A stretch of 64,000 nucleotides of DNA, from the NCBI GenBank assembly GCA_963556695.1, contig CAUWAG010000003.1, positions 5,890,001 through 5,954,000 of the forward strand, in the 5' to 3' direction. Source of the DNA: Anthostomella pinea (Eukaryota; Ascomycota; Sordariomycetes; Xylariales; Xylariaceae). This document shows, one piece after another, positions 1 to 64,000 of this stretch; position 1 is the stretch's first letter, and each line of letters begins with the position of its first letter. The notes beneath the pieces were generated by a model. It was not told the origin of the DNA, did not search any database, and was given only the letters and a program-made list of their open reading frames with translations. The translations under genes were made by a program, and so were the position numbers.

Positions 1-1372
<1,372 letters not shown>

Positions 1373-1582
1373 GTAGGCTTTAGGCCTGTTGATAGGAGCA
1401 CGTATAGATTCACGGAATAACGAGCGCGTATGACTTGCAGTTTCGATACTAGATGTAGACATTGCCGTTCAATCTTCATGGTCATATGGGCTATGTACAA
1501 TGCTATTGACGCTGCTAGTAGCAGTTGAAAATGTCGAATACCCAACGTAGAAGACAACTCCTTTCAATGATACATGAACCCG

Positions 1583-1658
1583 TCCCAAAGACTGTCGCTA
1601 GATATATATATATATATGTGTGACTAAATGAATTCTTCCCAAAGACCGTCGCTAGATA
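1583..1658. repeat. 22-bp direct repeat in a 3' flank
   Basis: A 22-base segment beginning TCCCAAAGAC and ending GTCGCTAGATA occurs at 1583-1604 and again at 1637-1658 with one mismatch. Both copies are followed by TATGTG(TG)ACTAA. A short (TA)n run lies between them. The pair sits between two convergent genes and probably arose by local duplication of a 3' end. Confidence 0.7.
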
Positions 1659-1669
1659 CCCGTATGTGA

Positions 1670-3230
1670 CTAATAAACAAACTTGAAGTAAACCTCATCA
1701 TAGCACTCGCGCTCCGCATCCGACATCTGCGCGCGCGCCGCCTCCCTCCTCCGGTTCTTCAGCACCAGCAGCCCAGTCCCAAGCGTGACCAGCACGAGCC
1801 CCAACACCGTGAAGCCCAGGCCGGTCGAGAAGCCCGTCGGGTAACGCGGGCGCTCGGTGGTGATGAAAACGTTGCTGCTGACAAAGTTGGCGCAGTTGCC
1901 AAAGCCGACCATCCACGCCATGCCGACGGCCAGATACTTGCGGCCGCGAAGATTTGCGCTCAGCCACGCCATTAATAGCGGCATCTGGGGAAAAGTGCCC
2001 ATGGACATGAAGAAGAGCGCGAGGTAGCGCACGCCGGCGGGCTGCGCGTACACGCGCATGATGATCCAGCCCACAAGCTGCAGCGTGATGCAGCCGAATA
2101 TGAAGGGCGCGCGCCGGTTCAGGCGCGAAGCCAGCCACGTGACGACGAATGAGGCCACGATGCCGGAGGCCCACACGGGCATGGTGAAGAGCTGCGCCGT
2201 CGTCGCCGTCCAGCCCAGCTCGGTGAGGATGGTCGGCGAGAAGGCGGCCACGGACGACGCCGTCACGTCGCAGCAGAAGAACACAGCCGTAAATAGGTGG
2301 ATGCGCCAGTCGACCAGCACCTTCCAGACAGACACGGCGGTGTCGACGGCCGACCCCTTGGTCTCGGCGCCGCGCGACGCCTCCAGCTGCGCGATCAGCC
2401 GGTCGCGCTCCGCCGCGCGCAGGAACCAGCCCTGGGCATGCTGCGGGAAGTTTGGGCACCCCAAGATCACGAAGACGGAGATGAAAACGGTCATCAGGCC
2501 TTCGATGATGAAGATCCACCGCCAGCCCTCGTACCCGCCCACACCCTCGAGGTTGACGATGGCATAGGCGAGCAGGCCCGAGAAGAAGGGGCCCAGGAGC
2601 GCAAAGTTGAAGAACCAGGCGAAGCGCACGGCGGCTTGCCGCTTCGTGTAATACATCGATATCATGTAGGTGGCACCTGCGGGCAGCGATGCCTCGAAGA
2701 CGCCCATGAGGAAGCGGAGGGCTAGAAGGCCTCCGTAGGTCCTTGTGAGGCCCTGGCACATGCCGAGAATGCCCTGTGATCCCAGACGTCAGCTAGAGCG
2801 CTTCCGCTGGATTTACTGTTTGTCATACCAAGAGGAGCATCTGGCCGCCCAGAAAGAGGCCCGGCCGGATCTTGTTCAGATTCAGAATCAGGTTCGCCGG
2901 GACCTCAGCCAGCACGAACGGGATATAGAAGATGGACAAGGCGACATTGTAGCCGTTGCTGGGCATATTCAACGACATCTCAAGCCCATTGGGCTTTCCG
3001 ATGCCCAGGGCCCGGGCATTGGCGATGTTCGTCCGGTCCAGGAACAGGAGCATGTACAAGAGGCCCATGATGGGGATCAGGACGGCGTCCCTCCGCCATA
3101 GCAGGGCGCGGTCGAGCTTCGGGTCTTCGGCGAGGAAGGCGGGCGACTCGTTCGTGCTGTTGACCGACCCGTCGCTCTTCTCGGTCAGCTTCAGGTCCTC
3201 GACCGGCACGGGCTTGAGGATTTCGGCCAT
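1670..3230 (-). CDS. MFS transporter, DAL5/TNA1-type anion:cation symporter
   Basis: Exons 3230-2829 and 2773-1670 (55-bp intron 2774-2828) give 501 residues. After a roughly 45-residue polar N-terminus come about twelve hydrophobic segments. The first ends in LFLDRTNIANARALG, the hallmark of the allantoate/nicotinate/pantothenate branch of the major facilitator superfamily. The splice restores GGQMLLLGILGMCQGLTRTY across TM3-TM4, and GVFEASLPAGATYMIS matches the TM4-TM5 region. Characterised relatives move monocarboxylate-type anions (allantoate, ureidosuccinate, nicotinate) across the plasma membrane with protons. It is convergent with the phenol-hydroxylase-like gene, and with the neighbouring enzymes may supply their substrate. 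A 353-residue antisense-frame reading over the same DNA is only a compositional shadow. Confidence 0.9.
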
Positions 3231-4918
3231 GGCTGGTGAACGATGCTAGCTTTTTCGGGCTCGTCGGGGGCGCGCGAAAATGTCGCGGGGGTGGAGTTGC
3301 GCTCAAGTCAGGGCCCGTCGTGGGGAGACTTGGGGAAAGCGGGAGGGTTGGAGGCGGAGGGAGGCGGAGGAGGGGCCCAGCGAAGACCCGCGTCCAGATG
3401 CCTACCTAGCAGTAGGTTGCAGGCTCCTGGCGTGCCTCGATCGTGCGATCTTGAAGCGACGGATGCAGTTGGGTAACGACAATACTGAGAGAGGGTGGGT
3501 GGTCACTGGTAAGGACAATGGCAGGATTGACCATCGAGCCAACATGGTTGCCTCCGCGTTGCAGATGCCGTCACTCGTCTCAATTGCCATTGGCGAGTCA
3601 TGCTCGTGTTGGAGTATCTGGCGGCCTGCCTGTCAAATGAGAAAAAGCTGATCTTCGCTAGAGACTGCCCCAGACGGCGGAAGCTCGTGTGGGCCCCCCT
3701 TACTAGTAACTTACCCTGTTTCTCACCCTGACCCTGGCAGCCTGGCCGCGTGGCTGGCCCGACTGGCTGGGTGCGGTAGCCTGTAGGATTTCGTGGGCGT
3801 ATTGTGCGTGCGGACCAACCTGATACGTGAGGAGATGCGCGTATGCACGAGATAGATGGCCGGTTCGCCAGACGGATACTGACGTTTCCAATGGTAACCA
3901 CTGCCGCTTGGGCATGAAGGGGAGCTTACTACACTTGTAGAAGACAGTCGTTGTCTTGCACTGACTCTACCCAAGGTAGCTAGGTATGACATGACAGACG
4001 GCGATAGGACGTAGCCTCCTGTACCACGAATCTCGACTGACATTTGGCGGACCTGCTGTGTCACGAGGTACAATAGGGGGCGCCGGCGCCGACCCGGACA
4101 CAGGATGCGGGCCGGCCAGACACGGTAAGCCCTGTGAGACGCCAGGCCCAAGGCCCCAGGCGAGAAGCTGGCTCGGAGAGATAATCACACGCAGTCTGCA
4201 GACGAGGAGGATACTGAAAGCAGATATATCCCCGAATCCGACGGCCAGAGGGCACCAAACTTCCAAAGCCATGCGCCAATACCAGGCAGGCCAGATGCGT
4301 GCTGTGAACCGCATGCGAAAGGCGAAAGCCCAGTCACTGTGTGAGGTGTTGTCCAAGCGAGTGACAAAGTGGTTGTATGTAAGAATGATGGAGATCTGGC
4401 ACTGTGACAGATAGTAGAAATGCCCCATTGAGTCTGAGACTCTGAGTACTGTACAGCCCCACAGATGCCGCACCACTGACGGCCCACCCCCACGTGCCCC
4501 AGTATGTATCGGAAGCGAGCTTCCGACCTGCATTCACCCGTGCGTAAAGTTGGAGAGGCCAAGCTTTGTAGCACTGCAACACAAAACCACATCGCGGGAT
4601 GCACCAGCCAGTGAGACGACGCGTATCGCCAGCTCCGGACCAGCTCCGGACCAGCTCCGAAATACCCATATCTGGGCCTCCGAAGCAAGGTGGGAAGATG
4701 CGGTGCGACCCGACAGCAACAACGGAGGAATGCCTATCTCACCTCAGGTACTGCAGAGAGACGGATTGAGGGAAAGACAGACAGACCTTGCAGAGTGGCC
4801 TTGATGTATGCCTGCCTACAGTTCTGGTAACCAGTAACAAGCGATTCACGTGTATTTGTCACCCATCCATCTGTCCATCCATCCATCCAACCAGCTTAGG
4901 TATCACGGGCATATCACC
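3231..4918. other. intergenic region, no gene recognised
   Basis: This 1.7-kb stretch separates the divergent MFS-carrier and racemase-like genes, so it probably holds both promoters. Short overlapping open frames exist on both strands, but none has a family signature or credible splice sites. The only structure seen is a tandem 11-mer CAGCTCCGGAC repeated about 2.8 times at 4630-4660, and a TCCATCCATC run at 4866-4889 just upstream of the racemase-like start. Confidence 0.6.
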
Positions 4919-5756
4919 ATGGCACCGACCGCAGTCCAAGCTCCCGTCAGCTACGTGTCGCCGCGGGCTCGCTTCGGGCTCATCGTGTAAGTGGCACTCA
5001 GCGACGCGACTACTACATATGACTTACCGAAGTATCTACAACCCGCCTCACAGGCCCGCGACCAACACCGTCGTCGAAGCCGAGTTCGCGCGCATGCTCG
5101 TGCCCGGCGTGTCCTGGCACAGCGGACGCATCGCCATTGCGAACCCATCACTCAAGGACGACGCGACCATGGTCGCGTTCCTAGAATCACTCCGCACGAC
5201 CATCGGCGACGCCGTCCGAAGCGTGGGCATGTGTCTGCCGACATACCTAGTAATGGGCATGAGCGCCGAGACGTTCTGGGGCGGCCTTTCCGGCGCAGCA
5301 GAATTCGAGCGCTTCATGGCCTCCACGTCCGGCGGGCTGGGCGTCACAACAGGTGCGCTGGCCGCGCGGGCCGCGCTGGACGCTTACGGCGCGCGCCGCA
5401 TCGGCATCATCACGCCGTACCAGGCCGTTGGCGACGCGCAGGTCGTCGATTTCTTCACGGCTGTCGGGTACGACGTGCACATGATCCACGGGCTGCGGTG
5501 CGAGACGGCCACGGCGATCGCCGAGGTCGCACCTGAGACGATTAAGGAGGCGTTCCGACGGGTCGACGCGCTGGGCGTGGATGCCCTGATGCAGGCGGGC
5601 ACGAACCTGCCGGCGGCGGTGGCGGCGGCGGAGATCGAGCGGGAGTTGGGGAAGCCGGTTATTGCTATTAATACGGCGACGGTGTGGCATGCGTACAGGA
5701 CGAATGGCATCATGGACAAGGTCACGGGCTTTGGATCTCTGCTCGAGGAGCACTAG
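4919..5756 (+). CDS. Asp/Glu racemase superfamily protein (maleate isomerase / arylmalonate decarboxylase-like)
   Basis: The start at 4919 lies in a good Kozak context (CACCATGG). Exons 4919-4986 and 5054-5756 (67-bp intron) give 256 residues, normal for the family. Splicing restores RARFGLIVPATNTVVEAEFA, the N-terminal strand and PATNT loop of maleate cis-trans isomerases and AMDases. Other motifs are YLVMGMSAETFWGG near residue 100, ITPYQAVGDAQVVDFF and ALMQAGTNLPA near 215. Active members use one or two cysteines, in the positions here occupied by MG and AG, so both expected catalytic cysteines look absent. Arylmalonate decarboxylase also has Gly at the first site. A role in ring-cleavage product turnover (maleate to fumarate) would suit the neighbours, but the missing cysteines argue for different chemistry. 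Family certain, reaction not. Confidence 0.85.
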
Positions 5757-6687
5757 ATTAAATGGTCTTGAGTGACAGCAGCATATATATGCCACTATAT
5801 AATATGTCAATGCCACGTTTGATATTTGGCATCCTTTTGGTAGGGGGTTTTTCCTGTTGGCGTGCTCGTCAATTGGTGGTGAACTGTTACACTAGATTAG
5901 AAATCAGTGATTAGACATCAATGTTATTGTGACTGCCGTTTCCAACTTTCAGTACGTGTTCAGGCAGGGTGGTTGGACCAAGTGACGTCTGCTGCGCTGT
6001 TGCGTGGCATCGCGAAGAGGGGTGGTGCATACGGCGTCCGAGGGATGGTAAGGTAAAGCCTCGTATGTGACGTCTCTGCCACGGCAGCCCTGTGTTGTGA
6101 CGCTAAGCAAAGCACGTTTGTCTCTGAAAGTAGCAGACTGCATACCTAGGAAGGCTGCATTGATGGATGTTGTCTCAACTTCGGCAGTTGGCCGCTATGG
6201 ATATTCTCCGCCATCGCTTCCTGGAGCAATGATGGAGTCGGGTCAGCGCGTACGAGACTTGACCACGTGGTATAGACTTGACTCCATCTCTGTCCAACGG
6301 CTTGTGTGAATTTGTCTACCAAATAGCAGTTGAAAGGGACAATGGCATATGAATTCCACGATGGACCACATTCGGCTCATTGCTCTCAAGGGCGGCCTTG
6401 ACATTCGCGATGGGCCAGTAGGTGATACATGGATCCAGGTCAGAAATTGTGGAAGTAGGAAAACAACGCAGTCTTCTCTCGCAAAGGCGCCCCTAGGTAT
6501 TCGCAAGTCGCAGATTCCGAAGCATAGCAGCTCTATCATGACGCTATTCGTGGATATCTCCCCCAAAGATGCTCTGATAACGCTACCGCCAGAACATGCG
6601 AGAACCAATCGTAAAACACGCAGTGAAAAATACCCCCTCTCAGAAATCCCAGACAGACGGGGACCTAGATGACGGGCGGAGCTTCGG
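5757..6687. other. intergenic region between convergent genes
   Basis: No gene is recognised in about 0.9 kb. A 107-codon frame at 6349-6672 (+) overlaps an antisense frame of similar length, has no family signature and is not called. Confidence 0.5.
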
Positions 6688-8061
6688 TCAACCACGAGCC
6701 CGACGCAGCCATTGCCTCCATTTCAGCCCTACGCCAGACACAGCCTTCTTCGGGTTACCATCTAGCAATGGGTGGTGGTGGTGCTGCCGCTCCAGTACTG
6801 ACCTTGAGAAATCGTCCTCGGCCCTATTGAGATCGGCCATGAGGTCGTGTTGCCATATCCAGTGCAGCCTGCCGTTGGCGTTCTCGACGATCCTGTCCAT
6901 GTCGTCCCCGATCTCTTCATCGAGCCACATGTATATGGTCCCTGCGTCGAAACTGGTCAAGGTCACCTTCTGAGCTCGGGGTCGCCGCATGGCGTCGTAC
7001 GTCTGGAAGGCGGCTGGGAGTTGGCTTGGGTCCTTGACGAGAGAAAGTAGGTGCGCGAGGACGACTGCGTCCTCTAGCCCCTGACCCGCTCCGGCGGCTT
7101 GACTGGGGCTGGAGGCATGCGCGACGTCGCCAAGCAGGCATACTCGACCGTTGTAGTAAGTTGACGTCTTGGGATGGTGCCACGTAGGCCAGCGTAGCGG
7201 TTTGGCGTAGTCCAGTAGCTTTATGAGTCTAGCATCGTAGCCTGGCAGGTCCGCGATCATCTCCTCCTTCGTGCAAGGTATTGTCGTGTCTCCGTGTGTC
7301 CAGGGTTTTGAGTCGGCGATAAAGAAGACGAAGTTTTCTTCCCGACCCTGTGAGATGGGGTAGATGGCGACTCCCGTTCCCTTCGCCATGAACCATTTTG
7401 CATCGCCCGCGTGGTTTCCCAGGATCTCCTTCGCCTCTGCCATTGGAATGATACCGCGGTAGACATACGTGCCACAGTAGGTCGGGGCAACCTCTCCGGG
7501 TGCGATATCGCCCAAGACTGCCTGTCGAGTCAATCCCTTGACCCCGTCGCAGCCGATGACGGCGTCGACCGTTATATTTTGCCCATCCTGGAACGTGACG
7601 GCGACCTTGTCCCCAGTCTGCTGGATGGACTTGGCTCGTTTCCCAAACTTGACTGTGCCCTCGGGGATGAAGCTCTCCATGATCTCCAGCAAGTCCTTGC
7701 GGTGGGCGCTGCTCCGCGTGAAGTACGGCGCGCCAACTAGTCCGCGGGTCCAGCCCCTCTTCTCGCCGAAGCCGTCCTCGGCGTAGAGCGCGTCAAAGAC
7801 GCTGTGCGCGAACTCGGGTCTCTCGTTAGCGGTCTTGGCTTTATTGTATTCCTCCCGGAAGCGAGTATCGATGAGGTCGATGGCGTCCAGAGCGTTGGGA
7901 CCCAGGCCAATGCCGGCCCCAACGGTAGAGTACTTGTCGGCTGCCTCGTAAATGGTCACCGGTACCTTGCGTTTGATGAGACCGATGGCAAGAGCCAACC
8001 CACCAATGCCGGCACCAAGGATGGCAATAGTGGGGGATCTCTGTCCTGGCTCCATCGTCAT
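6688..8061 (-). CDS. salicylate hydroxylase-like FAD monooxygenase
   Basis: An intronless 457-residue frame. The N-terminal Rossmann motif reads TIAILGAGIGGLALAIGL (about residues 11-28), followed by the acidic end of strand 2 (TIYEAADKY). The middle motif is AVIGCDGVKGLTR, and the ribityl-binding motif is VCLLGDVAHASSPSQAAGAG near residue 310. This order defines the class A flavin monooxygenases of the salicylate 1-monooxygenase / 6-hydroxynicotinate 3-monooxygenase type, which hydroxylate (and often decarboxylate) aromatic acids with NAD(P)H and O2. The length is typical. A His-rich patch, RQHHHHPLLDG, precedes the C-terminus. With the phenol-hydroxylase-like gene and the DAL5/TNA1-type carrier it suggests degradation of an aromatic or N-heteroaromatic acid. 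Exact substrate unknown. Confidence 0.92.
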   Translation of the reverse strand: MTMEPGQRSPTIAILGAGIGGLALAIGLIKRKVPVTIYEAADKYSTVGAGIGLGPNALDAIDLIDTRFREEYNKAKTANERPEFAHSVFDALYAEDGFGEKRGWTRGLVGAPYFTRSSAHRKDLLEIMESFIPEGTVKFGKRAKSIQQTGDKVAVTFQDGQNITVDAVIGCDGVKGLTRQAVLGDIAPGEVAPTYCGTYVYRGIIPMAEAKEILGNHAGDAKWFMAKGTGVAIYPISQGREENFVFFIADSKPWTHGDTTIPCTKEEMIADLPGYDARLIKLLDYAKPLRWPTWHHPKTSTYYNGRVCLLGDVAHASSPSQAAGAGQGLEDAVVLAHLLSLVKDPSQLPAAFQTYDAMRRPRAQKVTLTSFDAGTIYMWLDEEIGDDMDRIVENANGRLHWIWQHDLMADLNRAEDDFSRSVLERQHHHHPLLDGNPKKAVSGVGLKWRQWLRRARG

Positions 8062-9609
8062 CTACTGCTGTCCAAGGAGCAAATCCGAATGGCTTTGCAG
8101 TCTGGCGTGAACTTGAGCGCCACCTAGACAGATGTCTTAGCGGATCCTAGGAACAACACCTGGCGGGTTGCACAGGGGAACATGACGACAAGCCTGCCGG
8201 CTGTTTTAACTTACCTTCTTGTAAAGTCGCTAGTGAGACTTGACAGAGACAGTCGGGATTCACGTTTTTGGCCGGAGAAACCACAGAACTCGAAGGAGAG
8301 AAAAGTACTGTCAGTGGTATCTGAATACCGCCGTCCGTGGGCTAACCACGCCCGCGTGTCGGCTCCCTGAGCCCGGGAACAAAAGAATCGGTCCCGTCTG
8401 CCGTCGACCGGAGCCGCATCGTTTGTAGGAGAGCGGCAGAGGGGCTCCGATAGTCTGGCTGATAACCCCAATGCCTTGAGCACTCGTCGTTGTCTTTCGC
8501 ATGCCATGCTCCTCCAGATACCAGGGTTAATTCATTGTTCCACGGGCAGGATATGGAAAGCAGATCGCACGTAGCGATAGTGGCTGGTGGAGTGCAGTGG
8601 CTGTCCAGTGTCCACTACATGTGGTTGATATGTTACACAAACAGTGACAACTTACAAGCCCTAGCGGGAGCGAGATCCCGATGGGGTGGCACTGGAGTTC
8701 CGAGTGGCACTGGAGTGGCACTGAAGCGGGGATGGATCACGGGGATGGATGATGGATTCGGTGGCAGATCAACAAGTGATAAACATGTAGATTTTCCCCA
8801 GACTGCCGATGATCCCTTTGAAAGGTCTTAGTAAACCTCTGGAGGTCTCGAGGCGACATTGAAGTGCTCCGTCTATGCATGCAAGTGTTTCATGCAGCGT
8901 GGTCTCGCTTACTGTTGCCCGACGACTGGATAGAGTACACGCACATGCCGTTGAAATCATGAAATGGCGTGAGATCGACCGTGGAGACTATCAGTGCCGG
9001 AGAGTGATGATGTCCTGCTTTAAAGCGTGAGGCCTGGAACGGTTGGTTGTGGTACCCAAAGGGGCTGGATGCAGTGACGTGGGCGAGGTCCATCTCCAAA
9101 AGCTCCAGTCCCCCCAGTCCCCGGCTTTCCCACGACAAACTTCGGTTACAACTTACAAGCATTGGCTCCGTCGAATCTATCGCATGCTGGTTGGCTGTTC
9201 TATCTTTATCTCCGTACTCATCGCCAGGCGCCCAGGCTACCGCTAGCATGACTCTTGTTCTGCAACAATCATCTGATAAAGCCAAGTTGAACTGTTCGCC
9301 CGAAGCTTGTTTCTCTTGGAGAAGCTCTAGCATACTAGGATAGGTATGGTGCGGTAGAGTCCGACAGCACCTGGAGTTATTCCCGGTAGTGCCGGTTGGT
9401 GTCGATGGTAGCCCCGGCCGTCTTCCCTAGACAGGTTTGATGCCATCTTAACGACTACCAGCTAGTCTAGCTCGATATATCAGGATATATAAGCTAACTG
9501 TCGTTGGGATGGATGATGGAGTTGAGACTGAGGGTCTTTTTCGTCCTGTTTCCGTAAGTTAGATGAGATGAGGGTCTGGGGTCTAACATTATGAAACCCT
9601 TGAAATACT
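8062..9609. other. intergenic region, no gene recognised
   Basis: This flank is upstream of the salicylate-hydroxylase-like gene. A 147-codon minus-strand frame at 8890-9333 has no recognisable motif and no credible context, so it is not called. Nothing else stands out before the TIR element that begins at 9619. Confidence 0.5.
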
Positions 9610-9618
9610 TCGGATAAT

Positions 9619-10038
9619 CAGTAACTTTAAAACTAAACCTCCGTCCCGTAAAACTAAACCCTCCTAACCGCATTCGGAAGCCATCCCAACTAATAATTGG
9701 CTGCGTACCGCCTATCACATCGCAAGTACTTTAGTTTGGGTGCGTTTCGCACTAAACTAGAGGTACAGAGCATGATTTTGCCTGGTAATAGGGCTAGGGT
9801 TGGGGTTAGTGGTTAGGGTTCGCCAGGGGTTTAGGGGGCGGTGCGAGCCCCCCATCTGTAAATGTGTCCTTGTGTGCGCCGTGATAATGGTGATGGTGAG
9901 GTGTTAAAGTGCAGGTGGTGGTGTTGATGGTGATAGTGGTGAGAATTAGTGGAGCGGATGATGAATGCACACGCTCTGATTGGCTGGTTTGGGGGGTTTT
10001 AGTTCTAAGGAACTGGGGGTTTAGTTTTAAAGATACTG
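9619..10038. mobile_element. 420-bp TIR element with 9-bp target duplication (MULE-like MITE)
   Basis: The ends are inverted repeats: CAGTAACTTTAAAACTAAAC at the left, and the reverse complement of the right end reads CAGTATCTTTAAAACTAAAC; about 23 of 25 bases match. Immediately outside lie TCGGATAAT (9610-9618) and TCGGACAAT (10039-10047), a 9-bp direct repeat with one C/T difference. Target duplications of 9 bp with TIRs suggest a Mutator-like element. There is no coding capacity, so it is non-autonomous. The interior holds further copies of the TAAAACTAAACC motif, a small inverted repeat around 9731-9759, and TTAGGG-like units at 9791-9830. Confidence 0.75.
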
Positions 10039-10047
10039 TCGGACAAT

Positions 10048-11139
10048 AATGATAACTTCGTGGGGGTCACGGGGGCGGTGGTGCCGGGCCAAGTGCACAA
10101 ACCCCGGGACCCCTAGCACTATTACCCCCTGCCCGCTGCTCTCACCTCTTCCCGGTAGATCCCAGTCTCCGGGTCTTCCCCTCGTCAGCTCTTGGAACTT
10201 TTGGGCCTTGGCCAATGCCCCCAAATCGATCACGCTGATGTTCTCTATTGCCTCACTTCTTTTTGGTGAGAGGCAAGAACTACCCGCGCAGTCTCCTAGG
10301 CTTTTCGTGAGCATTTCTCGACCGATGGACGAGGACATTGAAGCTACCTTACTAGAGGACCAATCTACCGGGAGATTAATAAGCCGCCAAGTGAGCCGAA
10401 GCCAACGACTTCGCTGCATCCATCATCGGCTTTATCCCCGATCACTTTCCTGGTACAGCTTGAGGCCAGCAGTCCATTCTCCACATGTTAACTTGAACGT
10501 CTGTGTAGGGTGTGAACGGGCAGAACCTTTGTCGAACGGGCACACCTGTTCCTCCGCGTGTCTCCCCAGCTGGGACTCCGCGGCAATCGGCCTGTCTAGC
10601 CCGATCCATCAGCCCAACAGGGAGGCTCCCATCAGCCTAACCCATCTCACAGACGGCTTGCGATCGAACAAGGTTCCTGCAAGATTCCCGAATTCCTGAA
10701 ATATCTCGCCGTCTCCATGCCCACGCCCGGACTTTGAGAGCCAAGGGTATTGCTGTCGGACAACGAGACTCGCATTGGAGAACCGGGGTTTCTCTTACTG
10801 ATCCTCCTGCTGCTCCAGCTTTTCCACATTCGCCTCCGTTTCGGCTGCCTCGTTCCGAGGCTTCCCAGGGAATCTGATGAGACTTTGCCATCGGCAGGCC
10901 TCCGAGCACAGCTCCGACGACTCACCGAATCAACTGTCCCCTATCACGGTTTGTGTAGACACTGGGCCGCGATTCCCACATCCCCGCAAGAGGAGCCTGC
11001 ATCGATCCGGAGCAGTCGATCCCGAGTCCGACGGCTTCTTTGTGCGTCTTCCGTGGCAAAGCTTTGCTAGGCGAGCCCTTGCTGGCCGCTTCGTTCGTAC
11101 GGTGCCGATTATCTCTCTTGGTCTTGTCATTATTTAGTT
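10048..11139. other. promoter / 5' region of the Zn2Cys6 regulator gene
   Basis: The 1.1 kb between the TIR element and the regulator start has several overlapping open frames on both strands (for example 10049-10699 +). None shows a domain or good splice context. I read it as upstream DNA and leader of the regulator gene. Confidence 0.45.
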
Positions 11140-13624
11140 ATGTCTTACATGGACGCCACCGGCTCCTCCCCAGACACGGTAGACACCGGTCACGGTAAAT
11201 CGCCGAATGCTTCCGTGTCGGAACAATCGGCAGCACATCGGAAGCCTGGGAAACGGGATCGCGTCGCTCTGGCTTGTCAAAGGTTGGTCTTCTCCTAGCC
11301 TTCAAGCTGATTGCCGGTCGGCTAACGGAACCTGCAGGTGTAAGACGCGGAAGCAGAAAGTGAGTGTGAACCGCCTAGGCCCGACCAGGCACATGTGCAG
11401 CATTACCTTTACAGTACTTAGTCTGACCTGCGTGCCTCGTAGTGTGATGGCCAACGACCAGCGTGCGCTTCTTGTGCTCGGCTGTCGTTGAAGTGCGGTG
11501 AGTCGCTCTTATGACAACGGCTGGCAGTTACATTCTGACGGCGTCTTGGTGGTTGAAGTCTACATCGTCCCTCTGGTTCCAGCTGCTGGCGAGAAGAAGA
11601 TATACATCAGAGCCCTCGAGCAACGGGTCGCCGAATTAGAGTCATATCTCGCCTCGCTCGGTCACATGGGCACAGGTACCGACCATCTTGGACGCCCGGC
11701 GCAAGCATCATCGTCACACCAGCACGCCATTGCATCCGGCAATCAGTCGGGCCAGCCAATATCGCAGGGCCAACAAACCTCTGATGACGATGATGACAAC
11801 GATATTCTTGTTGCTGTCAGGGACTTGTCTCTCTCGGCCTCGGGCCATTACGTAGGCGCTTCGTCCAATATCACGATAGGCCGCGTGCTCAGCTCCGTCG
11901 TGCACAGTCAGCGGGCTGCAAACCCCTTTGTGTACGACGAACAGGTCGCACAGGGCGATGATGACCCAGCGCCCAAAAGCGTATATTCAACGAGCCAAGG
12001 AGATGTGATGGGGGTCCCATTTCTAAGCCCAAGTGTAGCTACAAGACTGCTGCAGGGTTGGTTTAGGCACATTGCCACGAGATATCCAGTGATCCATTCA
12101 GCACGGTTGATGGAGCTTCACAACAACAGAGACAGTTTGACGGACGACTTCGGCCGCGCAATTCTCCATATTATTTATGCCGTCAGTGGAAGATGGCTTG
12201 AGTCGGCTGGAGAGATGGGCCACTTTTTCAGTGACCAACACTACGATCTCGCCTTTGCTCACATGGACTCTATCTTGCGGCTAAGGGATTCTCGGGCAGT
12301 CGATTATCTTCTACTCATGGCACTTTATTGTACGAGAGCTCCGAGAGATCCGGGCGCGTGGACGTACGTGGGAGCTGCGATGAAATTGTGCATCGAACTG
12401 GGCCTACACCGCCGACCAAGAAGACCTCAACTCAGCGTCGAAGGCGAGATGAACAAGCGCCGGTTTTGGACGGCCTACTTCTTGGACAGGGACGTTTCGA
12501 TCGCCATCGGACGTCCCCCATGTATATCAGATCATGATATTGACGCAGAGCTTCCATTTGACATCAACGAGGACACTCTCGACATCGAAATCATTCGGCA
12601 AGCGTCGATGCGGGTCGGCAATGCACCATTGAACCCTCCGACCACCCTGACGTCTTTCATTCACCGCACGAGGCTCAAGCTGATCGAGTCGGAGATCCAG
12701 CATGTCATTTACAGAGTCGATCGTCCTAACAAAGTGCCGGACACCACGATCAACATGTTCATCGACCGGCTCAGCGCTTGGCAAGATGCGATCCCCTACG
12801 ACGCCAGGAATTACGTCCACCGCCAAGACGTAGCTTATGACGGCCTCGAGTTCTACACAATTCATTATCATCGCTGTGTCCGGTTCTTGCTATTCCCGCA
12901 ATTAGCAGAGATTCCCCTTAACATGCGGTACTTGCGGCTCTGCTCGGATGCTTCTGCAGGCATCATCACCGACTATCGAAGATTGCATACCGTCTTTCCT
13001 GTTGGCTTCTCAGCATTGTCGATCCAGTCCGTTTTCTTGGCCGGTAAACACCCTCACGATCATGCATCCGCTTATATAATGGTTGCTAACTGCTGAACAG
13101 GTCTAACCCTGATATATTGTGCCTGGCTGGCCCCGGTCAATTTCCTGAGCGTTGAGGGTCCGTTGACAGACTGTCAGTTGCTCCTATACATAGTCACGGA
13201 GCGTTATCCTTCTGCCCGGAAGTATCGTGACGTCTTTGAGCGGATTAGGTCATCTATTCTTAGTATGATTGCGCAAGGCAAGCACCAGCCTCGGAACCCT
13301 GTCCGTATCGAACCCAACATTCAGGACGATTTTCCGACCCCACCAGCTCAATGGGGTAATGGCGCGGGCGACGAATACAATTACATGATCACGACTATGA
13401 CTGGAAATGCGGCGACGTCTCAGTTCGATCTGGGCATAGATCCAGCAACAATCGACTTGGTCGGCCGACATGCGGGTCAATCTGTCACAGGCATGGGTCA
13501 GTTTCAGACTGCCTGGCCGGGAATGACGTCCCAAGGCATGTCCCAAGGCATGTCTCAAGACATGCCCCAGGATATGCCCCAAGACATGAATGACATGGGT
13601 GCCATGGGCGGTATGTTCCGATAA
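11140..13624 (+). CDS. Zn2Cys6 binuclear-cluster transcription factor
   Basis: Five exons are inferred: 11140-11282, 11338-11359, 11443-11497, 11583-13043 and 13101-13624, about 734 residues. Only splicing reveals the DNA-binding domain: RDRVALACQRCKTRKQKC then DGQRPACASCARLSLKC, a complete C-X2-C-X6-C-X6-C-X2-C-X6-C cluster at about residues 46-76, split over three exons. A coiled-coil linker (IRALEQRVAELESYL) and the fungal-specific middle homology region follow (WLESAGEMGHFFS, LCIELGLHRRPRR, RRFWTAYFLDRDVSIAIGRP, then LAGLTLIYCAW across the last splice). The C-terminus is a Met/Gln repeat (SQGMSQDMPQDMPQDM), possibly an activation segment. Exon 4 could start at 11559 instead, adding 8 residues. 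Its position among carriers and oxidoreductases suggests a pathway-specific activator. Confidence 0.88.
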
Positions 13625-14623
13625 TTATACGATCCTTTGCTTTATTGGACTGCATTCGTTGGGCATGAAAGGCGAATTTGGACACGGGAATACCATTTGT
13701 ATCTACTTGCTGGTCTCAAAGAAGTGCAACTCTGATAGAAGGGTCACTACTCGATTTTTGGTATATATTGGGGTGTATAGGGAATCAGCTCCAGTCAGTG
13801 TTGCTGCGCGGCGGGTCACGGATATAGCTTGGGATGGGAACGGTTTCAGTCGGATCTCACGTTGTATATAGGTACTGGAGGCAGTCATCGCGGGCCGGTA
13901 GCCTTCGGAGTAGGTTAATGGAGGAGACACAAAAGTCCATGGCCTCGACTGCGTAGGTTCAAATAGAGAGAACGTCACAATCTGTAGCCACCGTTGTGCC
14001 TATTCGCTGCTTCGAGGTCGCCTCATCCATCACCACTCTTTCCATTTCCCCCGTTGACGGGCCAGGTGACCTGTTGCCATAACCAACCACCGTATGGACA
14101 AGGGAGTCCGCGGCGGCCGTGCTACATCATGGCAGATTTATTGATAAGAGAGTTGTAAACATCAAGAATATATTAATACGAAATTTGTCACAGTCACATG
14201 TTCGTCCGGAGTTGCACAAGGGAACACAACATTATTTATTACACAACACCAAACTGCGTTGCCCTGCAAGAACGGCAACACCGGAGCTCTATGAGGTAAT
14301 CCCCGAAAGCTACAATATGAGGCAGTATTAAGTCCCTTACTTACAACACGCATGTACGTGCTTGGAGATTAGTTGTGAACGCAGCTCGTTTCCTAGTTTT
14401 ATGTTATCCGTAAGCGGCGTCCATTCGTTGTATGGCACCGGCATCCGATACCATTTAACCGATGGCCCCGCCGCCCGTGCCGCCCGCGCCGCATAGAGAC
14501 CGCACCAATGAATCACCAGAAAGAGAGGATCATATATGGGGAGAACAAGCCCACGGCTCTCATCATCCATCAGTCTCGAATACAGCAGCATAACCCCGCC
14601 TCCACTGCAATATTAACCCCAAC
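13625..14623. other. intergenic region, no gene recognised
   Basis: About 1 kb between two plus-strand genes. No gene, RNA or repeat was recognised; the short frames have no motifs. The stretch just upstream of 14624 is presumably the promoter of the MBL-fold gene. Confidence 0.5.
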
Positions 14624-15762
14624 ATGGCCGCCAACCCGCCCGAGCTCAACATCCCCGCGTCGACGTCGACGGTCGACGTCTCCATCATCGACACGACGGG
14701 CAGCATCCGAGGCGTCGCCGCAAGCCGCTTCATCGAGCCCAAGATCCCGGGCCACGACTGGCTCGCGGTGCCGTGCCTCGCCTTCCTGATCCAGCACAGG
14801 AAGCTCAAGCGGTCGCTCGTCTTCGACCTGGGCCTCAAGCAGCGCGCCGCCGACTGGCCGCCGCCGCTGGCCGAGGCCCTGGCGAAGACGGGGGCGACGT
14901 TCAACGTGCCGAAGAACGTGCGCCAGATCCTCGACGAGGGCAGCGTCGACACGAAGGGTATCGAGGCCGTCGTGTGGTCGCACCATCACTTCGACCACAC
15001 GGGCGAGCCGGCCACCTTCGAGCCCGCCACCGCGCTGATCGTCGGCCCCGGGTCCAAGGAGCACGTCTTCCCCGGCTGGCCCGCGAACCCCCGCGCCGCG
15101 TTCCGCGAGTCCGACTACGCGGGCCGCGAGGTGCGGGAGCTGGACTTTAGCGAGACCGCCGACGGCACTCTGAAGATCGGCCGGTTCGGCGCGCTGGACT
15201 ACTTTGGGGACGGCTCGTTCTACCTCCTCGACTCGCCGGGCCACGCCATTGGCCACATCTGCGGCCTGGCGCGCGTGACGGGCAGCCTCGACAGCTTCAT
15301 CCTGATGGGCGGCGACGCGGTGCACCACGGCGGCGAGCTGCGGCCGCACGCGTGGCACCCACTACCATCATCCATTTCGCCGCACCCGTTCAACTCCCTC
15401 TCATCAACGCCGTGCCCGGGCGAGCTGTTCGAGCCATTATTACCGAACGGCACGGACCAGCCTTTTATATCCCGTCCTCTGCCAAGGCGCCGTCAGGCTC
15501 AGCGGCGCACCACGATGTGCCGGAAATGATCGAGTCGATCCGCAAGCTGCAGGAGGTCGACGCGCATAATAATGTTCTTGTCGTGCCCGCGCACGAGATG
15601 GCCATGATGAGCGTCGTGGACTTCTTCCCCAAGAAGGCGAACGATTTTGTGGAGAAGGGCTGGGTGCACAAGACGCGGTGGGTCTTCTTGGGCGATTTTG
15701 CGAAGGCTGTTGGGTATGAGGGCAAGATCCCGGTTGAGGGAATGGGAGAATGGGGTCCGTGA
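14624..15762 (+). CDS. metallo-beta-lactamase-fold hydrolase with one frameshift
   Basis: The first frame (14624-15529) carries the MBL signature VVWSHHHFDHTGEPATF (HxHxDH, near residue 127), LLDSPGHAIGHICGL (third metal His) and LMGGDAVHHGGELRP (bridging Asp). It is homologous up to CPGELFEPLLPNG, then drifts. The conserved C-terminus (AHHDVPEMIESIRKLQEVDA, then VVDFFPKKANDF) continues in the next frame to 15762. The switch lies in CCTTTTATATCC at 15461-15472; one extra T would join the frames. No GT-AG intron fits. The frameshift is therefore a one-base deletion or sequence error, and the protein would otherwise be about 379 residues. Fungal relatives are lactonase- or glyoxalase-like hydrolases, often in secondary-metabolism or catabolic clusters. 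Substrate unknown. Confidence 0.82.
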
Positions 15763-15960
15763 GTTGTGATACGTGTGTAGCGCTGTACAGTGTGATATGG
15801 CACGTACGGTAGCATTTTCATCGCAAATATTTGAAGAATGCCCTTGTGCGACGTGGCTAGAGAGAGCTATATAGACATGAAAGGCCCCATCCTCCTTTAA
15901 TAGTCAACCTAGTTCGGTTCCTGTTTTTACAGAGTCAAGTAAGCTGATCGGCCAAAAGTC

Positions 15961-17924
15961 TTATACCTTCCCTTCAACAGTCTCCGCGCGCTTTTCAACA
16001 TCGTCCGAGCTATGCCGGCTGTGGGTATTTGCCGTAGCAGCTTCGCCTACGACGACCTCGCCGTCCACCAGTTCGAAGTCAAGCTGCACCCCCAGCCCGG
16101 GCGGTGGGAAAATCGTATTCAAGAGAAAATACAGCACACCAGAGACAGCATAGCCAAAGAAGAAGGAGATCTGGTACAAGTGGTACCAACCGTCCGAGAC
16201 AGCCGGGCCGCCCACGGCCATGACGAAGCCGGGCAGCGTCCACACCATGCCGAGGAAGTAGGCGACGAACGCCCGCCAGTTCAGCCCGTGCCAGAACCAG
16301 TAGATGCCGTCCGGGGTGTACAGGTCAGGGATGACCCACCTGCACTTCCGCACGACCCAGAAGTCGATGACGAGGATAGATGCTGCCGGGCTCAGGAAGA
16401 CGCCGAACGACGAGAGCACCGTGATGAAGGTGCTGGCTTGAGTGAGAAAGCGCCATGGTTGGGCAAGGACGCCCAGAATGGAGAAGATGATAGACCCCCG
16501 ACGGCGCGACACCCAGCGCGGCAGCAGCATCGCGACGTCCATGCCCTGTTGGCAAATTAGAGTCAGTAATTACTCCTTTGGGACGTTTTGCCGAAATAAA
16601 ATGAAATCTTTATGCGTGGCTCGGGAGCAAAGGCTCTTGACACAGGCTAGAAGAGGGAATTCGCGCCAAGGACATGACCATATGGGGTAATAAGAGATTC
16701 AAGAATGTACATACGGAGCTGACGCAGTTCTGCGTGTAGTTGATGAAGACGGTCACGCTCAGCAAGCCCAGGCCGGCGAAGAAGGTGCCGGCGCGGCAGG
16801 CGGCCGTGTAGGAGCTCTGCTGGACAAATTGCAGCATGATGACCGGGTTCCACTGCACCTCACCGTACAGCTGCGCCGTGGCCGACGTGGTGATGATGCC
16901 GATCAGAGCCACGAGGGTCACGGTCAGGGGCAGGGCGGTCAGCTGCGCGAGGGTCGGCGCGTGTCGGGACTTGGCGTAGCGCGTCCAGTCGCTCACGCGG
17001 TCGCTGCCTCCGGTATACGTCCCCGCGATCGACGTGATGCCCTGGACCATCAGATACCCGACCTGCGAGGACGGCACACTAACAGCCGGCGCGACGAGGT
17101 CGCCCGCGCCTCCGTTGGCATGCACGGCCCAGGCCATGATGCCCAGGAGCGTCGCGCTCGACACCACCAGGTTCGCGACGAGGTAGCGCTGGACGACGTG
17201 CGGCGGAATAAAATAGATGACGGGAAAGTACAACAAAATAAACAGCACGAGGCCGACGAGCTGGGGCGTCGTGATGCCGGCGCCCGCGGGCAGCGTGTTG
17301 GCCAACGTCAAAAAGCTGGGGAAGATGGCGTTCAGGATGATGACGAAGGCCTGCCCGCCAAAGTACATCTGCGTGCCGTAGAAGACGAACGACTGGAACA
17401 CGTTGAGCATTACCACGAAGTATGACCCCCAGAGCCCGAAGGAGGCCCGGGCGAGCGCGCCGTAGCCGAGGTGGTGGATTGCGCCGGCGGCGCCGTTGAT
17501 GTAGGCGCTGAGGGAGGCGATCACGCAGCCGATGACCTGGGGAAGCTTTCTGTCAGGCCATGTTCATGGCATAATCGAAACGAAACGAGACGTGACTTGA
17601 CTTGACTTGACTTGACTTGACTTGACTTGACTTGACTTGACTTGTTGTTTAAGACGAATTACTTACAACCACCGCGCATGCCTGTCCGGCAGTGAGCCCG
17701 ATGCCGATCAGACTACTGCCAATCGTCCAGGATGACAACGAGATGCCGCATGTTCCCCAATAGGCGTAGAACGCCAGCCAGCCGTAGGTGCGCTTGTCAT
17801 GAGGAATAGGGTAGACGTCCTTGTTCCCCCACCGGCTTGTTTTGATAGATTCGAACTCGTCGTCGGTGGGCTTGACCTCGAGCTGCTTGAGGATCTCCGA
17901 GGCGCCCATTGTCGAGTTGTTCAT
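15961..17924 (-). CDS. NCS1-family permease (uracil/allantoin/purine-cytosine type)
   Basis: Exons 17924-17667, 17536-16715 and 16545-15961 join in phase 0 to give 554 residues with about twelve hydrophobic segments. Telltale NCS1 sequence includes RTYGWLAFYAYWGTCGISLS in the N-terminus and TM1, INGAAGAIHHLGYGALARAS, SIAGTYTGGSDRVSDWTRYA, and NYTQNCVSSGMDVAMLLPRW across the second splice. Characterised members take up nucleobases, allantoin, nicotinamide riboside or thiamine with protons or sodium. Intron 1 (130 bp) is largely a CTTGA pentamer array. Intron 2 (169 bp) is an introner-like element shared with the metacaspase gene. The gene is divergent from the GMC oxidoreductase. Confidence 0.92.
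16546..16714 (-). repeat. introner-like element, copy 1 (intron 2 of the NCS1 permease)
   Basis: This whole intron resembles the 158-bp intron at 52813-52970 in the unrelated metacaspase gene. In the + orientation both contain GCAAATTAGAGTCAGTAATT followed by ACTCCTT at one end, and CTCGGGAGCAA(A/G)GGCTCTTG then ACACAGGC(T/C)AGAAGAGG in the middle; both finish near AATGTAC(A/G)TAC at the donor. The AATTACTGACTCTAATTTG block holds the likely branch point (CTGAC) near the acceptor. Phase is 0 here and 2 in the other gene. Similarity runs splice site to splice site and stops at the exons. Confidence 0.88.
17593..17645 (-). repeat. (CTTGA)n pentanucleotide array inside an intron
   Basis: About ten uninterrupted copies of ACTTG/CTTGA fill roughly 40% of intron 1 of the NCS1 permease. 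On the transcribed strand it reads (TCAAG)n. A perfect pentamer array of this length is likely to vary in length between isolates. Confidence 0.95.
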
Positions 17925-18875
17925 CCACTACGCGTGGCCAGCAACGCAGGAGGATTCCGTGATGAGATTATGACAAGTCGGTATCGAAGATCAAGGTCGA
18001 GCAGCTGGCTTGGCAACTTGAGAAGGCATCGCATGCTGCGAGAGAGGTTGATGAAATTCGGGGTATATGCCTCGTTGACAGCTGAGGTCCTGAAGCAGGG
18101 TCTATCTGTGTAACACCACTCTGCAGGCCTGCCTCATTCGAGTCAGTGAGGCAGGCCTGTAGAGTTGGAGTCCGAGTACGCTGGCTGCTCATTGCTCATT
18201 ACTCATTGCTCATGCAGCTGGCTTGTCATGGTTTCGACTGTAATCGTCCTCGCCGGCACGGCAAGACCACTCCTTCGCTATGCTTCAGATAACAGGTAAC
18301 AGAGCCATGGTCACGTAGACGGGCCGAAACCCCATCACCCCACGGATCTGTTACCTACCACCAGCTCAATGGCTACGGTGCTTACTGTGTAGAGTGACCC
18401 CACAATATACGGTTCGTTGAAGCTTTCCCGTGCCACGTTTCTTCGGACCGGTCAAGTCAAGATTGTGGGTAGCATTCTACTGATGCAATGCCACGATGCC
18501 TTGGCAGCCATCGGGACGCCCTTCCCGATGGTGCTGCCGGGTGGCGCACCTGCAGGTCGGGGTAGTGCTTTATTTGGTGGGTAAGTTGAGGCGTGTTACT
18601 GTAGACGAGTAATATCAAGACGAACAGGGGAGAGAGATAGGAAGTCCGTTGCGGTCAGGGGTTATTCCCGCAGATAGCCGCCAAGGAACTTACTTGCAGT
18701 AGAATGATTACTCCCGCGGCTTCCACCCACACTGTCGGGACACGCCAAGTTACGGTAATCGGACAGGGATTGGGTGACGAAGTGAAGTTGTTGGCGATCT
18801 ACATCGAGGAGGGATCACAACGCTCACCACAAGGGGCTTGAGCAGTTCGTCGGTAGGAGTTGAAGTGACTTCTAG
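17925..18875. promoter_or_regulatory. divergent promoter region with an 18-bp palindrome
   Basis: This 0.95-kb spacer lies between the NCS1 permease (-) and GMC oxidoreductase (+). It contains a near-perfect inverted repeat: CTCTGCAGGCCTGCCTCA (18119-18136) and its complement at 18147-18164, 17 of 18 pairs, 10-bp spacer. A run of TGCTCAT-like units follows at 18188-18213. The palindrome could be a regulator site or simply a hairpin; neither is established. Confidence 0.5.
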
Positions 18876-20711
18876 ATGGCTGAGCTGTTTGACTTCATCG
18901 TTGTGGGAGGTGCGTCAATATCCAACCAACCGCTGGGAGAGCCGTCCTAAACGGAGCTGACCATTGGAACCTGCAGCCGGGCCGGCGGGCTGCGTCATCG
19001 CATCCAGGCTCGCAAAGACTCCCGCAAAGCCATCGGTGCTTCTCGTGGAGGCCGGTGGCGCCAATGAGAACATGGCGAATTTATCTGGAGCCGAGCGGTT
19101 TGAGATCGCGTTCCGCGAAGGGTCGCCCTTGAACTGGTTCTACAAGACCGAACCCCAGGTGAAAGGTCAGGTGATCGACTATTCGAGGGGAAAGGGGCTG
19201 GGTGGGAGCACAGCTATCAACTTCTGCGGCTGGGTCGTTGGCGCGGATGACGACTACGATGAGTGGGCGAGGTTGGTCGGCGATGAAGCTTTTGCATGGA
19301 AGCATGTCAAGCAGTGTCTCAAGAAGATCGAGAACTTCCACAACGATGTCCCGCAGAAATACAGAAAGTGGTTCAAGCCGAAAGACGAAGGTGAGTTTTA
19401 TTAAACTGCCTACTTCCCAGCCTGCTGAATAAGATGCGCAGATCACGGGATAGGGGGCGCCGTTGACATCTCGTATCAGGCTGAGTGGCTTGACATCTGC
19501 GATGACTTGTTCATTGCAGCTGAGCAGACACCAGGGTTTGGCATCAATACAGATGTCAATGCTGGCAATCCCATAGGAATGGGTATTGGCACAGCCTGCA
19601 TCTATAGTGGCATTCGAGTCACCTCGTCGAGCGCATATCTCCAGGAGGTAACCTCGAACCTGACAATCACGACGAATCAGCAAGTGGAGAAGGTCATTGT
19701 CGAGGGAGGCGTAGCCACAGGAATCAAGACAATCGACGGCAGCATATTCAGGGCAAAGAATGATGTCGTGTTATGTGCCGGTGCACTGAACAGTCCTCAC
19801 ATCCTCCTCCTATCGGGCATCGGGCCCAAAGAACAGCTGGAGCAGCACGGGGTGGCGCAGGTGAAACAGATGCCAGAGGTTGGTCAGAACCTGCAGGATC
19901 ACTGCTTCGGCATGGCAGGTATCGTGGTGAAGAAGAAATGTGATCAGAACTTCAAGCAGTCGCCGACCCCCATGGGCTGGTTCAAGGTTCCAGCGACGCT
20001 CAGCTCGGACGAGTTCAAGGAGCTGCCCACCGCGATGCAGGAATACCTAAACCGGCCCAACGTGCCGAATTGGGAGTTTGCGACCGTGAGTGTTCGACTT
20101 TGTCTCGTAGTCGAAGGGAGGCTGATGTGGATCTAGTTGACCCCTTTCTTCGAAGGAACACCGCTTGAACCGGACGAGGAGGTTTTCTCGGGCATATGCA
20201 TGATGATGAACCCTCAGTCCAGGGGCACGGTCACACTAAAGTCTTCGGATCCCAAAGATGCACCCCTTATTGACCCCAAATTCTTGACGCATCCATTCGA
20301 TAAGCTCAATGCCATCGAATCGATGCGGGAGATGCTCAGGTACATGCAGACGCCAATATGGAAGGACAAGACCACGCGGACGCTTGGGTGGCCGAGAGAC
20401 GACACAGACGAGGCTGTCTGGGTATGTCTCCTTTCCTCGTAACAAGTTGCTGAACAACTGACCCCTTATAGGAAGCATACTCTTCGAATCTGAGGAGTTC
20501 ATGGCACATGTGCGGCACGGTCCGCATGGGCCTTGATGACGCCTCCTGCGTTGACTCGTCGTTCAGGGTCTATGGGATTGGCCGCCTTCGCGTCGCGGAT
20601 ATGAGCGTCTGTCCGCTGATACCAAATAACCACTCACAGACGACGGCCTACGTGATCGGGGAGCTTGCTGCTGAGAAGCTCGTTGCTGAGCATGGATTGG
20701 ATAGTTCTTGA
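18876..20711 (+). CDS. GMC-family FAD oxidoreductase
   Basis: Five exons (18876-18909, 18977-19390, 19442-20085, 20137-20421, 20472-20711) give 538 residues, a normal GMC length; all introns are 50-67 bp. The first splice completes the FAD dinucleotide fold (FDFIVVGAGPAGCVIASRLA). GKGLGGSTAINFCGWV is the first GMC signature and LCAGALNSPHILLLSGIGPK the second. Near the C-terminus SSWHMCGTVRMG and NNHSQTTAYVIGELA supply the catalytic His pair (about residues 470 and 513). Family members oxidise alcohols (choline, aryl alcohols, glucose). No signal peptide is visible, so it is probably intracellular. With the aldehyde dehydrogenase just downstream it could make an alcohol-aldehyde-acid relay; that is inference. 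Confidence 0.93.
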
Positions 20712-21296
20712 ATAGGTAACTACATGTACGTAGCCTCAGGGCGTCAGTACCTGGGTTTGAACCATATATACTCTGAAATGGTCTGAAAAGCATCACAAGG
20801 TTGCTGCCTCATCCTTCCAATGTTCTCGGGGTTAGGGTTAGGGTTGACAAGTGCCCATCAATGAGATAGTGGCGGCAGACCCCGCCTCATGCCCCTACCC
20901 CTCCCTCCTACAATGTTCAGCCGGTACGTAACTGGCACTTGCATACTGCTATCTGCAGCACCGGGTAGACCTTACCGACCCGTCTTGCAGTATGCCGGCC
21001 ATGCAGCGATATCCATTTGAGAGCTGTCGGTCCGGCGCCGGAGGGCCAAGGGACGACCGAGGACTGCCGAAGACGAACTTCATAACTGGTCATCGATTCC
21101 ACCCAAGCCCCCATCCCAGAGGAGGGGCTAGAATGTAGAAGGTCAAGACAACGGGAGCTTGATAAGCTTCTGCATACTGCATGAGCACGTAACCTAGCAA
21201 TCTGCGTGTAACTTATACAAAGCCGGCTAAGACTACCCTTTTAAGGATACTCCTACCGACACCTCGGCTGTGGCTTCACTGTCGTTGACCTCACTC
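20712..21296. other. intergenic region with interstitial telomere-like repeat
   Basis: The spacer between two co-oriented genes contains GGGGTTAGGGTTAGGGTTG at 20828-20846, about two and a half TTAGGG units. The rest is presumably the GMC gene 3' end and the aldehyde dehydrogenase promoter. Confidence 0.6.
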
Positions 21297-22887
21297 ATGA
21301 TGGCGCCTCTTGATGTCAAGAACTTCATCAACGGCGAGGTGAGAAAGAAATCCCAGTGAAGACACACTGCCCTGGAAAGCTAACATCCTACAGTTTGTCA
21401 ACTCCAGCGACGAGAAGACCTTTGACCTGTTCTCACCCTACTCAGGAGATTTAGTCGCGAAAGGTGAGTAAGCTTCCATCTCATCGCGAGCTCATGGGCT
21501 GACTTGAGATCGCATAGCCGTAGAATCCACCGCTGAGGATGTCGACAAGGCCGTCGATGCCGCCAAGGCTGCCTTCCCAGCATGGTCGGCCATGTCCCCG
21601 TCGCAGCGCGGCAAGCCGCTCGCCAAGCTGGCGCAGATGATCACCGACGCGGACGAGGAGCTCGCCAAGCTAGACGCGCTCTCGCTAGGACGTCCGGTCA
21701 GCACATGGTTCGACGGCTACTATGCCGCAATGCACTTCCGGTACTTCGCCGAGGCAGCGTATCCCGTGGGAACGTCGAGCCTGAACACGCCGGGCTTCAT
21801 AAACGTCTCGCTCCGGCAACCGTACGGCGTGTGCGCCGCTATTATCCCGTGGAACAGCCCGCTGGTCTTCTACAGCAAAAAGCTGGCCCCCGCGCTGGCC
21901 GCCGGAAACACAGTGATCCTGAAGACGAGCGAGAAAGCGCCGCTGTCGTCGGACAAGGTGACGCAGATGCTCAACGAGGCGGGCTTCCCGCCGGGCGTGG
22001 TCAACGTGGTGCACGGCCACGGCGCCGTCGCCGGCGGCGCCATCAGCAGCCACATGGGGATCCGGGCGCTGTCCTTCACGGGATCGTTGCGGACGGGGCG
22101 GCTAATCCAGAAATCGGCTGCCGACTCCAACCTAAAGCACCTGATCTTCGAGCTGGGTGGCAAGTCGCCTGCCATCATCTTCGACGACGCCGACCTCGGG
22201 CGAGCCGCGCGCGAGACCCAGCACAGCATCATGTGGCATTCTGGCCAGACCTGCATGGCCAACTCGCGCATCTACGTGCAGAAGGGTGTTGCTGACGATT
22301 TCATCTCGGCGTTCAACTCGCTGGCGGCCGCGCGCAAGCTGGGTGATCCGACGCTGAAGGAGACGGACAGCGGGCCGCAGGCAGACAAGACGCAGTTTGA
22401 GACGGTGCTGAAGTACATAGAGGAAGGGAAGAAGACTGGGAAGATGGTGGAGCCGGATACAAAGCTGCCAGCTGATCATGCGGATTTGTTCGTCGGGCCT
22501 GCGGTCTTCCTGCAGCAACCTGAGGACAGCAAGGTCATGAAGGAGGAGATCTTCGGACCGGTGGTCTGCATCAACACCTTCGAGACGGAGGAGGAGGCGC
22601 TGAAGATTGCGAACGACACTGAGTTTGGGCTCTACGCGGCGGTTTATACCAAGGACCTCGACCGTGCTATGCGGGTCGCCAAGGGCCTCGAGTCCGGCAT
22701 GGTGGGCGTCAACTGCACGTCGCCGACGGGGGCTTGGGACATGCCTTTCGGTGGCTACAAGGGCAGTGGTGTTGGACGGGAAAGCTTCCTGCTTAGTATG
22801 GATGACTGGCTGGAACAGAAGGCGGTGTACATTAGGGTTGGGGGCTTGGAGAGCTCAGGGGCGGTCAGTAGCACTCTTGGCAGGTAG
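21297..22887 (+). CDS. NAD(P)-dependent aldehyde dehydrogenase
   Basis: Exons 21297-21338, 21394-21463 and 21518-22887 give 493 residues, the standard ALDH length. The motifs are complete: CAAIIPWNSPLVFYSKKLAP (substrate entry and coenzyme site), FTGSLRTGR (nucleotide-binding turn), FELGGKSPAIIFDDADL with the general-base Glu near 249, SGQTCMANSRIYVQ with the nucleophilic Cys near 283, and KEEIFGPVVCINTF. The reaction is irreversible oxidation of an aldehyde to its acid. Two ATGs are adjacent at the start; the first is used. It lies directly downstream of the GMC oxidoreductase, whose aldehyde product it could consume. Substrate unknown. Confidence 0.95.
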
Positions 22888-23269
22888 GACACGGCATTTT
22901 TATTGAACACATTCATTTCATGGAAACATTCGGACATGGTATATCCTCTTCACATCACTAGTATGAGCTATTCGCAAGCCATCTAGGCTTCAACCACTAT
23001 CAATGCTTTCTCGAAGCATTGAATGGCTGCGGTTGCCTACGGTGCTTCTTCGAATCTGGTACACTCCCCGGCCATAAGTCTCCGAGCATCCCTGTTTTAC
23101 ACCAAAACACCCTAACTTTACGCTATCGTGATAAATCGAGTAAAATAGATACAACTTAAGTACTTATAGTACTTATAGTACTTATAGTTAAATTTGATGG
23201 AATATTAAAATGGCTTATTTAAAAACTCTGATATCTTAAAGATAAAGGTCGTAAATATTACTTTTTTAA

Positions 23270-23485
23270 TGTCACGGCGAGCATACTGGGAAGCTGGGAC
23301 ATGGCCTGCAGCAAGCAGCTATTACTCTATTGACGAGAATATCAAGACTAGAGAGGAAAGGAAGAGAGAGAGAGAGAGATAGGTACAGTGGGAGGTTGCC
23401 CCTTTAAGGGGATCCTCTGGTCAGATCCTTCCTCTATTGGGAAGTATCCGCTTGTCATGTGGGAAGGTCTGTGCAGGCCGTCACA
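23270..23485. mobile_element. possible second solo LTR inside the TIR element
   Basis: A 216-bp GC-richer island begins TGTCACGGC and ends GCCGTCACA, the TG...CA layout of an LTR with short inverted ends. The flanks are TTTAA and ATTAA, an imperfect 5-bp duplication (or a perfect TTAA if the right boundary is one base further). It includes an AG-rich run (23363-23381). Less certain than the LTR at 23696. Confidence 0.5.
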
Positions 23486-23695
23486 ATTAAAGGTTGAATT
23501 TTCGATAAAAATAACTTTTTAAGATATTTAATTCCAAAAAAATCTATTATATAAGCTTTCTCGTTTTACATGTATGTTACATGTTATTTAAAATTATATA
23601 ACTTTATTACTACTTATACAATTTTTTAATCAATTTTTTATAGCTTTATTAAGATTTAATTTTTTAATTTTCAAACTTTATTTCTATATATCTAT

Positions 23696-23951
23696 TGTGA
23701 TGGTTCCACCATCCATCAGGTCTAGCGAAGGTCCCCATGGTTCCCGGGTCACGTGACTGAGCACGTGACTGATCGGACGATAGGTTGATTCATGCCCTGG
23801 TAGGTCTGGTGGGGGACGACTGCCCACATCTAGCTGCCCACTAATTTGGGTGCATCTCCAGATCTTTCTTTTCCTTCAACCAGAGTTCGTTATACGTCAA
23901 TAGTTGATAAGGGTCCCTGTATCCTTGCAATACATTTACGGAACCGTGACA
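23696..23951. mobile_element. solo LTR with 5-bp target duplication
   Basis: A 256-bp sequence begins TGTGATGGTTCC and ends GGAACCGTGACA, inverted LTR termini differing by one transition. It is flanked by perfect TCTAT duplications (23691-23695 and 23952-23956), the size produced by Ty1- or Ty3-type integrases. No internal retroelement sequence remains, so recombination between LTRs left a single copy. It is GC-richer than the DNA around it, so it entered after the host element became AT-rich, or escaped the same mutation. Confidence 0.85.
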
Positions 23952-24548
23952 TCTATTTCTTACTATTTTAGTAGTTATGAAAATAAATATTTAGAAATTA
24001 GTTACAAAAACTTCAGCATCTTCAAATATTAGTTCCTTATAATATCTCATTTTAAAAAGCTTTAGGTCTTTAGTTATAAACAGCGTAAAGGTAGGGCATT
24101 TTGGTGTAAATGCGGGGATGCTCGGAGACTTATGGCGGGTCAGTGTAACACTGGTTCTGTCTCAAACCACTTTCAAGGCAAGGCCTGCCAGAATCATCGA
24201 ATGGAAACTTAGGCACCTGCTTCCACGTGAAATAACCCCAGATGATCATTTGTTACTGTATGCGGTGGTAATCCTAAGTGCGAGCCTATGACTCTGGTCC
24301 ATCACCCTCGACTCTCGTTGCCACAGAGGACTCAGAAGGTGCCTCATCAGGTTCCAGTAAGGAAGGCAACGACTGACTCCAGAAGATGCTAGAGGCTATA
24401 CGTCGTCATCAGACACAACCTACAACCCTTCTCAACGTCCCAAGCTTCTGTCTTCTAACTCCCCACCCCCCCTTCAAGCGCCCGAGTTAGCTTCTCAGTC
24501 ACACTCCACCACCAACTCCCTGACCTTATCCCCTCTTTGACAGCCAAG

Positions 24549-25415
24549 ATGCGAACCCCCCGAACCTTCCACCTCTTCCCGCGCCTCCCGCCCGAGCTTC
24601 GCGCCCTCATATGGACCTTCCACAAGAACAGCCGCGGCATCCGACACCACCTCGTCGAGTCGGAGCATGGCCGGCACTACGCCGCCATCGACATCGAGGT
24701 CGACACGTACGCACGCACCATCCTCACCGAGGCCAAGACGCATGCGCACTGGGACGGCGGCGGCCGTCCGAAGGGTCTGGAGGGTGACGCCAAGGTCCGC
24801 TTCGTCGGCGACAACTACGTGTCCGAGGTCGAGGACTTCGCCAAGTCGGTCGTCACGGCGCGGCACCCGCAACTCTGGCGCCGCAAGATCTCGCTCTATG
24901 TCCGTTTTAATTATAAGTGGGACGTGCTGTTCCTCGCCGGTCGTACCTCGTGTTTTAGTCCGCTGTTCTCGCTCAGCTTGATGCGGGTTGCCGGCCGGCT
25001 GCCGGACCTTGTCGCTGGCACTGGCGGGCATTGGTTCGTTAATGTGCAGCACTTGGCGCTTCAGCTGCAGCGGACGGGGACGGGTAGTACCCCGGGGACG
25101 GGGACGATGGCTGGCGAGCTTGATGCCGTGCTTCCTCGCATGCCCATGCTGAAGGATGTGTTTCTCGTCGTGTATCGCGACCCGATGTGTCACTGGGGGC
25201 CGCCGCGGCGGTGGACCGTGTTCAAGAGGGCCATGCTGGACGGGCAGAACTTCTTGCCGGTTGCTGAGTTCATCGCTCGCCATCCCGATGGGGACCGGGT
25301 TGGCACGTTTTGCGAGTGCGACTTGGATGATGGCGAGGCCAAGGGTATCAAATCAAGTCTGCAGCGAAGTCTTCCGGCCAGTGTGTCGGTCACAGTCGTG
25401 GCTGATCCGTACTAG
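24549..25415 (+). CDS. 2EXR-domain protein, function unknown
   Basis: An intronless 288-residue frame from the ATG at 24549. The N-terminus FHLFPRLPPELRALIWTFH is the 2EXR motif, a short domain found in large lineage-specific protein families of Pezizomycotina. The rest follows the usual pattern: AIDIEVDTYARTIL, a region on former-generation names or positions (LWRRKISLYVRFNYKWDVLF), and a C-terminal half with HLALQLQRTG. There is no signal peptide, membrane segment or catalytic motif. The family has no established biochemical role. The frame is intact, in contrast to many neighbours. Confidence 0.8.
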   Translation: MRTPRTFHLFPRLPPELRALIWTFHKNSRGIRHHLVESEHGRHYAAIDIEVDTYARTILTEAKTHAHWDGGGRPKGLEGDAKVRFVGDNYVSEVEDFAKSVVTARHPQLWRRKISLYVRFNYKWDVLFLAGRTSCFSPLFSLSLMRVAGRLPDLVAGTGGHWFVNVQHLALQLQRTGTGSTPGTGTMAGELDAVLPRMPMLKDVFLVVYRDPMCHWGPPRRWTVFKRAMLDGQNFLPVAEFIARHPDGDRVGTFCECDLDDGEAKGIKSSLQRSLPASVSVTVVADPY

Positions 25416-26420
25416 CCTGCTGGGAATGGTTGCGAAGGGGTAGGCACTTCGGTCCAGTTGCCAGGCCCACGAGAGGTTTGCTCATGCTTCTAGACTCTGT
25501 CGACATTGTCGACATGAACTTTTCTTGAACCATCTTTTCGCTTCTCGACGCAACGTAAGCCTTCATCTATCCAGTAACTTAGCTTGATACTGTCTGTTTG
25601 GTGCTCATCGACCTTCTCAAGATTCATTCTTACTGTGATATCAAGTTTGTGTATTCGACATCAAACCACCCCGAAATGCTGCGCGGTCGCCCTACCTACA
25701 GGGAGATGTTGTCGGAAACCAATAAACCCAGGAACGAAGTTGAGCGACCGGGTACTACATGAAGACGGCTTGGTCTACGCTGGACATAAACCCATCGTGA
25801 GGTCGATCGGTATGAGGTCCACGGTTCTAGTGAAAGTACGCTTTCTCCACCCCGCGCGTGGGTGGTGTGCCAAAGTCATTTTTCTCTATCTTTGCCTGGC
25901 GGCCTCCCATCCAAGACAAAGCTGATATCGGTAATTATATATACGAATTTTGCATAGGCGCAGCTTACTGATTAGATAATCTATTCCCATGCGCCCCTTT
26001 AAGCGTCGCTTATCCCCAATCTTATACTGCCAAGATCTTAGGATTTAATCCTATCCTTTCTCCTGTCATGGAGTGATTTGCTCATTCGCGGATGTTTTCA
26101 GCCGCAGTGGGTTGACAAGGGGGCTGCTTATGTCTGACTGCATAAGTGTTGTCGATACAGGGTTTCCAGCAGTGCGATTTGCAAGATTAGAACCACCGTG
26201 GGGCATGCCCCAGACTAACAATTCTATCCATGAGGATCGCCTTTCGACACTTAAGAAAGGTCAGACTGAGACGCTCGTTCACTCCCAGTTGGGTTTCCTC
26301 TATACTCTTCACGCAAGATACTCACTTGCACGGTGCTTTTATAGCTCGTGTTCTTGATTACTAAGTTGGAGACTCAAACTACTTCTTGAGACATATCATC
26401 TTGTATTTACCATTTTCTAT
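25416..26420. other. intergenic region, no gene recognised
   Basis: One kilobase between a 2EXR gene and a broken membrane-protein gene. Short frames (25584-25925, 26073-26357) lack recognisable motifs. The middle (25925-26060) is AT-rich. Confidence 0.5.
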
Positions 26421-27438
26421 ATGAGTGCCGACGTAGCCAAGTGTTACTGGCCGGACGGGTCAGAAGATGCGGGATCCCAACCATGCAATTCCACCGAGGG
26501 CGGCCAAGTGAGCGCGTGCTGCCAGCTTAGCGGATCAGCTTGCACAACCTCCGGCCTTTGCATGGCTTCGGGGGGTTATTGATGGAGGGGCGGCTGTACC
26601 GACTAGTCGTGGCGATCTCCCAGCTGCCCAGGCTATTGCACTGATTGTAAGTCTGTCCCATATGGCGCTCTGTCTTATCCAAAGATGACTAACATCGTTC
26701 AGCGCGTAAAGACCGATACACGAACTTGTACCCGTGTCTGCCTGGTGCATACGACCATGAACACACTCTATGCTGTCAAACATCGGAGACTTCGTCAACG
26801 GATCCGGACAGCAATTGCTATGCAGATAACTTCACGGCCAGTCTCGGATCGCTCTTCTCGCCCACATACATGCTTGAAATCGCCAGCGCTACCAGCGCAC
26901 CGGTTCCGCCACCTCTGGAGTATTGACCCCGACGGCGTCGTCACAGACAACACAGCCGGCCGAGTCCACTGCAGGCTTCATCTCAGCCGGAGCCTTCGCC
27001 GGCAGCACCGTCGGTGCCGCCGCAGGGATCGGTCTTATTGGTTTTTCTGTGGTTATGTGGCGAGAGAGGAAGTGGAGAAAGGTGGCCTCTGATCTGAGAG
27101 CTGAGAAGGATGCCTTTGCAAAGCAAGCTGAGTCTGGTTCTGAGCCAGGTTCTGGAGCTGGATCTGGGTTCGTTGCTGGACCCGGCTCTGGGTTTGGGCC
27201 GTCGGGCTCCGCGGTTGGTTCTGCCCCAGCTGAACGGTATTACCAAGGTGGTCATCAGGCAGAAGGCCTGGGCATATCGCCAGCAGCCGTCGACAACAGG
27301 GCCGTATCGGCAGGAGCCGTTCTTCCTGCACAGGCAGCCGAAGTCTCTTCTTTCAACTACCCTATGCCGCAGCTGGAGGACACTCAACTAGAAGGCCCTC
27401 AGCAAGACGAGAATGGCAGGAAGTATCGCATAGCCTGA
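26421..27438 (+). pseudogene. broken gene for a Cys-rich single-pass membrane protein
   Basis: Translation shows a Cys-rich ectodomain (KCYWPDGSEDAGSQPCNST, SACCQLSGSACTTSGLCMA, RSPSCPGYCTD), an intron (26647-26702), more ectodomain (NLYPCLPGAYDHEHTLCC), a transmembrane helix (FAGSTVGAAAGIGLIGFSVV) with a basic stop-transfer segment (WRERKWRK), and a Gly/Ser/Pro-rich tail. This architecture is common among uncharacterised fungal proteins. The frame is broken by TGA at 26580-26582, TAG at 26604-26606, and a frameshift at about 26917-26923, where a stop precedes the TM segment in the wrong frame. Both nonsense codons sit in otherwise conserved sequence and could each arise by one C-to-T change. 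The family has no known function. Confidence 0.75.
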
Positions 27439-28131
27439 CAGAAGAATATGGGGCTGACCACAGCGGTGTTAGGCAGGGTGAGGCTGCAGCTATCGTCGAG
27501 TAGCGGTTACAGGCGCAAGCCTCCATGGTACTTGATGCAATGAAGGTGCTCAATGAATTTTTTTTTTTTCCCCTCCATCGCGAGACGCCTTGACTCCGGG
27601 GCAGGTTCGATCAACCAGTCGTAAGATACAATGTGTGGAAATCAGGGGTTCAGATGGGGTGGATGATAGGCAAAGCCCCTTTCACTGCTGTATCCAAAGT
27701 CTCCCTTTCCTCTATCACCTGCTCCCAGCTCAGCCCACACCTGACAGGCACCACAATTATCACACGCGCGTCAACTGCTACCAGCTGCACCACAATCGCT
27801 CTTCTAGGCAGGCGGTGTGACTACCGGGGGTCGGGCAGAATCCTGACCAGCAGCGGGGCACGGCACTTGACCTCCCAAATTCCCAATCATGCTCTCGGTG
27901 ATCGTGCCTCCTCCCGACTTCAGGCTACGCTTCCATTGTCGCGCGTTGGTTGGCCGGATTTACAGCTCTGACGTTGGCGGCAACTTGGTTGTTGTTGTTG
28001 TTGTTGTTGTCCATCTCCGTCAACCCTGCAAGCTTCCAAGCCTATAAAGCCTCGAATCCACCACTCCGGTTCGAAATCCTTCAAGCATGCTGGTCCGGTA
28101 AACCTACTTAGTACCTAGTCTAACAACTACG
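27439..28131. other. intergenic region with (TTG)n run
   Basis: About 0.7 kb that should contain the promoter of the NAPE-PLD-like gene. A (TTG)n microsatellite is at 27985-28010 and a T-rich run at 27558-27570. No gene recognised. Confidence 0.5.
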
Positions 28132-29775
28132 ATGGATCAACCTCTACCGACACTCCTTTCCCCCCGGCTCGCCCGCACCAAGCCTACCTCTACTCCACCA
28201 CATCACGTCCTTGCATCATCAAGCTCCAGCACCAGCTGGACATCCTATCTCCCATCCTTCAACCCTTCCCCTGCAGAGTCGCGACCACGCCGCGAGGGGC
28301 TCTTCAGCTCATTCCGCAAGTCCACCAAACAAGCAGTACCTGCACTAGCCGATGAGCGAACAGGCTTTCGCAATCCATGGCCATCGTGGCACAAGCCAAC
28401 GCAGAAAGAGACATGGGACAATCTAGAATGGGGAGAAGATGTGGATCCGTGTATCGAGCTGGTTGCTGGTGCTCTTGAGACACCTCCAACTGCACCTAGC
28501 ACGGGACCAACGAGGAAAGGTAGTAAGGGCAAGACTGTGCTTCGGAAGAGGCCAAAGGAGCTCAGGAAACCAGGGAATAAGACGCAGCAAGCTGCCGCAC
28601 TACTCAAAGTCGTGAAGACGGACTTTACGTTTGATGCCTCAACGAAGAATGCGAAAGTGACATGGTTGGGTCACGCAGGCATGCTCGTACAATTGCCGTC
28701 ACTGTCACAAGAAGGAGGCCGGCCGCTACGATGTGTCTTCGACCCTATCTTCTCGCAACGCGCTTCTCCAACACAGAGTGCGGGCCCTACACGACACTAT
28801 CCCACACCATGTCAAGTCGAAGAGCTGCCTATGATAGATGCTTTCTTCCTGTCCCATTCCCATTTTGATCATCTCGACTACGACACAGTCATGGCCATAT
28901 GGCGAAACAACAAGGAAACAATCCGCTTCCTTGTACCGCTAGGCAATAAGAAGTGGTTCGTGGAGTCTGGGATCCCAGATGAGCGAGTACACGAATTAGA
29001 TTGGTGGGATGCTATCTATCTTTCACCGCAACCGGGAGCTACAGAGACACAATGCTTGAAAGTTGTCTGCACGCCATCACAGCATCAGTCAGGTCGCACA
29101 GGGCTGGATACTGACACGACATTGTGGTCATCATGGTTCCTCGAGCATCCCATGCCCGGTGAGTCTCCACCGTATCGTGTCTTCTTCGCTGGGGACACCG
29201 GCTACCAGTTCCACGCCTCGCCACAATGGCCACCATCACCCCCTACTTCCACGAGCACAACCTCCTCGCCAGCCAAAGAACCAACCTCGGTAAGTAGCGG
29301 AAGCAGAAACGACCCCAACTACCCATCCTATCCACCCTGCCCAGCATTTCAAGACATCGTAAACGCACATGGTTCGCCAGATCTGCTCCTCCTTCCCATC
29401 TGGGTAGGTGGCACTTACGACTTTGTCCGCTCGTGGGCTCCTCTCTCGGACGCCCTCAATCCAATCCCACGTCATAAGCTAGGCCTGACCGCGGCGAACC
29501 ATATGCCACCGTGGGACGCTGTCCGTGTTTTGCGGTTGATGACGGAAGGTAGAGATATGGGTGAGGGAGAAGTTGGGGGCAGAAACCCAATAGCTGTGGC
29601 GATGCATTGGGGCACTTTTATCACTGAGCCGGTGGAGGTACTGAAGACATTAGGACAGCTACAGTGGGCTTGTGAACAGCAGGGTGTGACTTATGCAAGG
29701 GAGTTACAGGCTGAAGAAGGACAGCAGAAGACGACCTTTTTGGCTCTAAATCATGGCCAGAGTGTTGATCTATAG
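28132..29775 (+). CDS. NAPE-PLD / FMP30-like metallo-beta-lactamase-fold hydrolase
   Basis: An intronless 547-residue frame. After a low-complexity N-terminus, KVTWLGHAGMLVQLP is the first strand of the NAPE-PLD/UlaG MBL branch. Metal ligands follow in LSHSHFDHLDYDTV (HxHxDH), CTPSQHQSGRT, FFAGDTGYQF (bridging Asp) and MHWGTFITEPVEVL (last His). Relatives hydrolyse N-acylphosphatidylethanolamines; the yeast homologue FMP30 is mitochondrial. A Ser/Thr-rich insert (about residues 365-395) separates GDTGY from CPAFQDIVNAHG. A GTAAGT inside that insert was tested as an intron donor, but removing the segment breaks the frame. Activity here is inferred from family only. Confidence 0.88.
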   Translation: MDQPLPTLLSPRLARTKPTSTPPHHVLASSSSSTSWTSYLPSFNPSPAESRPRREGLFSSFRKSTKQAVPALADERTGFRNPWPSWHKPTQKETWDNLEWGEDVDPCIELVAGALETPPTAPSTGPTRKGSKGKTVLRKRPKELRKPGNKTQQAAALLKVVKTDFTFDASTKNAKVTWLGHAGMLVQLPSLSQEGGRPLRCVFDPIFSQRASPTQSAGPTRHYPTPCQVEELPMIDAFFLSHSHFDHLDYDTVMAIWRNNKETIRFLVPLGNKKWFVESGIPDERVHELDWWDAIYLSPQPGATETQCLKVVCTPSQHQSGRTGLDTDTTLWSSWFLEHPMPGESPPYRVFFAGDTGYQFHASPQWPPSPPTSTSTTSSPAKEPTSVSSGSRNDPNYPSYPPCPAFQDIVNAHGSPDLLLLPIWVGGTYDFVRSWAPLSDALNPIPRHKLGLTAANHMPPWDAVRVLRLMTEGRDMGEGEVGGRNPIAVAMHWGTFITEPVEVLKTLGQLQWACEQQGVTYARELQAEEGQQKTTFLALNHGQSVDL

Positions 29776-31024
29776 GTGCGGCTTCATTCAACCCAGCCAG
29801 TATAACTCTATATATTTGTATATTTGCTTACAGCGTTTAGCAGTTGCTCATCATAATCCACGCGCAACCTCACGGGCAGGACTCTCAGACCCGTCGATTT
29901 CTCGTTCAGCTGACGGGCTTGCCCTATGAATTACATGGCGGAACCAACGTCTCCCTGGATAGCGCTCTCGTCTGGATGATCTCGCGCTTCAGGAAGGTTG
30001 GTCACGATACCCTCATTAGGTCGACTGTGCATGATTATACGGTCCTCAAGTGCCAGAGTAACTTCAGGGGCAGTAGGTCTAGGCAATAGATGCTGCATTA
30101 ACGTGTCTTCCGCCTCGTACAGTCGACTGTGATCAGGACGAAGCCGCCCCTAAGAGCTTTCTGTGCGGAGAGAAACTCTGGTACTGGCGGCTGGCTTGCT
30201 GAAATAGCATTAGACATGCCCCAAGGATACAGACCTGTTACACATTACCAGATCACGACTCCGAGGCTGGTATTAATCAGCTGCTGGAGCAGTACTACGA
30301 GGAAGAACGTCTACTACCTCCACATTCCTGTATAGCGAGAGTGGAATCGCCGTGGGATATGTCGCATCCACAGCTAGAACGATATGCAAACCAGACACAA
30401 TGGAAGACCATAGGCCGCATGGCTGATGTCTGTGTCGTCAGAGGCGTCGAGGCGCCATCGTCTGCCACGATGGACCAGCTGCCGCTGGATGTGAATGCGA
30501 CACAAGCCAAGATCTTCATGAAGGTCGTGAAGCAAGTTGCGAAAGAGGCTGAAGTGATTGCAAACATTACTCACCGATACATTCGAACTATCCTTCTAGA
30601 GAGGAGTCATTGGATCATTGTGGCACTGGCGTGAAATTTGATATTCCCATACAACTGCTGCCACTGATCACCCATGAGTCCACGAGGTACGAGGAGGGCA
30701 CAACTAAACAAAATATACATCGTCATTTCAGAAATTATTGCCCTGAATATGTGACAAATCATATGTGAGGCCTATCGTTGACAAAGTACCTGCAAGTTGG
30801 GTTAATCCACGATCTTGGAGCTTTGTGGACGAAGAACCACACTGCTCAGCTCAAATTCAGCCACACAAAACATATTGAGAAGCAAACCCAGCATGGTATA
30901 TATAATATCGGATCTTCCATCTCGAGAAGACAATCAACAAGATCCAATCCCCGACACCAGAACAGACTCACTACACTACACTCAGCTCATCTTACGACAC
31001 TGGAACACATCCCATCCCATCACC
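29776..31024. other. poorly resolved region with an unidentified open frame
   Basis: Between a hydrolase gene and the PC4-like gene, a plus-strand frame stays open from about 30205 to 30634. It includes DSEAGINQLLEQYYEEERLL and MKVVKQVAKEAEVIANITHR. Its composition looks coding, but it has no family I recognise and no clear start or splice sites. It may be a remnant or an exon of an unrecognised gene. Confidence 0.35.
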
Positions 31025-31303
31025 ATGGCAGAGACAGAAAACACCCCAGACAACACCCCGGAGTCTCCATCCACTCAACTGCCATCCCCGATACGAGGTG
31101 GCATCTAGCACCACCATCTCGGGGACGCGCGACATGTCAAGGTGACCAGATGGAGAGGCGAAATCCGAATCAATATCCGCGAGTACTACTGGGACAATGG
31201 GCGCCTGCAGCCCGGGAAGAAGGGGATTTCACTCACGGTGGCTCAGTACAGGGTCTTGCAGGCCTTCTTGCCTCTCATCGACGAGGATATCCGGGGTGCA
31301 TAG
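31025..31303 (+). pseudogene. PC4/Sub1-like transcriptional coactivator, two frameshifts
   Basis: The C-terminal frame gives RWRGEIRINIREYYWDNG, QPGKKGISLTVAQYRVLQAF and LPLIDEDIRG, a clear match to the single-stranded-DNA-binding PC4/p15 domain (yeast Sub1). That coactivator acts in the nucleus in Pol II initiation. A start at 31025 gives a short acidic, Ser/Pro-rich N-terminus (MAETENTPDNTPESPSTQLP), as usual in this family. The two do not connect. The start frame shifts near the C-run at 31086-31089 to enter YEVAS, and a second shift near 31104-31109 is needed to enter HHLGDARHVKV. No intron of plausible length explains this. The gene is therefore broken, or the sequence has two small errors. 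Expected intact length is about 90 residues. Confidence 0.65.
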
Positions 31304-32112
31304 AGGACTTCTGGCTGGGCACGCTGTGATCGGGACAAGAAAGCAAGCTCGGGTGAAGGGGCAGCGGTGGAATTGGGACTTGCGCGACTTTGACCACTAA
31401 GAATGTTCTAGCTGGCAATGATACAATGATCGTACCGTATAACCGAGAGCATTGGCTTCATGATCATTGGCAGGATCTACGACTCCATGTATGATATATG
31501 ATACAGAGTGAAAACAATGTAATCCTGAATGATCGCAGTTCCTTAGGCGCTCTCATAGTCCACGCCACGACCATGTCCAAGACCTTTGTCACCTAGGTAC
31601 GATGGAATACAGTTATGGAACTGACCTGTCGAAGCCAGCCTTCATTAAACATGTAGTGCCATGTGCTCGATTGCTTGAGAAGAAGCTCCTAACGTGACAG
31701 CATGGCCAGGTCGGCGTGAAGTAGGTGTCCTGGTGTCTTGTGAATATATCGCAGTTGGACAAGGCTACAGTGGATTCAGGGGGTGGTTCCCCTTCTCAGG
31801 AGTAATAATACAGTTGGAGGTCGAGGCTAGCCTGTACTGGCTTAGCGTGGAGATGTACCCCTACTGTTGCAGAAAGATCCACTCACCTGCATTGGATGGA
31901 TGTCGACACCTTTCCAAATCGCCATTGACACGAAACTTGAATCCCTCCTGGCGAAAATTTCCAACACCTGTTCGCAGCCAGCCTCGACTTATATTCACAC
32001 CTGTGGCTCTTTCTATCTATTGGGGTTCTGCGTTCGACAGCAGTCTCTGTCGTGTCGCTAGATCAACCCCACAACCGTATCCTCTGCTGGTAGCACTAAA
32101 GCACTTGCGACG
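31304..32112. other. intergenic region, no gene recognised
   Basis: About 0.8 kb upstream of the Erj5-like gene. A 140-codon plus frame at 31694-32116 runs into that gene's start and shows no motif. It is most likely promoter and 5' leader. Confidence 0.5.
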
Positions 32113-33539
32113 ATGAGGCTTCCCGTTCTCTCCATTGGCCTCCTGGCCCTCCTTACTCCTTTGGCATCCGCATGGTCAAAAGAAGGTACGTGCCGGCCTC
32201 GATTCCAGTCCCTCTTGAAGTCTCGTCTATGCGCTCGTACTAACTGGTCGACTCACAGATCGTGAGATCTTCCGCGTCCGCGACGAGCTTTCCGCCCACG
32301 AAGGTCCCGAAATCTCCTTCTACGACTTTCTGGGAGTCACGCCATCTGCGAGTCAGGATGAGATCAACAAGGCCTATAAGAAGAGGACAAAACTATTGCA
32401 TCCAGACAAGGTCAAGCAGCAGCTGACTGCCGAGCGTGCGAAGCAAAAGTCCAAGACCGGCAAGAAGAAGCCCGGTGTGACTGTTACCAAGCCTCCCACC
32501 CAACCCGAGATCAAGACAGCCATTAAAGAGGCTGGCGAGCGCCAGGCGCGTCTCTCCATCGTTACGAACGTCCTCCGTGGCCCGGGTCGTGCTCGATACG
32601 ACCACTTCATAGCGAACGGCTTCCCCACCTGGAAGGGTACGGAATACTATTACAGCCGCTACAGGCCCGGCCTGGGAACTGTTCTGTTTGGCTGTCTGCT
32701 TGTGGGAGGGGGCCTCTTTCACTACGTCGCACTGTACATGAGCTGGAAGAGGCAGCGCGAGTTCGTCGAGCGATACATCAAGTTTGCGCGACATGCTGCT
32801 TGGGGCGACAACCTGGGCATCCCCGGCGTGGATGCTGCTGCCCCTGCACCTCCGCCTCATACCCCTCCTGCTGCTGATGACGACCAGCCTCCGATGCCGG
32901 TGAACCGCAAGCAACGGCGCATGCAAGAGCAGGAAGCGCGCAAGAAGTCTGCGAAGGACGGCAAACGCAGCAACCGTGGTCGCGGCCGTGCTGGACAGCA
33001 AGCAAGCGGAAGTGCTACACCAGTGCCTCAGCCTCAGGGCTCTGGCCCGTCCGGCGCAAAGAAGAGAATCGTAGCTGAGAACGGAAAGGTACTTGTTGTC
33101 GACTCTCTGGGTGATGTGTATTTGGAGCAGCAGGATGCCGATGGAAACACGGGAGAGTTCCTTCTTGACGTGAGTACCTCAAGATCGCTCAACGAATCGG
33201 AATAATGCTAACATTCAATAGCCTGACGAGCTGCAAAAGCCTACAATCAGAGACACCGCGCTCTTCAAGCTGCCTGGATGGGCCTATGCTGCTACTGTCG
33301 GCAAAGTGCTGGGACAATCTAAGGCTACCGATAGCTCTGACGATGAAGCCGGCGGCAGCGACGAGGAGCTTGTCGACGATGACGAGGACTCTGACCAGCC
33401 GCAGCGCACGCCCTCAACTGACTCGGCTGACGACTTTGAGATACTTGAGAAGAGTGTCGAAGACCTCCCCAAACCAAAGACCACTGGTAGCCAGGCACAG
33501 GACAGTAGTAAAGCGAAGAGACGCAACAAGAAGAGGTGA
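32113..33539 (+). CDS. ER membrane J-domain protein, Erj5-like
   Basis: Exons 32113-32185, 32259-33169 and 33222-33539 give 433 residues. The signal peptide is LPVLSIGLLALLTPLASAWS. The J domain follows: EISFYDFLGVTPSASQDEIN, KAYKKRTKLLHPDKV with the HPD tripeptide. A Lys-rich insertion (QKSKTGKKKPGV) sits before the last J helices, ending RYDHFIANGFPTWKGTEYYY. One transmembrane segment (GTVLFGCLLVGGGLFHYVAL) precedes a long basic then acidic cytosolic tail (RKQRRMQEQEARKK, DEELVDDDEDSD). This is the layout of yeast Erj5, which stimulates the ER Hsp70 (Kar2/BiP) from the lumen. It is intact and probably a conserved housekeeping gene. Confidence 0.88.
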
Positions 33540-34287
33540 TTATTATCACGTTAGGTGTCATTGCGGGTGGTATGGCGATACCACGCAGCCAAGAAGTCCA
33601 GCTTGGCCAGCCACTCTTTGACCATGCCGAGTAGCGACATTATAGATCTATACGGGAATATGCGCCCCTTTACCGCGACATTTGATCATACCTGCACAGT
33701 GATATTGTCTCTCCACAGAAGATGATGCTTGCGTTAACCGCGAAGCAGACGGTGAAAGCTTTTTACTTGCTCGAGCCTCGCATCGAAGCAGCAGCTGCAC
33801 CATCATGTAGCACCAAAAGAAACAGCGAGACCCCGGATACCCCAAGAAGCTCGAATCAGCCAGCTCTGGAAGTGCAGGTTTTAACATCCCTAGTAGGTAC
33901 GTTGCAACATAAGGTGCAAGCAGAAGTGATGGGTAGAGAGGGAGGCACGTCGTGGGAAAACAACAGGCAAGAGCTAATTATATCTCCCGGTCTCGTCCCC
34001 TTCGTCTTATGATAACGCCTGGGCGTTGAATCGGACAGGGAGGCGTGTGGGCTGAGTAGGTGAAGCCACCACATGCACATCACGTTCTTCGCACTCCTCC
34101 GAGCCCTTCTAATTCGTCCGGCAGATGATTATATGCAGGTAATGCAACTTCACAGCCCCCCGCGCTGACACCACCATGCCTTCGCTGTTTAAGCTCCCCC
34201 TTCGAAGATGCTTCTTTCACTTCTACCGCAACTGGCATCGTCCTTCTTGACTGCCTGACGCGCCGATACGACAGTCTCCACGGCATC
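33540..34287. other. intergenic region, no gene recognised
   Basis: Between the Erj5-like gene and a HET pseudogene. Overlapping short frames on both strands, none with a motif. Confidence 0.5.
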
Positions 34288-36178
34288 ATGGACTGGCACG
34301 ATAGCGCATGTCGTCGCTTGGATCTCTATTCGACTGGCGGAGTCCAAAGTTGTCTACGCTGCGGCTCATTCGCGGAGTCCACCAAGCTACCCCTCCTGCC
34401 GCCCATCAAGCAACGCTCTGAGATCCGGTTGTTGCGCATGTTATGCGGTGCGTTCGAAGAAGCCATACGCTGCGTGGTCTCCCCAAGACCTGTCCATACA
34501 AGACCTGACCTCAAGGCCGGAGTATGAGGCTATTTCCTATACTTGGGCCGACGAAAATGGGGACGACAGCCCCTGCGGAATCATATACATTTATGGCTAG
34601 CCTTTACGAGTAACTCGTAACTGCGAAATGGCACTACGACGGACGCGCGGGAGATACCAATCCCGTCTTCTATGGATAGACGCTGTATGTATCGACCAGA
34701 AAAAAATCGACGAACGTGGGCATCAGGTCCAGCTGATGCCTCAAATATATTCTGGAGCGAATTGTGTCTTTATCTATATTGAGGAGGCAGCAGACGACAG
34801 CGGCTACTTCCTCGATACCCTAAATAGTGGTAATCCGTCAAGCAATGCAGAGCGGCTTCTCAGGCTTTTCAACCAAGCAGAAAACTGCATGTTCCGTTGA
34901 CGCTATTTTCGACGCGTATGGGTGCTTCAAGAGGTCGCTTTAGCTAGGAGAGCAACACTAATCTGTGGAGATCGGTCTATATCGTGGACTTATCTCAAGG
35001 ATTATATTGATCAGAAGTATCAGGGTGACCCTGCCAAAACTCCGCTACTACTGCGTCTCGATTTTCACTTCTACGCCGACCCAGAGAGAGCACTGCATCT
35101 GCTTGACCTGGCGCGGGAGAGCAACGCCAACGCTCCTCGCGACAAGGTGTTCGCTGTAAGGGGCCTTGCCATTGATCTCTCGCAGAACGGCATTGTGGCA
35201 GACTACAATCTGCGCGTTGAACAGGTGTACACCCAACTCGCGCTGCATCTATCATCTCGTTATGGATGGACTGCAATACTGCTAAGAGCAGATACTGATC
35301 ACCGGAAGATTGCGACACTTCCATCATGGGTTCCTGACTGGAGCAACTACGTATACACTAGCCCCGATGCAAGTATGTCCGAACAGACGTTTCTCAAAAG
35401 AGGTTCCGAGCGAGAAGTCTCGGTCTTCCATCTTCCAACCGCACGCTATAACCCATCCGAACGATCGCTGACCTTGAGCGTCACGAAACCCGGTTACATG
35501 AAAGAGGATGAGATCTTACTTTTCGATTATCGCTCGCTCGGCTTCGCCGGGATCGACAAGTACTTCGCCATTCCGTATGATTGCATGTCACCCTTCACAT
35601 TTCCATACTCTGTCGCACTCACCATGTTCAATCTCCCTATCACAATCTTGAGAACCGAATCTGGCGCCATCTCGGACACTACTCCTAGTAGTCACCTAGA
35701 AATAACCACCCTACATAAACATCGGCCTTGGAGCAAATATAATCTAATGGCTCTGGTACCCGCGGATGCCCTTGCGGGAGTCTTCACCCGCAAAAGCTTT
35801 CGGGACGTCCTGATACTGCTGCGCTCTTTGATCTCCGTACCCAACGACTTGCTGCAGGATTGGCCGGAGGTGGCCGACTACCTGCATTTCCGAGAAACCG
35901 GGGAGTCGCTTTCGGGAGTCTTATATATCCCTCCCCTTGAGGGCCCGCCCCTAGTCGCTCGTGCAATAAAGTCTTTAGGGCCTGCTGCGGACGAACTGGA
36001 GTCCCTCTGGCTGAACACCATCGCTCCGGTGCATGAAGTTGATTGGAAGAGGGCGGATGAGTTTCAAAGGCTTAGGGATTCGGGGGCCGAAGGTCTGCTG
36101 CTGGCGTTAAATGATGCGCTTTGGAGGATATTCGTGAGATATTTCCTGCTCCGCGTAGTCGAGGTAATACTTGTATAA
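34288..36178 (+). pseudogene. HET-domain protein pseudogene (heterokaryon incompatibility type)
   Basis: The HET domain is recognisable in order: RSEIRLLRMLCGAFEEAIRC, RPEYEAISYTWADENGDD, LLWIDAVCIDQKKIDERGHQ, PQIYSGANCVFIYI and RRVWVLQEVALARRATLICG. A 418-codon C-terminal frame follows, with the usual DKVFAVRGLAID and LPSWVPDWSNYVYTS. Breaks: a frameshift in the C-run near 34491, TAG at 34598-34600, just before PLRVTRNCEMALRR, and TGA at 34898-34900, just before RYFRRVWVLQ. Both nonsense codons can be explained by single transitions. The long intact C-terminal frame suggests recent decay. Intact relatives trigger cell death after fusion of incompatible hyphae, or sense other non-self cues. 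An upstream CLRCG motif resembles an N-terminal zinc-binding leader. Confidence 0.8.
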
Positions 36179-38031
36179 GCCATATTTCACATATGTACTT
36201 CAAGATCACTAGGGTAGTAGCCGCGAGCTCAGTGGGTTGGGTCTCTGTGCTTGATGTTATGCCCTGGCTTATTTCCTTATATTACGCTGACAGGCGAGGA
36301 CATCACCCGCCTTAAATGGACAAGTGGACTTCTTGTATTGCCTCACTGGGGACCTCTGGTATCTATGTTCGTTGCTACCGTACTCTAGATGCTCTATCAA
36401 GCATACAGCGTCTATGGTACGAGGCCTATCAAGACCAAGCGTCGAGTTACTGCCTTCTCTGACAGGCACACCTCAAGAGCTGTTTACTCTAGAATAAGCG
36501 CCACTGCGAGGTACTTTCGCTGTGTGACTACACCCTCAAGAGCAATATTCCAGTTCGATTCAATGTTGTCGAAGCTCACTACGGAGCTTTTAACACGCGA
36601 TTTTTTGGCCTCAAGTTCCTCTTTGAGACGACATTTTTCGAACGGGCACAAGGCCTACAAGTAATGCAGGGAGTTGATATCAACACAAACTCGCCTCACC
36701 ACACCAAGTACAGGCGACCAAGCGCTATCAAGAAGGTCATCCACGGGTAAGGCTGGAACGTCAAGGTATGTCGTCCTTGACCAACTGCCCTCCTTCTCGC
36801 CCCCCTTTCAACGCGCTAATGGTACGTCTGCTGCTATCTATTCCTCTTTACCTACCGTCCTCAGCACGAAGTCTCTCAAGGCATTGCCTGTCATTTCGGC
36901 GAAATTTCAGCAAGAAATGTGAACGGCTTTCATTTATCTTGGGCGTGCGAAAATGGCCCAGCAGCCTGTCGGACACAATAAATCAAGGCCTCTGTGGCCC
37001 TGGGTTATATCCAGTAAGCGAGTGCTAGACGCATTGCATTGGGAAATAGTGTGTAGCGGTATGACGCTTCATCGACCCGAATCAGGGGCGATCGTAAGGA
37101 TAATCTGCTCATACGTCCCGGAGACGACTGGTCAGACCTAGTAGTGTCAGGCCGGCAGAACCGCAGTTGCGCGAAGAGCAATACGTAAACCACGAGTACT
37201 TACCTCTTTTAGGTTGTGGGCCAAGGTATGATCTCGAACCTCCCACGGCTTCGTGGTTAGAGGCTGTATATGATCCAGGTAGCGATCTTCGATGCCAGCG
37301 GCGTGAGAGGCACTTGCGTCCATCTTTCGCGTTCCAACTTGGCTTCGACGAGTTGGTATTCGGGCCAGGCATGTTCACTTAAACTTCAGGCGTAACTCAG
37401 TCTGGCAGTTAAAGAAATCGTTGTCTGAAGCGTGCTTTGTGTTCAAATGGGCAGTCTCACAAGAAGATTCCACGGATGTCATGTCATGTGCGGTCGGTGG
37501 GGAGGCCACCAGGCTGGACATGCATGCTCTTGGATATACCACTGGACAGCACAATGAGGCTGCTATGGGAACACCAAGGAACATCTCAAAAAGCTCTGTG
37601 TAGTAGTCTCTACCCCAAGGATAAGCTGGACAGCTCTGAAGTTCCCAACATCGAAATAGCTCTCAGCACTTCATACTGTCTGGCGTTCGGTTACGCCGCT
37701 CACGCTTAGTGCTGCCCTGATTAGAAGGGGTTGCAGTCAGACACGATGAATGATAGAGGAGTGAAGAGGACAGTACCGCCTTTTCTAAGCAACACTTAAA
37801 CCACGCACATGGACCACTTGTTGTTCTCAGTGGCTTCAAGAACGCGGGGAAGACTCGCCAATCAAGACGCGCTGGAATACGCGAGGCGTCCGCAGGTTTT
37901 TCAGCCCACGATGCCACACATCCTTCCTTCCACATCAGCAACAGCAATTCATCACAACGTGCACCACTTTCGGCCTTCTTTTACTGTGCAATACAAGCTA
38001 TCGTTCAATCTTGCCAAGACTGGTGTTTTAT
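36179..38031. other. decayed region with one coding-like remnant
   Basis: About 1.85 kb without an intact gene. A plus frame (open from about 37105, ending 37382) encodes EEQYVNHEYLPLLGCGPRYD and PTASWLEAVYDPGSDL, then FAFQLGFDELVFGPGMFT. It looks like the C-terminus of a real protein, but I cannot name a family and see no start. The rest (36389-37105, 37382-38031) has only short frames. Confidence 0.4.
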
Positions 38032-39463
38032 ATGATGGCGTACGAGACCGCGGCGAGCGCCTGTAGGCCGCGGAAAGCGTGGAAGGAGTCATTGGTTACC
38101 CAATCCTTCGACGCCACCCGCGACTGTCGAGACCTTAACCGAATCCTCGAGACGGTCAATCAGGACAAGAGTTTCAACTTTTGTGCTGCAGATACGTCGG
38201 TAGTCATCGACTATATCAACAAGAGCCTCATCATGCCGAAAGCCAGCAATCAACCCAAGCCCTGCGAGATCCAGCTATGGTGGTTCGGCGGCCCCGGAGT
38301 CGGCGAGGCGTTTTGTCGGAATGCGACCGACATTGCGGTCCAGGTGTACAAGACCAGGAACTTTACATTCGATAAGGCACAGCCGTACGAGAGCGTTATC
38401 CAAGCCCCGCGGGCATATTGCCATGAGCATCTGGAGGCGGAACTGGCCTCCATTGGCAATCCTGATATCGCTGGTACCGGGGCAAGTGACACTGCTGAAC
38501 CCGGCGGTCCTTGACGACCGCTGACACTAAAGACCAGGTACTGACATCCTACGGTATCGAGTTGGCCCTCTTGCTACTCTTTGTCACCATGTCTTATACC
38601 AACAAACGTGTCCTTGGAAGTTTCGGTCCACTCGCAGACAGCGTCCGCGATGCGTTTTGGGACTTCTGGGGAGCCGCGACCCTCCTCATCTTCGCCGTCG
38701 TCGCAGCCGCTCTCGTCACTTTCCGGGACTACCAGTCCACGTCGAACACCATTCAAACCGACTTCGGGTATACCCACTTCTACGAGTATCAGCTCCTGGT
38801 ATTAGCGTGTTCCTTGTCGCTGCTGCCGGCCTTGGTGCTGCAGACGATGGCATCGGAACACCTCCCCATTCATCAACCCAGCCATAAAGGGAGGTGGAAA
38901 ATCTGGGCTACTTGGCTGACGCCGCTGGTGCTCTCCATCTCTGTGTTGCCACGATGTGGGTGATATGGTACCGCGGAGTCAGGGACCAGGACAATCCTGT
39001 CCACATCGTGTTCGGGGGCCTCGGGGACTTCGACGTTAGCAGCTTCCTCTACCGGAAGTCCCGGGCTTACACACTGGCGACGTGTATCCTGATGACGGTT
39101 CTGCCTGTCCTCGGGGTGCTTCCCGCATTGGTTGGTCGGTTTCTGTCTGTCCTCGGGGTGCTTTCCGCATTGATTGGTCGGTTTCTGCCTGTCCTAGGGG
39201 TGCTTTCCGCATTGATTGATCGACTTAAGGTCAGCTGGGCTCTCAAATATTCCGAGAGAATACTTGGAAGAACGTTTCGCGTCCTTGGCCTGGCTATGGC
39301 TGCGGTACAGTTCTTCGTGATCTGTTACATACGCGCGCAGGCTAGCAAGGATGCCCGTGGTCAGAACCCGGAAGTCGGGTTCACTTTTGGTCAGGTCCTG
39401 GCTCTAACCGCGTGGGTTCCTCTACTGTATAAGCTCTTCGTTGAGGCACTTGGGCTATGGTAG
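38032..39463 (+). CDS. multipass membrane protein with GC-AG intron, minisatellite and one frameshift
   Basis: An N-terminal soluble part with cysteines (FNFCAADTSVVIDYIN, QLWWFGGPGVGEAFCRNATD) is followed by six or more hydrophobic segments (ELALLLLFVTMSY, ATLLIFAVVAAALVTF, YQLLVLACSLSLLPALVLQT, GLAMAAVQFFVICYI). The first two frames join if 38482-38537 is removed as a 56-bp GC-AG intron (donor GCAAGT, branch CTGAC). A second change of frame near 38948, between LTPLVLSISVL and ATMWVIWYRGVRDQDN, has no intron solution and looks like one lost base. Three in-frame 42-bp repeats at 39101-39226 encode LPVLGVLPALVGRF-type units inside the membrane region. The family is unknown to me; similar proteins are restricted to filamentous fungi as far as I can judge. 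The first exon may start further upstream. Confidence 0.6.
39101..39226 (+). repeat. 42-bp in-frame minisatellite, three copies
   Basis: Units start at 39101, 39143 and 39185, each CTG(C/T)CTGTCCT(C/A)GGGGTGCTT and onward. Each encodes 14 hydrophobic residues ending in GRF or DRL. Because 42 is a multiple of three, copy-number change would lengthen or shorten a transmembrane segment without breaking the frame. Confidence 0.9.
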
Positions 39464-40374
39464 ATTGAAAGATGAAGGATGGCTTGTATGGTTTCAAGAC
39501 CAGGTGAAGAGTTTGCTACAAGGTGTTATTGATTATTGTATTATAGTGTACTATAGAGCAGGTCGATATTGTATAGTTCTCATTGTACTTATACCCACAC
39601 GCACAGTTAGTTAGACGTATGTTCCTACCGTAGCGGGGAGATGTGAGGAGATGGGGCTGTCACTATTCTCTCATGTTTTATTTGTCCTGGATCTCAACGC
39701 CTTTATGCACTGGCTTAAGATAAAGACCACCCATAACCCCCTTATTGAGGCTTCCACGACGCTACCTTCCCTCCGAGCTTTTTACGACCTCTTCCAGGCC
39801 TCCTCGGCATTTGAACTTAGATAAGGTAGTCCCAGGCCATAACCTCCGGCGTCATACCGCCGCCCACGCTTCTGCTTCATGTTGCTCAGTCTCGATATCA
39901 AGTGTTGCGTCGCCACTGATGGCTCACGGTCATACAATACCAGTATGGTGACCAGTTGGTGTGCCCGCCAGTCTACTAGTCACCGTGATCAGGCCGACGT
40001 CTCATTTGATCTTCGCTCGGTCATGATACTGTGTGAAATTGAGCCGCACGCTAATAATTTACAGCATCGCCCAGTCTAGACCATCTCGCGGCATCGAACA
40101 GTACGAAAACCTCAAATGATATCGAGATTCTCACGGGATGTCTAACCATGCGTCATGGAGACCTGTTCCCGTAGGCGAAAGGGAAACGAGGCACACAGAG
40201 AGTGCGTGTACCATAAACGGGTAACTCGTGACCAAGATGAAGAAAGTTGATAACCAAATTACAGCGCTCCTTCCCAGAGTTATTGCTCTGCTATCTATCT
40301 AGGTACACGTTTTGGATGAACCCTCTGCGGCACGCTCATCGGAAAACACACGTTTTGGTAGAAACCTCAAGCAG
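39464..40374. other. intergenic region, no gene recognised
   Basis: About 0.9 kb between convergent genes. Nothing beyond short unsupported frames. Confidence 0.5.
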
Positions 40375-40759
40375 CTACAGGCCATCAATGGTATACGTGC
40401 ACTCGATCTTGTTGGAGTTCGCGATGCCTCGGCAAACACAATACCACCACCCCCCATATGCCGAGTAGAATGGTTGATGTTCTACGCCGCAGTCCACAAG
40501 TAATCCATGATTGTTTGAGTCCAGCTTGATGAGGCAGGTTAATTAGATGAGGTAGCTCCAGTACGTTCTCGATTGAGGTATAGAGCAGAGAGGCGCGACT
40601 TACAATGGCGGAGTGCCCGTTGTACGAGCCGCAATAGGCGCACCAGGGTTGCTCCCCTATATAGGCCACATTGCCGTTGCAGCCCCTTTGGGAGACAGGA
40701 CTGCCGAGGGACGTAGAGGCATGGAGAAAGACAAGCGCGAGGGCGGCTGAGAAGTGCAT
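40375..40759 (-). CDS. small secreted cysteine-rich protein (candidate effector-like)
   Basis: Exons 40759-40604 and 40524-40375 (79-bp intron, GTAAGT donor, acceptor CAAG) give 101 residues. A signal peptide is clear: MHFSAALALVFLHASTSLGS, cleaved near SLG-SP. The mature part of about 80 residues has seven cysteines: GCNGN, PWCAYCGSYNGHSAI, LVDCGVEHQ, WWYCVCRGIANSN and KIECTYTIDGL. It is rich in Gly, Tyr and Trp. The odd cysteine count leaves one unpaired or used in a dimer. Secreted Cys-rich proteins of this size serve as plant-interaction effectors, antimicrobials or self/non-self factors in fungi; no family is recognised. The unusual acceptor is supported because the frame then runs cleanly to a stop and keeps the Cys pattern. 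It stands alone in a gene-poor region. Confidence 0.75.
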
Positions 40760-43107
40760 GGCGATGGCTGATGGAGGTGGGTAGAACGTGTGGCACTTTG
40801 ACTAGCAGTGGTGGTTGCTAGAGATGTACGTATGGGATGAAGGATTGGGAGCGGATGCTTCTCGAAGTGAGGAAGAATTCCGAACCTTTGAGCGGGAATC
40901 GTACTGCCTAATATACTATTGTCAAACCACCGAGGCTGCTATCATCATCGTACATGCCGTGGCATTCGTGCCAAGCGAGATTTGAGGCGTCCTGCTTGGG
41001 AATACTCAAAGACTGAGATCAGACCATGCTCAAACGTGGGTGAGGTAAGGGAATGACAAGTAAAGGGGGAAAGGCAGTGGAGGGGAGGGCACACGAGAAG
41101 ATAAGATGAGGAGAAGGCAAGTACTTGATCGATACTATGCATCGCGCTTTGTATTACTCTGTATAGATGAGTAGGTAGTACCCCTCGAGACCCCGTCACG
41201 ATGCTAGGTGTAAGGGATAGTCCACGTTGGTGAATCTAATCTCCCTTGCATTTGCGGGAGCTGTACTTGTGTAGGAGTTGTGGAAGATCACACTTTCAGA
41301 TTCCCTGCGCTGTGAGCCGGCTGGATGGGTTCCGTATCCTTGGTAACCATCTGTTTCCAATTAATATCCGCGACAGCTATGATGAACAAGAGTCAGCACA
41401 ATGCTATGACACGCCCAGGCTTGACTTAGGTGCAGACTGTTGGGTTACCGGTAAATTAGGTGCCGTGGACGAATGACCACAGCCTTTGAGCCAAAGCCAA
41501 CAAGACACGCAGCCAAGCCGGATCGTCGTGGAGTTCAAGAGAACTCTTAGTCTAACAGAGTGTCGTGAGCACCATCAAGGCAGCCGAACTATATGATGAA
41601 CTCATATATTGCAGTAACAGTGAGTCAAAGCTTGTCAGTAGAGGAAGCAGAGCTTTTGGGAGTTGATCATCTGAGAATGATAGTTACCTCATAACGAATT
41701 ATGGCCATTCGATATGGGGAAGGTGCCACCAGGTACCACTCGCCTTTAGAAAGGGAGCCACGATTCGAAAAACTTATCGATCTAGTCGACGAGTCAAGCA
41801 GGCCAAATAACATGGAATGGAACGGCAAGAGACCCATGAGAATGCGAGTTGTTTAGGCCTTGTTATGAACCACAGCATTATGCTAGGAGAGATCTTGTCA
41901 CGGGACTAGACAGCCCTACAGAATTGACCCCTATATATATCGGACTATGTCTTCTAGCTATAGCTTTATAGTTCCTTTTCTTCTTTACGTACGACAAGAT
42001 TACAGAGTTCATTTCGGAGTCACCAGCAGCTGGACCGTGACAGTTCCACGATGATGGTATGCGGCAATACGCAAAGAACAGGCACATAGATCGATCGAGA
42101 CAACACTCTAAGGCCCTCCCACCCGCGTGTACAACTGGCTAGGAATATACTTGAGCCACCCACAGATAACATGGCATGGTGTATTTGCAGTACCGACTGA
42201 AGTTACTCAGCCCCATTGCCTCCATTCCTTCGAATAATTACATCTGTAAGTTATAGGCAGACTATGCAACAGCTTTAAACCAACGGGCTGAACAATGCCA
42301 CTGGCACACTAAAAGACCACAAGAAAGCTCTATACAATGACTTGACGCTATAAATCTTTGCTTTAAGTGCCCGTCTCACTTAGCGGTTTGCAAGACTGTT
42401 CGCATTTAGGTACTATGACGAAGCGGGCACCGAACAGAGAAATGAGCGCATCGCAATACTCTCGGAAGGGCCGCAGCAGTCAGAGGCATTTAGCGGGTGG
42501 AAGAGATGCACCAGAATCAACATAAGAATATCTTTTGATTGGTTACTACTAATACTAGGGTACTTATTTCACTGTGATCTATCTTGGATCTTTCTCTTTC
42601 TTTTGTGCTGTGGGCGACAACGCGATGCCCGATGAGCTTACCGTACCAAATGGGATGGGATCTGCGTCTTTGGGGTTGGGCGGGGATCAGGGCCAGGAAA
42701 ACCAACGTACCTCACAAGTCCCGTCATCAGGCGGCTTAGTGGAGCAGAGGACCTTTGGGGTAAATGCGTTAGCTAGGCCTTACGAGCAGAGAAGGGCCGG
42801 GGAATGATGCTGTGGTAGAAACACTATGGAAAACACCCTCGACTCCCTCCCATGACATGACTTCCTGGTATGTGCAAAACCCTTTCTGATGACCCCATGT
42901 CCAGTTTCTCTCATCGGCTTCCTGCTGCCTCCTGAAGAGACGTCATGGATGCCGCCCTCTCGTCGATTCGTATGCTGCCAACCACACCAAACAAGCCGCT
43001 CCAATACATCGATCCCCCAAGGCATCTATCTACCGAATCTAACATTCCTCGACTGGCTATGGCGAGTACGCCGGTCTGATTTGTTCTGGCACAATGTATG
43101 TACAGGT
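40760..43107. other. gene-poor region
   Basis: About 2.3 kb without a recognisable gene. The 41246-41476 and 42574-42807 plus frames have ATGs but no motif or convincing coding character. Part may be the promoter of the secreted Cys-rich protein (reading left from 40759). Confidence 0.5.
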
Positions 43108-43920
43108 TCAGAATTCCATACCGCCCATCTGGTATGCTCCATACTGGTCTTCCATGGTCCGCTGCTGGCTCGCCCACTTGTCGTTGTACACCGGATCTGT
43201 CGCCGGACGGTATGTGGGAGCAGAGCCGAAGTGGTTGTAGACGTCCTTGGGCCGCGACATGGCATCCTCGTACTGCTGTTTCGCCGAATCCTCATAGTCT
43301 CGTCGAGCCAGAGCTTCGTACCCGGACATCATATAAGGCTCGACGCAAGAAGTTGGTACCCAGTGTCCTTCGGCGGTTTGAACCGGGGTGAGAGGCGTGC
43401 CGTCCATGCTCATGACCATTGAGTTCTTCTGCTCTTCTTCCGCCAGCCGCTGTTCGTATCGGAGTTGTGCCAGAAGCTCCTCGTTCTCGACCGACGTGTT
43501 GTGCCAAGCGACACCTGGGTTGTTCTGCGTGTTCGTCGGAGGACAGATTCGCCACAGCTCGATCAGACGCATTTTCTGAGTATCTTCAGCAAGCTTAAAG
43601 AGCTCTAGCTGTGCTGAGGAGAGCCCCGACGGATCAACGCCATGCTGGCTTAGGATCATCTCAGCAGCTGGCTGTTGTGTTTGGGGCGGTTCTGATGATG
43701 GACGCTGCGGCTCGACAAGAGGCTCATCGTGTTGCGCGACATGGGCGGAGTGATGGTAATGTTGAGTGATGGAATATCTGATCGGTTCCGGCTCCGTTGC
43801 TTGGGGTCTTGGCTGCTCCTGGGGTGCTTCCTGGACTGGCTGCGGCTGGAATGTCAAGTTGCGAGAGAAGAGCGCAGCGAGGTCATCGCTCGCCTGCATA
43901 TTCTGTTGAGGGTTGAACAT
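43108..43920 (-). CDS. Gln/Pro-rich protein of unknown function
   Basis: An intronless 270-residue frame beginning MFNPQQNMQASDDLAALFSR. The first third is Gln/Pro/Glu-rich (QPQPVQEAPQEQPRPQATEP). The middle has an ordered helical stretch (LSSAQLELFKLAEDTQKMRL, IELWRICPP) and a second helical piece (ENEELLAQLRYEQRLAEEE). The Tyr/Met-rich C-terminus ends QMGGMEF. No signal peptide, membrane segment or catalytic motif. A 64-bp GT-AG intron can be read just upstream of the ATG (43924-43987, donor GTGAGT), so the 5' leader is probably spliced. The helix with ELWRICPP and the acidic low-complexity start resemble small fungal proteins of unknown role, perhaps nuclear or RNA-associated. That is a guess. 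Confidence 0.7.
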   Translation of the reverse strand: MFNPQQNMQASDDLAALFSRNLTFQPQPVQEAPQEQPRPQATEPEPIRYSITQHYHHSAHVAQHDEPLVEPQRPSSEPPQTQQPAAEMILSQHGVDPSGLSSAQLELFKLAEDTQKMRLIELWRICPPTNTQNNPGVAWHNTSVENEELLAQLRYEQRLAEEEQKNSMVMSMDGTPLTPVQTAEGHWVPTSCVEPYMMSGYEALARRDYEDSAKQQYEDAMSRPKDVYNHFGSAPTYRPATDPVYNDKWASQQRTMEDQYGAYQMGGMEF

Positions 43921-43987
43921 GATCTGACAATGAGTAGGGTCAGACGAGTGTCGAGGGTGAGGGAGGGAGGGAAAGGGTGTGACTCAC

Positions 43988-46002
43988 CGCGACTGAATCT
44001 GGGACAAGAAACACTTGACAATTGGCACACTGATACCCTGTTGCTCTCCTGCTGGCCTGCGGTAGTATGTCTGAGGCAGGAGTCTCGCGTAAGAAGGCTG
44101 CGTTCGGGTAGCGGGAACGGGTTCGTTGATCAAAATATGGGGAAGGAAGGCGAAGCTGCGGCAGCGAGGAGCTGTAACAATTCTGTCTCTTATATTGACT
44201 ATGCTATGTACTTCAGATGCCCTAGACAGTTGGTGGGTGCTGGACAAGGAAACGAGGAGGATGGGGGGACGATGGGCCTTTTCGATGCCTTGTGTTCAAG
44301 GTCAAAGGGCAAGCAGGCAAGGTCAAGGAGCGGTGGGCGAGTGGTCAAGGTTTGGACAGTAGTCGATGACACTAGAGCCCGAGGAGAGTCCGTTTGAGCG
44401 GCGTGTGGGGGAAGATCAGACGGGAGACGGGTCAGACAAAGAGAACGGGGCTTGGTCCGGTTGTTGTGGGATTGTCGGCAACATATGGTCGTAATAATGG
44501 CCAAGAAATAAAGCGAGGTATTCACGTTCGGCGGTGGTTTGAAAGCGAAACTGTCGATGTGGCCAAGAGATGAAAGGGTGAGAAGAAGGGACCTCAGTGA
44601 TGATGTCGGGTGTGATGATGGAGATGATGGAGGGGCAGAGGGGTCGAAGATGGGAGATGACAACATGCAAAATCGTCCCAAATTCCCCAGCCCAATCAAG
44701 ATGGAGGGGCTAAATCAGTGTAAAACCTTGGGGCACTGGGCGCTTACCGTAGTGGGACCTCGGGCCGCTGGGCTGGAACCTAGCGCCGCCCTGTCGGCGC
44801 CCAATCTTCCCATTCGGGGCTAGGTTCTCAGACTCTCAGATTCTCAGATCATCCCAGCTTCATGTTGTCCAGCTTGTGCACTTGAACCGGGAATTCAACA
44901 CCTCGACAACTGTCACTCTGCAGATGCCAACGCCGACCATGCAGTTGTTGTACCTACCGGAATTATCTGTTATATCGTCCTTCCACCCAATAGTGCCATG
45001 ACACACACCTGACAGTATACCGTCTCCTTTGATGTCATGTCGTGTTTGTGCGTCGCGTTGCATGGGCCTGGGCAAGCATCGAGTCCAGGGACCAATCGGC
45101 TGACTATACCACATGCATCACGGGAGTGGCAGCTATCCCCTTTTCTCAACAAGGCGCCAACACGGCCTGAACACGATCTTTCGAATACCACATTAGGATC
45201 TTGTTCTGGAAGCCCTGTCATTTCTATGCATGTCCTCGCAAGCTCCACAGGCCTGGGCGGGAGTCAGAGCTGTCCTCTCGTACCTACTTGAATTGTGGCT
45301 TGGCCTACTGAATTGAATCTCGAGTCTCTGGATCAGAGTTCCTACTAGATGGGACACCATCTGAAGCAACATTCACGTGCTCCTTCCAGGACCACGTTGG
45401 CCTGAGAAACTCGCCACCTCCTTTCGATTCCTATCAAAGCTTCTCATTACCTGTTTCTGGGCGCCGTGCCAGCACGAGGAACATGTTTTGCAGATGGGCA
45501 GCCGTCATTCGTGATAGCGACTAGCAAGCTACAATGTCGAATAGTTGCGTACGTACAGTATGCCTCGCAGCTATCTGTCTTTCGCCCGAGTTCCAGGAGG
45601 GAGCAAGACCGTCCATCGCCCCCAAGGTATTCTTCTACTTGTGGCGTAGCCGACGGCCCTCAGCCTTCCGCGGCTTGAGTTGGAGCCGAAGCTGAAATGG
45701 AGCCATCCCTGTTGGTTGGTTGCCTGGGCCTCGTGGCTTTCGTCACTCGCTGTATATGACAAATCAAAAACACTGCTACATCGTGGGCTCCTTTACCAAC
45801 CCTTCGTTGGCCCAACTCCGAAAGCGCGGAAGTCGTCTGATTCAACGAGGGCGTGCTCGTGTGCGTGGTTCTTGCCTAGACATACGGGGTGTCGTATAAT
45901 GCCTAACAATCAGGGCCTTATTGAGATGATTGACCTTTGCATATCTCTCGATTCTCGAGGACCTCGCAGCCACGTTTCCGAACCTGCCATAGCACAAGCA
46001 AA
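43988..46002. other. intergenic region, no gene recognised
   Basis: Two kilobases between divergent genes. Overlapping short frames on both strands lack motifs. A CTCAGA(C/T)TCTCAGA-like tandem stretch sits at 44828-44848. Confidence 0.5.
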
Positions 46003-47907
46003 ATGGAGTGCCCAAAGGACCAACCTCAGCCGTATCGCCCGCTAGACATCAAAAAGAAAGACATACGAGTTCTGCGGCTTCTTGGCTCCGCAGACCCAGA
46101 AAGGTCTATCGTATGCCAGCTCGACCATACTTCGCTCCTCGAAACCGAGCCATCATACGCCACAATTTCTTATGTATGGGGCGACCCTGCCCTTCGAGGT
46201 CCAATCTTGCTCGGCCGAACCATAACTCACATACCCATGAGTGCCGTGCAAGTCTTACGCCGTCTCCGCCCGCTGGAGAAGGGCAAGGCTATTCGCCTCT
46301 GGATAGATGCAGTGTGCATCAACCAAGATGATATCGAGGAGAAAGGGCAGCAAGTGGCGATGATGGGCGGAATCTACAGCAAAGGTCTGGGGAACATCAT
46401 CTATCTAGGCGAAGAGACTCGGATCGGCCGGCGTTCTTTCAGCGATAGAAGAAGTGTATAGCGGGATTGGCGACGCGACCGAGAATTTCGAGAAGTTCAG
46501 AGAGATCGCTGAGGGTAGTACGCGGGTGTCAGTGGCCGCGATCAAAGAGCATGCAATGGCTTTGATAGATCTTTATTCGAGAGACTGGTTCTCGTGAGTC
46601 TTGCCTACTTCCAAACGCCGATGGCGGGTACGGTCGATCTGTACTAAACAGGATATAGCCGCTCATGGGTCGTCCAAGAAGCCGCCCTGCCTCCCAAGAA
46701 CATCTGCATATTGGGTAGCACAAAGCTTCCGCTCCAGAAAGCCCTCCTGATCGCATACTGGCTCATTAGTGCAGCTGGAGGCAGCAGCCACATTCTACGT
46801 GCTCAGCACCTAAGGACAGCCTGCTTCATGCATCAAATCATTGACAAAGAATACGGACTCTTCAGTCAGCGTTTCACACGTGGCCAAGTACTCTCAGCAG
46901 AAACCATGTTCTCTACCATCCTGGACATGACGAAAAGGCATCAGGTTTCCAACCATCGGGATAAGATCTATTCGATATTGGGCATGGTGCCGTGGCCGCA
47001 GGGCATCATACCACCGCTACTCCAGCCAAACTACTCTAAATCCGTCCGCGACGTCTTCCGGGATGCTACACGGTACATCCTGCAAGACCCACGGCAGGGT
47101 CTTCATCCTCTGAAGTCGGTGGCACATCTCAGCAATCCTCGCATCTGCGACACGGGTCTCCCGTCATGGGTGCCGAACTGGCATCATGTAATGGAACTCT
47201 CTGCTGACCCGCCGCGCCCTTGGGCGGACTTCCTGTGTGCGCACGGGCGCACGCAAGCTGCGGTGAGCCCGGTAACAGCAATGGATCCAGACGTTTTGGA
47301 AGTAAAGGGGATCACGGTGGCCACCATCTCATCCATTGGCGATGAATTGCGTGGTGAAGACTTTGTCAGGGAAACAGAAGGGCTGCGGCTTCGTAAGCTC
47401 CTTGCTGACACCATAAAGGCCATATCTCCTAGCTGCAAGGACTTCGACGTGAAGACAGCAGATGGGCAACATGAGCTCGCCTTCTTCCTGCTCGCGGGCT
47501 GGCCGCAGAAGTATTGGACCAAAGAGCAGACATTAGAACACTTCCATGCCTACTTAGAATACGTCGCGGAACACAAGCGGCCGCCACCGATGCCTCCGTC
47601 ATTGCCAACGGACCATGATAACAGGATGCAACTGGCGTCAGAGTTCCTGGGCAAACTCTATCGGGCTTGGAGAGGCTGGCGGCCATTCTACACCGCCCCA
47701 GGCCGGCCCGGCATCGGCAGGTTGATAGTGAAGCCAGGCGACGCGATGATCTTGTTATATGGCTGCGATGTACCCCTTGTGCTGCGAGCTTGTGGCCAGT
47801 ACCATCAATACATTGGTGATGCATATGTACTCAGGATCATGAACGGGCAAGCAGTGCGCCATCACCAAGCCGAAGGAAAGAACAGCGAGACCTTTCGACT
47901 GCGATAG
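46003..47907 (+). CDS. HET-domain protein with a single frameshift
   Basis: The HET domain reads YRPLDIKKKDIRVLRLLG, PSYATISYVWGDPALRGP, RLWIDAVCINQDDIEEKGQQ, MMGGIYSKGLGNIIYLGEET. After the frameshift it continues as SAIEEVYSGIGDATENF, then splices (46594-46658, TACTAAAC branch point, acceptor GATATAG) into RSWVVQEAALPPKNICILG. The C-terminal part follows the family (NHRDKIYSILGMVPWPQGI, LPSWVPNWHHVMEL, ending in a GDAMILLYGCDVPLVLR segment). The only lesion seen is near 46421-46432: dropping one base restores the frame between EET and SAIEEVY. This may be an assembly error in a working gene or a young null allele. Role by family: non-self recognition and programmed cell death. Expected length about 610 residues. 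Confidence 0.8.
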
Positions 47908-48411
47908 GTCGGACGTGAGTGACCCGGATGTCGGGGTGTGGGAAGATGGCACGTTAGACGTCTTCTCCGCGCAGATGCCGTCAGAGAGGCCCGACGACCA
48001 GCGACGGAGGAAGAAAAGGAAACCTCTACAGGAGCGAAGCCAGTCGGAAGCCAGTCGGAAGCCAGTCGGAAGCCAACCGGCAGAGTCCGCGAAGAGAGTC
48101 AAGAGACCCGGAGAAGCCTACTGTCCGCTTACCTAGTCAGGCATTCACTTCACCCTCGGCACATGATGCAGCACATCTCAGTTTGTCGACCGACGCCTCT
48201 GCCGATTTCGAAGACACCCAAATGGCGAAGGAACTCACTGCTATCAAATTCGATCGTGCACAGCCTCGTTTACCCAACTCTTCGGTGGTGCAGGAGGCTA
48301 ACGCGGCGAAGCAAGGATTCGAAGCCCAGAGCACTTTACGGACACTCACGTTTCAAATACATCCACGTACGCCAATGAGGCGCGGAAGTTAGGTAGGCCT
48401 ACCTCTCAGCG
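47908..48411. other. convergent intergenic region with 11-bp tandem repeat
   Basis: Four copies of GAAGCCAGTCG (last one degenerate) lie at 48036-48079, just after the HET gene. No gene recognised. Confidence 0.6.
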
Positions 48412-49574
48412 TTACCTTGCTGCCATGCTACCATCGCGTCGTTTTTGCTTCGCCTTGACCAAATAGGCCGCTTTCTCCGCAATCGCATACACCGTATTGC
48501 ACAGGTGCTTCGCAGGCACAATGTGCATAATACTCGAGTGCACCACACTCAAATGCTCAACCCCATAGAACACCAACTCCAGGCTCATAACACCACCGTC
48601 CTCCAGCGGCATCATCGGACACGCACAACTCGGATGCGCGAACGAAGGAGACAGCACACCCGCCTTGAAGATCCCGAGTATCTCATCTCGATGCCAATCG
48701 CCGTCTTACCGCGGAAGAGCACCCTGTTCACCGTCGTGGCCGTCATCAGGGGGAGATTGGTCCGATTGACCACAGGATCATAGTAAACCGTTCTGGCATC
48801 GCTCCTCGTCTCAGTCGTCGGGTCCTGGCTATTCGGGACCCAAAAGATGCCTACGCCTGAGCCGTCCCCTCCATCTGTAGGATAAGGGATGGCAGGCAGT
48901 GAAGAAATACGGTTCTTCCGGCCATTCGAAGGGAGCGATACTGGCGTGCACTGGACCATCCGTGCCCAGGCCGAGGCGTTCCAGGTGTAGTTGTACCGCG
49001 CCGCGATTTCCGGAGTGGGTGGCGTGAGATTGGTTGACTTGATGAAGTACGGTAGCATGCCATCCCAGCCCCATTCTGAGACCTCGCTGTCAGTAAGTGG
49101 GACATGATATCTGCCTTCGTCCAGGCATACCAGGGTTGCCTAGCTCCCACATATCACAGTCCGAAGCGCTGGCCCGATCGAAGTACATTCCGTTGACTAC
49201 ACTGCCGCCTCCCACAGTCGCCGCCGCGAATACTGGCGCAGGCGCATTGTTTAAGTGCACTAGAGGCGTCGAGGTGATGTCGTAAAGGTCTCGGAAGTTG
49301 TTGGAGCCCGCGAAATATGGGATCAGTACTGTCTGGTTGTTGTCGAGGTAGCCGTATTCCACCACGAGCACGCTGACGCTTGGGTCTTCTGTGAGGCGGT
49401 TGGCTACCGTCAAACCTGCCGTTCGTCCCCAACAATGATATAGTCGTAAGTATCATTAGCTGCACGTACGTGAGGATGGTGCTTGAATCCGGCCATTGCT
49501 GGTGCTGATAGCGCTTCTGCAACACCTAGCAGAGCAGTGTAGGCCAGCGCCCATATAGACTTCGAGCACAGCAT
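48412..49574 (-). pseudogene. GMC oxidoreductase pseudogene, frameshifted and internally deleted
   Basis: It begins with a signal-peptide-like MLCSKSIWALAYTALLGVAE, then NDTYDYIIVG and AGLTVANRLTEDPSVSVLVV, the FAD fold. GSVVNGMYFDRASASDCDMW is the first GMC signature, and WGWDGMLPYFIKSTNLTPP and NLPLMTATTVNRVLF follow. The C-terminal segment HPSCACPMMPLEDGGVMS and VVHSSIMHIVPAKHLCNTVY is present in another frame. Frames change near 49427 (inside the Gly loop), 49131 and 49090. Between IGIEMRYSG and GIFKAGVLSPSFAHP roughly 200 residues typical of the family are missing (near 48690). Intact secreted relatives oxidise aryl alcohols or sugars and make H2O2. This copy cannot encode a working enzyme. 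Confidence 0.85.
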
Positions 49575-50109
49575 TATTCAACAAACGAAAGTTGGAGTCG
49601 AAGAAGACAGTGGTCTACTTGCACTCGAGAGCTCGAGGGTGTTAAGTTTTTCAAATACCGACAATACCGGCGCCACTAGATATATTGCCGACGGCAAAGT
49701 CTCATATGAGCCAAGTTTTCTGCAAGCCACAAGTTTCATGCGGAGAAACAGGTTGCATCGCAGCAATTATCGGCGGTGGCAAGGCGGATATAAGCGACCC
49801 CCAGGCCCGGATCTGAAGACCATGTTGCCTACCAAGCTGCGATGAGGAGCTTGACCGTGAGTGCGTGATGCCTCATACCGGCCACATATAAGATCGATCT
49901 AGGTAATCGATGCTTGCAAACACCATCGTAAGAGGAAAGATAAAGGCGAAGGTCGTACAGTACGTATTAAGATATCTAACATACTTGCGAGTCTTTAACA
50001 GCAGCGCACTCACCCGCCCAGAAGGAACGTGCCGTAAAAGAAAAAAGGAGGGTTTGTTTAATGATCGTCTCCGCTCGGTAGACATGCGTGGAACAAAAAG
50101 TTTGATATG
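49575..50109. other. intergenic region, no gene recognised
   Basis: Half a kilobase between the GMC pseudogene start and the tRNA gene. No gene or repeat seen. An A-rich run (50036-50046) lies downstream of the tRNA and on the minus strand reads as a T-run, a plausible Pol III terminator. Confidence 0.5.
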
Positions 50110-50223
50110 TGACAAGTGAGGGATTCGAACCCTCGCCTCTTGCGAGAGTAGAATGCTTGTTTCCCATGCACAAAGCTTTGTTCTGCTTGAGTCTACCGCC
50201 TTAGACCGCTCGGCCAACTTGCC
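50110..50223 (-). tRNA. tRNA-Leu(CAA) with intron
   Basis: On the minus strand the acceptor arm GGCAAGT pairs with ACTTGTC (one G-U). The D arm GCCGAGCGGTCTAAGGC is of Leu/Ser type II form. The anticodon stem is GTAGA/TCTAC with anticodon CAA at 50189-50187. A 32-nt intron (50185-50154) follows position 37, as usual for fungal tRNA-Leu(CAA). A long variable arm (TCTCGCAAGAGG) and a canonical T arm (GAGGGTTCGAATCCCTC) complete it. The discriminator base is A at 50110. The CCA end is not encoded, as expected in eukaryotes. Confidence 0.95.
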
Positions 50224-51867
50224 AATGAGATTTTTCGATTATATCGGGGCCTCAGTAAGCGGCGCTGAAGCTCTAGCAAAGCCCCACAATCAGTGGGGCA
50301 ATCCCATGTCATCTCTCAATCCACGCTTGCTTGGCCTCAACTTCTATTTAGGCTCGGGGCGCCCAGGGCCACATTGAACGCTCCTCAGACGGGCCCCTAC
50401 CTCAAATCAACGACCAACAATCCAAAATTGCAGCGACAGCCCACCAAGAAATTTCAAATCACTGGGAGCTCGGCCAACCCACTGCGCCGCGCCATATCGC
50501 GGTCCCAGTGGCCGGGTTTAAGCCTAATAGGCGATGTTCGGGGAGACGGTGCAGCGCAGAGAAGACAAGGTCAGATGATGACAGACGGACAGCGCAAGCA
50601 ACCTCGCGCGGAAAGTTAAGGTTGAGAAGGACATGATGCTTGATAAGGTAGGAAACGTCTCGAGAAGAGATGTACTTCCGATGCAGCCGTGTGAGCGCTG
50701 TTGGCAAAATGGGACATTGGGTTTACGAGTGTACCTAAGCGAAAAAGGCTACCTCAGCCATGGGTTGGTTCTAGCAAGCGTATGAACTCTGTCAAAGACC
50801 AGATCGGCTGGCACATGTTAGTAACTACCATCTTGTCGCGGATCTCTATCGCCTTTGGTGTTTACCGGACTCTGAATAAATGTCCCCTTCATGGTTCTAT
50901 TGAAGCTGCAACCACGCCCGACTGAGAAGCTGTCGTGCAGAGAGAGGGGAGATGTTAACACCTCGCCATATGCAATCTCCAGGGCCTTCTCCAAGCAAGA
51001 ATCCGGCTGACAAGCAATTACTGATGACGATCTGTTTGATGAGGTATGCGATGCTGTCTAACGAGCAGACATATGCCCTTGTGGAGGATGTCGCGGAGCA
51101 GGAGATTAGTTAGCAATGGCTGGGATAAATCGGGGATGACTACAACGACGACGGCGACGACGTCACAGCTCACTTGTATATGTTTCATCATATAAATACA
51201 CAATTTGAGACCGGAAGCTGATGGCACATGAATCGATTCACTGGTCTTTGACCCACGTGTTTGAACTCCCCTGTCGAGTCGTCGCAGCTGGTTGTTGTAC
51301 GATAGGAAGTATATTTTTTGTCCCGCCTGCTTACAGTTTACCCAGTTCGTAGTCATTTCAATCTTGCACCTTACTTCTGAGCTTAGTGAAGATTGGACAA
51401 TCTATCTTTTCTTGCCTACATGCCTGCCCATCTATACTTTGGCGAGATCTTCCTACTCTGCTCTTGGCCAAATGCCCCCAGCAGATCAGTAGGCTCAACA
51501 GAGGTACCCCCAATCCGTAATAGCACCAGACCATGACCCGTTGTAAGATATGTTGCTCGATACACAACGACCTATAATCCACGAAAGGGAATTCAATCCA
51601 AGGCCGAAGTGAAGAAGGCCAAGTGTTCCTCATGACAGCTAGCACATCCATGTTTTGATCGTCTGCGGATTGTATTGAGAACCCAAATTTGCAACTTTCA
51701 GGGGTAACAGAATGCTGGCTGACACGGGATCCCATCGGTTCTGATGCTAGCCACCTCGACCTCACTGGAATATTGCCTATGGGACATCTACGCAGCTCAC
51801 AGAATTGATGTCCTGGCGCCATGATCTGCTCAATCCGCAGCAACCCCAGCAGCTCGTTGCCATTAGC
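50224..51867. other. intergenic region, no gene recognised
   Basis: About 1.6 kb between the tRNA and the 3' end of the metacaspase gene. Short frames only (for example 50293-50619 + and 51358-51843 -), none with a recognisable domain. Confidence 0.5.
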
Positions 51868-53446
51868 TTACATCACGAACAGGATGTTTGTGTCTAAGTT
51901 CCTTAGTATGTGCGCATATATCGATCGTGGTAGGGCTACTAACCGAGCGGGTGACTACACGAAAGCTGAGGCTTCTGCGAGTACTTGGTCTGCAAGACAT
52001 CCCGAATGCTGTTGAGGAGCTCCACGTAGCTCTGCTTGGGGTCCTGCTTGATAGCTGTGATGAAGGCCCACGACATGGCACCAGTAGCCTGCGATGCAAT
52101 GGTAGCATCGGCCGAAGTCTGATCGTCTTTGCTACCGGACCACATGATGACGTCAGCCGGCGAGGTTTTGGTTTTGATGGTCTTCTTGTAACCGTCGTCG
52201 CCTCGGTAAGCGGTCTTGGCGAAGCCGAAGATGGCCTTAGCAACTCCGGCAGTGTCGCCCTTGGCATAGGAAGAGAATGCACTGAGCAGACCTTGGCCGG
52301 CTTCTGCGGCCAGGTTGGGCTCTTTCAGAACACCCTTGGTCGAGTAGATGTAGGGGAGATCGAGGACAGAGCCAGAGTGACAGCTATCGAATATGGCTGT
52401 CAGTCGCACACCTGCGACAAGGGGCCTAACGACGACGTCGTGAAGCTGGTCGTCAACAATGTGGCCGGCTTGCTTGTAGTCGACGGGGTAGATGACCTCG
52501 TCCGAGCCATCCTCCTCGTCTCCGTCCGTGTCCTCAGTCTGTCCGCCGTGGCCGGAGTAATGCAGGAACAGAGAATCGTTGGGCCTGGCTCCGGATACCA
52601 ACCACTCCATAGCGCGGATGATGTTGGCTTTGGTTGGTTGCATGATTGGGTCACGCTGGTCGTCGGTGAGAATAATCATATCCTCCCTCTTATACCCGTA
52701 TCTCTCCATCAGGAAGACAGAGACGTTCTTAGTGTCATTGATGCATCCCCGAAGCTCGCCGTCTTGGCCGAAATAGTTGATACCGATCAGCAAGGCTTTG
52801 CGCTTACCAGTACTTTCGCAAATTAGAGTCAGTAATTACTCCTTTTCCATGAGGAACAGAGAGTCGGAATGCGTGTCTCGGGAGCAAGGGCTCTTGACAC
52901 AGGCCAGAAGAGGAAATTCGCCCTGAGACACGGCCAGAAGGGATAATAGGGAACTCTAAAATGTACGTACCAATTGGAGTACTGAAAGGTATAGCCATCC
53001 GGTGCTCCATGGCCGAATCCCTGTGGGGCCGAGGGCGGAGGCGGCCCAGCCCGATGTTGCCCCCCGTAGCCCTGGACGGGAGGGCCGTTCAAAGGATATC
53101 CGTACTGGTCCAGGCCCTGGGGTGGCGGGTGCGAGGGGGCTGGGAAGCGGTTTGAACCCTGGTGATGCGACGGGGGAGGGCCGCCTTGTGGAGGATACTG
53201 ATTATAGCCTTGTTGCTGGTAACCCTGTTGATGGGGAGGTGGTCCTCCCGGGGGTCCGTACTGACCATAACCATGTTGCTGCGGAGGCGGTGGTCCTCCC
53301 GGAGGTCCATACTGGTCGTACCCGTGTTGCTGCTGCGGTGGGTATTGATTGTATCCTTGTTGCGGAGGGGGAGGTTGATAGCCACCCGGGTAGCCCCCTC
53401 CGTATCCCCCTCCATAGCCCTGATCGTGTCCTCCCCAGCCAGACAT
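51868..53446 (-). CDS. casA: type I metacaspase
   Basis: Exons 53446-52971, 52812-51944 and 51893-51868 give 456 residues. The prodomain (about residues 1-155) is Gly/Pro/Gln/Tyr-rich ([20 protein letters not shown]). The splice restores [20 protein letters not shown], the start of the caspase-like fold. The catalytic His is in [17 protein letters not shown] (about 247) and the Cys in [15 protein letters not shown] (about 303). The tiny last exon gives the family C-terminus LDTNILFVM. Fungal CasA-type metacaspases are Ca-dependent, Arg/Lys-specific cysteine peptidases tied to stress survival, protein quality control and cell death. Intron 1 (52813-52970) is an introner-like element also found in the NCS1 permease gene. 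The gene appears intact. Confidence 0.95.
52813..52970 (-). repeat. introner-like element, copy 2 (intron 1 of the metacaspase)
   Basis: This intron matches the 169-bp intron at 16546-16714 over its length with small indels. Shared blocks in + orientation are GCAAATTAGAGTCAGTAATT with ACTCCTT, then ATGCGTG(G/T)CTCGGGAGCAA, GGCTCTTGACACAGGC and AGAAGAGG(A/G)AATTCGC. It splits a Cys codon (phase 2), whereas the other copy is in phase 0, so the two were gained independently. The flanking exons are unrelated. Confidence 0.88.
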
Positions 53447-54313
53447 GCTTCGTAAGGTAGAAAGATTGGAGTGTATTTTGAGGCTTACAGTGAGGAGAGA
53501 CAGACTGCTAGCAAGAGACCGAAGCGAGGTGAAGCAATGGGGATCAACGTGCTTTGTATCACTCAGGTGGTGGGAAGAGGAAGATGTCTGCGGCTGACGT
53601 GTGTTGACTGCGGTGATGCGAACAGAGGCGGGAGGCGGGGGGCGATGCAGGTGGGGGAAACTCAGGGTCGTGGGTTTCCAGGGGGCTGCAGGTGGCTTGG
53701 CGCCATCCAATTTAGGGCTGATCAGTGATCTGTTTGCAGCATTGGCGTGGGCGTTGGCGCTGAGGCAAACGACGCGACAGCGCTAATGCATGCCGAGCAT
53801 GGCGCGGGTATTTCTAAACCCAGGCCTGCGACAGTCACTGGCCCGATTTGTGGTCACTCAAGAGTGTAGATGTGGTATATGACTGCCTATTATGTACCTA
53901 CCTACCTGAGAAAGGACAAATAACGAAGTAACGAGATGAAGGGACCAATGTCTCTACAAGCAAACACTTTCATGAGCCTTTCGGTTGACGTGATCCGAAG
54001 AGGCCCATGAGATATGCTGCACGTTTCAGCTGTGCAAGGGTTTAGGTCTGGTCTCTGAGCTGCTTGTACCGGTAGCTCTTTACCCGATTGTCTGGTGTAC
54101 AACTCACATGCAATGATTACAATCTTGGCGACCATCGCCCATCCATTCATGTTTGTCGTTGTAGGTGGGTGTTGGTGGCACCCCATCTCATTCATTAGGT
54201 TGTGCTCACCCCCGTCTTGCAACCCCTCATAAAGCACTGCCCCTCAATTCCCTATCTCAAGTCTCAACGCAGCTTTCAACCAGAAGACAAGGAGAGTTAC
54301 CCTGTCCGTCACC
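53447..54313. promoter_or_regulatory. divergent promoter region, metacaspase and WW-domain genes
   Basis: About 0.87 kb between two head-to-head intact genes. No repeats or extra genes are seen, and no regulatory site can be named with confidence. Confidence 0.5.
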
Positions 54314-55354
54314 ATGTCGTTCTTCAACAAGCTCACGAGCAGGCTGGACGACCTGAACCTCGGCGGCGACAAGAGAGAGGAGTCACAGGCCTCATGTAAG
54401 TTATGATTGCCCCTCGCCATATACTTCGTGGCCGTCTGTCAATCTTTGGATACTCATCAACTTCACCACAGCACAAAGAGGCTACCCGCCACCTTCTCAG
54501 CAATACGGAGGCGGTTACCAAGAGCAGAGCCATCAATCTTACAGCAGTCCTCCGCCGCCTCAGCCATCTGGAGGCTACGGGGGCCAGCAGTACAGCAGCC
54601 CTCCGCCAGCCGCCTCGGGCGGACCCCTATACTCTCCGCCGTCGGACAAGCCGCCTATCCCCCGGGGATGGGTACCTCAGTTTGACCAGCAGTACCAGCG
54701 CTGGTACTACTACGAAGAATCCACAGGTCATTCCCATTGGGAGGCGCCCGCATCTAGTTACGGCACCAGTGGCGGCGACCGCGGATGGGGCTCTCAAGGC
54801 GGCGACGCTGGCTACTCCTCGCACGATGCAGGCTATGGAGGAGGACAGGGCGGCTATGACCAGCGCTCGAGTGGAGGCTACGCCGACTACGCAGAAGGCG
54901 GCCAGGAGAGGAAGAAGAAGGACCACAGCGGCATGATGTATGCGGCCGGTGGTCTTGCCGTTGGCGCGGTCGGCGGTGCCTTGCTGGCAGATGCTCTGGG
55001 TGAGTTGCCTTGAGCTGCACCCTCGCTGCCGTTTTCGAACTCCCGAAGAAAGCGAATACATATACTAAGTCCCGTATAGATGACTCCGACGAGGAGCGCC
55101 ACCAAGCACCTCCGCCCGTACAGTACAAAGAGTATGGCGCCCCAGCCGCTGCTCCCGTGTACGAGCCAGAGTACAACGCGGAAGGCGAATACGTCAGCGG
55201 GAGTGACCGCGGGTCCGTCGCATCGGCACGAGAGGACTACGAAGAGGCGGCTGCCGCAGCTGCCGACTCTGATGCCAGCAGTAGTGAGCAGGAGGATCTG
55301 CAGGAGGCTAGAGAGGAGTACGAGGAGGAGTACGAGGAGGCTTATGAGGACTAG
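54314..55354 (+). CDS. WW-domain protein with Gly-rich hydrophobic segment
   Basis: Exons 54314-54395, 54472-54999 and 55080-55354 give 294 residues. The N-terminus is MSFFNKLTSRLDDLNLGGDK, then a Pro/Gln/Tyr/Gly-rich region (SYSSPPPPQPSGGYGGQQYS). One WW domain follows: IPRGWVPQFDQQYQRWYYYE, then ESTGHSHWEAP, with both signature Trp and the Tyr triplet, predicted to bind Pro-rich ligands. A Gly-rich stretch precedes a short hydrophobic Gly-zipper-like segment (GMMYAAGGLAVGAVGGALLA), then an acidic tail (EEYEEEYEEAYED). Such proteins are common in Pezizomycotina. Their role is unknown; scaffolding or membrane association is a guess from the layout. Confidence 0.88.
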
Positions 55355-55496
55355 AATAATGCTTGAGCTTGGCGTTCTGGTCATGTTACTCCGTTTGGGG
55401 TTCTGCTTGAGTGCAAGTAGACTAGACGGATAAATTCCGTGTTGCCGCACCCCTTGACAGTGTACCAAGTCTTGTGGTTCTAGCTACACTCAGTCC

Positions 55497-55688
55497 TTAC
55501 GAGTCTCCTTACGTGCCATGTTAATGAGGGTTTACACCACCCGTAGAAATCTCGAAGTATTGGAATAAGCATATAGGAATAAGCAGCTCTAGTTCGGTAT
55601 GCTATTTTCAACGCTTATTCCAGTGTGCTTATTCCGACTCGAAATATATGTGGACAGGTGGTGTACGGAGACTTCTGAGGGCTCAGTG
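55497..55688. mobile_element. 192-bp TIR element (MITE), family copy 1
   Basis: The left end CACTCAGTCCTTACGAGTCT and the right end, complement CACTGAGCCCTCAGAAGTCT, form imperfect TIRs. TA lies at the left flank (55495-55496) and CA at the right, a probable mutated TA duplication. The interior has an inverted pair: GGAATAAGCATATAGGAATA on one side and CTTATTCCAGTGTGCTTATT on the other. The same layout occurs in the element at 63775-63990. There is no coding capacity. Confidence 0.8.
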
Positions 55689-55737
55689 CAACTAATGCTC
55701 AAGAGACCGTACCTTTTGTCATTGACGGATCTTTCAA

Positions 55738-56232
55738 TTGGGCAATAACGATCAATCATCGGTTGATGAACTGTTGATAAACGGTCGGAACATTACTTTG
55801 ACGTTTAAATCCCCGGCCGCGGAAATCAGAGCCAAATTCGCATTCCGCAATGTTACTCAGGACAACATGTGGCTCCCGACCAAGACGCCGGACACGGGCT
55901 CGAGCCAACAACAAGGACGGCAGAAGAAGACGCGCGCCAATGCTTCGTGGTAGGAGGACGAGCTACGTAGCAACGATATGTGGAAGAAGATCGCCAGTGA
56001 GCGTGCGAGGGGCAGCTGGTCGCCGGTTCTCTTCGTGGTACAAGAGGTCCGGGACGGCAAGCGGGTGGTGGAAGACGAGCTTATCCTCATCTGGCATGCT
56101 GCTGACAAGGTATGGTTTACCGACGATATGGATGGGGATGTGAGGTCGGCGGTGCACTGGGCGCCTCAAGAAATCGACATAGTGGCGAGAACAGCCGTTC
56201 TCAAGTCTGCAATGAGGGACGGGTCTCCCTGA
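55738..56232 (+). pseudogene. unidentified coding remnant with one internal stop
   Basis: One frame runs from about 55738 to 56232, broken only by TAG at 55951-55953. The first part includes LLINGRNITLTFKSPAAEIR and AKFAFRNVTQDNMWLPTKTP. The second part includes EDELRSNDMWKKIASERARG, SWSPVLFVVQEVRDGKRVVE and DELILIWHAADKVWFTDDMD. Composition and Trp/charge patterning look like real protein, but I know no family and no start codon is evident. It lies 50 bp from a TIR element, which may have removed or replaced the 5' end. TAG could come from CAG or TGG by one transition. Confidence 0.45.
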
Positions 56233-56330
56233 GCTCTGTGTAGCTCCGTGTAGTGCTTGGTGAGAGGTACGGAAAGTGTATCTAACATCTCTAGAGGAAG
56301 TGAGTCTACTCGGCCGACCCTGGCACGAAA

Positions 56331-57501
56331 TCAAAAGACTGCCATGGCATTCGGCGGCGAGCCAACCAAGCCGGGTATGTTCAACGGTACAGATGTGAGC
56401 ATGAAGCTGTAGCGTCCCGACTTCTCGCAGTGTGTCGACAGCGCTTTGAGGTCCCACAGCTCACCGATCGGCATACCGAACAATGAGAGTAGCCAGGGGT
56501 GCAGATCTGTCAACTCAATTAGTAGGAGTCTCGGTCCGCCGCGAGGATGGTAAAAAGGGGTTCCTTACACAAGTCATTTGGGCTGCCCACCGTGCCGTCC
56601 TCCTTGAGCGGCATGAGGGCCTCGAATGCAATAGCGTCCCCAGCCACGGCCGCAAAGTGCTTATTCCACAGCCACTTGGCGGACTCGGCAACCCCGTGCA
56701 TGCCCGACTGCGTTCCATCCTGCAGCTTCGCGAAGTCTTCCGGCGTCGGAGCCTGCAGCACCTCAGTGAGCCCCGTGCGGACGATCAGGACGTCGCCATG
56801 CTGGAACTCGACTCCCTGATCCTTCGCCACCGTCTCGACCTCCTCCACCGTGATGCGATGCCCATCCAGGGGATGGAAAACGGCCTCTTCGCCTGTCTTG
56901 CCCCCAGTGCGAGCCTTCTTCTCCGCCCACGCCTTGAAGTCGATCAAGACCCCTCGTGCGACGAGCCCGCCAGCAGCATGCCAGTGGTCCAATGTCGGCA
57001 TCGAATTAGCCGCCGTGGTCGGCGCGTCTAGTGCCTCCTTCGTGACGGCGATGCCATTGTAAGCCAGCCCGGACGGCTGGTGCTGCCAGTGGACAAGACT
57101 ATCCCACTGGCTGCTCATCTGCGTGTTGAAGTGCAGCTCGTCGTCCCAGCCCGTGCCCTCGGATAGACCGGACTCCTTCAGCGTCATCTGCTTGTGCGTA
57201 GGTGCCGCCCTCCCAGGCACCGGGAACGGCATGGCGTTGAGAGGCCAGCTGGAGGGGACATGGTGAGCAGAGAGAGTAGTTGCCGAGCCCTCCGGACCGG
57301 GATAGCAACTCACTTGAGCGAGATGGAGACGCCATCTCGTGCCTCGGCGCAGGCGGCCTTTCGGACGGCTGGCGTCAGAAGGTTCAGGGTCCCGAGGAGG
57401 TCCTTCTCGCCACCTTGGTCGAAGATGCCCCATGCACACCCTTGGGGCATATCCTTCACCTTCGGCAGACTGTCAAAGTCGGGTAAGCGCACAGTATCCA
57501 T
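56331..57501 (-). CDS. cyclase-family protein (kynurenine formamidase-like fold)
   Basis: Exons 57501-57314, 57248-56569 and 56506-56331 give 347 residues. The opening DSLPKVKDMPQGCAWGIFDQ and DLLGTLNLLTPAVRKAACAE is typical of fungal members of the Pfam cyclase family. The first splice restores SISLNWPLNAMPFPVPGR. Further family blocks are DELHFNTQMSSQWDSLVHWQ, GVLIDFKAWAEK, GDVLIVRTGLTEV and AGDAIAFEALMP; the second splice yields NDLYLHPWLLSLFGMPIGEL. Bacterial relatives hydrolyse N-formylkynurenine using an HxGTHxDxxxH metal motif. Here that stretch reads SSQWDSLVHWQ, so most metal ligands seem replaced, as in other fungal paralogues. Activity is therefore uncertain. It is divergently placed from the Baeyer-Villiger monooxygenase. 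Confidence 0.88.
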
Positions 57502-58368
57502 CTCTGCGGTCGAGTAGAAGTGTCTTGAAGACAATACGGGCTGACGCCTCAAGACTGACTCGGGGGTTTCGTTTCAAGCTGAATGCACAGCTATCGCATA
57601 TAGCAGATCGCAAACATAGAAGAAAGGCTTGTCCATTCTAAGTTCTATGTGCAATGGAGCTTGGAGCTCCCCCCTATAAAAGAAGGAGCTGGGTGGGGAC
57701 AAACCCCTGTCCCTGCGTCTGGTCACGTGCACAACCTTGCGGTCGGCAATCGCGGATACAACCAAGGTATGATGACAGCTGCCGGCTAAAGCGGGTCTGT
57801 TCTTCGTCGGGGATACATCATCACATCATACATGCAGCCCGTCGTGCAATCTACTGTAAGCTACACCGCTACGCTGCCCTTACATGGAATATGCAGGGCC
57901 AGCACAGCCCGCCAGCAAGCTGACAACGGCTGTAACCGTTGCAGGTTACCAACGGCCGGGGCGTTACATGTCGGTACCTTTGCCGACGCAACTGGTGGGG
58001 TGGTAATCCACATACGGGGCCCGCATGCCGGGCAGTCAGGCAGTCAGCATCGTTCTGGATAATTGTAACTTAGGTATTATAGGTAAGACGGGATGATGTA
58101 TTAGAAGGTCGCCGAGAGCGAGAGCGAGGAAGGTAAAGTTCCCCATCTCGGGGACCTTCCAGGCTTCTCCGTTAAAAATCCCGGGAGCAGTCCCCTAGAA
58201 GCCCCCGCACCCCCACACCTTGTTCCCGGGGAGTTACACTTCCACATCAGGAAGGAGCGACACATATAAAGGAGGCGTTGGACACAAGACCTTGGGATGA
58301 CCACCGTCTCCGCTCCTCCGGACTCGACAAGACTCACCTCTTGGAACACACCTTAGAACACATCCACC
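57502..58368. promoter_or_regulatory. divergent promoter, cyclase-family and Baeyer-Villiger genes
   Basis: About 0.87 kb between two head-to-head genes. A TATA-like CATATAAAGG lies at 58262-58271, about 100 bp before the monooxygenase start. On the other side a TATA-like box is readable on the minus strand around 57675. Shared regulation is plausible but not shown. Confidence 0.5.
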
Positions 58369-60474
58369 ATGAACGACCCCGCCGCAGTCCAGCAAAAATA
58401 CGTGGCCGAGGCGCAGAAGCGCGCGCGCAAGGAAGGCGTCGCCCAGTACGAGGTGCTGTCGCAAAGCGACTCGGACCGCCTGCGCCACCTCGTCGACGAC
58501 ATCTGGGCCGACCACGCCGCCCTGGATGCCCTGCCCTCTCCCATCGGCCCCGATGACCGCCCCAAGTTCCTGATCGTCGGGGCCGGCATTGCCGGGCTAG
58601 TGAGCGCAGTCCGCCTCATCGAGCAGGGCTTCAGCGCCGACGAGATCAGGCTCGTCGAGACGGCGGGTGGCGTCGGTGGCACGTGGTACTGGAACCGCTA
58701 CCCGGGCCTGCACTGCGATGTCGAGAGTTACATATACATGCCCCTGCTCGAGGAGCTGGGCGTGATGCCCTCGCGCAAGTACGCCTCGGGTGTGGAGATC
58801 CGCTCCCACCTCAACGCGATCGCGAAGAAGTACCGTCTGGACGACAAGGTGCTTTTCCGGAGCCACGTGGACAAGCTGGAATGGGACGACGCAGCACACC
58901 TCTGGAAGGTCGACCTCACGACGGGGAGAGGCCCCCGGGGCCAGGAGATGACTTCTACGACGGTCAAGTCCGACTTCGTGATCTTGACTTCCGGGCTGCT
59001 GGCTAAGCCGCAGATACCCAAGCTCGGTGGTGTCGGGCTGGGGGGCTTCAAGGGCGACATCTTCCACACCTCGCTGTGGAACTACGACGTCACCGGCGGC
59101 TCGTCAGAGGAGACTTTCCCGGACCTGTCGAAGCTGAAGGATAAAAGGGTTGGCATCATCGGCACGGGTGCAACCGCCATCCAGGCGGTGCCGTGTCTAG
59201 CCAAGTACGCAAAGGAGCTGTATGTGTTCCAGAGAACCCCGAGCGGAGTGTACAGCCGCGGACAGAAAGAGACCGACCCTGCCGAGTGGAAGACTATCAC
59301 CTCGCAGCCTGGCTGGCAAGTCGCGCGGATGGACAATTTCGCGGGGGTAATAACCAAAGCCAACCCGCCCGGCACGCTGGACATGGTTGACGACGAGTGG
59401 TCCAAGCAGCCAGCGTACGCAGCCCTCGTGGGCGACGCGCAGAACGCCGCCGTCGCGCCGGAGAAGATCCCGGACCTCATCGCGCACTACCAATCGCTAG
59501 ACGCCGAGAACGGCGCGCGGCTGCGCAAGCGCATCGCCGACATCGTCGAGGACAAGGCCACGGCGGAGAAGCTGACGCCGTGGTACCCGGCCTGGTGCAA
59601 GCGGCCGACGTTCAGCGACACGTACCTGCAGACGTTCAACAGCCCCGCCGTGCACCTCGTCGACACGGACGGCAAGGGCGTCGACAGCGTGACGCCCGAG
59701 GCGCTCGCCGCTGGCGGCACGGAATACCCGCTGGACGTCATCGTGATGAGCACGGGCTACCGTGCCCCGCCCCTGGACGGGGGCGACCCGGCCCTCCGCG
59801 CCGGCATCAAGGTGCTCGGCCGGAACGGCGTGGACATGACGGAGAAGTTCGCGGCGCAGATGGCTACGCTGTACGGCGTGGCCACCAAAGGATTTCCGAA
59901 CCTGTTCTGGCTGGGCCCCTCGCAGGCGGGCGTTGAGGCGAATTTTCAGCATGCCATTGACACGCAATGCAGGCTGAATGCGTACATCATCGCCAAGGGA
60001 CACGACAAGGTGGGCGGGAAGACGACGAACGGTGTGGTCGTTGAGGTCGAGAGCACCGCCCAGGAGGCATGGAGCAGTAAGTAGCACACACCCACTTCCT
60101 TGCCTTCACCCGTCCAATCCCTGTGCTTTCCCGGCTCGAGACCGGGTTGCCGGGCTTGTCTTGCCTGTTTATGCCGGACCTCCTGGTTCAAGATTTGACC
60201 CCAAACAGGGTTTGGGAAGAATGAGTTACTGACCCAAGGTGGTACAGTGCGCATCATGCAAGGTGCGGCGCGGTTCGCGAGCCTGATGGTCTGCACGCCG
60301 AGTTACATCAACGCCGAGGTGGCGCCCGGCATGGGGCCGCAGAAGAGCCAGGAGGAGATGATGAACGGGGCCCGCCGTGCCCCCTGGGGCGGAGGCCTTG
60401 TTACGTTCAAGCGGGAGCTGAGTCGCTGGCGCGAGGAGGGGGATCTCAGTGGCATTGCCGTCAGTGCTGCGTGA
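58369..60474 (+). CDS. Baeyer-Villiger monooxygenase (cyclohexanone monooxygenase type)
   Basis: Exons 58369-60076 and 60248-60474 (171-bp intron) give 644 residues. The FAD Rossmann motif is FLIVGAGIAGLVSAVRLIEQ (about residue 67), and GGVGGTWYWNRYPGLHCDVE is the classical BVMO segment. The fingerprint FxGxxxHTxxW is intact as FKGDIFHTSLWNYD (about residue 226). The NADPH fold is VGIIGTGATAIQAVPCLAKY. The C-terminal exon (AWSSMRIMQGAARFASLMVC) continues the family. BVMOs insert one O atom next to a ketone to make esters or lactones, or oxidise S/N atoms, using NADPH and O2. Its substrate cannot be read. It pairs head-to-head with the cyclase-family gene. Confidence 0.95.
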
Positions 60475-60679
60475 AAGCCGGGTCGCATTTGGCTTGTGTG
60501 ATGGTGGATTCTCGACGTTTTTGGCAAGCGTGTTGGGCATTTGAACCAAGGTCTGTGGTCAAACCAAAAAATCTGTTGATCTAAAAATCCGGGTATACTT
60601 TTAAGTGAAAGCACCATAACTCCTAGCCACCCTCGTCAACATGTGCTCGTAGTAGTGTACACAAGAAACTGCATATAAG

Positions 60680-61450
60680 TCATGAGCCGGGCACCGAAAC
60701 GTCGGGCATGGATAAATTCCTCCTGTTCTCGCGCTTTTTATACAGCAGACCGCAGACGTTGCATAGTAAGCCCCGACCGCCCGGGCCCGGTCGCCACTGG
60801 GGTGTTTCCGTCCGATCGCAAATGTCGCATCGAGACGAGCCGGCTTGTCGCTTTGGTGGCAGTGTTAGCAGAACCAACCAACCGTATACCTACTACCCAG
60901 CCGCCAGCTGAGTAGGTTGTTAGGTATGGACGACCGCACCCACCTTCTGCCCGCGTGGAGCCTGATCCCCCCTTTGGCCACCACGCTCCCTCACCTTGCC
61001 GGACACGACACGTTTCCGCACCGATATGACCTCGGCCAAGCTCGCCGATATCTTCCTCGAGAGGTCCAGCATCGCGAAGAGGTCGTCGTCGCTCGACGGC
61101 ATGTCGTGGGCCGAGCTCGACTGGTAGCCCTCGAGCGTGTCGTAGTGCTCTGGGAAGCTCTCGACCAGGCGGAGTAGCTCTCGTGTGTCTTGTTGGACCT
61201 GTTTGGTTGTATGGAAGGTTTCAGCAGACCTGACGAGAGCGAAAAGGGCGAAAGGGGCCGTGGGCTATGGACTGACGTTCTGCATATTGTTGCTCTCCTG
61301 GAGCTGCCGCAACGGAAACTTGCGGTCGGTGCCCTCAGGCATGGTCGCGTTCTGGCGGGGCAGCGGCCGCGGAACACCCCCGTCGCGAGGGGATGAGTCT
61401 GCCCCTATCCCCTTGACGGATGTATCTGGGCCGTGGGAGCGAGGAAGCAT
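60680..61450 (-). CDS. GATA-type zinc-finger protein
   Basis: Exons 61450-61277, 61198-60995 and 60850-60680 give about 182 residues. The single C-terminal finger is RCDICDRTETPQWRPGP then LLCNVCGLLYKKRENRR: C-X2-C-X18-C-X2-C with a basic extension, the X18 subtype found in WC-2-like fungal factors. The middle exon is helical (QQDTRELLRLVESFPEHYD, FAMLDLSRKISASLAEVISV). The first exon has TDRKFPLRQLQESNNMQ. Introns are 78 and 144 bp. The start at 61450 is a choice; an in-frame ATG at about 61343 is also possible. Predicted to be nuclear and to bind (A/T)GATA sites. It lacks the PAS domain of light-sensing WC proteins, so its role is open. Confidence 0.85.
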
Positions 61451-62138
61451 TGACGGTGATGTGGGCCGCGGAGCGCGGTTGGGGGTTGCTGTTAACAACT
61501 GGACTAGACGGGATGGCGGACGCAAATGGGGGGATGATATCACGGAGACGGAGACGGAGACGGAGTCAGTGGGAGAGTCGAGCGATTGATGGTCCCGATC
61601 AAGTGCGGGAGGAATGTGACGATGATGTAAGTGGTGGTTTATGGCAATCTGGGCTGGATGGGAAAGTGAAGATGGGAAATCCCATCCAATTGGATGGGGG
61701 CCTACCAATCCGGAATGATCTCCGTGAGGGTACTATGATGTCACACAATCTCCACCTTTCGTGCTCATGCTGCGAATCTGATTGGGTAGACAGCTACCTG
61801 ACAGCACATGGCTGCATTTGCCATTTTACAGTGGACTCTCACTCTCACGATGGACATCTTCACCCATCTTCTTGCAATCGAGTCCTCCTCAACATGTTCT
61901 CCGTTGAGTCACTCGAGAAAGTATCTTGCTCCCATGTCACGAAGCATCATGGTGGACTGGAAAAGTACCAAAAACTTTTCATTCTCCCCTCCAAAATCTA
62001 AGTCTAAGACTCTAAGCTACCGCTAGGTCAAGGTCCTTGCTCCGGCTCCGGACACATCCCCGGATGATGCTAACCCTGACATACTCCACACCGCCTTACA
62101 ATCCTCCAGCAACCATGGCCTCATCAGGCCTGACAAAG
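61451..62138. other. intergenic region upstream of the GATA gene
   Basis: A minus-strand frame extends upstream from the GATA exon to about 61708 without an ATG, so it is probably leader. A GAGACG tandem run sits at 61544-61563. Nothing else recognised. Confidence 0.5.
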
Positions 62139-63198
62139 CTAGTATGCCCCAATCTGGGCGACAGCACGGTCCAGAACATCGTAGATGAGCGAGTCCTTCT
62201 CGACAAAGATTCCGCCAACACTGACACCTGGGTGGAGCGTCACGTCCTCAGCGCCGGTATCGTGTGACATACCAGGCATGCTCTGGCGAGTTTCGACAAC
62301 GGGACCGGCGCCCCGTTTGCCGTGATTGTTGTGGTTGCCGACGCGGTCTTCGATGCAATGGCCAACAAGGACACCGGGGACCTCGGGGAAGATCACGACG
62401 CCAAACTCGCCGACACCGCCGTAAACTCGGCCATGAGCCTGGGTCGTCGGGACCCAGCCGGTACTGGTCGACTTCATGTTGTTGAGATCGGGCAAGGCCT
62501 CAGCATCGACAACCACAGTAGACGAATGAGAGGCCAGCTCGAACTCGGATTGGGGCTTCTCGATGCTGGCGATACCCTCGGCGCCCAGGGCGAAGATGTG
62601 GCCGACGCCGAGGCGGGTTGCAGTAGCTGCGTACTCGGCGGCAAAGTCCTCATGGGCGGAGAGGTCCTTGGCAGGCTCGGTGGTGTACTCGTACGCCGTC
62701 ATCTTCTTGCCGTCGGGCGTGGTCCGGAAGTAGAGGCCTCGGAGACCGCTGACCTTCTTGGGGTCGCGGGCGTGCTGATGATGAAGTCAGGGGTCTTGCC
62801 GCCCTTGACTTTCTCGTATACCATGACCTGGCCCTCGGGCACGTCGAAGTCTATCGCATGCAATCGTTAGATGACGAGTGACTAGGGCATGGGGAGTTGG
62901 CATAGGGGCTTGCTGTCCAGATGTCCTGGATACTCAATGACCCCAGGGCCTAGGAAGAAACAACTGTATGGAGAATGGCAAATATGGACAACTTACGCTT
63001 GTGGACCAAGTGAATGGAGAAGGTGTCGGAGAGGCCCCGGGCCGAGATCAAGTTGAGAAGCTCGGTGTGGGCAGCACGGTGCTTCAGAGGCTCGAGCTTG
63101 CACACATCGATGAGAGCCAGGGCATTGTAGGTAGCCGCTGGCGTGAAGGCCTCGACGAGGTTGGCATTGTTAAGGGGTCCGAGAGTACTGGCAGACAT
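62139..63198 (-). CDS. conserved-looking protein of unknown function with one frameshift
   Basis: Exon 1 (63198-62997) encodes MSASTLGPLNNANLVEAFTP, ATYNALALIDVCKLEPLKHR and GLSDTFSIHLVHK. A 146-bp intron (62851-62996) follows. The second exon starts HFDVPEGQVMVYEKVKGGKT and continues PDFIIS, then the frame changes at about 62768-62774 before RDPKKVSGLRGLYFRTTPDG, KKMTAYEYTTEP, ELASHSSTVVVDAEALPDLN and GVVIFPEVPGVLVGHCIEDR, ending AVAQIGAY. A single missing base would join them, giving about 300 residues; no second intron fits. No family, membrane segment or catalytic motif is recognised. The PEVPGVLVGHCIEDR and VTLHPGVSVGGIFVE stretches look like a compact beta-rich fold. An upstream frame to 63435 is probably leader. 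Confidence 0.65.
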
Positions 63199-63774
63199 GG
63201 CGAAGGTTGTTGAGTTCTCGTGTTGATGATCGTGTTGATGATCGTGTAAGATGTTGGAGCTTTTCAGAGAGGGTGCTGGAGTCTGGTGGATGGTGTTGTG
63301 ATGGTGTCTTGGTAAAGAAGGAGCCAGGAAGGGCTTCGCTGCCGCCGTATTTATGCTCTTCCAGAAGAGTGTACGACCTTTGGGTACTTCTTCATGTCGT
63401 CGTATCTTGACCGTCGATGACTTCCTTCGGTGCAACCCCGAAGTGTCACCGGGTCAGGTCGATGGTCACTCGAAACTTGACTAATCACGCATGCATGCTA
63501 TCTGATTGTTAGTATTACCTTAAGATCTCGACAGGAACAACCGGGCCCGACCAAGACAGCAGAAAGCAAACACTAACCACATGTTGTACAGGAGTAGTGA
63601 GTGTATACTGTGATCGAACTGCGTTTCACATTTTGGCAGCAACACCATTCTACTCTACCACCTGACGATACATCGCCATATTTACCTCCCGGAGCTTCGA
63701 GCAATCCGAAGTCAGACAGTCAGCGTGAAGCATCACATCACCATACGCATGTGTTTGCCTCGCACAATGCGGTA
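63199..63774. other. upstream region of the orphan gene
   Basis: The promoter region of the minus-strand gene ending at 63198. It contains a short duplication GTGTTGATGATC / GTGTTGATGATC at about 63221-63245. No further gene. Confidence 0.5.
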
Positions 63775-63990
63775 CACTGAACCCTCACAAGTCTCCGCAC
63801 ACCACCAGTCCAGCAAAAAACGATAAATGTATTGTAATTGGAATAAGCACACTGGAATAAGTGTCACTGATGTTAGACGATACTTTCAATGCTTATTCCA
63901 GTATGCTTATTCCAGTACTTCAATTATTTACGGGTGTTGTCGAGTTTTATCAACATTGATGCTCGTACGGAGACTTTTGAGGGCCGGGTG
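63775..63990. mobile_element. 216-bp TIR element (MITE), family copy 2, with TA duplications
   Basis: The left end is CACTGAACCCTCACAAGTCT; the complement of the right end is CACCCGGCCCTCAAAAGTCT. Both flanks are TA (63773-63774 and 63991-63992), so the element is complete. Its interior repeats the copy-1 layout: GGAATAAGCACACTGGAATA then, inverted, CTTATTCCAGTATGCTTATT. No coding sequence. The terminal core AAGTCTCCG is also in the TIRs of the larger element at 23062-24145, so a shared or related transposase is likely. Confidence 0.85.
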
Positions 63991-64000
63991 TACGAACAGG

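Follow-up and report, generated by a model that had tools for sequence, protein, structure and literature searches.

The 64,000-nucleotide stretch of Anthostomella pinea DNA that was analyzed here as a whole (the window) contains two unrelated genes that share one intron sequence. The question is where such introns come from and how they are copied. The two introns and their host sequences are as follows; a slash marks the insertion point in each target.

16546..16714, minus strand: introner copy 1, 169 nt, GTATGTAC...GCCAACAG (end also given as ATTTGCCAACAG), phase 0, target ctcc/ggca
16715..17563, minus strand: host exon sequence on the 5' side of copy 1, permease (PF02133); the upper limit is that of the stop-to-stop frame rather than a mapped exon start
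52813..52970, minus strand: introner copy 2, 158 nt, GTACGTAC...TGCGAAAG (end also given as ATTTGCGAAAG), phase 2, target attg/tact; 3' end shifted by 1 nt to AG
51939..52812, minus strand: host exon sequence on the 3' side of copy 2, metacaspase (PF00656); the lower limit is that of the stop-to-stop frame
52971..53782, minus strand: host reading frame on the 5' side of copy 2, encoding the N-terminal metacaspase part, rich in proline and glycine; the upper limit is that of the stop-to-stop frame

The local alignment score of the two introns is 122, and none of 1000 shuffles scored above 26, which bears out the homology from donor to acceptor proposed in the original prediction. The coordinates, the minus strand, and the differing phases were confirmed, and the identical block near the acceptor is present, at 28 bases rather than the 27 given earlier. 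The hosts are unrelated, as had been claimed, with Pfam matches to a permease in one and a caspase domain in the other. The PF02133 match crosses the joined junction of copy 1, and the metacaspase match begins 4 residues past the junction of copy 2. Xylariales proteins are the closest matches to the metacaspase exon, with that of Biscogniauxia marginata best (92%) among the 120 matches listed, where A. pinea is absent. The prediction had referred to mobile introns described in several Dothideomycetes; A. pinea is a Sordariomycete (Xylariales), not a Dothideomycete. At Rfam gathering thresholds, neither intron had a match and the whole window contained one tRNA gene (50110-50223, minus strand), which is possibly intron-bearing given its 114-base span.

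Genome searches were performed with either intron as the query, and 40 of 86 and 40 of 91 candidates were scored. Patterns made from three parts of the intron were found at 118, 50, and 62 places, and the reversed controls at 27, 0, and 0; for the first pattern, 100 of the 118 places were among the matches listed. Merging gave 125 candidate places. The DNA of 103 of them was matched to a profile HMM, resulting in 99 hits, with 4 fetched places giving no HMM match. The remaining 22 were left out, their support being 3-mismatch matches to one 18-mer alone, for which the reversed control gave 27 hits. The 100 rows examined are the 99 hits, two of which are halves of one copy, and C11:130137, which was added later. 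When 10 truncated or irregular rows were excluded, 90 full-length copies remained. The search with each intron proposed in the original prediction thus yielded copies beyond the first two, and the many genome-wide copies it expected were found: about 100 in the 53.7 Mb genome, spread over contigs and in diverse hosts. The actual copy number is probably somewhat higher, since 22 weak places were left unfetched and 18 of the 118 pattern places were unlisted.

The family introns are about 160 nt long and include a donor (GTATGTAC), a branch-point-like CTGAC, and a 3' end of their own. The identity of each copy to its nearest neighbor has a median of 0.90 and a maximum of 0.98, which indicates recent copying. 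Three copies (C2:6978947, C14:863233, and C16:1641225) have the donor variant GTCAGTRMATT in place of GTATGTACATT. Two bodies are found with the 3' end of another group: C10:1069304 has the body of a CG-ended group described below and C12:127491 the body of a GAG-ended group, and both end in TACCAG. These mixed combinations suggest that copies may exchange sequence near the 3' end. Other irregular arrangements were also observed. Two copies (C16:3191405-3191558 and 3191666-3191820) are separated by about 100 bp and appear to share a gene, and the copy at C3:2247033-2247335 is interrupted in mid-element by about 130 nt of unrelated DNA, possibly a nested insertion.

The borders of the 90 full-length copies were then compared. 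The 3' ends were set by an HMM rule, and four 5' ends were lengthened by 1 or 3 nt. The donor is GT in 89 copies and GC in 1; the acceptor is AG in 82 copies, at the predicted end in 74 of them and reached by a shift of 1-4 nt in 8, and CG in the other 8. The GT/AG borders inside genes that had been anticipated therefore hold for most copies and fail on the AG side for the 8 CG-ended ones.

When the flanks were joined at the element borders, the sense frame was open for at least 20 codons on each side in 82 of 90 copies (best of three frames), and in the other 8 the frames were not open on both sides. The shifted joins (1 or 2 nt) were still open in 59 and 52 of 90, so in coding DNA as GC-rich as this, an open frame by itself is a weak control. 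The summed codon score was 646 for the exact joins; it dropped to 76 and 91 when the downstream exon was moved by 1 and 2 nt, and to -6 when the intron was retained. The antisense strand was open in 52 of 90 and scored lower in 76 of 90. All three phases are used by the 82 open joins (19/32/31). A random sample of 27, taken solely from the 75 open-join copies without a CG end, gave 13 Pfam matches and 14 hosts without a match; 12 of the 13 include the junction, one of them below the Pfam cut-off, and the exception is the metacaspase of the window. In a ketosynthase host, the match stops at the intron (residue 122 of 190), and paralogues such as C14:91458 and C16:6317285 continue across.

By structure, these elements form an introner family whose members are predicted to be spliced. 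The introner-like identity assigned in the original prediction is backed by the copy number, the borders (AG in 82/90), the seamless joins, the use of three phases, and the lack of a duplication signal described below.

Splicing normally requires AG at the 3' end of an intron. The eight exceptions end in TTG[A/C]CG and are 87.5-98% identical among themselves, with TTTGCTTGACG (TTGACG) at the 3' end of five and TTTGCTTGCCG (TTGCCG) at that of three.

CG-ended copies: C2:7531119, C4:2034982, C5:4060722, C5:4093174, C5:4199422, C6:335675, C11:130137, C14:2411810

Their distance from the CG end to a conserved TTTGC is the same as that for most AG ends, and none of the eight has an AG between CTGAC and the intron end. 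A genome-wide pattern search with up to 2 mismatches, which more diverged CG copies could escape, returned the eight along with an AG-ended copy and an unrelated match. The 2-mismatch hit at C5:4197835 was rejected as a further CG copy because family sequence is absent around it. The gene for 2-dehydropantoate 2-reductase holds two family copies, one with a CG end (C6:335675) and one with a TAAAG end (C6:336151).

The genome was assembled from long nanopore reads, with Racon and Medaka used for polishing, and short reads are unmentioned in the available part of that account (PMC10763133), so base-calling or assembly errors were considered as a source of the CG ends. This is very improbable: eight loci concur in two variants, a copy with the same body (C10:1069304) reads TACCAG, and the coverage is given as about 80x (PMC10763133).

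The host genes of the CG-ended copies were examined at the GT...CG joins. In seven of the eight hosts the frame stays open through 20 codons either side of the join, and in seven of the eight a homology match covers it; the junctions of C11:130137 were judged by eye, and one host piece entered the Pfam scan after manual trimming. The joins are gap-free at the junction against PDB homologues for a nitrilase, a T2 RNase, and the 2-dehydropantoate reductase, the last with a gap 3 residues upstream. In a sedolisin (tripeptidyl peptidase) host, also aligned to a solved homologue, the conserved Y-SGGGFSN block begins at the join, which follows a gap by one residue; none of the 30 best homologues has a gap within 5 columns of the junction (120 matches listed, A. 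pinea's own absent). Three more hosts have a Pfam match over the junction: a luciferase domain, MFS_1 (below the curated cut-off), and fungal rhodopsin, in which just two residues precede the junction.

These copies might instead be unspliced at CG, being either recent insertions that disrupt their hosts or introns spliced at a downstream AG to give shortened proteins. The missing AG from CTGAC to the end in 8/8 copies is in keeping with this, as is the youth of several nearly identical copies, some with 1 private substitution; with so few private changes, an intact host frame says little for the youngest ones. The published A. pinea reductase model also fits an in-frame AG 63 nt into the downstream exon. 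However, that model is without 21 conserved residues, and it is the sole exception among the best 120 of 789 matches, of which 119 keep at least 20 residues of the stretch that follows the junction. The gap is probably due to a gene predictor that required an AG acceptor; according to the available main text, from which the term RNA-seq is absent, the genome was annotated by ab initio predictors and homology (PMC10763133). Splicing at the first AG past the join would put 7/8 hosts out of frame. The reductase gene shows no disruption over 334 codons and the sedolisin frame is open over 594 assembled residues, despite 7 private substitutions and 3 private indels in the reductase intron and 6 and 1 in that of the sedolisin. 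An unspliced or downstream-spliced state is an unlikely account of the eight copies.

The open frames in 7/8 hosts, together with the two hosts followed intact over most or all of the gene, make it most likely that the CG-ended introns are still excised, precisely after CG, and have multiplied in that state. Their removal from mRNA is deduced from the genome sequence, and for the youngest copies the argument is weak. Loss of Prp18 was considered as a cause of CG use and was rejected, as the Prp18 and Slu7 domains are both encoded in the A. pinea genome.

Insertion occurred between T and A (T/A) in 23 of 90 copies, compared with 243 of 7631 (3.2%) same-phase positions of the same flanks (p ~7e-15). 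GTAC, ATAT, GTAT, and ATAC are the commonest insertion contexts or among them. The preference is strong in copies ending in TACCAG (10/26), GAG (5/14), and CG (5/8), and weak in those ending in TAATAG (1/11) and TAACAG or CAACAG (2/17). Both the T/A preference and the CG subfamily are detectable from the genome-wide copies, beyond the pair in the window. A proto-splice site preference for AG before the insertion point was rejected, as the upstream exon ends in AG at just 5/90 sites. Exonic adenosines meet the U5 loop in splicing, according to the available part of PMC10711555, which would favor A at -1. Selection on splicing of this kind was rejected as the cause of T/A, since A at -1 is depleted (8/90); an exonic-adenosine preference could contribute to the A at +1.

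No convincing target-site duplication was found across the 90 copies when exon-exon, exon-intron end, and intron-exon repeats of 2-10 nt were compared. Among the 21 comparisons, one gave p = 0.007, one p = 0.04, and the others higher values, and none is convincing once 21 tests are allowed for. Compared from position 12 towards the middle, the two consensus ends agree as inverted repeats in 14 of 20 positions; in the individual copies the inverted-repeat score exceeds the 99% shuffle level in just 6/90, with a mean of 7.3 compared with 6.0 for shuffled sequences.

These features bear on a DNA-level origin, in which a MITE-like non-autonomous element with imperfect inverted ends is inserted at T/A by a transposase or nuclease, the splice signals are incidental, and selection clears the antisense and unspliceable copies. 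The T/A preference and the weak inverted repeats would fit such a DNA-level step. T/A, for which exon-splicing preferences mispredict position -1, is the main point for it. The multiplication of CG-ended copies without an AG acceptor is also explained in this way. The absence of a duplication signal in 21 comparisons and the low terminal-repeat scores of the individual copies argue against it, as do the 82/90 sense-strand open coding joins. The one copy seen in clearly non-coding DNA, as judged by eye, is C14:725383, which has a truncated 3' end. A MITE-like origin is considered possible but rather doubtful.

RNA folding gave a mixed result. Overall, folding is modestly better than that of shuffled sequence (mean z -1.26), with z < -2 in 28/90 copies (40 shuffles each). 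Of the two introns for which the original prediction proposed a hairpin check, the copy at 52813 folds stably (z -2.8) and the copy at 16546 does not (z +0.8); as a hallmark of the family a stable hairpin holds in part only. The eight CG-ended copies range from z -1.3 to +1.3. A near-terminal stem, in which consensus positions 5-11 would pair with 156-162 and positions 15-19 with 150-154, can form in most copies (77-86 of 89-90 for each pair, in a count made without a control).

Spread by copying of the excised intron RNA, including that of the GT-CG subfamily, is the explanation we consider reasonably probable on these genomic data. The family copies would be spliced out of pre-mRNA, and the excised RNA, held by the weak near-terminal stem, would occasionally be written back into a nick or break of a transcribed gene. 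The young eight-copy subfamily without AG has the same exact borders and would have multiplied while being excised after CG. Insertion of excised intron RNA, by reverse splicing or by capture in a break, is discussed for related fungi in the accessible parts of PMC8469720 and PMC12403724. Such RNA-insertion models fit the family because of the sense-strand coding bias, the seamless borders, and the lack of duplications. RNA-based copying is given somewhat better odds than DNA transposition. For the CG-ended copies, we lean slightly towards the view that self-copying ascomycete introns with a preference for T/A lost their AG, are still excised exactly after CG by a spliceosome with Prp18 and Slu7 kept, and reached eight copies in that form.

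The nearest known systems are the sister (stw)introns and cropped sister introns of Hypoxylaceae and Xylariaceae, which belong to the same fungal order as A. pinea. As described in the available parts of PMC8469720 and PMC12403724, they likewise comprise tens of similar introns in unrelated genes, on the coding strand only, seamless and without duplication. Their inverted-repeat ends are able to pair in RNA, as the weaker near-terminal symmetry of the A. pinea family may also allow. The A. pinea copies differ in being single introns of about 160 nt in which no stwintron structure was noticed. Kinship through common motifs was not supported, as neither the sister-stwintron palindrome TTTCTAGAAA nor the NTIRE-10 sequences published for one Xylaria cluster (GTATAAAAAC, GTTTTTATGT) was found in any of the 90 copies. 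The available parts of both papers report no exon-side base bias for the sister introns, in contrast to the strong T/A preference here, and make no mention of CG ends.

The introner-like elements of Dothideomycetes, another fungal class, are also near-identical, recent introns in unrelated genes (PMC4457414, in the part available). Their AG/GY insertion preference, as cited in the accessible text of PMC8469720, is not seen in A. pinea. The introners surveyed across eukaryotes are likewise multi-copy intron families in genes, and the ascomycete families of that survey are without TIRs or TSDs, according to the available part of PMC9860276; the A. pinea family has weak near-terminal symmetry and no TSD. 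For non-canonical ends, the nearest system is the dinoflagellate Amoebophrya, whose introners also break the GT-AG rule and have inverted repeats; over 60% of its introns are non-canonical, with direct repeats over the borders (PMC7789003, in the part available). In A. pinea, by comparison, GT is kept and the 3' end alone is odd, in 8/90 copies and in a fungal host. No report of a fungal CG-ended introner was found in the literature covered, which was mostly titles and abstract openings with few subscription papers or preprints, and the same literature gave no paper linking introners with Anthostomella.

The origin and copying of new spliceosomal introns in fungi are disputed between RNA-based and DNA-based models. 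Both can be tested directly on a family that clearly prefers one target, shows no duplications, and includes a recently multiplied non-AG subfamily. The RNA model requires that the CG copies are excised exactly at CG, whereas the DNA model needs no such excision. The CG subfamily also bears on the strictness of the 3' splice-site rule, and its introns are a source of wrong gene models, as in the published reductase.
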